Positions 1 through 30,738 of a stretch of 30,738 nt of DNA are shown piece by piece. The stretch is from a virus. The stretch spans positions 1-30,738 of IMG/VR virus record IMGVR_UViG_3300031787_000579; one strand, 5' to 3'. Below the pieces are notes generated by a model, which ran no database searches, was not told the origin of the DNA, and worked only from the letters and a program-made list of their open reading frames with translations. The translations under genes were made by a program, and so were the position numbers. Each line of letters opens with the position of its first letter. Position 1 is the stretch's first letter.

Positions 1-1
1 C

Positions 2-364
2 AATAAGAAAGGTGTGTCATTTACACCGATTAGTTTCAAAGGTGGATCTGCCAGTGCAAAGAGTTACCAAAAGGCAGGTCTTGGTTATGGTAAGAAACTT
101 AGGCCAATTAATCTTACACTATCAGGTGAGATGCTAGACTCACTCAATGCAGGCAATAAGAGAGATGAGGCAATGATCTGGTTTGATGATGAGAAAGCAT
201 ATTATCACAATGAAGGTGCCAAACTTTGGCATGGTGGTGAGCTACCAAAAAGACGTTTACTTCCAACAAATGATGGTGAAAGATTTCATAGAAACATTTT
301 TAAGTTAATTAGGTCTTATGTTGGTGAGGCTATTGAGAGAGCATTTAAGTCTGGATTTAAGTGA
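2..364 (+). CDS. Phage virion morphogenesis / neck protein, 5' truncated
   Basis: The reading frame is open from the left edge (codon at 2-4) to the stop at 362-364, so the gene starts outside the window; the GTG at 14 is probably internal. The visible 120 residues include a segment around YHNEGAKLWHGGELPKRRLL followed by a helical, basic C-terminus. That layout, a small aromatic/Gly segment, then a proline/arginine turn and a terminal helix, resembles the tail-completion or virion-morphogenesis (Mu gpG-like) family, which acts at the head-tail joint. The position just before scaffold and capsid genes fits. The family call rests on pattern only; the head-joining role is inferred. Confidence 0.55.
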   Translation, partial: NKKGVSFTPISFKGGSASAKSYQKAGLGYGKKLRPINLTLSGEMLDSLNAGNKRDEAMIWFDDEKAYYHNEGAKLWHGGELPKRRLLPTNDGERFHRNIFKLIRSYVGEAIERAFKSGFK

Positions 365-366
365 TT

Positions 367-387
367 AGCTAGACATCGAGTCTAGTT
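367..387 (+). other. Intergenic hairpin before the scaffold gene
   Basis: An inverted repeat CTAGAC (369-374) / GTCTAG (380-385) with loop ATCGA extends by a G-T and an A-T pair to 8 bp. It sits in the 48-bp gap between the neck gene and the scaffold gene. No T-run follows, so it is not an intrinsic terminator; it could protect an mRNA end or be an RNA processing site. AGGAGG at 402-407 lies downstream and stays free. Confidence 0.4.
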
Positions 388-412
388 AAGGTAACAATAA
401 TAGGAGGATTTC

Positions 413-1012
413 ATGGAAAATGCAGAGCTTGGTGGAGATCAAGCAAGTGTAGGCGAAGGCCATACATTATCGGTTGAGCAGTTGATGGCAAAGGTTGATG
501 CACTTCAAAAGACCAACGAGAGGTTGATCGATGAACACCGCAAAGCTAAGCAATCAAATGCAGGCTATAGAGACATGCTAGACAAAGTTGAAAGGCAAAA
601 ACTTGAGGCAGATGGGGATCTATCAAGACAATTAGAGTATGAACGAAAAAGAAACTCTGAGCTTGAACAGTCACTATCAACCACAAAACAAAAGACGTTA
701 AAGACAAACATCTATAACACCTTTTTGAAAATTGCCCCAGATGTCAATGACATTGATGATCTGTTAAATCAACCAAAGTTTGCACATATTCTTAAGGATA
801 GTATTGATGAGGAAAATCTTACTATCAATGAGGATGGTGCCTTAACTTATAAGAGTATGGTCCTGGAAGCAAAACCATGGTTAAAAAAATCCAGTCAGAA
901 AGTTGGTGCAGTCACTACAAAACCAAGTTTTATCGGTGGCAATCAATCGGATGACTTTAAGGCCCTTGAAAGGGATGAGTTAGAAAAGTTAATTAAATCA
1001 AAATTCAAATAG
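413..1012 (+). CDS. Capsid scaffolding protein
   Basis: A 199-residue, highly charged and mostly helical protein. Residues about 20-100 form a long predicted coiled coil rich in K, E, Q and L; the C-terminal stretch ends in a basic tail (LEKLIKSKFK). Scaffold proteins nucleate shell assembly, bind the inside of the coat protein through a basic helix and leave the prohead. The gene lies directly before the major capsid gene, 9 bp away, with a strong AGGAGG ribosome binding site 5 bp before the ATG. Sequence similarity among scaffolds is low, so the call rests on position, size and coiled-coil character. A protease domain is not visible. Confidence 0.75.
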   Translation: MENAELGGDQASVGEGHTLSVEQLMAKVDALQKTNERLIDEHRKAKQSNAGYRDMLDKVERQKLEADGDLSRQLEYERKRNSELEQSLSTTKQKTLKTNIYNTFLKIAPDVNDIDDLLNQPKFAHILKDSIDEENLTINEDGALTYKSMVLEAKPWLKKSSQKVGAVTTKPSFIGGNQSDDFKALERDELEKLIKSKFK

Positions 1013-1021
1013 GAGTAAATC

Positions 1022-1861
1022 ATGCCTGACGTTATTTTAAACCCTGCCAATGCATCTAAGATGGACTACATCTCTAGTCTTGTTTTAAAAGAGCTACAAT
1101 TCAAAGCTCAATTACTTCCAAAGATCACAGATGTTTCTCAATTTGCAGTTAAAGGTGTAAAGACAATTTCTTTCCCTAAGCTATCAAGCTTCACAGCTGT
1201 AAACAGAGCATTTGGCACAGCTGGAAATGCTACTGCCATCAGTGAAACAGTGGACACACTTACAATTGATAAGACACCTTATGTTGCCTATCTTGTGGAC
1301 CAATCATCTGCTATGCAGTCATCTATTGACTGGGACGTAGAATGTGCAAAGCGTGGATCATCTGCACTTGCCAGATTTGTTGACCAAGAAATCATCTCTA
1401 CACTTTTCAGTGCAGGTGTTTCGGTTACAGCTGCAGGGGACATCACTTATGACTCTGTTCTTGAAATGATTGAGGAGCTTCGTAAAGCTGAGGCAGAAAT
1501 GAATATGGTGACTCTACTTGTTTCACCTGCTCAACACACTGCCCTTATGAAACTTGATGAATATAAGAGAGCAGATGTTTTCGGTGCAGCTAACTTACAA
1601 GCAAATGTTATTGGTTATATCCATGGCATCCCTGTTCAAGTTCACAGCGGTCTTGCTGATGCTCAATTTGCTATGTTTGATAAGTCTGCCGTTGCCATCG
1701 GTTTCCAAGCTCAAATCAATATGTCTGAGCAAGGTGCCAATGAAATTGGTGCAATGTCTAAGCGTGTGGCAATGGATGCTCAATTTGGTCTAACTGCACT
1801 TCAATTAGGAGAGAAAGGTGTAGGTGCAACAAAATCTCCACTTATCAGAATCAATGACTAA
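1022..1861 (+). CDS. Major capsid protein (HK97-fold type)
   Basis: A 279-residue protein likely to form the icosahedral shell. It begins with helices around SSLVLKELQFKAQLLPKI, then has a beta-rich segment (KTISFPKLSSFTAVNRA), a helix with KRGSSALARFVDQEI, and a late-domain segment with LLVSPAQHTALMKLDEYKR and HGIPVQVHSGL. The VSPAQ..AL..L.EY order and the GIPV strand are typical of HK97-like coat proteins. There is no protease delta domain, which matches the separate scaffold upstream. The ribosome binding site AGGAG at 1013-1017 directly follows the scaffold stop codon, suggesting coupled, strong translation. The exact coat subfamily is not resolved. Confidence 0.88.
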   Translation: MPDVILNPANASKMDYISSLVLKELQFKAQLLPKITDVSQFAVKGVKTISFPKLSSFTAVNRAFGTAGNATAISETVDTLTIDKTPYVAYLVDQSSAMQSSIDWDVECAKRGSSALARFVDQEIISTLFSAGVSVTAAGDITYDSVLEMIEELRKAEAEMNMVTLLVSPAQHTALMKLDEYKRADVFGAANLQANVIGYIHGIPVQVHSGLADAQFAMFDKSAVAIGFQAQINMSEQGANEIGAMSKRVAMDAQFGLTALQLGEKGVGATKSPLIRIND

Positions 1862-1867
1862 TAATTG

Positions 1868-2083
1868 ATGGAAGCCAAGATCACTCACATCCCAAACTTT
1901 CTAGAGGCCAGGTCTAAAAAAGACCTGGTCCTTGAATGTGCCAAGAACAATGAAAGACTGGGTATGTATATTCACTACTTTGATTTTACTGAGCAAAGCA
2001 ATGGGGTGTGGGTGTGTTGGTACTATGAAGACATCACTGATGCAGTTTTGTCACAAGCATTTAAAAAGAGGGTTAGACTATGA
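1868..2083 (+). CDS. Small hypothetical virion-module protein
   Basis: A 71-residue protein starting at ATG 1868, seven bases after the capsid stop; a TTG at 1865 is in frame but less likely. It is mixed alpha/beta with an aromatic stretch (GMYIHYFDF, GVWVCWYYED) and a basic C-terminus. I do not recognise the family. The stop overlaps the next start by 4 bp (ATGA), so it is translated with the decoration-like gene. No clear ribosome binding site is visible before it. It could be a capsid accessory or a head-completion protein. Confidence 0.6.
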   Translation: MEAKITHIPNFLEARSKKDLVLECAKNNERLGMYIHYFDFTEQSNGVWVCWYYEDITDAVLSQAFKKRVRL

Positions 2084-3384
2084 GTCTGCCTAACTCGATT
2101 AAAGATAGAGAGCATGCAAGGTTTAGGTCAGGTCCTAGTAAGGATAAAACCAGGGTTGCAGTAGTTAATGAGCAGGGGCCATATAATCCCATCCCAGTCT
2201 CATTATCAAGTGAGGACTCTTTTGGTAGAGTTAAGACTGCACCACCTTATTTGTTGTTTGACTCAAGTTTTCAATACTCACTACAGACAAAAGTCTTTAT
2301 CCAATCAGTGGCAACAGGTGCCACAATAACACATGATCCAGTTAGATGTGCGGCAAGACTACAGTCATCAGTCACATTAGGATCAAGAGCAAGATTTAGA
2401 TCAAGGAATTATTTTCCTTACTCACCTGCATTTACAAATACAGTCACCTGCTCATTTAACTTTCATGGCATAGCTAACAACACTTCAAAAAGAGTGGGCA
2501 TGTATGATGAAAAAAATGGTTACATCTTTGAGGCATCCAATGGGACCTTAAGAGTAGGGATAAGATCATCAGTCTCTGGTGTGCCAGTCACTACATATGT
2601 AGATCAGGCAGACTGGAATGTAGATAAAATGGATGGATCAGGTGATGAGCTAACTAATCCATCAGGTGTTTTGTTGGATCCATCTAAGCAATTAATTTTA
2701 TCAATATCATATCAATGGCTTGGTTCTGGCATGGTTCAATTTTCAATAATTGAAGGTGCAAACATCAGAGTCATCCATAGATTTTTTCATAGCAATATTA
2801 TTTCAAGTCTCTACTCACAGACAGGCACATTGCCAGTCCAGGCAGAGATCATTAATAATGGTGGACCATCATCATTCATGGAATTCACTTGCTGCTCTGT
2901 TGTTTCTAATGGTGCTACTGCTCAACATGGGCATTTGCACACTATCTCAAATTCAACATCACCAAAGACTTTGAACACAATTGGTGTTTCATATCCAATC
3001 GTAAGCTTAAGAAAGAAAGCTAACTACACAGACATCCCAGTGCAAATCTTAGATCTATCTGCATTTTCAACATCTCAGGATGACTTCTTAGTGCAGATTA
3101 TTCATAAACCTACTTTGGTAGGGGCAGTCTGGGTGGACATCCCAAATTCATTTTGCCAGAGAGATGTCTCTGCAACATCATGGTCTGGTGGTGACATTGT
3201 TGCCGAGTTCTACATGAAAGGAAATCTACAGGCATCTGAAAAGCTTGATGCCCTGGCAAAGTTTTGGGACCTTACATTAGGAAATGATTTTGCAGGAAAC
3301 TCAGAGATCATGACTATGAGTGCAATCCCATTGACTCAAAATGCTTTGCTTTATGGTGTGATCAGTTTCAAGGAATATGAATAA
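2080..3384 (+). CDS. Virion surface/decoration-like structural protein
   Basis: A 434-residue beta-rich protein. Segments such as GSRARFRSRNYFPYSP, KRVGMYDEKNGYIFEASNG, QADWNVDKMDGSG and SYQWLGSGMVQFSII match the layout I recall of a widespread but poorly studied phage structural family, with conserved R-rich entry, GYFDDxNGIFFE-like, DWN.DKLDGTG-like and EWLGVGRV-like motifs that suggest a lectin-type jelly roll. The role in the particle is inferred: it may decorate the capsid or be part of a fibre. It overlaps the genes on both sides by 4 and 1 bp. The C-terminal about 110 residues (from SYPIVSLRKKANY) look like a separate domain. Confidence 0.65.
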   Translation: MSLPNSIKDREHARFRSGPSKDKTRVAVVNEQGPYNPIPVSLSSEDSFGRVKTAPPYLLFDSSFQYSLQTKVFIQSVATGATITHDPVRCAARLQSSVTLGSRARFRSRNYFPYSPAFTNTVTCSFNFHGIANNTSKRVGMYDEKNGYIFEASNGTLRVGIRSSVSGVPVTTYVDQADWNVDKMDGSGDELTNPSGVLLDPSKQLILSISYQWLGSGMVQFSIIEGANIRVIHRFFHSNIISSLYSQTGTLPVQAEIINNGGPSSFMEFTCCSVVSNGATAQHGHLHTISNSTSPKTLNTIGVSYPIVSLRKKANYTDIPVQILDLSAFSTSQDDFLVQIIHKPTLVGAVWVDIPNSFCQRDVSATSWSGGDIVAEFYMKGNLQASEKLDALAKFWDLTLGNDFAGNSEIMTMSAIPLTQNALLYGVISFKEYE

Positions 3385-3752
3385 TGGTCAAGTTAAGAAA
3401 GTCCTGGAATGAATTTTCACAGATAGCACAGGACAAAGGTCTTCAAATATTCTTTGGGGATCTAAGATCAGACTCTTATAGTTTACTTGCAATTGATGGC
3501 CAGGTTAATTACGAGTGTAGGATCCCAAAGGACAATGGTCCTGATCAATTAGATTTTGAAAATAATTATCTATCAGGTGTAGAAAACTACATCAATCCAC
3601 ATCCTGCATGGGATGACATCCAGATCTCATGTCCATCATCAGTCACAGAGCTTCACACATATTATAAAGATGGTGTTATCATTCAACAAATAATGTCCAC
3701 TTTTAGCTCTGCATCAAAGAAAAATCTCACTAGAGTCCAAAGGATAATCTAA
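3384..3752 (+). CDS. Fibre-associated hypothetical protein
   Basis: A 122-residue protein starting in a 1-bp overlap with the preceding stop. The middle (NYECRIPKDNGPDQLDFENNY) and the C-terminus (LTRVQRII) resemble small phage proteins found beside fibre genes, with a Y-x-x-R-I segment followed by an acidic DFE-N-Y segment. The likely location is the virion, by context. No enzymatic motif is seen. Its stop overlaps the next ATG by one base, so the run 2080-3940 behaves as one translation unit. Confidence 0.55.
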   Translation: MVKLRKSWNEFSQIAQDKGLQIFFGDLRSDSYSLLAIDGQVNYECRIPKDNGPDQLDFENNYLSGVENYINPHPAWDDIQISCPSSVTELHTYYKDGVIIQQIMSTFSSASKKNLTRVQRII

Positions 3753-3940
3753 TGGGATGGCGATTTGATCCAGTCACTCAGTCATTGGTTTTAATTGATG
3801 AGCTTGATAGTGGATCAAAAAGAGACATTTTAAAAAGTATTTTGCTAGAATCAGATGAGACATTGACAATGCCAAAGGCAAGCATCTTGTTTGATAAAGA
3901 CTCTATATTATATCAAGATGATGAGGATTTTGAATGTTAA
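3752..3940 (+). CDS. Small acidic hypothetical protein
   Basis: A 62-residue acidic protein with many D/E residues and a Cys as the last residue. I do not recognise it. It is held between two virion-type genes, overlapping one by 1 bp and the next by 7 bp, which supports expression. The sequence gives no functional hint beyond being part of the surface-protein module. Confidence 0.5.
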   Translation: MGWRFDPVTQSLVLIDELDSGSKRDILKSILLESDETLTMPKASILFDKDSILYQDDEDFEC

Positions 3941-4314
3941 ACCCACACATAGTCAGAAAAGAAATAAGTCCAACATCTGCACCACCAGAGGCAGGGATCC
4001 ATTGGATCAACACATTAACCAATGAAGAGTTCTTTTCTGTTGGGACAAATTCAGTCAGTGACTGGGTTAAAAGATCTCACACATCTACACCTTATAGACA
4101 AATAGTTGTCATTTCACAAATTCATCTCGATAATAAGAAGATAGCATTAGATCGAGATCCTAGTTTTCCTGAGTTCACATCATTAAACTTTTTCGGTGGA
4201 ATAGAGCAAAAGTATGATGTTGACTTCTATGTCATTGGCCAGGAGTTAAAATGGGATCTCAGAGGTCTTGATGGATTTATCGAGTTGGGTGACACTGTCG
4301 TCATTCAATATTAA
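3934..4314 (+). CDS. Short fibre protein with repeated C-terminal beta domain
   Basis: A 126-residue protein. The N-terminal about 45 residues resemble phage fibre-type HWINTxTNEEFFSVGTxSVSDW segments. The last about 55 residues (from SQIHLDNKKIAL to GDTVVIQY) carry a small beta domain with the pattern DF-x-V-x-G followed by GD-x-V-x-x-x-Y. The same pattern ends the proteins at 4331-5641, 13178-13480 and 13486-14325. In phage fibres this pattern usually marks a C-terminal beta module. The function is virion surface by context. It starts inside the previous gene, offset 7 bp. Confidence 0.6.
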   Translation: MLNPHIVRKEISPTSAPPEAGIHWINTLTNEEFFSVGTNSVSDWVKRSHTSTPYRQIVVISQIHLDNKKIALDRDPSFPEFTSLNFFGGIEQKYDVDFYVIGQELKWDLRGLDGFIELGDTVVIQY

Positions 4315-4330
4315 CCATGGAGGGTTAAAT

Positions 4331-5641
4331 ATGGCTCAACAATTACAAAAAAAGTTCATTGGTAACAATCAAGTAGATGGTTCAAAGATCCTACTTGAGC
4401 AGGGCCAATCAATCAAAATCAAAGACTCAACAGGCACAGAGGTTGAACTAGTCAAACTCGGTGCATCTGATGAGGTCCTAGTAAATGGTCAAGAGGTTGC
4501 TCTTAAGTCAGAGTTGACCCAAGAAATCTCGGATAGACAAGCCGCAGACTTACAAGTCTTAGGCGATGCTCAAGATTATACAGATGGTGAATATACAGCA
4601 CTTGAGTCTGCATTATCTGCAGTTATAGCTCAGGAAGTTTCAGACAGATCTGCAGGTGATGCATCCACTCTAAGCTCAGCAAATGCCTACACAGATCAAG
4701 AGGTCCTAGCTGAGGAAACTGCAAGGATCGCTGCAGACTCTAGCTTACAATCTCAGATTGATGCTTTATCTGGTGGTGGATCTGGATCTATCTCTGCACT
4801 ACAGTCAGAGCTTGATGCTACTCAAGTGGGTGCAGGTCTTGCCTCTGATGGATCTTATATCGTTAATCCAGGAATGATTTTCATTTCTACTGCAACATCT
4901 TTGCATGAAGCAACTGAGTTTTTAGATGATAGCTTAAGCGGTGTGAACGATGCATTACAGGTTGAGATCTCAGACAGAATTTCTGGTGACACATCTACCT
5001 ACAATGATGCCGTTGCTTATACTGATCAAGAGATCTCTACTCTAAGCACATCAGTCCAGTCTGACATTAGTGGTCTTCAAACTCAGATCAACAATGTGCT
5101 GAGCAATGTAGATGGGGCAGCATTAGACTCCCTAACAGAGATTGTCAGTGCCTTCCAAGCTGCAGATGCTTCACTTAATGGTGCCATCACAGCCCTTTCT
5201 ACTGGATTGTCTGCAGACATTGATGCAGAGGAAGCTGCACGCATTGCAGGTGACAATGCCCTACAAGGGGAGATAGATGCAGAGGAAAGTGCCAGAGCGG
5301 CCGCCGATGTGACTCTCCAAAATAATATTAACTCAGAGGCCAGTGCCAGGATCGCAGCCGACAATGCCCTTGATGCAAGAGTAGATGTGCTTGAGTCTGT
5401 TGTTTGGTTCAAAGAGAAGTTTTCAATCTCTAATGGTCAAACAAGTGTGACTCTATCACATACACCAGAAAACAAATCAATGAGTGCATGGGTTGATAGA
5501 CTTGCTATCCATGAAGGTGCATCTGAGGACTTCACAGTCTCAGGCACTAGCATGACTTTCATTAATGACCTTGTTTCACCAGGACAATCTCAGATCGGAA
5601 ATGGTGACACAGTTTATGTTAAGTATCAGTATAAGGTTTAG
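4331..5641 (+). CDS. Fibre protein with 18-residue coiled-coil repeats
   Basis: A 436-residue trimeric-fibre-like protein. ATG 4331 is chosen because GGAGGG at 4319-4324 precedes it; the open frame extends upstream to 4268 without such a site. Residues 1-60 carry an anchor-like segment (NNQVDGSKI, LVKLGASDEVLV) shared with 13486-14325. Residues about 65-350 are Ala/Asp/Glu/Leu-rich, with 18-residue units such as AEEAARIAGDNALQGEID repeated at least four times, a common coiled-coil repeat of phage fibres. The last about 75 residues carry the DFTVSG...GDTVYVKY beta domain. It is the last gene before a terminator, so it probably forms the end of one transcription unit. Confidence 0.8.
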   Translation: MAQQLQKKFIGNNQVDGSKILLEQGQSIKIKDSTGTEVELVKLGASDEVLVNGQEVALKSELTQEISDRQAADLQVLGDAQDYTDGEYTALESALSAVIAQEVSDRSAGDASTLSSANAYTDQEVLAEETARIAADSSLQSQIDALSGGGSGSISALQSELDATQVGAGLASDGSYIVNPGMIFISTATSLHEATEFLDDSLSGVNDALQVEISDRISGDTSTYNDAVAYTDQEISTLSTSVQSDISGLQTQINNVLSNVDGAALDSLTEIVSAFQAADASLNGAITALSTGLSADIDAEEAARIAGDNALQGEIDAEESARAAADVTLQNNINSEASARIAADNALDARVDVLESVVWFKEKFSISNGQTSVTLSHTPENKSMSAWVDRLAIHEGASEDFTVSGTSMTFINDLVSPGQSQIGNGDTVYVKYQYKV

Positions 5642-5653
5642 TTAATTCAGTGG

Positions 5654-5677
5654 GGGGCTTAGGCCCCTCATTTTTTT
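5654..5677 (+). terminator. Intrinsic terminator after the fibre gene
   Basis: A GC stem GGGGC (5654-5658) and GCCCC (5663-5667) with loop TTAG is followed by TCA and then seven Ts (5671-5677). It sits 13 bp after the fibre stop codon and before the next gene's start at 5688. It should reduce read-through from the capsid/fibre unit into the receptor-binding gene. Confidence 0.85.
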
Positions 5678-5687
5678 AAGAGGTGTT

Positions 5688-6635
5688 ATGCCTATAGATA
5701 TTAAGAGCAAGTTTATTGATCCTGAAATGGCAACAGATGCAGAGGTAGCAAGTGCCTCTACACTAGATAGAGACAGGGCCAATCATACAGGCAATGAAAC
5801 TGTATTAAGTTGGAATGAAGGATCCACTCCCTCTGTTCCATCTACAGGATTAAGCACATATTCTAAATCTGTTGGTGGAAGAAACATGTTTGCCCAAATA
5901 GGAAAGTCTGGTGTTGATTATTCTTTTCAACCTTTCTTTGCTAGAAATGCAATCTTTTCATTTAAAGCAAACGGCAATGCCACTACATCTACAGTTTTTG
6001 GTGGTGCAGCCCCCACTACTAACGGAACTGCTACTACTAGAAACGTAGTTACAACAAACTTTTTCACTTGGATGAGAAGAGTAGGATATGTTTCAAGTAC
6101 AATGAACAATGCTTCTTCTGGTCTTAGAAGTGTGGCGTTACAATTTGGAAGGGGTAATGGCACAGGTAGAGGAGGGTTTCACTTTGTTGCAAGGTTTGGA
6201 ATAAGTGATGCAACACTCGTGGCAGGTGCTAGGCTTTTTGTTGGATTAACTTCCTCCACGTCAGTTCTAGGAAATGCTGATCCATCTACTTTCACAAACA
6301 TCATCGGAGTAGGTTTAGACGCTGCGGATACTACTCTTCAAATTATGCACAATGATGCTGGTGGAAGCGCAGTTAAAATAAATCTTGGTGCAAGTTTCCC
6401 AGAGTCAACAGTCACAGATTTCTATGAATTATCTTTATATTGCCCACCAAATGGTATTGAGGTTTCATATCAAGTAATTAACCTTTCTACAAATGCATCT
6501 GCATCTGGTGTAATTATCTCTGATCTTCCAATTAGCACTCAGTTATTGGCATGGCAAATATGGAGACATAACGTAGCAACAGGTCTGGCAGTTGGTGTTG
6601 ACATTGCATCAGTTTATATTGAAACAGATAACTAG
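5688..6635 (+). CDS. Receptor-binding / tail fibre-like protein
   Basis: A 315-residue protein. The N-terminus has a fibre-entry segment (MATDAEVASASTLDRDRANH) of the type DAEVA..S.L..D.anHtG seen in many phage fibres. The C-terminal about 200 residues are beta-rich and follow an order I recognise from phage receptor-binding domains: GFHFVARFGISD, LFVGLTSSTSVLGNADPST, then GVGLDAADTTLQIMHND, FYELSLYCPP, YQVINL, and the ending QIWRHN...VDIASVYIETDN. The role, binding a cell-surface structure, is inferred from the family. It starts 10 bp after a terminator T-run and is preceded by AGAGGTG. Whether it sits on the tail or head is not known. Confidence 0.72.
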   Translation: MPIDIKSKFIDPEMATDAEVASASTLDRDRANHTGNETVLSWNEGSTPSVPSTGLSTYSKSVGGRNMFAQIGKSGVDYSFQPFFARNAIFSFKANGNATTSTVFGGAAPTTNGTATTRNVVTTNFFTWMRRVGYVSSTMNNASSGLRSVALQFGRGNGTGRGGFHFVARFGISDATLVAGARLFVGLTSSTSVLGNADPSTFTNIIGVGLDAADTTLQIMHNDAGGSAVKINLGASFPESTVTDFYELSLYCPPNGIEVSYQVINLSTNASASGVIISDLPISTQLLAWQIWRHNVATGLAVGVDIASVYIETDN

Positions 6636-6643
6636 AGGGACAC

Positions 6644-7429
6644 ATGCTTAAAATATTTAAAGACTCAAATGATTATTCCATGGCACTTGAAAGTTATACA
6701 ACAGATCAGGCAGTCATTGAGGTCCTAAGTGGGGAGTCAATTGATGTGGGATATTATAAACCAATCAATAGTCTATTCTTTGAGCTAAGTTTAAATGCAC
6801 ACCTATCTCAATTAGCGGTGCAATACTTTAATGGGTCCTATGTTAATCTAGAGATCAAAGACTACACAAACAACATGACAAGACCTGGTTTTATTAAGTG
6901 GTCAACCAATCAATCTAATCAAAAGAAATCCACTCTACATGGACTTGAATTATACTGGTATAAGTTCAGTCTAACTGGGGATGATCAAGATCTAACCTTT
7001 AAAGGGATTAACCTTAATCTTTCAGATGATAATGATCTTAAGGAAGAATATCCAAACATCATGGACCATTTACCAGATGGACAAACTAGCTTTGTTGGAT
7101 TTCACCAAGCATCAAGAAAAGACATCATCAGTTATTTTAGAAATCAGGGTAAGTTAATCAATGGTCTAAACCCTAAGAAGTTAGATCAATTTGATTTATT
7201 AGACTTTGAGGAAGTGAGAGAGGCATCTAAGTTTCTAACTCTCCATAAGATCTTTGCCTGGTTATCAGATGGCATTGATGATAAGTGGTATCAAAAAGCC
7301 CAAGACTTTGGGAAAAAATACTCTGATAAGATCAACATGTTTTATCTTTCTATTGATGAGAATGATGATGGTCTAGAGGATGCATCAGAGAAAAATGCAA
7401 TTAAATCAATCAGGATAATCCGACAATGA
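6644..7429 (+). CDS. Head-tail connector-like protein
   Basis: A 261-residue protein. The first about 120 residues are beta-rich. The last about 70 residues (LTLHKIFAWLSDGIDDKWYQKA... to SIDENDDGLEDASEKNAIKSIRII) form a helical segment ending in an acidic DENDDG loop and a basic strand. I recall this ending from phage proteins encoded between capsid and tail terminator genes, usually annotated as hypothetical or as head-tail adaptors. It overlaps the next gene by 4 bp. The position between capsid/fibre genes and the tail-terminator-like gene makes a connector role likely, but no residue proves it. Confidence 0.5.
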   Translation: MLKIFKDSNDYSMALESYTTDQAVIEVLSGESIDVGYYKPINSLFFELSLNAHLSQLAVQYFNGSYVNLEIKDYTNNMTRPGFIKWSTNQSNQKKSTLHGLELYWYKFSLTGDDQDLTFKGINLNLSDDNDLKEEYPNIMDHLPDGQTSFVGFHQASRKDIISYFRNQGKLINGLNPKKLDQFDLLDFEEVREASKFLTLHKIFAWLSDGIDDKWYQKAQDFGKKYSDKINMFYLSIDENDDGLEDASEKNAIKSIRIIRQ

Positions 7430-7866
7430 TAGTGCAAGAGATTGTGGATGCAATCGAGATCAACATCCAATCATTATTGCCCACATATAAAAAGGCATCT
7501 TTTGTCTATGACCTATCTTTAAACAATAGGAAACAGTCTAAAAAGATCTATGCCATAACACCACAATCTGCATCTAATGTCTCAGGATCCACACTAGCAA
7601 TCACATTGGACCATAGCTTTGACGTAACCTTAAGTGATGCATATAGTCCAAAAAATGACAGTGACATAAACCTACAAGATAAGATCCTGGAAATTCACAA
7701 TGACATTGAGTCACTCTATAAAGAACTATTCCAGAGAAGACTTGGCCTTGCTAAGGTTTTGGTGGTCCAGGTGGTGGACATCTCAAGTCCTGAGATTGAT
7801 AATGATAATAACACAGTGGCATTAACTGCAAGCTTTTCAATTAAATATAGAAAAGAAACAACATAG
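7426..7866 (+). CDS. Tail terminator / tail completion-like protein
   Basis: A 146-residue protein. The order is a short N-terminal helix (VQEIVDAIEINIQSLL), a beta stretch with LDHSFDVTLSDAYSP, a long helix (LQDKILEIHNDIESLYKEL) and a final strand set ending SFSIKYRK. That matches the alpha/beta layout of tail terminator proteins of siphoviruses, which cap the tube and join it to the head. It lies directly before the tail tube gene with a GGGGAAG ribosome binding site for that gene in between. The call rests on fold-like pattern and synteny. Confidence 0.55.
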   Translation: MIVQEIVDAIEINIQSLLPTYKKASFVYDLSLNNRKQSKKIYAITPQSASNVSGSTLAITLDHSFDVTLSDAYSPKNDSDINLQDKILEIHNDIESLYKELFQRRLGLAKVLVVQVVDISSPEIDNDNNTVALTASFSIKYRKETT

Positions 7867-7875
7867 GGGAAGAAA

Positions 7876-9057
7876 ATGGCAATTGGATTAGTTAAAGGTA
7901 GATCAAGTGTTTTCCTTAAAGAGGAAGTGACTGAGGGTGTTTATGTTGCCCCTACATCTGCATCTGATGCGGTGGAAGTTCTTGAGGATGGCATTGAGTT
8001 TAATTACACAAGAGATGAAATTGAAAGAAACAATCTAAGTGCAACAATTGAAGTTGAGGCATCTAGAGTTGGTCAAAAGAATATTGCAGGCACAATCCCT
8101 GTTGAATATAAAGCATCAAGTGTTGCAGGATCTGCCCCACGAGGTGACTTGCTTTTCAAATCCCTACTAGGTGGAAAAAGACAGTTAGCATCTGTTAAGG
8201 TTTCAAAGACTGGCAACACTGCCACAGTCATTCAGATTGAGGATGCAGATATAGCTTCATTTAATAAGGGTGACTCAGTCCTGGTTAAAGAGGCAGGTTC
8301 CTATGAAGTAAGACCTATCTCTGCAGTTGATAGCACACCTGGATCTGCTAACATCACACTAGCATTTGCCCTTGAAAATGGTGCCCCATCTGACAATGTT
8401 GAGATTGAAAAGCACACTACCTATTATCACAATGAGGGTGGTGTAAGTTATTCGGCAACACATTATGCAGGTGGTGAAATTGAGGAAGCTATCGCAGGCC
8501 TTAAGTCTATCTCTGCATCTCTTGAGAATTGGTCAACGGCACAGTTGCCTTCATGGTCTTTCTCAGTTGAGGGATTAGGTCTTGAGAGGCAAGTGGCATC
8601 CCCTGCTTATACACCAGACTTTTCTGGTGATGCACTTCCACCAGTATTGTTAAATGCTTGTATATGGATCAATGGGGTTAAGGTTTCTTACTCTGAATTA
8701 AGCATGAGCTTAGAAAATACTAAATCAGAGATCAAAGGTCCATGCTCAGACTCTGGAAAGATCGGTGCAAGATTTACTCAGTTTGCCTGCTCTGGTGAGA
8801 TCGTAGCTTATGCAGAGGATGATGATGTAGAAAGATTTGATGCTTTCAATAACAATGATGATGTTTCAATCTTTGGATATGCCTACAATCCTACAAGTGT
8901 AGCAGGTGAAGGCAAAGAGTATGTGGCTTTCTGGATCCCTCAAGCAAAGGTCACATCTATCCCATTTGGTGATGTGGATGGGATCATCACAGATCAGATC
9001 AGTTTTAAAGCATATCGAAAAGATGGTGGTGACACTGTCTTCCTATCCTTCATCTAA
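7876..9057 (+). CDS. Major tail tube protein
   Basis: A 393-residue protein. The start MAIGLVKGRSSVFLKEEVTEGVYVAPTS resembles tail tube N-termini (E.T.G.yv.pt), followed by an I-E-F-N-Y-T-R-D strand and an interlocking ring-forming beta domain. There are extra segments around 135-180 and 240-360, so it is larger than simple tube proteins and may carry an exposed domain. A strong ribosome binding site (GGGGAAG) precedes ATG 7876, and a strong terminator follows at 9093. This isolation is expected for a protein needed in hundreds of copies. Synteny (terminator, tube, G/GT, tape measure) is textbook for siphoviruses. Confidence 0.82.
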   Translation: MAIGLVKGRSSVFLKEEVTEGVYVAPTSASDAVEVLEDGIEFNYTRDEIERNNLSATIEVEASRVGQKNIAGTIPVEYKASSVAGSAPRGDLLFKSLLGGKRQLASVKVSKTGNTATVIQIEDADIASFNKGDSVLVKEAGSYEVRPISAVDSTPGSANITLAFALENGAPSDNVEIEKHTTYYHNEGGVSYSATHYAGGEIEEAIAGLKSISASLENWSTAQLPSWSFSVEGLGLERQVASPAYTPDFSGDALPPVLLNACIWINGVKVSYSELSMSLENTKSEIKGPCSDSGKIGARFTQFACSGEIVAYAEDDDVERFDAFNNNDDVSIFGYAYNPTSVAGEGKEYVAFWIPQAKVTSIPFGDVDGIITDQISFKAYRKDGGDTVFLSFI

Positions 9058-9092
9058 TAGGTCCGTCTTCCCTGTTAGTTGGTTAGTTGGTT

Positions 9093-9124
9093 ACCCCTTG
9101 CCATGTGCAGGGGGTTTTTGTTTT
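9093..9124 (+). terminator. Intrinsic terminator after tail tube gene
   Basis: An 8-bp stem CCCCTTGC (9094-9101) / GCAGGGGG (9107-9114) has one T-G pair and loop CATGT, with a flanking A-T pair, and is followed by TTTTTGTTTT (9115-9124). It lies 36 bp after the tail tube stop. It likely lets the tube gene be expressed more than the tape measure unit. Confidence 0.85.
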
Positions 9125-9152
9125 AATATAGAAAAAAAACCAAGGGGAAGAC

Positions 9153-9566
9153 ATGAAGATAGCAAAGACATCAGACAGATTTGAAGTGTGCCACAATGAC
9201 TACAAGATCACAGTCTCACCATTAAAGTATGAACACAAATTAGAGATCCTGGATAGCATCAAGGTAGATGGTGGGGTAGAATATGCAGACATCAAAAAGC
9301 AGGCATTTCTGGCCATTAAATATGGTGTTAAATCAGTGAGTGGGTTTATTGGATATGATGATCAGGATTATAAGATTGCCCAGGATGCTAACGGAAATCT
9401 AACTGATGACTGCACATCTGAATTATTGGAAGCTCTATCTCAGATCAGGATCAATGAAAACTCAGTCCTGTTACCTATCTTTAATTTCTTAACTGGGAAT
9501 AAGTCAAAGATGGATGGTGTCTCTATCAAGATCAATGGCAAAGAGATTGACCTGGGAAACGCTTAG
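9153..9566 (+). CDS. Tail assembly chaperone, short form (gpG-like)
   Basis: A 137-residue protein that begins with beta segments (FEVCHNDYKITVSPLKYEHK) and continues with helices. Preceding site: AGGGGAAG before ATG 9153. By position between tail tube and tape measure, and because a slippery heptamer overlaps its last codons, it corresponds to lambda gpG: a chaperone that binds the tape measure during tail assembly and is absent from the finished virion. The zero-frame stop TAG (9564-9566) lies just 3 bases after the heptamer. The biochemical role is inferred from synteny and the frameshift signal. Confidence 0.8.
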   Translation: MKIAKTSDRFEVCHNDYKITVSPLKYEHKLEILDSIKVDGGVEYADIKKQAFLAIKYGVKSVSGFIGYDDQDYKIAQDANGNLTDDCTSELLEALSQIRINENSVLLPIFNFLTGNKSKMDGVSIKINGKEIDLGNA

Positions 9567-10006
9567 ACTCTCTTTTTGATGTTGCTTATAAGGCAATCAA
9601 TGACATCTCAAGCATAACAAATCAGGATTATATTGAGTTAGTCACCACATTCAATGTGATCCATAACAATGAGTTTCATTGTGGACCTTGCAAAAAGAGA
9701 AACTCTCAACAGGTGAGAGATAAGAGAAAAGCCTGCTCTATTCAGTCAGACAAAGAGATCTTTCAGTCAGAGGATAAACTATTCTTTAAAAGGTGCCCTG
9801 CTAACTTTTGGAGTGCATCATGCCAAGAGATGGTCTCTATCTATAGTAAATTTGAAAAAGGGTTGCTACCATATAGAGGAAGCTTGATGGATCAACCTGC
9901 TAAGTTTATTGATGCCATGAGCATCATAGAAAGACTAACCATAGAGCATCAGATTGAGATGAATAAAAAGGCACAGAAAAAATGGCAGAAAACAAAGTCG
10001 AAGTAG
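9153..10006 (+). CDS. Tail assembly chaperone, -1 frameshift fusion (gpGT-like)
   Basis: If ribosomes slip one base back at GGGAAAC (9554-9560), translation continues CGC TTA GAC TCT and stays open to the TAG ending at 10006, giving about 284 residues: 136 from the first frame and 148 from the -1 frame. The -1 frame is clearly coding from the slip site (DSLFDVAYKAINDISSI) although no start codon with a good ribosome binding site serves it. The extension has Cys pairs (CGPCKKR, CPANFWSASC) and ends with GLLPYRGSLMDQPAKFIDAM, a G-LP-G-L-DQ layout I recall from phage chaperone extensions. It overlaps the tape measure start by 25 bp, as in lambda-like phages. Confidence 0.85.
9554..9560 (+). promoter_or_regulatory. 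-1 ribosomal frameshift slippery heptamer
   Basis: G GGA AAC fits X XXY YYZ exactly in the zero frame (codons CTG GGA AAC). After slipping, both codons re-pair as GGG and AAA. The zero-frame stop is at 9564-9566. A weak stem-loop lies downstream: TTGA/TCAA and TTGC/GCAA arms within 9576-9600 with a two-base bulge. Its 15-nt spacing is longer than usual, so its role as stimulator is doubtful. Confidence 0.85.
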
Positions 10007-11979
10007 TTTTAGGGTTTGATGATGCCGAGCTTAGAGCAGGTGTCAAAGAATTCAATAAAAACATGGAGCAGATGGGAAAGGACATAAGCAAAGCTTTTGA
10101 TCCTAAACCTGCCAAGAGTTTTTTTAGTGAGTTTAAAAGAGCATCATCAGATGCCTTTGGTGGTTTTGCAAAAGACTTTGCCATTGGTTCATTGGTAGCA
10201 GATGGAATTAAGGGTGCATTAAGTGCAGTTAAAGATTTCATAGCAGGATCAATACAAGCCGCCCAAGAGCAAGAAAATGCTTTAAACAATTTGGCCGTTG
10301 CACTTAAAAGAACAGGTGAATTCTCTCAACAGGCAGTAGATGACTTTTCAGCATTTGCCTCAGAACTACAGGCCACAACAGTCTATGGTGATGAATTAAT
10401 CCTATCTCAATTGGCATTGGCAAAATCTTTTGGGGCAACAAATGACCAAGCAAAAGATCTAGTTAGAGCAGCGGCAAATCTATCTGCAACATTTGGTGGG
10501 ACATTAGATGAGAATGTAGAGAAGCTAGGCAAAACACTACAAGGAAATGCAGGAAGACTTGGCCAGTATATCGGGGCAATTGGTGATCTTAGAGAGTCTC
10601 AGTTAAAGGCAGGGGATGCCATTGACATCATCAATGAGAAGTTTGCAGGTGCGGCCCAAGCACAGACCACCACTTACACAGGTACCATCACACAATTATC
10701 AAATGCAGTCTCAGATCTACAAGAGGAGCTAGGTGGTCTTGTCACAAACTCAGATTTTGTCAAAGGCAGTTTGGGTGTTTTGACTGGTGTGTTCAAAGAA
10801 CTAACCCAAGGTTTCACAGACTCAAGAATAGCTAATGAGCTTCAATCCCAGGGATTTGTTGACAGTGAGTCTGAGATCACAAGACTCTCTGAAAAGTATG
10901 CTCAATTGACTGCAGAGCTAGAAAAGAATGTGGCAGTTGTCCAAGAGGATAAAAACAAAGGTTTCTTTGCTTCATTATTCTCTTTTGATAATGCCCCATT
11001 AGCAGCTGAGAAAGTTAAAAATATCACAATTGAACTACAAAAATTAGATAAGCAGATTGAAACATCTGCACAGAAAACATCTGCCATCGGTCAACAAACA
11101 GGTGGGAAGACAGATCCAAGAGCAGATGAGGACAAAAAGGTCACTGATCAAATCCTAGCTCAAAGAAAACAATTTTATGTGGATCTGCAGGATCTAGAAA
11201 ACCAAAACACATTGGCACAAAATGAAGCTGAGATCTTGAAAAGAGCGGCAAGACAAGGCATGACTCAACAGGATTTAGTGGAGCTTCAATCTATTGAGCA
11301 GACCAAATTGGACATCCAATTTCAGGCAGAGGAAGCTAAGGCAAGACTCATAAACAATTCAGTGAATAGAAACTTAGCACTTGAAAAAGTAGGTCAACAA
11401 AAGTCATTAGCTCAAAAGAAACTAGATGCAGATCAGGTTGCTAAGTTAGAACAGTTTAAAGCACAGGAAGAACAAAAGATGCAGCAAATAAGATTTCAAG
11501 CTGCCTCAAACTTCCTCAATGCAGGGATCCTATTAACCAAACAAAACTCAAATGAGCAAAGAGCATTGGCATCTACACTTGCAGTTATGAACACCTGGCA
11601 GGCGGCATCTAATGCCCTTGCTACTAAGGCACCGTGGCCATTGCCTCAAGTCTTTGCGGCATCTGCTATTGCTCTTGGATTTGCCCAGGTGGCACAGATC
11701 AACAAAGCCAAGTTTGCAAATGGTGGTATTGTGGGAGGAAATTCTTTTGCAGGTGATCGAGTACCTGTCCAGGTAAACTCTGGGGAAATGATACTAAATA
11801 AATCACAGCAAAAAGAGCTTTTCAGCATTGCCAATGGTGGTGGATCAAGTGATGCTATTATAAACGCAATAGAAAACTTAGGGGCAAAGATTGCCTCAAT
11901 GCAGACAGTGGTTTCAATTAACAGTAGGGAAATTGCAAGGGCCGTGAGAGATGAAAGATCCTCTGGTTTTGCGGTGTAA
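9982..11979 (+). CDS. Tail tape measure protein
   Basis: A 665-residue, largely helical protein that sets tail length and is threaded through the tube. It starts VEVVLGFDDAELRAGVKEF, a usual tape measure entry, then a hydrophobic Gly/Ala-rich part around 55-90, a long coiled-coil region about 300-510, and a C-terminal motif NGGIVGGNSFAGDRVPVQVN followed by SGEMILNKSQQKELF. That NGG-GDRVPV-NSGEMILN ending is very common in tape measure proteins. At roughly 0.15 nm per residue, the usual helical rule, the tail would be about 100 nm. It starts within the chaperone extension. No lysozyme or peptidase domain is visible. Confidence 0.92.
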   Translation: MAENKVEVVLGFDDAELRAGVKEFNKNMEQMGKDISKAFDPKPAKSFFSEFKRASSDAFGGFAKDFAIGSLVADGIKGALSAVKDFIAGSIQAAQEQENALNNLAVALKRTGEFSQQAVDDFSAFASELQATTVYGDELILSQLALAKSFGATNDQAKDLVRAAANLSATFGGTLDENVEKLGKTLQGNAGRLGQYIGAIGDLRESQLKAGDAIDIINEKFAGAAQAQTTTYTGTITQLSNAVSDLQEELGGLVTNSDFVKGSLGVLTGVFKELTQGFTDSRIANELQSQGFVDSESEITRLSEKYAQLTAELEKNVAVVQEDKNKGFFASLFSFDNAPLAAEKVKNITIELQKLDKQIETSAQKTSAIGQQTGGKTDPRADEDKKVTDQILAQRKQFYVDLQDLENQNTLAQNEAEILKRAARQGMTQQDLVELQSIEQTKLDIQFQAEEAKARLINNSVNRNLALEKVGQQKSLAQKKLDADQVAKLEQFKAQEEQKMQQIRFQAASNFLNAGILLTKQNSNEQRALASTLAVMNTWQAASNALATKAPWPLPQVFAASAIALGFAQVAQINKAKFANGGIVGGNSFAGDRVPVQVNSGEMILNKSQQKELFSIANGGGSSDAIINAIENLGAKIASMQTVVSINSREIARAVRDERSSGFAV

Positions 11980-11981
11980 TT

Positions 11982-12743
11982 ATGAGTGTTAAACTTTACG
12001 CAGACAATCTAATTAAGCAGGCATTGATTTCACCATCATCAGAAAATGCACAATTTCCATCATCTAACTTAAAGGATGATCGCAGGTCTAAAGTCTTTCA
12101 ATCTACCACCACATCATGCAACATTGTTTTTGACTTTGGTGATATCAGGGAGATTGACTCAGTTTGCTTGGTTGACTCTGGGGTGGATCCTATAGGTTTC
12201 ACATCTGCCACAATACAGCTAAATAATGTTGACTCATGGATCAGTCCACCTGTTTCTCAGGTCCTCACTATTGATCCAATCAATGGGTGGGTGAATTATG
12301 ACTGGACATCGGTCCAGAGTTATAGATTTGCCAGGATCTCTTTTGTTAATACTCCTAATCCTGTTGAGGTTTCAAAGGTCTTTATAGGCAAGAGGGTAGA
12401 GCTTGAGAATAATTGCTTCACATATCCATTAAATTTTAAGCAAAACAACAATGCGGTAGTGACTAGAAACAGACTAGGTCAAAAGTTTATTGATGAGATT
12501 AATTCCCAAAAGGAAATAAGTGGATCAATCAACACAATGACCAAAGATGAGGTAGATCAGATCTTTGAGATCACAGACTATGCTTCATTCACTAGACCGA
12601 TTTGGATTAACTTTAATGGTAGTTATATCCTAAACGATGAAAACAAAATAAGTGGATATTATTATTTGAATGATGATCCTACTTTTTCAGTCCAAGCAGG
12701 AAACTATTGGAATGTTGGCCTTGCATTTATGGAAGGCACATGA
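11982..12743 (+). CDS. Distal tail-like (Dit-position) protein
   Basis: A 253-residue beta-rich protein 2 bp after the tape measure stop. N-terminal residues about 15-140 (FPSSNLKDDRRSKVFQS, IVFDFGDIREIDSVCLV, RFARISF) look like a galactose-binding/discoidin-type jelly roll: a strand order with a conserved D-F-G turn. The C-terminal about 90 residues (LNFKQNNNAVVTRNRLGQKF) resemble the belt domain of tail-tip proteins. Its place directly after the tape measure is that of Dit, the ring that joins tube to tip. The call is positional with partial pattern support. Confidence 0.55.
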   Translation: MSVKLYADNLIKQALISPSSENAQFPSSNLKDDRRSKVFQSTTTSCNIVFDFGDIREIDSVCLVDSGVDPIGFTSATIQLNNVDSWISPPVSQVLTIDPINGWVNYDWTSVQSYRFARISFVNTPNPVEVSKVFIGKRVELENNCFTYPLNFKQNNNAVVTRNRLGQKFIDEINSQKEISGSINTMTKDEVDQIFEITDYASFTRPIWINFNGSYILNDENKISGYYYLNDDPTFSVQAGNYWNVGLAFMEGT

Positions 12744-13177
12744 GCAGATTAGTGGTAGATGAGCTTATAACTACACTAGATCAACCAATAACAGTGGATA
12801 GATCATCTTATATTGCATCAATCAGGCCTCACTTATATTGTCACAATAGTCCATTAGGGACATTCTATCTAAACATCTATAGTCCAAGTGGACTAATCAA
12901 ATCATTCTCATTCACTTCCCAAGACATTAAGTCATCATGCGGTCTAAGTGAGGCTTATTTTCATGCTTACTATGCAATCTCTATAACACCTTTCCTTTTA
13001 CCGAGAGGAGAGTACACCATAAAGCTTGAGTCATCTGGTTATACTTTCTCAGAGTCTTCATTTATGGGATGGTGCAAAGATGTGGATCCAGTGGGAAGGG
13101 TTTCGGGCACACCAGAAAACTATACAGAAAACCCTTTTTCTTTTAATCTTATAGAATATAAACCAAGGGAATTTTAA
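12740..13177 (+). CDS. Tail-tip associated protein, beta-rich
   Basis: A 145-residue protein. ATG 12740 is preferred over the upstream in-frame start at 12707 because it overlaps the preceding stop in ATGA, the pattern used by its neighbours. It has repeated beta segments (LGTFYLNIYSPSGLIKSFSF, LLPRGEYTIKLESSGYTF) that look like an Ig-like or carbohydrate-binding fold. I do not recognise the family. By context it belongs to the tail tip. Confidence 0.6.
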   Translation: MSRLVVDELITTLDQPITVDRSSYIASIRPHLYCHNSPLGTFYLNIYSPSGLIKSFSFTSQDIKSSCGLSEAYFHAYYAISITPFLLPRGEYTIKLESSGYTFSESSFMGWCKDVDPVGRVSGTPENYTENPFSFNLIEYKPREF

Positions 13178-13480
13178 ATGGCCCTAAAGATAGTCACAAT
13201 TTCAGATGGGTTTGAGTCTGCAACAGTGCCAAGCATTGTGGTCCCAAGTGTTTTATCAAACTCAACATATTATGCAACACTCTCAAGTCTAGACATTGTT
13301 AATGGTTATGTGACAATCCCTGTTGAACCCACTGCCCCTACTGAGGTGCAATTGGTTTGGAATGGCATTAGTCAATTTTATACTCAAGACTTTACAGTCA
13401 CTGGATCTAGTTTATTTTTCCAATCAAGACTCTCGCCACTACTAGAGACTGGTGATGAGATAACAATTATTTACAAGTAG
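13178..13480 (+). CDS. Small fibre-tip beta-domain protein
   Basis: A 100-residue protein that directly abuts the preceding stop. Residues about 38-100 (LDIVNGYVTIPVEPTAPTEV, YTQDFTVTGSSLFF, GDEITIIYK) are the same small beta domain found at the C-termini of the proteins at 3934-4314, 4331-5641 and 13486-14325. Here it forms most of the protein. A virion role at the tail tip is inferred. Start at ATG 13178 with AGGGAATTTT before it. Confidence 0.6.
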   Translation: MALKIVTISDGFESATVPSIVVPSVLSNSTYYATLSSLDIVNGYVTIPVEPTAPTEVQLVWNGISQFYTQDFTVTGSSLFFQSRLSPLLETGDEITIIYK

Positions 13481-13485
13481 GAATT

Positions 13486-14325
13486 ATGGCACAAATTGAA
13501 AAGCGTGGTTTAAAAAGCAACTCAGTAGATGGATCAAAAGTACAATTCTCAAACAATGAGTCATTTAGAGCTAGAAACTTTGCAAACACATCTGATGTTT
13601 CTTTATTTAAATTAAATGCATCTGATGAGTGGGAGTTTCAGGCACTTCCAAAATACTCAAGCTCAAACATAGCAACAGAGTCATTTGTCACAGGTCAACT
13701 AGCTAACTATGTTTTAACATCTGCAATTGGTGCAGCTAGTGGAATTTGTCCACTTAATGGATCATCTAAGATTGACTCTACTTATTTGCCTAGCTACGTA
13801 GATGATGTTGAGGAGTATGTAAACCTAGCAGGTTTCCCAGTCACTGGTGAAACTGGAAAAATCTATGTTGCCTTAGATACAAACAAAACTTATCGGTGGT
13901 CTGGATCTGCCTATGTTGAAATCTCTGCAGGTCCATCCTCTACTGATGCGGTCCCAGAGGGATCTCTTAACCTTTATTTCACAGATGCAAGAGCAAAGAC
14001 TGCAGCGGTAGTTGACTCAATGGCAGGATCTGAAACAGACCAAGCACCATCAGTTTCATCTGTTAAGACATTCATTGAAAACCAATCTGCAGACATCAAT
14101 GTGCAAACATTTACATTGAGTGCAGGGGATGTCACAAATGGTTATATTGACCTAGCATTTGAAGCAGAGGATGTGATTGAAGTCACACCTAAGGGATTTC
14201 CACCACAACATCCTGGTGATGACTACACTTTAAGTGTTGTTTCATCAGTCACAAGATTAACATTTGCAGGGGACATGTTGTCACTTATCGCAGGTGATAA
14301 ACTTAAGGTAGCTTATAGCATATGA
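13486..14325 (+). CDS. Tail fibre protein, paralogue of 4331-5641
   Basis: A 279-residue protein. Its N-terminus MAQIEKRGLKSNSVDGSKVQ matches MAQQLQKKFIGNNQVDGSKI of the gene at 4331, including the following FKLNASDEWEF-type segment, so both share an anchor domain. The segment SFRARNFANTSDVSLFKLNA is a known entry pattern of phage fibres. The middle has YVNLAGFPVTGETGKIYVAL (a fibre domain with YRWSGSAYVEI) and GSLNLYFTDARAK. The C-terminal about 70 residues are the GD-type beta domain. It overlaps the next gene by 4 bp. Confidence 0.78.
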   Translation: MAQIEKRGLKSNSVDGSKVQFSNNESFRARNFANTSDVSLFKLNASDEWEFQALPKYSSSNIATESFVTGQLANYVLTSAIGAASGICPLNGSSKIDSTYLPSYVDDVEEYVNLAGFPVTGETGKIYVALDTNKTYRWSGSAYVEISAGPSSTDAVPEGSLNLYFTDARAKTAAVVDSMAGSETDQAPSVSSVKTFIENQSADINVQTFTLSAGDVTNGYIDLAFEAEDVIEVTPKGFPPQHPGDDYTLSVVSSVTRLTFAGDMLSLIAGDKLKVAYSI

Positions 14326-14801
14326 GTTTAATCCTTGATCGGGCAGTTTATATTGAGGCCAATGGTCTAAACAAGACTCTTAATGATGCCATCTTAGATG
14401 GTGACATAGGATCTGGTGGCGGTGGTGGTGGGGCCTTGGAAGTCTTTTCTGAGGTGATCCAAATTGTTGCCCCTATCGCATCATCTACAGGTGTTAGTTA
14501 TTTTATTTCACCAACATCAGGTCTGATCTCATTTGTTAAGCTTATGGTCTGGGATAAAAATGGTGTGACCACAGGAAATCTAACCATAGACATTCTTAAA
14601 AATACATCCCCAAATCCTACTGGGATGACTTCAATTTTTTCAGTATTGCCAACAATAAACTTTGCAACAGATCCAAACTACACAAGCAATGCAGGCACAC
14701 TTTCAACATCTGCATTTTCTGCTAATGATGTTTTAAGACTTGATGTTACATCAATCCCTAGTGGGTTTGTGGGTTATTTTTCAATTACGGTGTTCGCATA
14801 A
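14322..14801 (+). CDS. Small tail-tip protein, paralogue of 17568-18074
   Basis: A 159-residue protein with a Gly linker (GSGGGGGGA, about 31-39) joining an N-terminal anchor to a beta domain. The beta domain (ISFVKLMVWDKNGVTTGNLT, NFATDPNYTSNAG, DVLRLDVTSIPSGF) lines up with the protein at 17568-18074 (SQVKLQIFEKGLITSGTLSV, DFATASDYD, EFVKFRIISTPS). The likely role is a short surface fibre or spacer. Overlap with both neighbours by 4 and 1 bp places it in the tail-tip unit. Confidence 0.6.
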   Translation: MSLILDRAVYIEANGLNKTLNDAILDGDIGSGGGGGGALEVFSEVIQIVAPIASSTGVSYFISPTSGLISFVKLMVWDKNGVTTGNLTIDILKNTSPNPTGMTSIFSVLPTINFATDPNYTSNAGTLSTSAFSANDVLRLDVTSIPSGFVGYFSITVFA

Positions 14802-17563
14802 TGACTTATGATGACTACATCGAACAGACTAGATCTCAAAAAATTCTACTTGCACACATAGAGGCAAAGCAAAAACATAAGTTATTCACATTAGTCTCTG
14901 GATCAATCTATAAAAAATCAGTTAATTATTTTGTTGTCAATGTCACAGTAGATGGCACAGATCTTTCAATGGCATCTAGTGAAGCTCTACTTCCTGGTGA
15001 GTTCTACTTTAAACCTGAGACATCAGAGTTATTTGTTAGACTCACAGATGGTGCAAATCCAATAACAAAAAGTGTCTATGTCACTTATAGACTATTCTTT
15101 TCAAACATACCTACACAGGCACCCTGGGACATGGCATCTGGTTCATTGGTTGACTATGACTCAAGGATCTCATCAATAGGATCTCTTAAGCTTGAGTTAG
15201 ACTTTGAGCAAACAGGAATAAGTTTAGAAACAGACTCATCTATAAGTTTTCAGAATAACGATGGATTTTGGGAAGACAAATTTGATGTTTTAATATTTGA
15301 GAATAATGTAGTGAGATTTTGGTCATGGTCAAAGTCACTAGCAATCTCTCAAGCTAAGTTAATCTATAGGGGCCTAGTCTCAGACAAGTCCTACAATGAC
15401 AAGGAAGTTTCTTTTAACCTTAAAGATGATCTTTCTAAGCTCAGAAGAAAAGTCTCGATGCCATTATTCTCTAGTCTAGATGGTGAGGTGGATCCATCTA
15501 TCCTTAATAAACCCAAGAGACTTGTCTTTGGTAAGGTAGATAAACTCTCACTTACTGGATGTGATAAGGTCCTGGATGGTTATCCATTAACAGGTTTACT
15601 TGATGGTGATGCAGATAGAAACTTACTACCAGGCACAGTGTCTGGGACATCAGGACAAAACCAGATCAATGGTGTAGGCACTGACTTTCTCACATCACTT
15701 TCTGCAGATGATAAGATCACCATCATAAGTTTCTTTAATGAATATAGCTACACAGTTGACACAGTGGTGAGCAACACACAGATCATTATAAATGGATCAA
15801 TTTCAGTTAGCTTTTCAGGTGCAACAATTAGGACCAATGAGATCGAAAATAATCTCATCACAGGTGTGGGCACAGCATTTAAAACTGAGCTATCCCCTAA
15901 TGATAAAATAAGCATTGAGATCAATGATGTGGTCCAGGACTTCACAGTCTCAGCAATTAACTCAGACACAGAGATCCTGATCAATGAGGAGCTAGAAACT
16001 AGCTTTGAAGACAAGACTGCAGTCAACACACCTGAGATAAACTATAGATATAAAAACAGGAAGTGGCACATTGCGGGCCATAAGTTAAGACAATACTCAG
16101 TCAACATCACTGAGATTGTGGACATTAACATAGTAAGAGTAGATGACCTTAGTGATCTGGAGGATGGGGACAACATATCCATAAATGGTCAATACTATAA
16201 GATCATTAGGATTGTTAATAATGAGATAAGACTTAATCAGTCTTTCAGGACCGCAGTCATAGTGGGTGATCTACTCACAAAGATCCCACTTAATTTTGCC
16301 TATCTCAACAAACAGAAATTTACTCTTAACAGAGACTTTTATCTAAGCAATAACACAAATGATTGTTACATAGAGTTTGATGACCTGGCAGAGTTTAACG
16401 TGGCACCAATAAGGTCCATCAATACTTCATTTACTTTTGTTAATGGATCGGACACAGTCACCATCTCTGCATCAGACATTGATCTAACTCAGTTGATTAA
16501 ACCAAGAGACTGGATCAAGGCAAAGACTGTCTTAATTGATGACTATAATGAGGTCCTCAGTGTCTCTACTAATGAGATAAAATTGAGGATCCCAGTTGAT
16601 TATGATTTCACAGGATCATTAAGTTTCAAATCTCCTAACTACATAGGAGATGACTCTATCATCACAACAGACTGCATTGGTCTTGAGTATAATAATGAGT
16701 GGGTGAGATATCCATCACAGGCCGTGCAATATGTGATCGAAAATGCAGGATTTGAAAACATAAACACAGGATCATTTGATCAGGCAGAGGATGATGGAAG
16801 GTTTGAACTATGTGCCTTTTATCCAGAAAACATTGGTGATGACATAGCAACAGTCAGGGACATTGTGACTGATATCAATGGATCTATATTTGGATCTCTC
16901 TACCTTGATCAGAATTTTGATCTTGCCTATAAGGTACTAAATGCGGACAAGCCAACAGACATGGAAGTCATTAAGGATGAGGACATAATTAATTTTAGTG
17001 TGTCTTCAAAATCAGACATCATAAACAGTGTCCTGGTAAACTATAAACAAGAGACAGATCAAAACACTGGATCAATAGTCCAGAGCAATTTCATACTAGA
17101 GTCAGACTTTGTGAATGAAGCAATTGGAAAGGTTGAGCAAAAGACCTTGGACCTTAAGCTTTATAAAGAGTCAGAGGCAAACATTATTGCCCAAAGGTTT
17201 CTTTTCTTTAAGTCATTAACGCAGTCAGTTGTTACAGTCAGAACTAAGCTTAAGCTATCCAATAAGTCCATAAATGATGTTATTTATTTGGACCTAGATA
17301 GACTTTATCGACGTTATGGAAATTCAACCAATAAGAAATCAGGGATCATTAACATGATCACCAGGGATGGATCAAACACAGTGGTCCAGTTTAATGATCT
17401 GGCCAATCTATTCTCAAGAGTTTCTACCATTGCAGACAATTCCACACCTGATTTTGTGGCAGACTCTGAGGATGTGGACAAGGTTGGCTACATTGTAGAT
17501 AATCAAATGGAAGGTCCAGACATTAGTAGTGAAGTAGGCATAGGCAACAATTTAATAGGTTAA
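14801..17563 (+). CDS. Large tail hub/tip protein (Tal-like) with internal beta repeats
   Basis: A 920-residue protein in the position of the tail-associated hub. Residues 1-225 hold a hub-like domain (KILLAHIEAKQKHKLFTL, DMASGSLVDYDSRI, LIYRGLVSD). Residues about 277-342 and 346-406 are two related beta repeats with the pattern N.I.GVGT.F...LS..DKI....N...T...V...S.T.I.IN. Related but weaker units appear around 430-497 and 536-608. The C-terminal part (about 640-900) is alpha/beta, with DQNFDLAYKVLNADKPTDME and a helix ending in LDLDRLYRRYGN. Peptidase or lysozyme motifs are not visible. Family identity is uncertain but size and synteny strongly suggest the central fibre/hub. Confidence 0.72.
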   Translation: MTYDDYIEQTRSQKILLAHIEAKQKHKLFTLVSGSIYKKSVNYFVVNVTVDGTDLSMASSEALLPGEFYFKPETSELFVRLTDGANPITKSVYVTYRLFFSNIPTQAPWDMASGSLVDYDSRISSIGSLKLELDFEQTGISLETDSSISFQNNDGFWEDKFDVLIFENNVVRFWSWSKSLAISQAKLIYRGLVSDKSYNDKEVSFNLKDDLSKLRRKVSMPLFSSLDGEVDPSILNKPKRLVFGKVDKLSLTGCDKVLDGYPLTGLLDGDADRNLLPGTVSGTSGQNQINGVGTDFLTSLSADDKITIISFFNEYSYTVDTVVSNTQIIINGSISVSFSGATIRTNEIENNLITGVGTAFKTELSPNDKISIEINDVVQDFTVSAINSDTEILINEELETSFEDKTAVNTPEINYRYKNRKWHIAGHKLRQYSVNITEIVDINIVRVDDLSDLEDGDNISINGQYYKIIRIVNNEIRLNQSFRTAVIVGDLLTKIPLNFAYLNKQKFTLNRDFYLSNNTNDCYIEFDDLAEFNVAPIRSINTSFTFVNGSDTVTISASDIDLTQLIKPRDWIKAKTVLIDDYNEVLSVSTNEIKLRIPVDYDFTGSLSFKSPNYIGDDSIITTDCIGLEYNNEWVRYPSQAVQYVIENAGFENINTGSFDQAEDDGRFELCAFYPENIGDDIATVRDIVTDINGSIFGSLYLDQNFDLAYKVLNADKPTDMEVIKDEDIINFSVSSKSDIINSVLVNYKQETDQNTGSIVQSNFILESDFVNEAIGKVEQKTLDLKLYKESEANIIAQRFLFFKSLTQSVVTVRTKLKLSNKSINDVIYLDLDRLYRRYGNSTNKKSGIINMITRDGSNTVVQFNDLANLFSRVSTIADNSTPDFVADSEDVDKVGYIVDNQMEGPDISSEVGIGNNLIG

Positions 17564-17567
17564 TAAA

Positions 17568-18074
17568 ATGGCATTTATAAACATTCCACCAAGTAGCTAT
17601 GCAGTAGGAAAGGCAACAAAAACAGAGCTTTTCGGAAATATAGTCAACAATCTGGAAGACCTTGATGATCGAATTAACACCATCTCAACAGGTGCAAATC
17701 CTATTGAGCTTATTGACTCAACTATAACATTGAAGTCATCAGTCTTGGGTGATGGTCTAATAGCTTACTATGAAGGTAAAAATACCTTTTTCATTTCACA
17801 GGTTAAACTTCAAATCTTTGAAAAGGGATTAATCACATCAGGCACATTATCAGTGGATGTGCTTAAGTCATCCACACTGGGTGGGGTTTACTCATCTCTT
17901 TTGACTACATCCATGTCAATTGATTTTGCCACAGCATCAGATTATGACTTTGTCTTGGCAGACTTTGCTTCAATCCCAGAGATTAATGCAGGTGAGTTTG
18001 TTAAGTTTAGAATTATTTCAACACCCTCTATTTTCCCTTTGGATTTTAGAATTTCATCTTTTGGAGCGGTTTAA
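17568..18074 (+). CDS. Small tail-tip protein, paralogue of 14322-14801
   Basis: A 168-residue protein with an N-terminal helical anchor (TKTELFGNIVNNLEDLDDRI) and a C-terminal beta domain alignable with that of 14322-14801, including the N/DFAT..D/NY motif. It starts five bases after the hub stop and overlaps the adhesin-like gene by one base. It is likely a distal fibre segment that links the hub to the adhesin. No ligand-binding motif is visible. Confidence 0.6.
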   Translation: MAFINIPPSSYAVGKATKTELFGNIVNNLEDLDDRINTISTGANPIELIDSTITLKSSVLGDGLIAYYEGKNTFFISQVKLQIFEKGLITSGTLSVDVLKSSTLGGVYSSLLTTSMSIDFATASDYDFVLADFASIPEINAGEFVKFRIISTPSIFPLDFRISSFGAV

Positions 18075-18709
18075 TGAGTGCAGCAAATATTATTTTAGGT
18101 GCAACAGGTGGCGGTGGTCTTTTAAGAGTTACCACTTTCACATCATCGGGCACATGGACTAAACAGGCAGACGTTTCAAGAGTCTTGGTTTATGTTGTGG
18201 GAGGTGGTGGCGGTGGTGGCGGTGCAAACAATTCATCAAGTGTCCCTGGTGGTGGAACTGGTGGGACAACATCTTTCGGTATCCATTGTAGTGCAACAGG
18301 TGGAGGTGGTGGCAGTGCTGTTGTCAATATTGGTGGTGCAGGATCTAGTGGAGACATTAACTTAAAGGGAAATCCTGGCCAATTTAGAACAACCAGTCCC
18401 AATCTTGCAGGAAGTGGTGGATCTAGTGCATTAGGCAATGGATCAGGTAGGGCTGCTCAAGCAAATGCAACATTTGGAGAAGCAGGATCAGTGGGTGGAG
18501 GTGGTGGCGGTGCTAGAAGTACAGGCACAACGGCAACTACCGCAACAGGTGGAAGTGGTGGTGGCTTATCAATAAAACTTATTCTATCCACATCACTAGG
18601 ATCAACAGAAACAGTCACAGTTGGTGGTGGTGGGGCAGGGGGGAATGGAGACTATGATGGTGGGGCAGGTGGTGCAGGTTTGGTTATAGTTTATGAATAT
18701 GGATATTAA
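18074..18709 (+). CDS. Glycine-rich adhesin / fibre tip protein
   Basis: A 211-residue protein with repeated poly-Gly blocks (VVGGGGGGGGANNSSS, TGGGGGSAVVNIGGAG, SVGGGGGGARSTG, TVGGGGAGGNGDYDGGAGGAG). It starts with RVTTFTSSGTWTK, the entry motif of glycine-rich phage tips, and ends AGLVIVYEYGY. Such proteins fold as packed polyglycine II helices with variable loops that recognise the host, as seen for T-even gp38-type adhesins. Host recognition is inferred from this type. The variable segments between Gly blocks would be the specificity loops. The GGT/GGC-rich DNA also gives long spurious antisense frames. Confidence 0.75.
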   Translation: MSAANIILGATGGGGLLRVTTFTSSGTWTKQADVSRVLVYVVGGGGGGGGANNSSSVPGGGTGGTTSFGIHCSATGGGGGSAVVNIGGAGSSGDINLKGNPGQFRTTSPNLAGSGGSSALGNGSGRAAQANATFGEAGSVGGGGGGARSTGTTATTATGGSGGGLSIKLILSTSLGSTETVTVGGGGAGGNGDYDGGAGGAGLVIVYEYGY

Positions 18710-18710
18710 T

Positions 18711-18905
18711 ATGAAAAATTTCGCAATTATAAACAATGGAATAGTTGAAAACATTATAGTCTGGGACACATCAAATGCTTATGATCCAATAGGACAGGCA
18801 GTTGAAATTCCAGATGGTGCATTTGTCAGCATAGGTTTCTTATATCAGGATGGTCAATTTGTTGATCCAAATCCACCTATTGAAGAAATCCCACAAGAGG
18901 CTTAA
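18711..18905 (+). CDS. Small fibre-associated protein
   Basis: A 64-residue protein. ATG 18711 is preferred over 18693 because it follows the adhesin stop by one base and gives the common phage opening MKNFAIINNGIVENIIVWD. This opening is frequent in small proteins beside fibre genes, sometimes annotated as fibre assembly or attachment proteins. The C-terminus is acidic and proline-rich (PNPPIEEIPQEA). A chaperone or capping role is speculation. Confidence 0.6.
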   Translation: MKNFAIINNGIVENIIVWDTSNAYDPIGQAVEIPDGAFVSIGFLYQDGQFVDPNPPIEEIPQEA

Positions 18906-18908
18906 TCC

Positions 18909-19118
18909 ATGAAAAGCCTAGACCAAAGGATCAAATCAATCATCTACTGGATCGGTCTAGGGATCTCATTAGTAGTCTATGCTCATGCCAATTTTTCCAC
19001 CACTAAGCAGGTTGAAAAACTTGAGGCAAAGATTGAAAGACAAGCAACATCAGATGACATTGCAAGACTTGAGGGCAAGATTGACACATTAACCATCTAC
19101 CTACTAGAGAGAAAATAA
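18909..19118 (+). CDS. Small membrane protein with coiled coil (lysis-module candidate)
   Basis: A 69-residue protein: one predicted membrane segment at about 10-27 ([16 protein letters not shown]), then a charged helix with heptads ([20 protein letters not shown]). The topology, N-terminal anchor followed by a coiled coil, resembles a short inner-membrane spanin or a holin accessory. It opens the lysis region just before the M15 endolysin. Function is inferred only. Confidence 0.5.
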
Positions 19119-19119
19119 G

Positions 19120-19257
19120 ATGCCATTAAAAAAAGGTAAGTCAAAAAAGACCATCTCCAAAAACATTTCCACATTAGTAGGGGAAGGAAAGTCTCAAAAA
19201 CAGGCAATTGCTATTGCATTAAGCAAAGCAGGCAAGAGTAAGAAGAAAAAGAAATGA
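19120..19257 (+). CDS. Small basic phage protein (45 aa)
   Basis: ATG 19120 to TGA 19257, starting one base after the preceding stop and overlapping the endolysin start by 4 bp (ATGA). The product begins [20 protein letters not shown], has [15 protein letters not shown] in the middle and ends in a lysine run. I recognise this as a widespread tiny phage protein of unknown function with the same opening and the same QA-AIAL-KAGK segment. It is strongly basic and may bind nucleic acid. Too short for most automatic gene finders. Confidence 0.8.
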
Positions 19258-19625
19258 TCACAGTCAATGACTACCTAATGGGAAGGGATAAGCAGGATCC
19301 TTTGGATGTGCTTCAATTAAGGAATATGGCAGAGCTTCTCTCAAGAGTTAATCACCTACTGGCAAGTCTCAATTTTGATCCTAAAATCTCATCTGGTTAT
19401 AGACCACCAAGGATTAATAAATCCGTAGGTGGTGCAAAGATGTCAACCCACACAGTGTGTGCAGGCATTGACCTTATAGATCCAGAAAACAAGATAGGAA
19501 ACTTCCTTAAGAAAAATCCATTAATCCTTCAAAGGTATGACCTTTATTTAGAAAATCCAGATCACACACCTGGATGGATGCATTTAGATATTAAGCAGAG
19601 AAAGAATAGAATATTTAACCCTTAG
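19254..19625 (+). CDS. Endolysin, peptidase M15 (D-Ala-D-Ala / L-Ala-D-Glu type)
   Basis: A 123-residue peptidoglycan peptidase. It shows the M15 zinc site: SSGYRPP (46-52), then [16 protein letters not shown] with S64-x-H66-x6-D73, and WMHLDI with H110 and D112. The usual motif is S-x-H-x-x-G-x-A-x-D; here the Gly is Cys69 and Ala is shifted, but His66, Asp73 and His110 keep their spacing. It is short, a single catalytic domain without wall-binding repeats or signal peptide, so release would need a holin. Neighbours are small membrane proteins. Confidence 0.85.
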
Positions 19626-19634
19626 GAGAATAAC

Positions 19635-19889
19635 ATGGAACAGATGCTATTATTTTTTAAACCAATGATTGAAGCTTATGCAGGTCAATTTGGCCCTGCT
19701 ATCCAGATCATCTCTATCATCGGATCACTCAGACTTGTGATTAAACCGGCCATGGAATTATTTAAAGCTTATGTGGCAATCACACCAAGCAAATCAGATG
19801 ATCATCTGCCTGGTAAGTTTGAAAACTCAAAGGCTTATAAAGCAGTTGTTTTTTCTCTAGACTGGTTTGCTTCAATCAAACTTAAATGA
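19635..19889 (+). CDS. Small membrane-associated protein (holin candidate)
   Basis: An 84-residue protein with a hydrophobic segment at about 19-45 (GPAIQIISIIGSLRLVIKPAM) interrupted by Arg and Lys, and an ending DWFASIKLK. I recall similar small phage proteins with the G-LR-KP motif and SIK ending near lysis genes. It follows the endolysin with AGGAGAATAAC as ribosome binding site. A holin or holin regulator role is possible by position; one weak membrane helix is not enough to settle it. Confidence 0.45.
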   Translation: MEQMLLFFKPMIEAYAGQFGPAIQIISIIGSLRLVIKPAMELFKAYVAITPSKSDDHLPGKFENSKAYKAVVFSLDWFASIKLK

Positions 19890-20137
19890 TGACTCTAGTT
19901 TCTTCCCTCATTGGTGCAGTTGAGGCAGGTCTTAAACTTTGGGGCACCAAAGAGGGGAGGAAATACCTTGATGAATTATTGGAATTAAAGCAAGAGTGGG
20001 CAAATGAATATAACAAAGAAATTGATCAAAGGTCTGATGCTAAGCTTGATCTTATTGAACAACGGATCATGCTCATCAGTGAAATATTCTCTGCCTCAAT
20101 TGGAAGTCAGAACACTAAGGATCTGCAAAACCCTTGA
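19886..20137 (+). CDS. Amphipathic helical protein in lysis module
   Basis: An 83-residue helical protein. The N-terminus (TLVSSLIGAVEAGLKLW) is weakly hydrophobic or amphipathic; the rest is charged (YLDELLELKQEWANEYN, DLIEQRIMLISEIF). It overlaps the previous gene by 4 bp (ATGA) and contains the start of another gene in a different frame at 20004. An inner-membrane spanin would show a clear anchor, which is missing, so the spanin idea is weak here. It may instead bind the membrane from inside. Confidence 0.5.
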   Translation: MMTLVSSLIGAVEAGLKLWGTKEGRKYLDELLELKQEWANEYNKEIDQRSDAKLDLIEQRIMLISEIFSASIGSQNTKDLQNP

Positions 20138-20297
20138 TGGGTTCTGTTATAACTATGAGGTATGTGTTAAGAAGTTTCTTGGCATGTGTCTCAAAAGAGA
20201 GATAGCAGAGGATAAGATTTACTTTTCAGACAAAGAAAAGATCAAAGAATTAATGGATAAAAACTTCCACCTTAAGGCAAGAAAGAAACTTATCTAA
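20004..20297 (+). CDS. Putative lipoprotein overlapping the previous gene (o-spanin candidate)
   Basis: A 97-residue frame that starts 134 bp inside the preceding gene and runs 160 bp beyond it, so at least its second half is likely coding. It opens with K/T-rich residues, a hydrophobic run (GLMLSLILLNNGSC) and a Cys at 23, followed by six more Cys-rich or polar segments (CKTLDGFCYNYEVC). The overlap of a lipoprotein-type gene with an upstream frame resembles Rz/Rz1. The lipobox is poor (N-G-S-C, no L/V at -3), so lipidation is uncertain. A weak GAGTGG site precedes ATG 20004. Confidence 0.5.
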   Translation: MNITKKLIKGLMLSLILLNNGSCSSVKYSLPQLEVRTLRICKTLDGFCYNYEVCVKKFLGMCLKREIAEDKIYFSDKEKIKELMDKNFHLKARKKLI

Positions 20298-20474
20298 ATG
20301 GATAAGGCAAAAAAAGAGTCTATGGAAAGACTCAAAAACAGACTAGAACAATTCAAGCTTAACCTTAGACTGGCATCCCAGGAAAATGATACTTGTGACA
20401 TTAAGTTTTGGACCAAGCAAATAAAAATGACTGAGTTAATTATCAAATGTCTTGATCAAGATAAGAAGACTTAG
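20298..20474 (+). CDS. Small helical protein (58 aa)
   Basis: ATG 20298 immediately follows the preceding stop TAA (20295-20297). It encodes 58 residues: a charged helix (KKESMERLKNRLEQFKLNLR) and a second helix with TELIIKCLDQ. I do not recognise it. Its last 32 bp overlap the end of the opposite-strand RusA-like gene, so the two transcription units converge here. It is too short for many gene finders but is well packed behind its neighbour. Confidence 0.55.
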   Translation: MDKAKKESMERLKNRLEQFKLNLRLASQENDTCDIKFWTKQIKMTELIIKCLDQDKKT

Positions 20475-20898
20475 GGGCATTTATTAACTTAATCCTAACA
20501 ATGCAAGACCAAGTCTCTCTGGGCCATGGGTTCTTTGAGATAGATGCCTGGGTGATCTGACTATCATCTACTCCAATCCTCTTAAATAATGCATCCTCAA
20601 GGATTTTAAAAGCATTAGTCACATCTATGCACTTCTCATTAATAGTGCCTTTCTTGGTGAAAAATTCATGCTGAGGCACAAAGATCTCCACATCAAAACT
20701 AAAGGCATGTTTGGACCTAACAAAGTTAAGACCAATGCCACGCAGTAAATCATCAAATGGTTTGAGGTGTGTGTTTAATTCCCTTTCATAGTTGACTGCC
20801 TTAGATGACTTGATCATGATCCTGCGTCTAGAGTGGAGAGTAAACTTAGAGTTTATTGATAGGGGTTTAATAGGGATTTGGAGAGAGATTTCCTTCAT
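20443..20898 (-). CDS. RusA-like Holliday junction resolvase
   Basis: A 151-residue protein. RusA-family hallmarks: the N-terminal strand (ISLQIPIKPLSINSK), then KCIDVTNAFKILEDALFK with acidic residues D92 and D102 and K98, followed by IGVDDSQI (D111, D112) and a lysine near 122. RusA proteins are dimeric nucleases that cut four-way junctions. In phages they resolve branches before packaging or during recombination. It lies downstream in the leftward unit that also encodes Erf, SSB and an exonuclease. Its start (20898) is near a rightward tiny frame at 20927. Confidence 0.75.
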   Translation of the reverse strand: MKEISLQIPIKPLSINSKFTLHSRRRIMIKSSKAVNYERELNTHLKPFDDLLRGIGLNFVRSKHAFSFDVEIFVPQHEFFTKKGTINEKCIDVTNAFKILEDALFKRIGVDDSQITQASISKNPWPRETWSCIVRIKLINAPKSSYLDQDI

Positions 20899-20926
20899 CC
20901 CATAATTAAACTGGTTAAGTTAAAAA

Positions 20927-21016
20927 ATGACAATGAAGGAAGTTGATTTTAGAATTAATTTAGTGGCCCCATTAATGTGTGTGGTGGCGGTCACTGGGCT
21001 TGGTTGTTACGGATGA
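20927..21016 (+). CDS. Possible 29-residue hydrophobic peptide
   Basis: ATG 20927 to TGA 21014-21016 on the plus strand, in the gap between two minus-strand genes. The peptide has a hydrophobic core (INLVAPLMCVVAVTGLGCYG) and a charged start. Its stop lies in the loop/arm boundary of a strong hairpin followed by T-runs. No good ribosome binding site is visible (AAAAA precedes it), so it may be chance. Listed because the peptide plus terminator forms a neat unit. Confidence 0.2.
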   Translation: MTMKEVDFRINLVAPLMCVVAVTGLGCYG

Positions 21017-21045
21017 CAATCAGGCCCTTTTAATTATTTCTTTTT
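20996..21045 (+). terminator. Rightward terminator in the 20.9-21.0 kb gap
   Basis: A 12-bp stem (20996-21007 with 21016-21027) has two G-T pairs, is GC-closed by GGGC/GCCC, and carries an 8-base loop. On the plus strand it is followed by TTTTAATTATTTCTTTTT (21028-21045). The T-runs are only on the plus-strand 3' side, so it should stop rightward transcripts from the late/lysis genes, beyond the RusA gene. Confidence 0.65.
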
Positions 21046-21258
21046 AACTGGTTTCTTTGCAGGTTTCTTGTCAGTTTTCTTTGCTACTTTCTTCACAATC
21101 TTAGTGTTCTTTTTCACAGATTTCCCCTTGTAAAATTTATAGGCATTTAGCCATGTGGTTAATAGAATTCCATAATAATTAACTGGCAGTCCTTCCTTAT
21201 CAAAAAAGGAAAGAAAGTCATTTCTTATTTCTAGTAAACTTGACTCGGACAATTTCAT
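21034..21258 (-). CDS. Small protein with lysine-rich histone-like tail
   Basis: A 74-residue protein. Residues 1-45 form a helical head (SLLEIRNDFLSFFDKEG, GILLTTWLNAYKFYKG). Residues 46-74 are almost only K, V, A, P and T with KK-PAKK repeats, like histone H1 or bacterial H1-like tails. Such tails bind DNA or RNA nonspecifically. AAGGAT lies 10 bp before the ATG. Function is unknown; nucleic-acid binding is inferred from composition. It lies second-last in the leftward unit. Confidence 0.65.
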   Translation of the reverse strand: MKLSESSLLEIRNDFLSFFDKEGLPVNYYGILLTTWLNAYKFYKGKSVKKNTKIVKKVAKKTDKKPAKKPVKKK

Positions 21259-21355
21259 AGCCTGTTATCCTTTTATTTAAAGTCACTTTCTTAAGGTTCC
21301 ATCCAAAGATTAAACCCAAGCTGAAAATTTTCAATGCCTCAAGTTCACTGATCAT
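21218..21355 (-). CDS. Possible 45-residue protein overlapping both neighbours
   Basis: ATG at 21355 is preceded by AAAGGG, a good ribosome binding site with 4-5 bases spacing, and the frame runs to TGA at 21218. It overlaps the end of the metalloprotease-like gene by 11 bp and the start of the lysine-tail gene by 41 bp. The product has a short hydrophobic stretch (IFSLGLIFGW) and a basic C-terminus. It fills an otherwise empty 86-bp gap. I do not recognise it. Confidence 0.35.
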   Translation of the reverse strand: MISELEALKIFSLGLIFGWNLKKVTLNKRITGYEIVRVKFTRNKK

Positions 21356-21779
21356 AGATCCCTTTGCAATACTTGGCAAAGATATTTGCAGCCTTGTAAG
21401 GCACAGTCTCTAGATTATACTTGTTGGGAGTATTTCCCAGATGGGAAAACCCACAAAGGTGAGTGGCTTCATGGTAGATGTTTTCAATCCTATCCAGTAG
21501 GGGCAGATCTAGTTTTCTTTCATTCACGTAGATTGTTTCCCCATCTGCATATCCAATGACCTTGGACCATGGATTGAGAGTCTTGTAGAGTTTGACATCA
21601 ATCTCAAGACCAAACATGAGATTTCTTAATCTATTGGCCACAGTGAAACTATCATGCATGGTGTGGTTAAACTCTGCCTGGGATATAAGATCCAGAAAGT
21701 CTTTATCCTGGTAGTGCATCATCACTATTCTGCACGCTTCTCTGGTAGTTGGGTGATTAAAGTGCATGCTTATTTTCAT
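21345..21779 (-). CDS. Zinc metalloprotease-like protein with HEXXHXXGXXH motif
   Basis: A 144-residue protein. IYHEATHLCGFSHLGN contains H103-E104-x-x-H107-x-x-G110-x-x-H113, the full metzincin-type zinc signature, with an acidic helix before it (LPLLDRIENI). In metzincins the three His bind zinc and Glu activates water. A Met-turn is not evident and the protein is small, so it may be a minimal or divergent zincin. No signal peptide is seen, so it would act in the cytoplasm. It is joined to the upstream gene by a TAATG-type junction and lies in the leftward early unit. Confidence 0.65.
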   Translation of the reverse strand: MKISMHFNHPTTREACRIVMMHYQDKDFLDLISQAEFNHTMHDSFTVANRLRNLMFGLEIDVKLYKTLNPWSKVIGYADGETIYVNERKLDLPLLDRIENIYHEATHLCGFSHLGNTPNKYNLETVPYKAANIFAKYCKGIYDQ

Positions 21780-22048
21780 TATAACTCCCCATGAATTTTA
21801 GTAGATTTTGCATCCCCTGAATAAGCTTTTTCTTCCCATTGAATTCCACTAGATAAAGGGTTTTGCCTTTCAATCTTGACTTCCTGATGACCATCGGGGA
21901 AGTGATCATTTCTGATTTCTTCACAACAGTTAAAGACTTTTTCATTTGATGATGTGATCCCTATAGATGTTAGTAGGTCTAATTTAGACTCCATGTCTTT
22001 CTCATAGTTGAGAAGCGACAATAGTAGAAACTTAATATGATCCTTCAT
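21779..22048 (-). CDS. Hypothetical early protein (89 aa)
   Basis: Start ATG 22048 is chosen because GAGGAG lies just before it and the upstream gene's stop overlaps it (ATGA); an in-frame start at 22072 would overlap that gene more. The product is helical at the N-terminus (HIKFLLLSLLNYEKDMESKL) and polar at the C-terminus. I do not recognise it. A second frame (21757-21945) exists in the same stretch but has worse boundaries. Confidence 0.55.
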   Translation of the reverse strand: MKDHIKFLLLSLLNYEKDMESKLDLLTSIGITSSNEKVFNCCEEIRNDHFPDGHQEVKIERQNPLSSGIQWEEKAYSGDAKSTKIHGEL

Positions 22049-22203
22049 TTTCTCCTCAACACTTCTAAACACTGTTGCAGTTTCTCATTGGCATGGTAGC
22101 GGTCATAATTCACAGATGTGGCACCATCCTTAAACCCTACTCTCTTGCCTAGAAAATAACCCATGTTGAGTGAGATCAAAACAATAAACAAGACATTGAT
22201 CAT
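22045..22203 (-). CDS. Small single-pass membrane protein (52 aa)
   Basis: ATG at 22203 overlaps the upstream stop in TAATG and its own TGA at 22047-22045 overlaps the next start in ATGA, so it is wedged perfectly between two genes. The product starts MINVLFIVLISLNMGYFLGK, one membrane segment, followed by a basic polar tail with YDRYHANEKLQQCLEVLRRK. Too short for many gene finders. A small membrane modulator of the early phase is possible; there is no direct evidence. Confidence 0.75.
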   Translation of the reverse strand: MINVLFIVLISLNMGYFLGKRVGFKDGATSVNYDRYHANEKLQQCLEVLRRK

Positions 22204-22580
22204 TAGAAGACTCCTCTGATGAGGGTGTCTTTGTCGAGATCCATAATTAACCCAGTATTGATTTCTTTAACTGGGATAAGTCTATCTGTTGCATATCCTG
22301 CTAAGGCATAATCTTCACCATCATGAGTGATAAAGTATGTGCCAAGGTCTGCAATCTCTGCCAGGTCCCCAAGTGTTTTGGGTTCATCATATTCTTTGTA
22401 GTTCTTTCCAAAGGAGTTAATCATGGCAGGGATAGCAATAACAGTGACTCGGTCAAACTCTGCCATTGAGTCTAAGAATTTTCTCAGGTCTTCATTGTTA
22501 GTCTTAAAAGATTGAAGCAGAGTCTTGTAGTCTGATGGACTTTTTTGAATTGCCTCTGCCAGTTTTTTTAGTGTCATCAT
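22203..22580 (-). CDS. Hypothetical early protein (125 aa)
   Basis: ATG 22580 is preceded by GGGGGG/AGGGGGGAACG, a very strong purine ribosome binding site. The product has a helical start (TLKKLAEAIQKSPSDYKTLL), a strand (RVTVIAIPAMI) and an acidic end. I do not recognise it. Its first 78 bp overlap the C-terminal coding part of the exonuclease gene in another frame, a notably long overlap. It is part of the leftward unit. Confidence 0.65.
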   Translation of the reverse strand: MMTLKKLAEAIQKSPSDYKTLLQSFKTNNEDLRKFLDSMAEFDRVTVIAIPAMINSFGKNYKEYDEPKTLGDLAEIADLGTYFITHDGEDYALAGYATDRLIPVKEINTGLIMDLDKDTLIRGVF

Positions 22581-23190
22581 CGTTCCCCCCTAGTTTATAA
22601 AAATCATTATCTAAAAACTCATCAAGATTGACTCTTGGATAAAGTTTCTTAAAGATCCCATAACATGCCATAGCATCTGCCTCATCATCATGGTGTTTTG
22701 TTAATGCCACACCAAGTGACTGAGCAACAGACTTTAAATCTCTCTTTTGAAAATCATAGTCTGCCTGAAAATACTTTGCAAGTGAGTGTGTAGAAATTAT
22801 CTTTGACTCTGGAAATCTCTGCAGAAAAAACCAGTATTCATCAGTAGGAAATAATGCCATCTTAAGCATGGCATGGTCAAAGGTCACCATCTTGCCAAAG
22901 CCATCTCTCTTGGCATGACATACAAAATATTTAAGCTCATGATCTTTAAAAAATCTCATAAGATCAGGCACTTGATCATGAAATGTGGGCCATGTCTCAG
23001 TCATCTCTTTGGTGATCCCATGGATGTGTGCGGCCTGCTCTGCCTCATCGGTCCATCTCCAAGGTCTGCATTTGATCTTGTATGTAGAGACTATTGTGAG
23101 GGCAGAGTTGACTGCTATAAATGTCCCAGTGAGGATGCTTGATGATGATGGATTTGTGCCAGTTGTTTCAAGGTCCACCACGCAAAACAT
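22504..23190 (-). CDS. DEDDh 3'-5' exonuclease (DnaQ / RNase T-like)
   Basis: A 228-residue protein with the three exonuclease motifs: ExoI CVVDLETTG (D6, E8), ExoII around VTFDHAMLK (D105) and ExoIII HHDDEADAM (H167, D172). These bind two metal ions for 3'-5' removal of nucleotides. The last about 40 residues (from GGNDDDTKK) are polar and lie in the overlap with the next gene. It overlaps SSB by 1 bp (23190). It probably trims 3' ends in recombination or repair together with SSB, Erf and RusA. ExoII is less typical (no HN before the Asp). Confidence 0.8.
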   Translation of the reverse strand: MFCVVDLETTGTNPSSSSILTGTFIAVNSALTIVSTYKIKCRPWRWTDEAEQAAHIHGITKEMTETWPTFHDQVPDLMRFFKDHELKYFVCHAKRDGFGKMVTFDHAMLKMALFPTDEYWFFLQRFPESKIISTHSLAKYFQADYDFQKRDLKSVAQSLGVALTKHHDDEADAMACYGIFKKLYPRVNLDEFLDNDFYKLGGNDDDTKKTGRGNSKKSIRLQDSASIF

Positions 23191-23498
23191 TAGTCTTCCT
23201 TAGAGGATGTGAATTCAAAATTAGAGCAGTTAATCTGGGTTTTCTTTTTACCATCTTTCTCATAATGGTCTAACTTGCCTTCAAAGAAAATGCTCATCCC
23301 TTCCTTCACATGGGTGGCAAAAGACTCTGCTCTTGGCCCATACATAACACAGTCATGCCAGATCGCTTTATCTTCCTTACCCTTGATCTTTTCAAATGTG
23401 CCAACAGAGAAAAGAGCAATGGGTGTGCCAGACTTTCCTTCAATCTTTTTGATGTTGTAAACCCTACCAAACAAAATCACCTTGCAATAACCAATCAT
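23190..23498 (-). CDS. ssb: Single-stranded DNA-binding protein
   Basis: A 102-residue OB-fold protein. The strand order CKVILFGRVYNI, ALFSVGTFEK, IWHDCVMYGPRAESFATHVK and GMSIFFEGKLDHYEKDGKKK follows bacterial and phage SSB, including the W-x-D/N-x-x-x-Y/F-G-x-A-E pattern and the G-x-x-x-x-x-G-K-L turn. The usual acidic partner-binding tail is only hinted at by the ending SSKED. It protects ssDNA during replication and works with the annealing protein next to it. Overlaps Erf by 4 bp. Confidence 0.85.
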   Translation of the reverse strand: MIGYCKVILFGRVYNIKKIEGKSGTPIALFSVGTFEKIKGKEDKAIWHDCVMYGPRAESFATHVKEGMSIFFEGKLDHYEKDGKKKTQINCSNFEFTSSKED

Positions 23499-24163
23499 TT
23501 CTTATCCTTATTTTTCGCTTCAATTAATCTACTAGCTTCAGACTTTGTGACATTATCATCAAACTGGATCCCCATCTTTCGCATGGCATTTTTCTGAGCA
23601 TCACTTGCAGGATAGTCAGTCTTTGGGGCAGATGGTTTATTATCTTTTAATTCATTTTGAACGTCTGACCATTGTCTAATTGCAGGTTCATTTCTCCAAT
23701 CACTTCTAAATGAATTTTCATAATCCCTGCTCTCCTCATCATCTAATGACTCAAGCATAAATGTCTTAAGATAGCAGTATTTTATTGCCATAGAATATGC
23801 TTTACCTGTTGCCTTATCACCTGAGTCAATAGCATAGGCAAAGCATTGAGTTTGAAATTGCTCTGTCATATTATCAGAGTTAAAAAATGTTACCGATGCC
23901 CAAACTTTAACTAGATAACTTTTTGATATCTGAGTTTGACCTTGATAGGTCTTTGAGTTTTCTATTATTTCTAGCTCACATGTTTCCATCCTTGGCATTG
24001 CCACTATCCCTGAATTGGCAATAGGATCATGAAGCAAAGATGTCACATCATCATGAGAGACTGCAGTATAAGAAGACTTTTCGTTAATCTTTACTGTTGA
24101 TCCCTTGTGTACTGATTTTACTTGTTTTTGGATTTCGTTGATTTTCTGAAAAAGATTTTTCAT
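23495..24163 (-). CDS. erf: Erf-family single-strand annealing protein
   Basis: A 222-residue protein of the P22 Erf type. The segment CFAYAIDSGDKATGKAYSMA followed by IKYCYLKTFML is the Erf hallmark, preceded by an annealing-domain-like beta core. It anneals complementary ssDNA in recombination. Start ATG 24163 is preferred because AAGGTGG lies 5-6 bp upstream; an in-frame GTG at 24172 gives three extra residues but overlaps that site. Its N-terminal coding region overlaps the preceding zinc-ribbon gene by about 80 bp. The C-terminal 50 residues are a linker and a small KNKDKK tail. Confidence 0.88.
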   Translation of the reverse strand: MKNLFQKINEIQKQVKSVHKGSTVKINEKSSYTAVSHDDVTSLLHDPIANSGIVAMPRMETCELEIIENSKTYQGQTQISKSYLVKVWASVTFFNSDNMTEQFQTQCFAYAIDSGDKATGKAYSMAIKYCYLKTFMLESLDDEESRDYENSFRSDWRNEPAIRQWSDVQNELKDNKPSAPKTDYPASDAQKNAMRKMGIQFDDNVTKSEASRLIEAKNKDKK

Positions 24164-24335
24164 GTTTGCCACCTTGTTTAAAATAATGTTTGGTAAAATA
24201 GTCCAATGGTTTCATGCCGTCAATAAGGTTTGATTTTTTTATACACTTGCATTTAGTCTGACTAACTACCTGATCATCATTGTAGTTAAGCTCATAATAT
24301 TCTCTGCACTTATGGCATCTAATTAGTTCAGACAT
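24084..24335 (-). CDS. Small zinc-ribbon protein
   Basis: An 83-residue protein. C8-x2-C11 (CHKC) and C29-x-C31 (CKC) are spaced like a zinc ribbon. The rest is polar and K/Q/S-rich. The start overlaps the stop of the PP-loop gene by one base. The last 80 bp run inside the Erf gene in another frame. It is likely a cytoplasmic nucleic-acid or protein binder; no family recognised. Confidence 0.55.
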   Translation of the reverse strand: MSELIRCHKCREYYELNYNDDQVVSQTKCKCIKKSNLIDGMKPLDYFTKHYFKQGGKHEKSFSENQRNPKTSKISTQGINSKD

Positions 24336-25069
24336 TATTTTTCCTCACAAAAAATACCACATTCGAAATTCATATTTTTTAAAGGTCTTCCCTTTGCGTC
24401 TGGTGATAACTCATCTAAGAAAATTCTTTTGCCTTTATATGTTACCAATTTTGTGCCTATTCTTTTGGATTGCTCAACCCTTAATGAAAAGATTTCAGGG
24501 TGTTTACTTCTAACCAAATTCCAGTATGTGGCACTTGTTGACTTTACACATCCAATGCAATTAGCATTTGGATAACCAAGACTATAGATCTCTGGCAGTT
24601 TTATGTTTGCCTTTTTAATTATTTCAAAACAATCTGTCTTGGTTATTTTAGCATCAATTAAAACAGGCAAAACATTCTCTCTCTCTCTCTCTATAAAGCG
24701 TTTATGCCTAGCAGCTTCATCAAAAGTAAATCCCAAAACATGAAAATCAGGTTTGTTTTTTTCTTCCCATATTTGCCGAGCTTTCTTTTTTAATTCAAAG
24801 GTGCATGGTGCCCCCATAACACCAGACATATATTTTCTTTTTTCCCAGACATCATAAGCAGACATACTTGGAAAAGCGGGGTTTGTTGCAATTTCAATTT
24901 TATGCCCTAACCACTTTTCTACATCTAAAAGAAATCTTCTATTGTCTTCATGCTCTTCCATAACAGGGTTGTTAATAATCCTTATTTCATGGTCATTACC
25001 ATAAACTTCAATAGTTTTTTTCGCTGCCACAGCACTAGCTGCACCACATGAAAACCAAACTGCAATCAT
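24335..25069 (-). CDS. PP-loop ATP pyrophosphatase, PAPS reductase-like
   Basis: A 244-residue protein. The N-terminus VWFSCGAASAVAA is a PP-loop (S7-C-G9-x-x-S12) of the PAPS reductase/adenylyl-activating type. GAPCTFELKKKA (C89) and NANCIGCVKS (C171, C174) plus the ending ECGIFC suggest a metal or Fe-S site. Phage versions may serve in sulphur metabolism or base/backbone modification; DndC, which belongs to this superfamily, works in DNA phosphorothioation, but no dnd partners are seen. A (TC) dinucleotide tract lies within it. It is in the leftward early unit. Confidence 0.72.
   Translation of the reverse strand: MIAVWFSCGAASAVAAKKTIEVYGNDHEIRIINNPVMEEHEDNRRFLLDVEKWLGHKIEIATNPAFPSMSAYDVWEKRKYMSGVMGAPCTFELKKKARQIWEEKNKPDFHVLGFTFDEAARHKRFIERERENVLPVLIDAKITKTDCFEIIKKANIKLPEIYSLGYPNANCIGCVKSTSATYWNLVRSKHPEIFSLRVEQSKRIGTKLVTYKGKRIFLDELSPDAKGRPLKNMNFECGIFCEEK
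24676..24692. repeat. (TC)8.5 dinucleotide tract inside PP-loop gene
   Basis: A perfect TC run of 17 bp, read as GA repeats on the coding strand (ERERE, residues 127-131). Runs of this length can gain or lose units by slippage, which would break or restore the frame. Whether it varies is unknown. Confidence 0.9.
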
Positions 25070-25083
25070 TTTCCATCCTTTTG

Positions 25084-25701
25084 TTAAAGTCCATTTTCTT
25101 TTGCATACTTTCTAAGTGGGTGTAGGAAATATTCAACATCCTTTTCTAATGCCTTTTGATTTGAAATTAGACCTTGCCTTAAGAGCTTTTCACCATCCCC
25201 ATTGTAGCATCTGATCCAGTCAAATAAGACCATCATCTCTTTGTGCATAGCTGAGAAGTGTTCACAGTCTGGGACAATCCTTTTGAGGTAGATCAAGACC
25301 ATCTGATCTAATTGCTCTTGAGTAAACATCTTAAGAAATATTTGTTTAACGTGGTTGTAACATCTACCTGATAGATCGCTTAACTCATCGACCTTGATGT
25401 CATCCTTGGCCAAATATGGCTTAATTAAAGCTAAGATTTCCTGCAGGGTAGGATGTTTGTCCATCTTATAAGGGATTGTCTTGCACACCTGGGCAATTAA
25501 TTGATGCTTATAATTCATTTCGGCAAGATCCTTTGCCCAAGTTTGAAGGGTTGACTGGTTTGGAGATCTCTCAAATCTCAATGCCATCTCTTTTAAATGG
25601 TTTTCAATCTCTGCCTGATGGACATCTCTAGACTTATCAGAGTTTTCAAGTCTCTTGATGCTATCTTTATCATCCCACTTTTTGGCATGTGCATAACTCA
25701 T
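25084..25701 (-). CDS. Putative replication protein / helicase loader-like
   Basis: A 205-residue helical protein. The segment QSTLQTWAKDLAEMNYKHQL and QVCKTIPYKMDKHPTLQEIL (W...L.....Q...A...........P.L.EI) resembles the N-terminal domain of phage helicase loaders such as the G39P type or lambda P-like proteins, with the P-T-L-Q-E-I segment as key. The rest is helical, with no ATPase or nuclease motif. A function in bringing host DnaB to the origin would fit the adjacent divergent non-coding region. The similarity is weak. Confidence 0.4.
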   Translation of the reverse strand: MSYAHAKKWDDKDSIKRLENSDKSRDVHQAEIENHLKEMALRFERSPNQSTLQTWAKDLAEMNYKHQLIAQVCKTIPYKMDKHPTLQEILALIKPYLAKDDIKVDELSDLSGRCYNHVKQIFLKMFTQEQLDQMVLIYLKRIVPDCEHFSAMHKEMMVLFDWIRCYNGDGEKLLRQGLISNQKALEKDVEYFLHPLRKYAKENGL

Positions 25702-25992
25702 TTAAGATCCTTTAAATTCAAAGTTTGTTAGTTCTAATATCGCCTCATTTTCTACTTTTCTTAAATCGAACCACTCATTTAAAATCTTGTATTTAGCAAA
25801 CTTTTCATGCATGTGTTTTTCAATTAACCTATAATTGCTGACATAAACAATTTTAACCATTTGTATTTTAAATGGAATAACTGTGGCAATGTGGACAATT
25901 CTCTTGGTCTTATATTTGGTTAATCCAATCTTATAAAACTCTCTACCTGATGAGTCTGCAAACTTAATGATGTAAACATATCCTAAATTCAT
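25702..25992 (-). CDS. T5orf172 / MUG113-type GIY-YIG-like protein
   Basis: A 96-residue protein with GYVYIIKF at 4-11, FYKIGLTK at 19-26, then a basic R-x-x-x-I segment, a middle E-K-H-M-H-E-K-F helix (about 58-66) and NEWFDL at about 71-76. This order (VYI...YKIG.T...R, E..H..F, EWF) is the T5orf172 domain, a relative of the GIY-YIG nuclease fold. Activity is not certain, as phage members are often small regulators. It is the first gene of the leftward unit, 594 bp from the divergent rightward genes. Confidence 0.72.
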   Translation of the reverse strand: MNLGYVYIIKFADSSGREFYKIGLTKYKTKRIVHIATVIPFKIQMVKIVYVSNYRLIEKHMHEKFAKYKILNEWFDLRKVENEAILELTNFEFKGS

Positions 25993-26119
25993 AGATGCAA
26001 ATTACACTAAAATAAAAATATTAAGAAAATAATTTTAAAGCTTTGAATTATTTACATGCTCTATTACATATCTAGTTGAATTTATTATTTGATAATAGTG
26101 CTATGTATTGCACATGGTA

Positions 26120-26148
26120 TTGACACAGAAAAAGTGGGTTGAGATAAG
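26120..26148 (+). promoter_or_regulatory. Sigma70-like promoter candidate
   Basis: A perfect TTGACA (26120-26125), 17-bp spacing and GATAAG (26143-26148), 4 of 6 with TATAAT. The -10 touches the G-rich tract. It would transcribe rightward across the structured region toward 26586, giving a long 5' leader of about 430 nt. Confidence 0.35.
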
Positions 26149-26165
26149 GGAGGGGTGGGGGAGGG
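26148..26165 (+). other. G-quadruplex motif with single-base loops
   Basis: Four G tracts GGG (26148-26150), GGGG (26152-26155), GGGGG (26157-26161) and GGG (26163-26165), each separated by one base (A, T, A). One-base loops give the most stable parallel G4 forms. It stands out in an AT-rich genome; an extra GGG lies upstream at 26136-26138. Confidence 0.75.
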
Positions 26166-26220
26166 ATTCTTAATTCCCCAAAGATCTACTTAATAAACCA
26201 CCTACTCAATTATAAAGATC

Positions 26221-26247
26221 TTATCTAGTCTTATCTATAATAGATAA
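26221..26247. promoter_or_regulatory. TTATCTA repeats with 10-bp phasing (operator candidate)
   Basis: TTATCTA at 26221-26227 and 26231-26237 in direct order, then TAGATAA at 26241-26247 inverted, each starting 10 bp apart. The last two form a perfect 7-bp inverted repeat with loop TAA. AAAGATCT also occurs twice (26180-26187 and 26214-26221). One helical turn between copies suggests cooperative protein binding on one face, perhaps by the XRE protein at 28408. Confidence 0.5.
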
Positions 26248-26264
26248 ACTTTCTTAGTGTCTTG

Positions 26265-26312
26265 GTCACTACTTGCCCCACAGGGGTGAGGACATGATGT
26301 CCGAATAGTGAC
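26265..26312 (+). ncRNA. Candidate three-way-junction structured RNA
   Basis: Outer stem GTCACTA (26265-26271) pairs with TAGTGAC (26306-26312). Inside are two hairpins: CCCC/GGGG (26276-26279, 26283-26286; loop ACA), extendable by T-T-G/T-G-A wobble pairs to 7 bp, and GGACA/TGTCC (26290-26294, 26298-26302; loop TGA). GAA (26303-26305) is left single stranded in the junction. All stems are perfect in the core. The fold is on the plus strand; the minus strand would also fold. Confidence 0.5.
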
Positions 26313-26509
26313 GAGAAAATGCACAGGATGTGAATAGTCTTGTAACACAAAACTGAAAAGTTAAAACAAAACTTTCTTCACTTAAGGATAGGTCTATCTA
26401 ATTTGGAGATGGTCATCATCTGATTAATTAAGTTGATCATTTAAGTTTATTCATCTAGCTTTATTTCAGGAATGAAATTCAAATGAATGTCAAACTCTGG
26501 ATCAATTCC

Positions 26510-26539
26510 TGGTGGTCATCTTAATCCTTTTGGTGGTCA
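26510..26539. repeat. TGGTGGTCA direct repeats (iteron-like)
   Basis: TGGTGGTCA occurs at 26510-26518 and 26531-26539, 21 bp apart, two helical turns. The core TGGTCA also occurs at 26263-26268 and 26410-26415 on the same strand. They may bind an initiator or regulator just before the first rightward gene. Confidence 0.4.
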
Positions 26540-26585
26540 CCCCTTTTTTCTTTTCATATCTAAATTTTATTGAAATCCTATCTCT

Positions 26586-27551
26586 ATGAAGAAAGTAGAG
26601 GAGCATGAGCTAATAGCTAAAATCAAAGAGCTTCATAAAGAACATGGGAAGACACCTACACTAAAGGAGTTCTCAGAGTTCTACTCTACATCTACAGTCC
26701 ACAAGCATGGATGGAATAATCTAATTAAAAAAGCAGGACTCACACCTAACATGACACATGTCCCAGGTCCTGATCTATTGGTCCATAAATGGGAAGCTAG
26801 AATTCTCTTCTTAGATATAGAGACATCGGCATTATTAGTCAGGACTTATGGGCTTTATAATCAAAACATACCTATCCAAAACATAGTAGAGGATTGGTCC
26901 TTACTTTCTTATTGTGCCAAGTTTAATGATGATGAGACAGTCTATTATTTAGATCAGAGATATGCCCAAGACTACACAGATGACAGACAGCTAGTGGAAG
27001 GGATCCATGACCTTATAAGGCAGGCAGACATTATCGTGGCCCACAACATTGATTTTGACTGGGGAAAACTCAATGCCAAGTTTATAAAGTATGAACTAGA
27101 TCCACTACATCCCAGGCAGATATGCACTTTAAAGATGACTCGTAAATTAATGAAGAAAGGCATCACATCTAAGAAATTAGAGTTTCTTGCTAAGTGGTTA
27201 GGATGCACACCAAAGGAAAGTCACGCAAAGTTTCCTGGTGGTAAGCTATGGGATGAATGTCTTAAAGGTAACCAGGAAGCCTGGGCAGAATGTGAGGTCT
27301 ACAATCGTGGTGATGTGACCACCTTGAATGAAATTTTTTGGAAACTTGCAAGATATGATCAAAGCATTAATTTTTCCATCTATGAGCATAAGAATAAGTG
27401 CATTTGTGGATCAGATCACTTCATTAGAGATGGTTATAAGGTGACAAACTCATCCAAAAAAATGAGGTTTAGATGTGGTGCATGTGGCAAAGTTTATACG
27501 GCCAGAATAGAGGAGCTTCCTACTAAACTTAAGGCAGGATTGTTTCAATAA
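26586..27551 (+). CDS. HNH-repeat / DEDD exonuclease / zinc-finger fusion
   Basis: A 321-residue protein with three parts. Residues about 8-55 (LHKEHGKTPTLKEFSEFYS, then HGWNNLIKKAGLTP) match the homing-endonuclease-associated HNH repeat, a DNA-binding helical unit. Residues about 70-265 are an RNase H-like 3'-5' exonuclease: ILFLDIETS (D77, E79), VAHNIDFDWGKLN (N154, D156) and YNRGDVTTL (third Asp). Residues about 272-305 hold CICGSD...CGACGKVY, a zinc ribbon. ATG 26586 has no good ribosome binding site. It may act in DNA processing or repair, an early gene in the rightward unit. The domain combination is unusual to me but known from phages. Confidence 0.78.
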   Translation: MKKVEEHELIAKIKELHKEHGKTPTLKEFSEFYSTSTVHKHGWNNLIKKAGLTPNMTHVPGPDLLVHKWEARILFLDIETSALLVRTYGLYNQNIPIQNIVEDWSLLSYCAKFNDDETVYYLDQRYAQDYTDDRQLVEGIHDLIRQADIIVAHNIDFDWGKLNAKFIKYELDPLHPRQICTLKMTRKLMKKGITSKKLEFLAKWLGCTPKESHAKFPGGKLWDECLKGNQEAWAECEVYNRGDVTTLNEIFWKLARYDQSINFSIYEHKNKCICGSDHFIRDGYKVTNSSKKMRFRCGACGKVYTARIEELPTKLKAGLFQ

Positions 27552-27586
27552 AAGTGGAATAGTCAGACTCTTAATCCTTTATGCCC

Positions 27587-27612
27587 TAATTAAATGCGAT
27601 AAGATTTAATTA
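27587..27612 (+). promoter_or_regulatory. Inverted repeat over the next start codon
   Basis: TAATTAAA (27587-27594) and TTTAATTA (27605-27612) are perfect 8-bp inverted copies 10 bp apart; the second copy includes the A of ATG 27612. It could be a dimer operator or an mRNA hairpin hiding the start. The gene has no clear ribosome binding site, consistent with control at this point. Confidence 0.4.
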
Positions 27613-27926
27613 TGAAAAAGAAATCATTTCCAAAAAGTATGATGATCCTGGGAAGAGTTTATAAAATCAAGATAGTCACCAAGACTAAGCTTATGAGCAT
27701 TACAACAGGCAATGCCGTTGCATGTGTGGATTTCTCTGATCAGACAGTTTACATCTGGGATGAGTTAAGTGATGAGCAAAAGATGCTAAGTCTATTCCAC
27801 GAGCTAAGTCATATCGCTCATGTGGTGGTGGGTTTAGATCAAGTCATTAATGCCAAGATCCAAGAGATCCTATGCGAGACAATGGCCAATGCCTTTGGTG
27901 ATCTCCTCAAATCCTTCCACAAATGA
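27612..27926 (+). CDS. ImmA/IrrE- or SprT-like small metalloprotease-like protein
   Basis: A 104-residue protein. LFHELSHIAH contains H63-E64-x-x-H67 and further E residues at about 85-89 (EILCETMANAF), the layout of the minigluzincin ImmA/IrrE family: HEXXH plus a downstream glutamate. In phages and mobile elements such proteases cleave repressors. The small size gives only the catalytic core, and the next gene has no repressor, though an XRE gene lies 0.5 kb downstream. It sits in the rightward early unit and overlaps the next gene by 4 bp (ATGA). Confidence 0.62.
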   Translation: MKKKSFPKSMMILGRVYKIKIVTKTKLMSITTGNAVACVDFSDQTVYIWDELSDEQKMLSLFHELSHIAHVVVGLDQVINAKIQEILCETMANAFGDLLKSFHK

Positions 27927-28174
27927 CTGCCCAAGTTATCTTTCTTAATAAGTGGTTAGATTGCCCCGACGAAAAGAAAAGAGAGCATGCCATGATCCAG
28001 GCACTTATCCAAGAGGAAGTGGCAAAATACCTATATGAGATCAGAAATTATAATGCCTTCCAAAAGGCAATCTCAAAGCAAAAATCATATAATTTATTCA
28101 GACAAAAACTCAAACTCATTGATGGTGGTGCAGAAAGTTCACACCAAGAAAAAGATCCTTCACAAGATAATTAA
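27923..28174 (+). CDS. Small helical hypothetical protein
   Basis: An 83-residue helical protein (IQALIQEEVAKYLYEIRNYN) with a polar C-terminus (GGAESSHQEKDPSQDN). Not recognised. It overlaps the metalloprotease-like gene by 4 bp and may work with it. No motif supports a function. Confidence 0.6.
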   Translation: MTAQVIFLNKWLDCPDEKKREHAMIQALIQEEVAKYLYEIRNYNAFQKAISKQKSYNLFRQKLKLIDGGAESSHQEKDPSQDN

Positions 28175-28208
28175 ATTTAGTCTATAGTCTTTTAAAAAGG
28201 ACATGACT

Positions 28209-28424
28209 ATGGAAGTTTCACTAAGAAGAGATCCCTTCACTATTGATCTTTCAATAACTGCAAGGCAAGACTCAACAGTTTGTGTCTCACATCTAGAAAT
28301 CCCAAACATAACAAATGGCAAGATTGAATTAAAAGACTTCTATAAGTTTATAGTGGATCTTGAGTTTGCACTTAATATGACAATCGAAAAAGCAGAAAGG
28401 ACAAATTATGATCACCAGAGCTAA
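28209..28424 (+). CDS. Small hypothetical protein before the XRE gene
   Basis: A 71-residue protein. Start ATG 28209 is favoured over 28203 because AAAAAGG ends 8 bp before it, versus 2 bp for 28203. The sequence has beta-type segments (RRDPFTIDLSITARQDSTVC) and a C-terminal helix. It overlaps the XRE gene by 17 bp. No family recognised; a partner or antitoxin-type role is speculation. Confidence 0.55.
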   Translation: MEVSLRRDPFTIDLSITARQDSTVCVSHLEIPNITNGKIELKDFYKFIVDLEFALNMTIEKAERTNYDHQS

Positions 28425-28671
28425 TAAGATGGCATCACTCATTAAGGCCAGAAGAAATGAATTAAAGATTTCACAGATTGAGTTAGGCAGGCAGTTAGGA
28501 TGGACATCATCCAAGGGGCAGGTGGTGTCTAATGTTGAGAGAGGTCTGCAACAGATCCCATCAAGTCACCTTAATAGATTGTCAGTCATCCTGGTTATCC
28601 CAAGAGAGCAGATCATTGAAGCATACATAGAAGACTTTAAGGACTCACTTTATAAGGAGCTAAACAAATGA
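28408..28671 (+). CDS. XRE-family HTH regulator
   Basis: An 87-residue protein. Residues about 10-62 form a Cro/CI-type helix-turn-helix: LIKARRNELKISQIELGRQL, then SNVERGLQQIPSSHLNRLS, with the S-Q-x-x-L-G and I/V-S-x-x-E-R-G pattern. It would bind DNA as a dimer through the second helix and may use the repeats at 26221-26247 or 26510-26539. It starts within the previous gene and overlaps the next by 4 bp. There is no peptidase or activator domain. Confidence 0.82.
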   Translation: MITRANKMASLIKARRNELKISQIELGRQLGWTSSKGQVVSNVERGLQQIPSSHLNRLSVILVIPREQIIEAYIEDFKDSLYKELNK

Positions 28672-28895
28672 TTGCAGAGATTAAATTTGTTTTGCCAGAT
28701 GAGGCAGATGATTGTGAGGCATGCATGAAAGGTGCAAGATATAAACGCATGATTGATGAGCTTTATGAAGATGTGTTTAGACCACACATTAAGTATGAAA
28801 AGCCAATCATAGGAGATGACCTTAGAGGAAGGGATCTGGATGTCATTGCAGAGATCTGGAATAAATGCAAAGAACATTTTGAGGTGGAAGGATGA
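28668..28895 (+). CDS. Conserved small early phage protein
   Basis: A 75-residue protein: IKFVLPDEADDCEACMKGAR, a helix with YKRMIDELYEDVFRPHIKY, and a C-terminal amphipathic helix (AEIWNKCKEHFEVEG). The LP-E-x-x-D...Y...I-x-E-L-x-x-x-x-R-x-x-I-K-Y layout is one I recall from many small uncharacterised phage proteins. Function unknown. ATGA overlap with both neighbours supports expression. Confidence 0.6.
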   Translation: MIAEIKFVLPDEADDCEACMKGARYKRMIDELYEDVFRPHIKYEKPIIGDDLRGRDLDVIAEIWNKCKEHFEVEG

Positions 28896-29077
28896 AAGAT
28901 AAAGACAAAGACACAATAGAGCAATTTAAACTTATTTATGATTGTCTTGAAGGCATTTCTGCTATTACCGATAATAGATTAGAAATCTATAACTCGGTAA
29001 TAAATTGCTTAATTCTAGAAGCTAAATTTTTAGTCGAGCAAGGTATAAGAGAGCTTGATAAAAGGAAGTCCAAATGA
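28892..29077 (+). CDS. Small hypothetical protein
   Basis: A 61-residue, mostly helical protein (IEQFKLIYDCLEGISAITDN, INCLILEAKFLVEQG). GTGGAAGG precedes ATG 28892. It overlaps the next ATG by 4 bp. Not recognised. Confidence 0.55.
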   Translation: MKDKDKDTIEQFKLIYDCLEGISAITDNRLEIYNSVINCLILEAKFLVEQGIRELDKRKSK

Positions 29078-29382
29078 ACGACAAAGACAAAGAAGCGTTT
29101 GAGGAGTGGGTGAAATACAATGTGTCTATTGCTCTTAGAGATCGGTATGGCCTAGCTTTAATTCATACATGGCAAGCCGCTTGTGAGTATAAGGAAACTG
29201 AAAACAAAAAGCTACGTGAGGCTTTAGAGGATTTTATTTTAGAAAGTGAGCATGAACCAAGTTGTAAATATACAGAAGCATTTGGATTTCGAGAGGACTG
29301 TAAGTGCATGGATAGAAGGTATTATAATAGGGATGAATGTATTACTAGAGCTAGTGAAGCACTAAAAGAAATAAAGGAATAA
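29074..29382 (+). CDS. Hypothetical protein with possible zinc-binding Cys
   Basis: A 102-residue protein. The start (DKDKEAFEEWVKYN) and W-x-A-A-C-E-Y-K resemble small phage proteins with F-E-x-W...WxAACEYK. The second half is rich in Cys (SCKYT, DCKCMDRR, ECITR), which may bind metal. Unknown function; part of the early run. Confidence 0.55.
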   Translation: MNDKDKEAFEEWVKYNVSIALRDRYGLALIHTWQAACEYKETENKKLREALEDFILESEHEPSCKYTEAFGFREDCKCMDRRYYNRDECITRASEALKEIKE

Positions 29383-29383
29383 A

Positions 29384-29542
29384 ATGATCTATTTTCATAA
29401 ATTTTTACACATCATAATTATAGTAAACTGGAAAAATAGTTTTGGAGTTCACGTAACATTTGAAGATGGTTATGGAATTGTTTTTAGCAAAGAACAGTGG
29501 AATATAATATCAAGTATGTATGAATTTATCGGGGAAATTTAA
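29384..29542 (+). CDS. Small hypothetical protein (52 aa)
   Basis: ATG 29384 follows the preceding stop by one base and is preceded by AAGGAATAAA. It encodes 52 residues with a short hydrophobic start (FHKFLHIIIIVNW) and a polar C-terminal half that contains FEDGYGIVFSKEQW. It could be membrane-bound. The upstream 17 bp are identical to those of the next gene. It is too short for many gene finders. Confidence 0.65.
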   Translation: MIYFHKFLHIIIIVNWKNSFGVHVTFEDGYGIVFSKEQWNIISSMYEFIGEI

Positions 29543-29560
29543 ATAATATAAAGGAATAAA

Positions 29561-29767
29561 ATGAAAGTTATATATAAAGAACAGATTTTAGAAAAGATTT
29601 TAGCAGAAAAGAAAAAGGCAGATGTCTTTGGGTGGGAAATTGAAAAAATAATCTTAACTAAATTAGAGTCAGATTTACTTTTTATGCAAAATCCAGAGAT
29701 TGCACCACCTGGAATAGTGGGCAGTATTTATGGCATAAAAATTGAGATAAAGGATCAACATGATTAA
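29561..29767 (+). CDS. Small hypothetical protein
   Basis: A 68-residue protein preceded by AAGGAATAAA at 29551-29560. It has a helical start (YKEQILEKILAEKKKADVFG) and a strand-like C-terminus (GIVGSIYGIKIEIKDQH). Not recognised. It overlaps the next gene by 8 bp. Confidence 0.55.
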   Translation: MKVIYKEQILEKILAEKKKADVFGWEIEKIILTKLESDLLFMQNPEIAPPGIVGSIYGIKIEIKDQHD

Positions 29768-29966
29768 ACATGATAGGTGTGCAGAGTTTGAAAAAAGGAT
29801 CTTAGAGCTTGAGAATAAGCTTATAGACTTTGAGTCAGACTGGGTTAAGATGAGGGATGTTTCTGATAAGGTCCATGATGAAAATAAAAAGTTAAGAGAG
29901 GAAAACATCATCCTTAGGGCAGAGCTTGATGACACCAGGAAGCAGTTAGAAAGGGTATTAGTTTAA
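29760..29966 (+). CDS. Coiled-coil protein (68 aa)
   Basis: Almost entirely a charged coiled coil with leucine heptads: FEKRILELENKLIDFESDW and LREENIILRAELDDTRKQLE. It may oligomerise or act as an antirepressor or scaffold-like partner; no motif decides. One-base overlap with the HNH gene. Confidence 0.55.
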   Translation: MIKHDRCAEFEKRILELENKLIDFESDWVKMRDVSDKVHDENKKLREENIILRAELDDTRKQLERVLV

Positions 29967-30253
29967 TGAGTTTTGAAAGTGATAAACCATGCATCATATG
30001 TGGTCAAAATCAACCCAAAATGGTGACATATCACCACATCTATAGAAGAAAGACTTATCCTGAGCATGAGTGGAAGACCTGGAATTTGATGCCTCTCTGC
30101 TTAAAACATCACAATGAAATCCATTCAACATCTAACAGACTGTTTGCATCCAAACATAGACAGGCCCAAAAGTGGTTTGATGATAATGGTTGGGAAGTTA
30201 AACTATCAGGACAATATTTCCATCCTATAGATTTAGATGAAAATGATAGTTAA
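29966..30253 (+). CDS. Small HNH nuclease-like protein
   Basis: A 95-residue protein. C9-x2-C12 (CIICG), H23-H24 (HHIYRR), then N40-L-M-P-L-C45-x2-H48-H49-x3-H53 give the zinc and HNH core (H23/H24, N40, H49). Such small HNH proteins in phages are nucleases that help packaging or are homing relatives. Here it lies far from a terminase, so repair or homing fits better. The start overlaps the preceding stop (TAATG). Confidence 0.75.
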   Translation: MSFESDKPCIICGQNQPKMVTYHHIYRRKTYPEHEWKTWNLMPLCLKHHNEIHSTSNRLFASKHRQAQKWFDDNGWEVKLSGQYFHPIDLDENDS

Positions 30254-30477
30254 TATCCTATACGGCAAGGGCTTTGCTCATCAGTGTAAATAATCTCAGT
30301 GGGTGGAATGTTGTCGGGTGTGCCTAATTCCCAGTGGTAGATCTCTGCATCAGTCTCAATATATTCAATCTCATCAGTTTCTTCCTCAAGACTCCAATCC
30401 TTAAACATGGCCTCTAATAAGGCATCCTGGGCGATTGAATTAAAAGGGAGTAACAAAATAAAGATTAAGACTCTCAT
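30250..30477 (-). CDS. Small secreted acidic protein
   Basis: A 75-residue protein with a signal peptide at 1-17 (RVLIFILLLPFNSIA, cleavage likely before Q17) and an acidic mature part with Glu, Asp and Ile (EEETDEIEYIETDAEIY), plus one Cys near the end. It would be exported to the periplasm. It converges with the HNH gene (4-bp overlap of stops). Single-gene unit facing left. A moron-type cell-envelope effector is a guess. Confidence 0.6.
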   Translation of the reverse strand: MRVLIFILLLPFNSIAQDALLEAMFKDWSLEEETDEIEYIETDAEIYHWELGTPDNIPPTEIIYTDEQSPCRIGY

Positions 30478-30617
30478 AAATAAATGATAATTCTAAACAC
30501 TTAAAAAGTGGTAGGGTTATTTCAAGATCTTTTTTTCCCAAAAAATTCCATGATGAAAAGTTAATTATTTCAATGGTTTGGTTATATCAAAAAAAGACAA
30601 AAATATTTTCCCCAAAA

Positions 30618-30646
30618 TTTACCCAAAGTTTAACTTATGCTATAAT
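30618..30646 (+). promoter_or_regulatory. Extended -10 sigma70-like promoter
   Basis: TATAAT (30641-30646) preceded by TG and C (30638-30640), so TGCTATAAT, with a TTTACC -35-like hexamer (30618-30623) at 17 bp. A-rich DNA (30589-30605) lies upstream like an UP element. Expected start of transcription is about 30652-30654, at the ATG of the next gene. Confidence 0.7.
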
Positions 30647-30652
30647 GGGGGT

Positions 30653-30738
30653 ATGAAAATCTTTATTTTACTCTTATTGGTGTCTTGCGGTAAACCTACG
30701 GAAAAATGCATATCTGGGACCGAAAAGATCTTTCTTTG
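30653..30738 (+). CDS. Lipoprotein, 3' truncated by window end
   Basis: Twenty-eight residues are visible: MKIFILLLLVSCGKPTEKC. The signal ends in a clean lipobox L-V-S-C (Cys12), so lipidation is likely. It has its own promoter ending at the start codon, so the mRNA may be leaderless. A second Cys follows at 19. Short phage lipoproteins often change the host surface or block superinfection; that is inferred from such cases only. Confidence 0.7.
   Translation, partial: MKIFILLLLVSCGKPTEKCISGTEKIFL

Follow-up and report, generated by a model that had tools for sequence, protein, structure and literature searches.

What kind of element lies in the non-coding region between the divergent early genes of this virus, and what might it do there? 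We addressed this within a window of 30,738 nt, which is the whole stretch of DNA analysed (positions 1 to 30,738 of IMG/VR record IMGVR_UViG_3300031787_000579). An initial annotation of the sequence had described an outer 7-bp stem, two inner hairpins and a free GAA, about 270 bases ahead of the rightward unit and downstream of a TTGACA promoter-like element, and had proposed a novel structured RNA. All of these parts were found in place by direct reading and with RNAfold, the hexamer is present, and 270 bases separate the three-way junction from the ATG at 26586 (Table 1). The extent originally reported, 26261-26315 with a 7-bp outer stem, was correct as to the parts it named but too small for the conserved unit, in which the outer helix continues beyond a bulged G as P0 and to which hairpin P4 and the tail UAGUCUU also belong.

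Table 1. Positions of the RNA element, the features of its putative leader and the flanking genes in the window.
Feature	Position	Strand	Basis or remarks
TTGACA, -35-like hexamer	26120..26125	+	direct reading
AGATAA, 16 nt after TTGACA	26142-26147	+	direct reading
G-rich run GGGAGGGGTGGGGGAGGG, possible start region or operator	26148..26166	+	direct reading
Three-way-junction RNA	26261..26315	+	direct reading, RNAfold, covariation, homologues
P0, 3-bp extension of outer helix	CUU 26261-26263 with GAG 26313-26315	+	below bulged G26264
P1, outer stem, 7 bp	26265-26271 with 26306-26312	+	
P2, first inner hairpin	26272-26279 with 26283-26290	+	two G-U pairs
P3, second inner hairpin	26291-26294 with 26298-26301	+	loop UGA
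Unpaired junction GAA	26303-26305	+	direct reading
Hairpin P4, CACA-GGA-UGUG	26322-26332	+	covaries on MAFFT alignment
Conserved single-stranded tail UAGUCUU	26335..26341	+	same or similar in L002, L166 and bacterial copy L233
Intrinsic-terminator-like hairpin (10 bp, 11-nt loop) and U run	26511..26549	+	between the RNA and the first gene
First gene of rightward unit, DNA polymerase exonuclease subunit-like	26586..27551	+	phrog_403, E 2.5e-65; Pfam HNH_repeat, RNase_H_2
First gene of leftward unit, T5orf172/MUG113 domain protein	25702..25992	-	Pfam

The minimum-energy fold returned by RNAfold for 26261-26315 was exactly the three-way junction (-21.7 kcal/mol; stability z -2.83, equalled by 2 of 200 shuffles), which ranks in the top three of the 50-nt segments of the window by stability. 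When shuffled 30.7-kb windows were loosely searched for three-way junctions, however, each gave 1-4. Because similar shapes are common in shuffled sequence, the fold by itself is weak evidence and the shape is not proof. No tRNA or tmRNA gene was found in the window. Its leftward early unit further encoded a phosphoadenosine phosphosulfate reductase-like gene (24335-25069, phrog_424).

Homologous copies were found in several related phages. Two of the lineages (L001/L002 and G177/G196) were reached through protein genes with the RNA motif unused. L001 and L002, whose exonuclease-like proteins are 97% and 88% identical to that of the window, were reached via the gene at 26586-27551, and both keep the element. 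A scan with a tail protein gave 38 related phage contigs, among which G177 and G196, identical to each other at the element, carry it with 55 bits. No match was obtained in most of these 38 contigs, many of which are fragments; some carry structured leaders of other kinds. G001 was likewise without a match, the corresponding region being missing from this contig. L010 and L013 were found with a sequence pattern, which partly fixed the letters that they share; the letters of L001, L002, G177 and G196 carry no such constraint. With a relaxed pattern (CATGATG..CGAAT..GAGAAA) the matches in viral contigs other than L007, L008 and L010 lacked the fold and were rejected. In the window, L002, L010, G002 (the record of L013) and G196/G177 the element lies on the operon strand, with the leftward early genes on one side and the rightward early operon on the other. 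The RNA is followed by an HNH gene in three phages (L010, L013 and G196), whereas the window and L002 have none there, so that this gene is not a fixed partner.

The comparison of these copies, not the fold alone, decides the matter and settles selection as RNA. Compensatory change in homologues had been set beforehand as the test, and it was strongly passed. An alignment of the six phage copies made with MAFFT, unguided by structure (alignment A8), had 91% of its cells paired, and 17 of the 28 pairs were changed on both sides in 33 cells, against 8.2 pairs and 10.2 cells (10 +/- 3) in shuffles and 5 or fewer double-sided changes in a partner-sliding control. RNAalifold, run on the alignment without a supplied structure, recovered the same helices with 17 double-changed pairs. 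Extending the set to 24 phage and bacterial copies (see below) gave double-sided changes in 22 of 28 pairs and 122 cells, in an alignment fitted to the model. The outer stem GUCACUA/UAGUGAC of the window becomes GUUUCCA/UGGAAAC in L002, where the closing pairs of the second inner hairpin have also changed together, and pairing in the lower P1 of L013 is restored in a shifted register (GGU-G-GAC with GUC-ACC). The bulged G and the 3-bp helix below it are kept across the phage copies, and one stem pair of P4 occurs in four forms (AU, CG, GC and UA). Among the non-Watson-Crick pairs of the phage alignment, read on the plus strand, 16 were G-U and 4 A-C, indicating that the folding molecule is the RNA of the plus strand, i.e. 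the operon strand. Judged from these aligned sequences, the structure is real and selected as RNA.

No Rfam family matched the element or the scanned copies at curated gathering thresholds, in agreement with the initial annotation, which had claimed no known riboswitch or ribozyme match. In a relaxed scan the only match overlapping the three-way junction was a chance one to a snoRNA, located at the edge of the junction and scoring far below threshold; SIB_RNA, with 18.9 bits where 56 are needed, was attributed to chance. We also considered the hammerhead ribozyme, which has in common with the element a three-way junction, UGA before and GAA after one stem, and possible tandem G-A pairs. The element, however, lacks the CUGAUGA core and the UH cleavage site and its P1 closing pair is reversed; with the CUGAUGA / GAAA / UH core absent and no Rfam hammerhead match, this candidate was rejected. 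Covariation and the absence of an Rfam match thus both support the proposal of a novel structured RNA, and we consider it very likely that the element represents a real RNA family absent from Rfam.

Relatives of the element are not restricted to phages. A covariance-model search was carried out with model R2, built from phage copies only and including P4. Of 144 Bdellovibrionia genomes, 8 contained matches, 17 in total (best E 1.7e-9), with as many as 8 copies in a single genome; 138 genomes of another class gave 0 matches. An earlier pattern scan of genome contigs had given 22 matches, about chance level, and those outside one Bdellovibrionaceae bin reached about 14 bits or less with R2 and were discarded. 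The best bacterial copies match the P4 region of phage L010 nearly letter by letter (AACAACC-NGGA-NGGGCGKUAG, K = G/U, N = any). With respect to genes, the bacterial copies lie upstream, downstream or antisense without a rule. Related tail proteins were found in two Bdellovibrionia genomes, one of them convincing (E 1.8e-28). Exonuclease homologues were not found in the Bdellovibrionia genomes at E 1e-8. The occurrence of tail-protein relatives and RNA relatives in the same class suggests that the phage infects Bdellovibrio-class bacteria.

Repeats and other elements were also noted in the bacterial genomes. Genome G120 (L244-L251) contained 8 copies of a non-coding repeat of about 200-265 nt, more than 90% identical and containing the RNA, often at contig ends, which is possibly a mobile or multi-copy RNA gene. 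The marine Bdellovibrionaceae bin G017 (L227 1440-1700; L085-L087) contained palindromic repeats GGACTCTTTAAAACGC...GCG...GTTTTAAAGAGTC, oriented both ways, to which a covarying mini hairpin CRC-NNN-GYG is added. Transposase genes adjoin two weaker bacterial copies (L254 3208-4419, IS110 family; L255 226-1395, rve type), while a general transposase link was ruled out, as other bacterial copies have no transposase nearby. A group II intron fragment (L253 7586-7729, Rfam RF02003) lies about 5.8 kb from the RNA copy of genome G064. A different dispersed intergenic element (L095-L116) was present in 14 of 144 Bdellovibrionia genomes and consists of a hairpin AAAAATAGC-AGGA-TGCTATTTTT, then GCCCC-GAA-GGGG, then TTGAGGGC-AGGA-GCCCGAA; its pattern read backwards gave no match in the Bdellovibrionia genomes. 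Its row of GGA-loop hairpins suggests candidate CsrA sites.

Upstream of the element, the window, L002, L010 and L013 share a TTGACA-like hexamer (TTGACT in L013) about 100-140 nt from the element, followed after 22 nt by a purine/G-rich run. The hexamer and this run suggest that the element is part of a 5' leader, predicted to be that of the rightward early operon, and the site at 26120-26125 is a putative promoter. A consensus promoter scan of the window did not list this site, and TTGACA was not seen at the corresponding distance in G196. The G-rich run is paired at the same place in L002 and L010, as two G5-G6 runs that are separated by one turn of DNA, directly follow the promoter-like site and might be an operator, and L013 has a weaker purine run. 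Downstream, the terminator-like hairpin is present in the window, L001 and L002, with three pairs changed on both sides in L002; it was not found by scan in the leaders of L010 or L013, nor near the G196 copy.

Other structured leaders occur in related phages. That of L043 (1175-1235) has the same divergent place and comprises a GCUGCACC/GGUGCAGC helix, a GGCC-GCAA-GGCC hairpin and a terminator-like stem CCCCGACCUAG / CUAGGCGGGG with U run that overlaps the GCUGCACC/GGUGCAGC helix; from its sequence it looks like an attenuator. Yet another structured leader was seen in G183 (about 1327-1714), G170 (about 11970-12485) and G178 (about 13535-14050), with a covarying stem near its start (CCGCC/GGCGG, CCGUC/GACGG, CGGCC/GGUCG); CUCCGAAAAGCA and CUCACCAAAAAGCA are common to the G170 and G183 leaders.

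Our preferred reading, for which we would claim somewhat less than an even chance, is that of a conserved structured RNA in the early-operon leader which binds a host factor and changes transcription of the early operon. The operon would be transcribed from the TTGACA site with the element in its 5' leader, the RNA would fold during leader synthesis and bind a host factor conserved in the hosts of the phage, and this binding would alter early-operon transcription, perhaps through an effect on termination. In the single most likely mode, RNA polymerase would be helped past terminators such as that at 26511-26549, as by the put RNAs of phage HK022. The put RNAs are cis-acting and located downstream of early promoters, with putR about 270 nt from the start site (PMC9378689). 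This shared place and presumed cis action, the covarying RNA on the operon strand that is syntenic between early genes, the TTGACA upstream in four contigs, the terminator-like hairpin that follows in the lineage of the window and the terminator-ending leader of L043 at the same place are all in favour of a leader of the antitermination type. With about 70 nt in an early-operon leader downstream of a (here sequence-predicted) promoter-like site, the element resembles put, which needs no phage protein (PMC9378689), and cis antitermination by the element is proposed by analogy with it. The two differ in architecture: put is built from two stem-loops, of which stem I contains a triplex, while the element is a closed three-way junction with a separate hairpin, and its covarying P1 encloses what would be tandem stem-loops without an enclosing helix in put. 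Moreover, put is a feature of E. coli lambdoid phages, and the element occurs outside this group. Against a cis mechanism of this type stand the phage leaders in which the terminator was not found, the few terminators further along the operons, the ambiguous single-sequence folding of the whole leader and the fact that no alternative antiterminator pairing was identified in it; the bacterial relatives, in no fixed relation to genes, are also unlike a cis element. We regard cis antitermination as possible, with roughly one chance in its favour for two against.

The bacterial relatives show no attachment to particular genes, which makes a trans-acting RNA almost as likely as a cis leader, though unlikely in its own right. 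Such a stand-alone RNA would be made from the early promoter, end at the 26511 terminator and mimic or sponge a host RNA-binding protein, for example CsrA via the P4 GGA loop. The dispersed, multi-copy bacterial relatives are consistent with it, as are the GGA loop of P4, retained in all six phage rows despite the covarying stem, the frequent AGGA or UGGA in P3 and P4 of the bacterial copies and the presence of csrA in 135 of 144 Bdellovibrionia genomes. The P4 loop CAGGAUG is identical to the CsrB repeat, and the two GGA hairpins frequent in bacterial relatives are reminiscent of CsrB/RsmZ-type RNAs. The P3 loop of the phages, however, is always UGA, and two bacterial copies (L231 and L233) have CGA in P4, so that what the copies have in common is an NGA loop and not a CsrA site, and CsrA binding through P4 is possible but weakened. 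Classic Csr sponges moreover carry many GGA loop motifs, for which the one GGA loop per phage unit is too few, and the junction, which likewise distinguishes the element from CsrB/RsmZ-type RNAs as does the lack of an Rfam match, is conserved beyond the needs of a hairpin sponge. Another structured RNA of the same bacterial class, the merRNA of Bdellovibrio bacteriovorus, has been proposed as a reservoir or sponge (PMC3627812). It holds a c-di-GMP riboswitch, whereas the Rfam scans found no riboswitch in the element or the scanned copies.

The near-identical G120 copies and the several related G017 palindromes in both orientations might also indicate a REP- or MITE-like dispersed palindromic repeat that came to lie in the leader by chance and serves no phage function. 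We consider this improbable, as selfish repeats are not expected to hold position, while phage lineages with capsid proteins only about 39-46% identical each have a single copy, with compensated stems, in the same position and no second copy was found within the window. A ligand-sensing riboswitch or attenuator switching the downstream terminator would fit the compact junction, the invariant unpaired letters and, in the lineage of the window, the covarying terminator-like hairpin that follows; given the missing terminator in L010 and L013, the lack of a competing pairing or a riboswitch match and the absence of a common gene set downstream of the bacterial copies, it is very unlikely. Least probable is a replication element (an RNA primer or a single-strand DNA origin structure), which the divergent non-coding region between replication and recombination genes might suggest, as the strand-specific G-U pairs indicate RNA, the bacterial copies are scattered and iteron-like repeats were not seen in passing. 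Among the functions suggested initially, an origin structure acting as DNA is accordingly the less likely one, and the candidates left are a small RNA and a leader that binds protein or acts as an attenuator.

To our knowledge, very few structured phage leaders act without a phage protein, the HK022 put RNAs being the textbook case. Strong covariation and relatives in the chromosomes of the host class, which is suggested rather than proven, make the element a candidate second family of this kind. It is conceivable, though we would not call it probable, that this RNA class is common to Bdellovibrio-class predators and related phages and binds a host machine, either RNA polymerase or a global RNA-binding protein, and that in the early leader of the phages it serves as a protein-free antiterminator or, by mimicry, captures the host factor. 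If true, a second protein-free leader family outside lambdoid phages would provide a system for the control of polymerase by nascent RNA or for the capture of a host regulator and, should the host assignment prove right, an entry point to gene regulation in the little-studied phages of Bdellovibrio-like predators.
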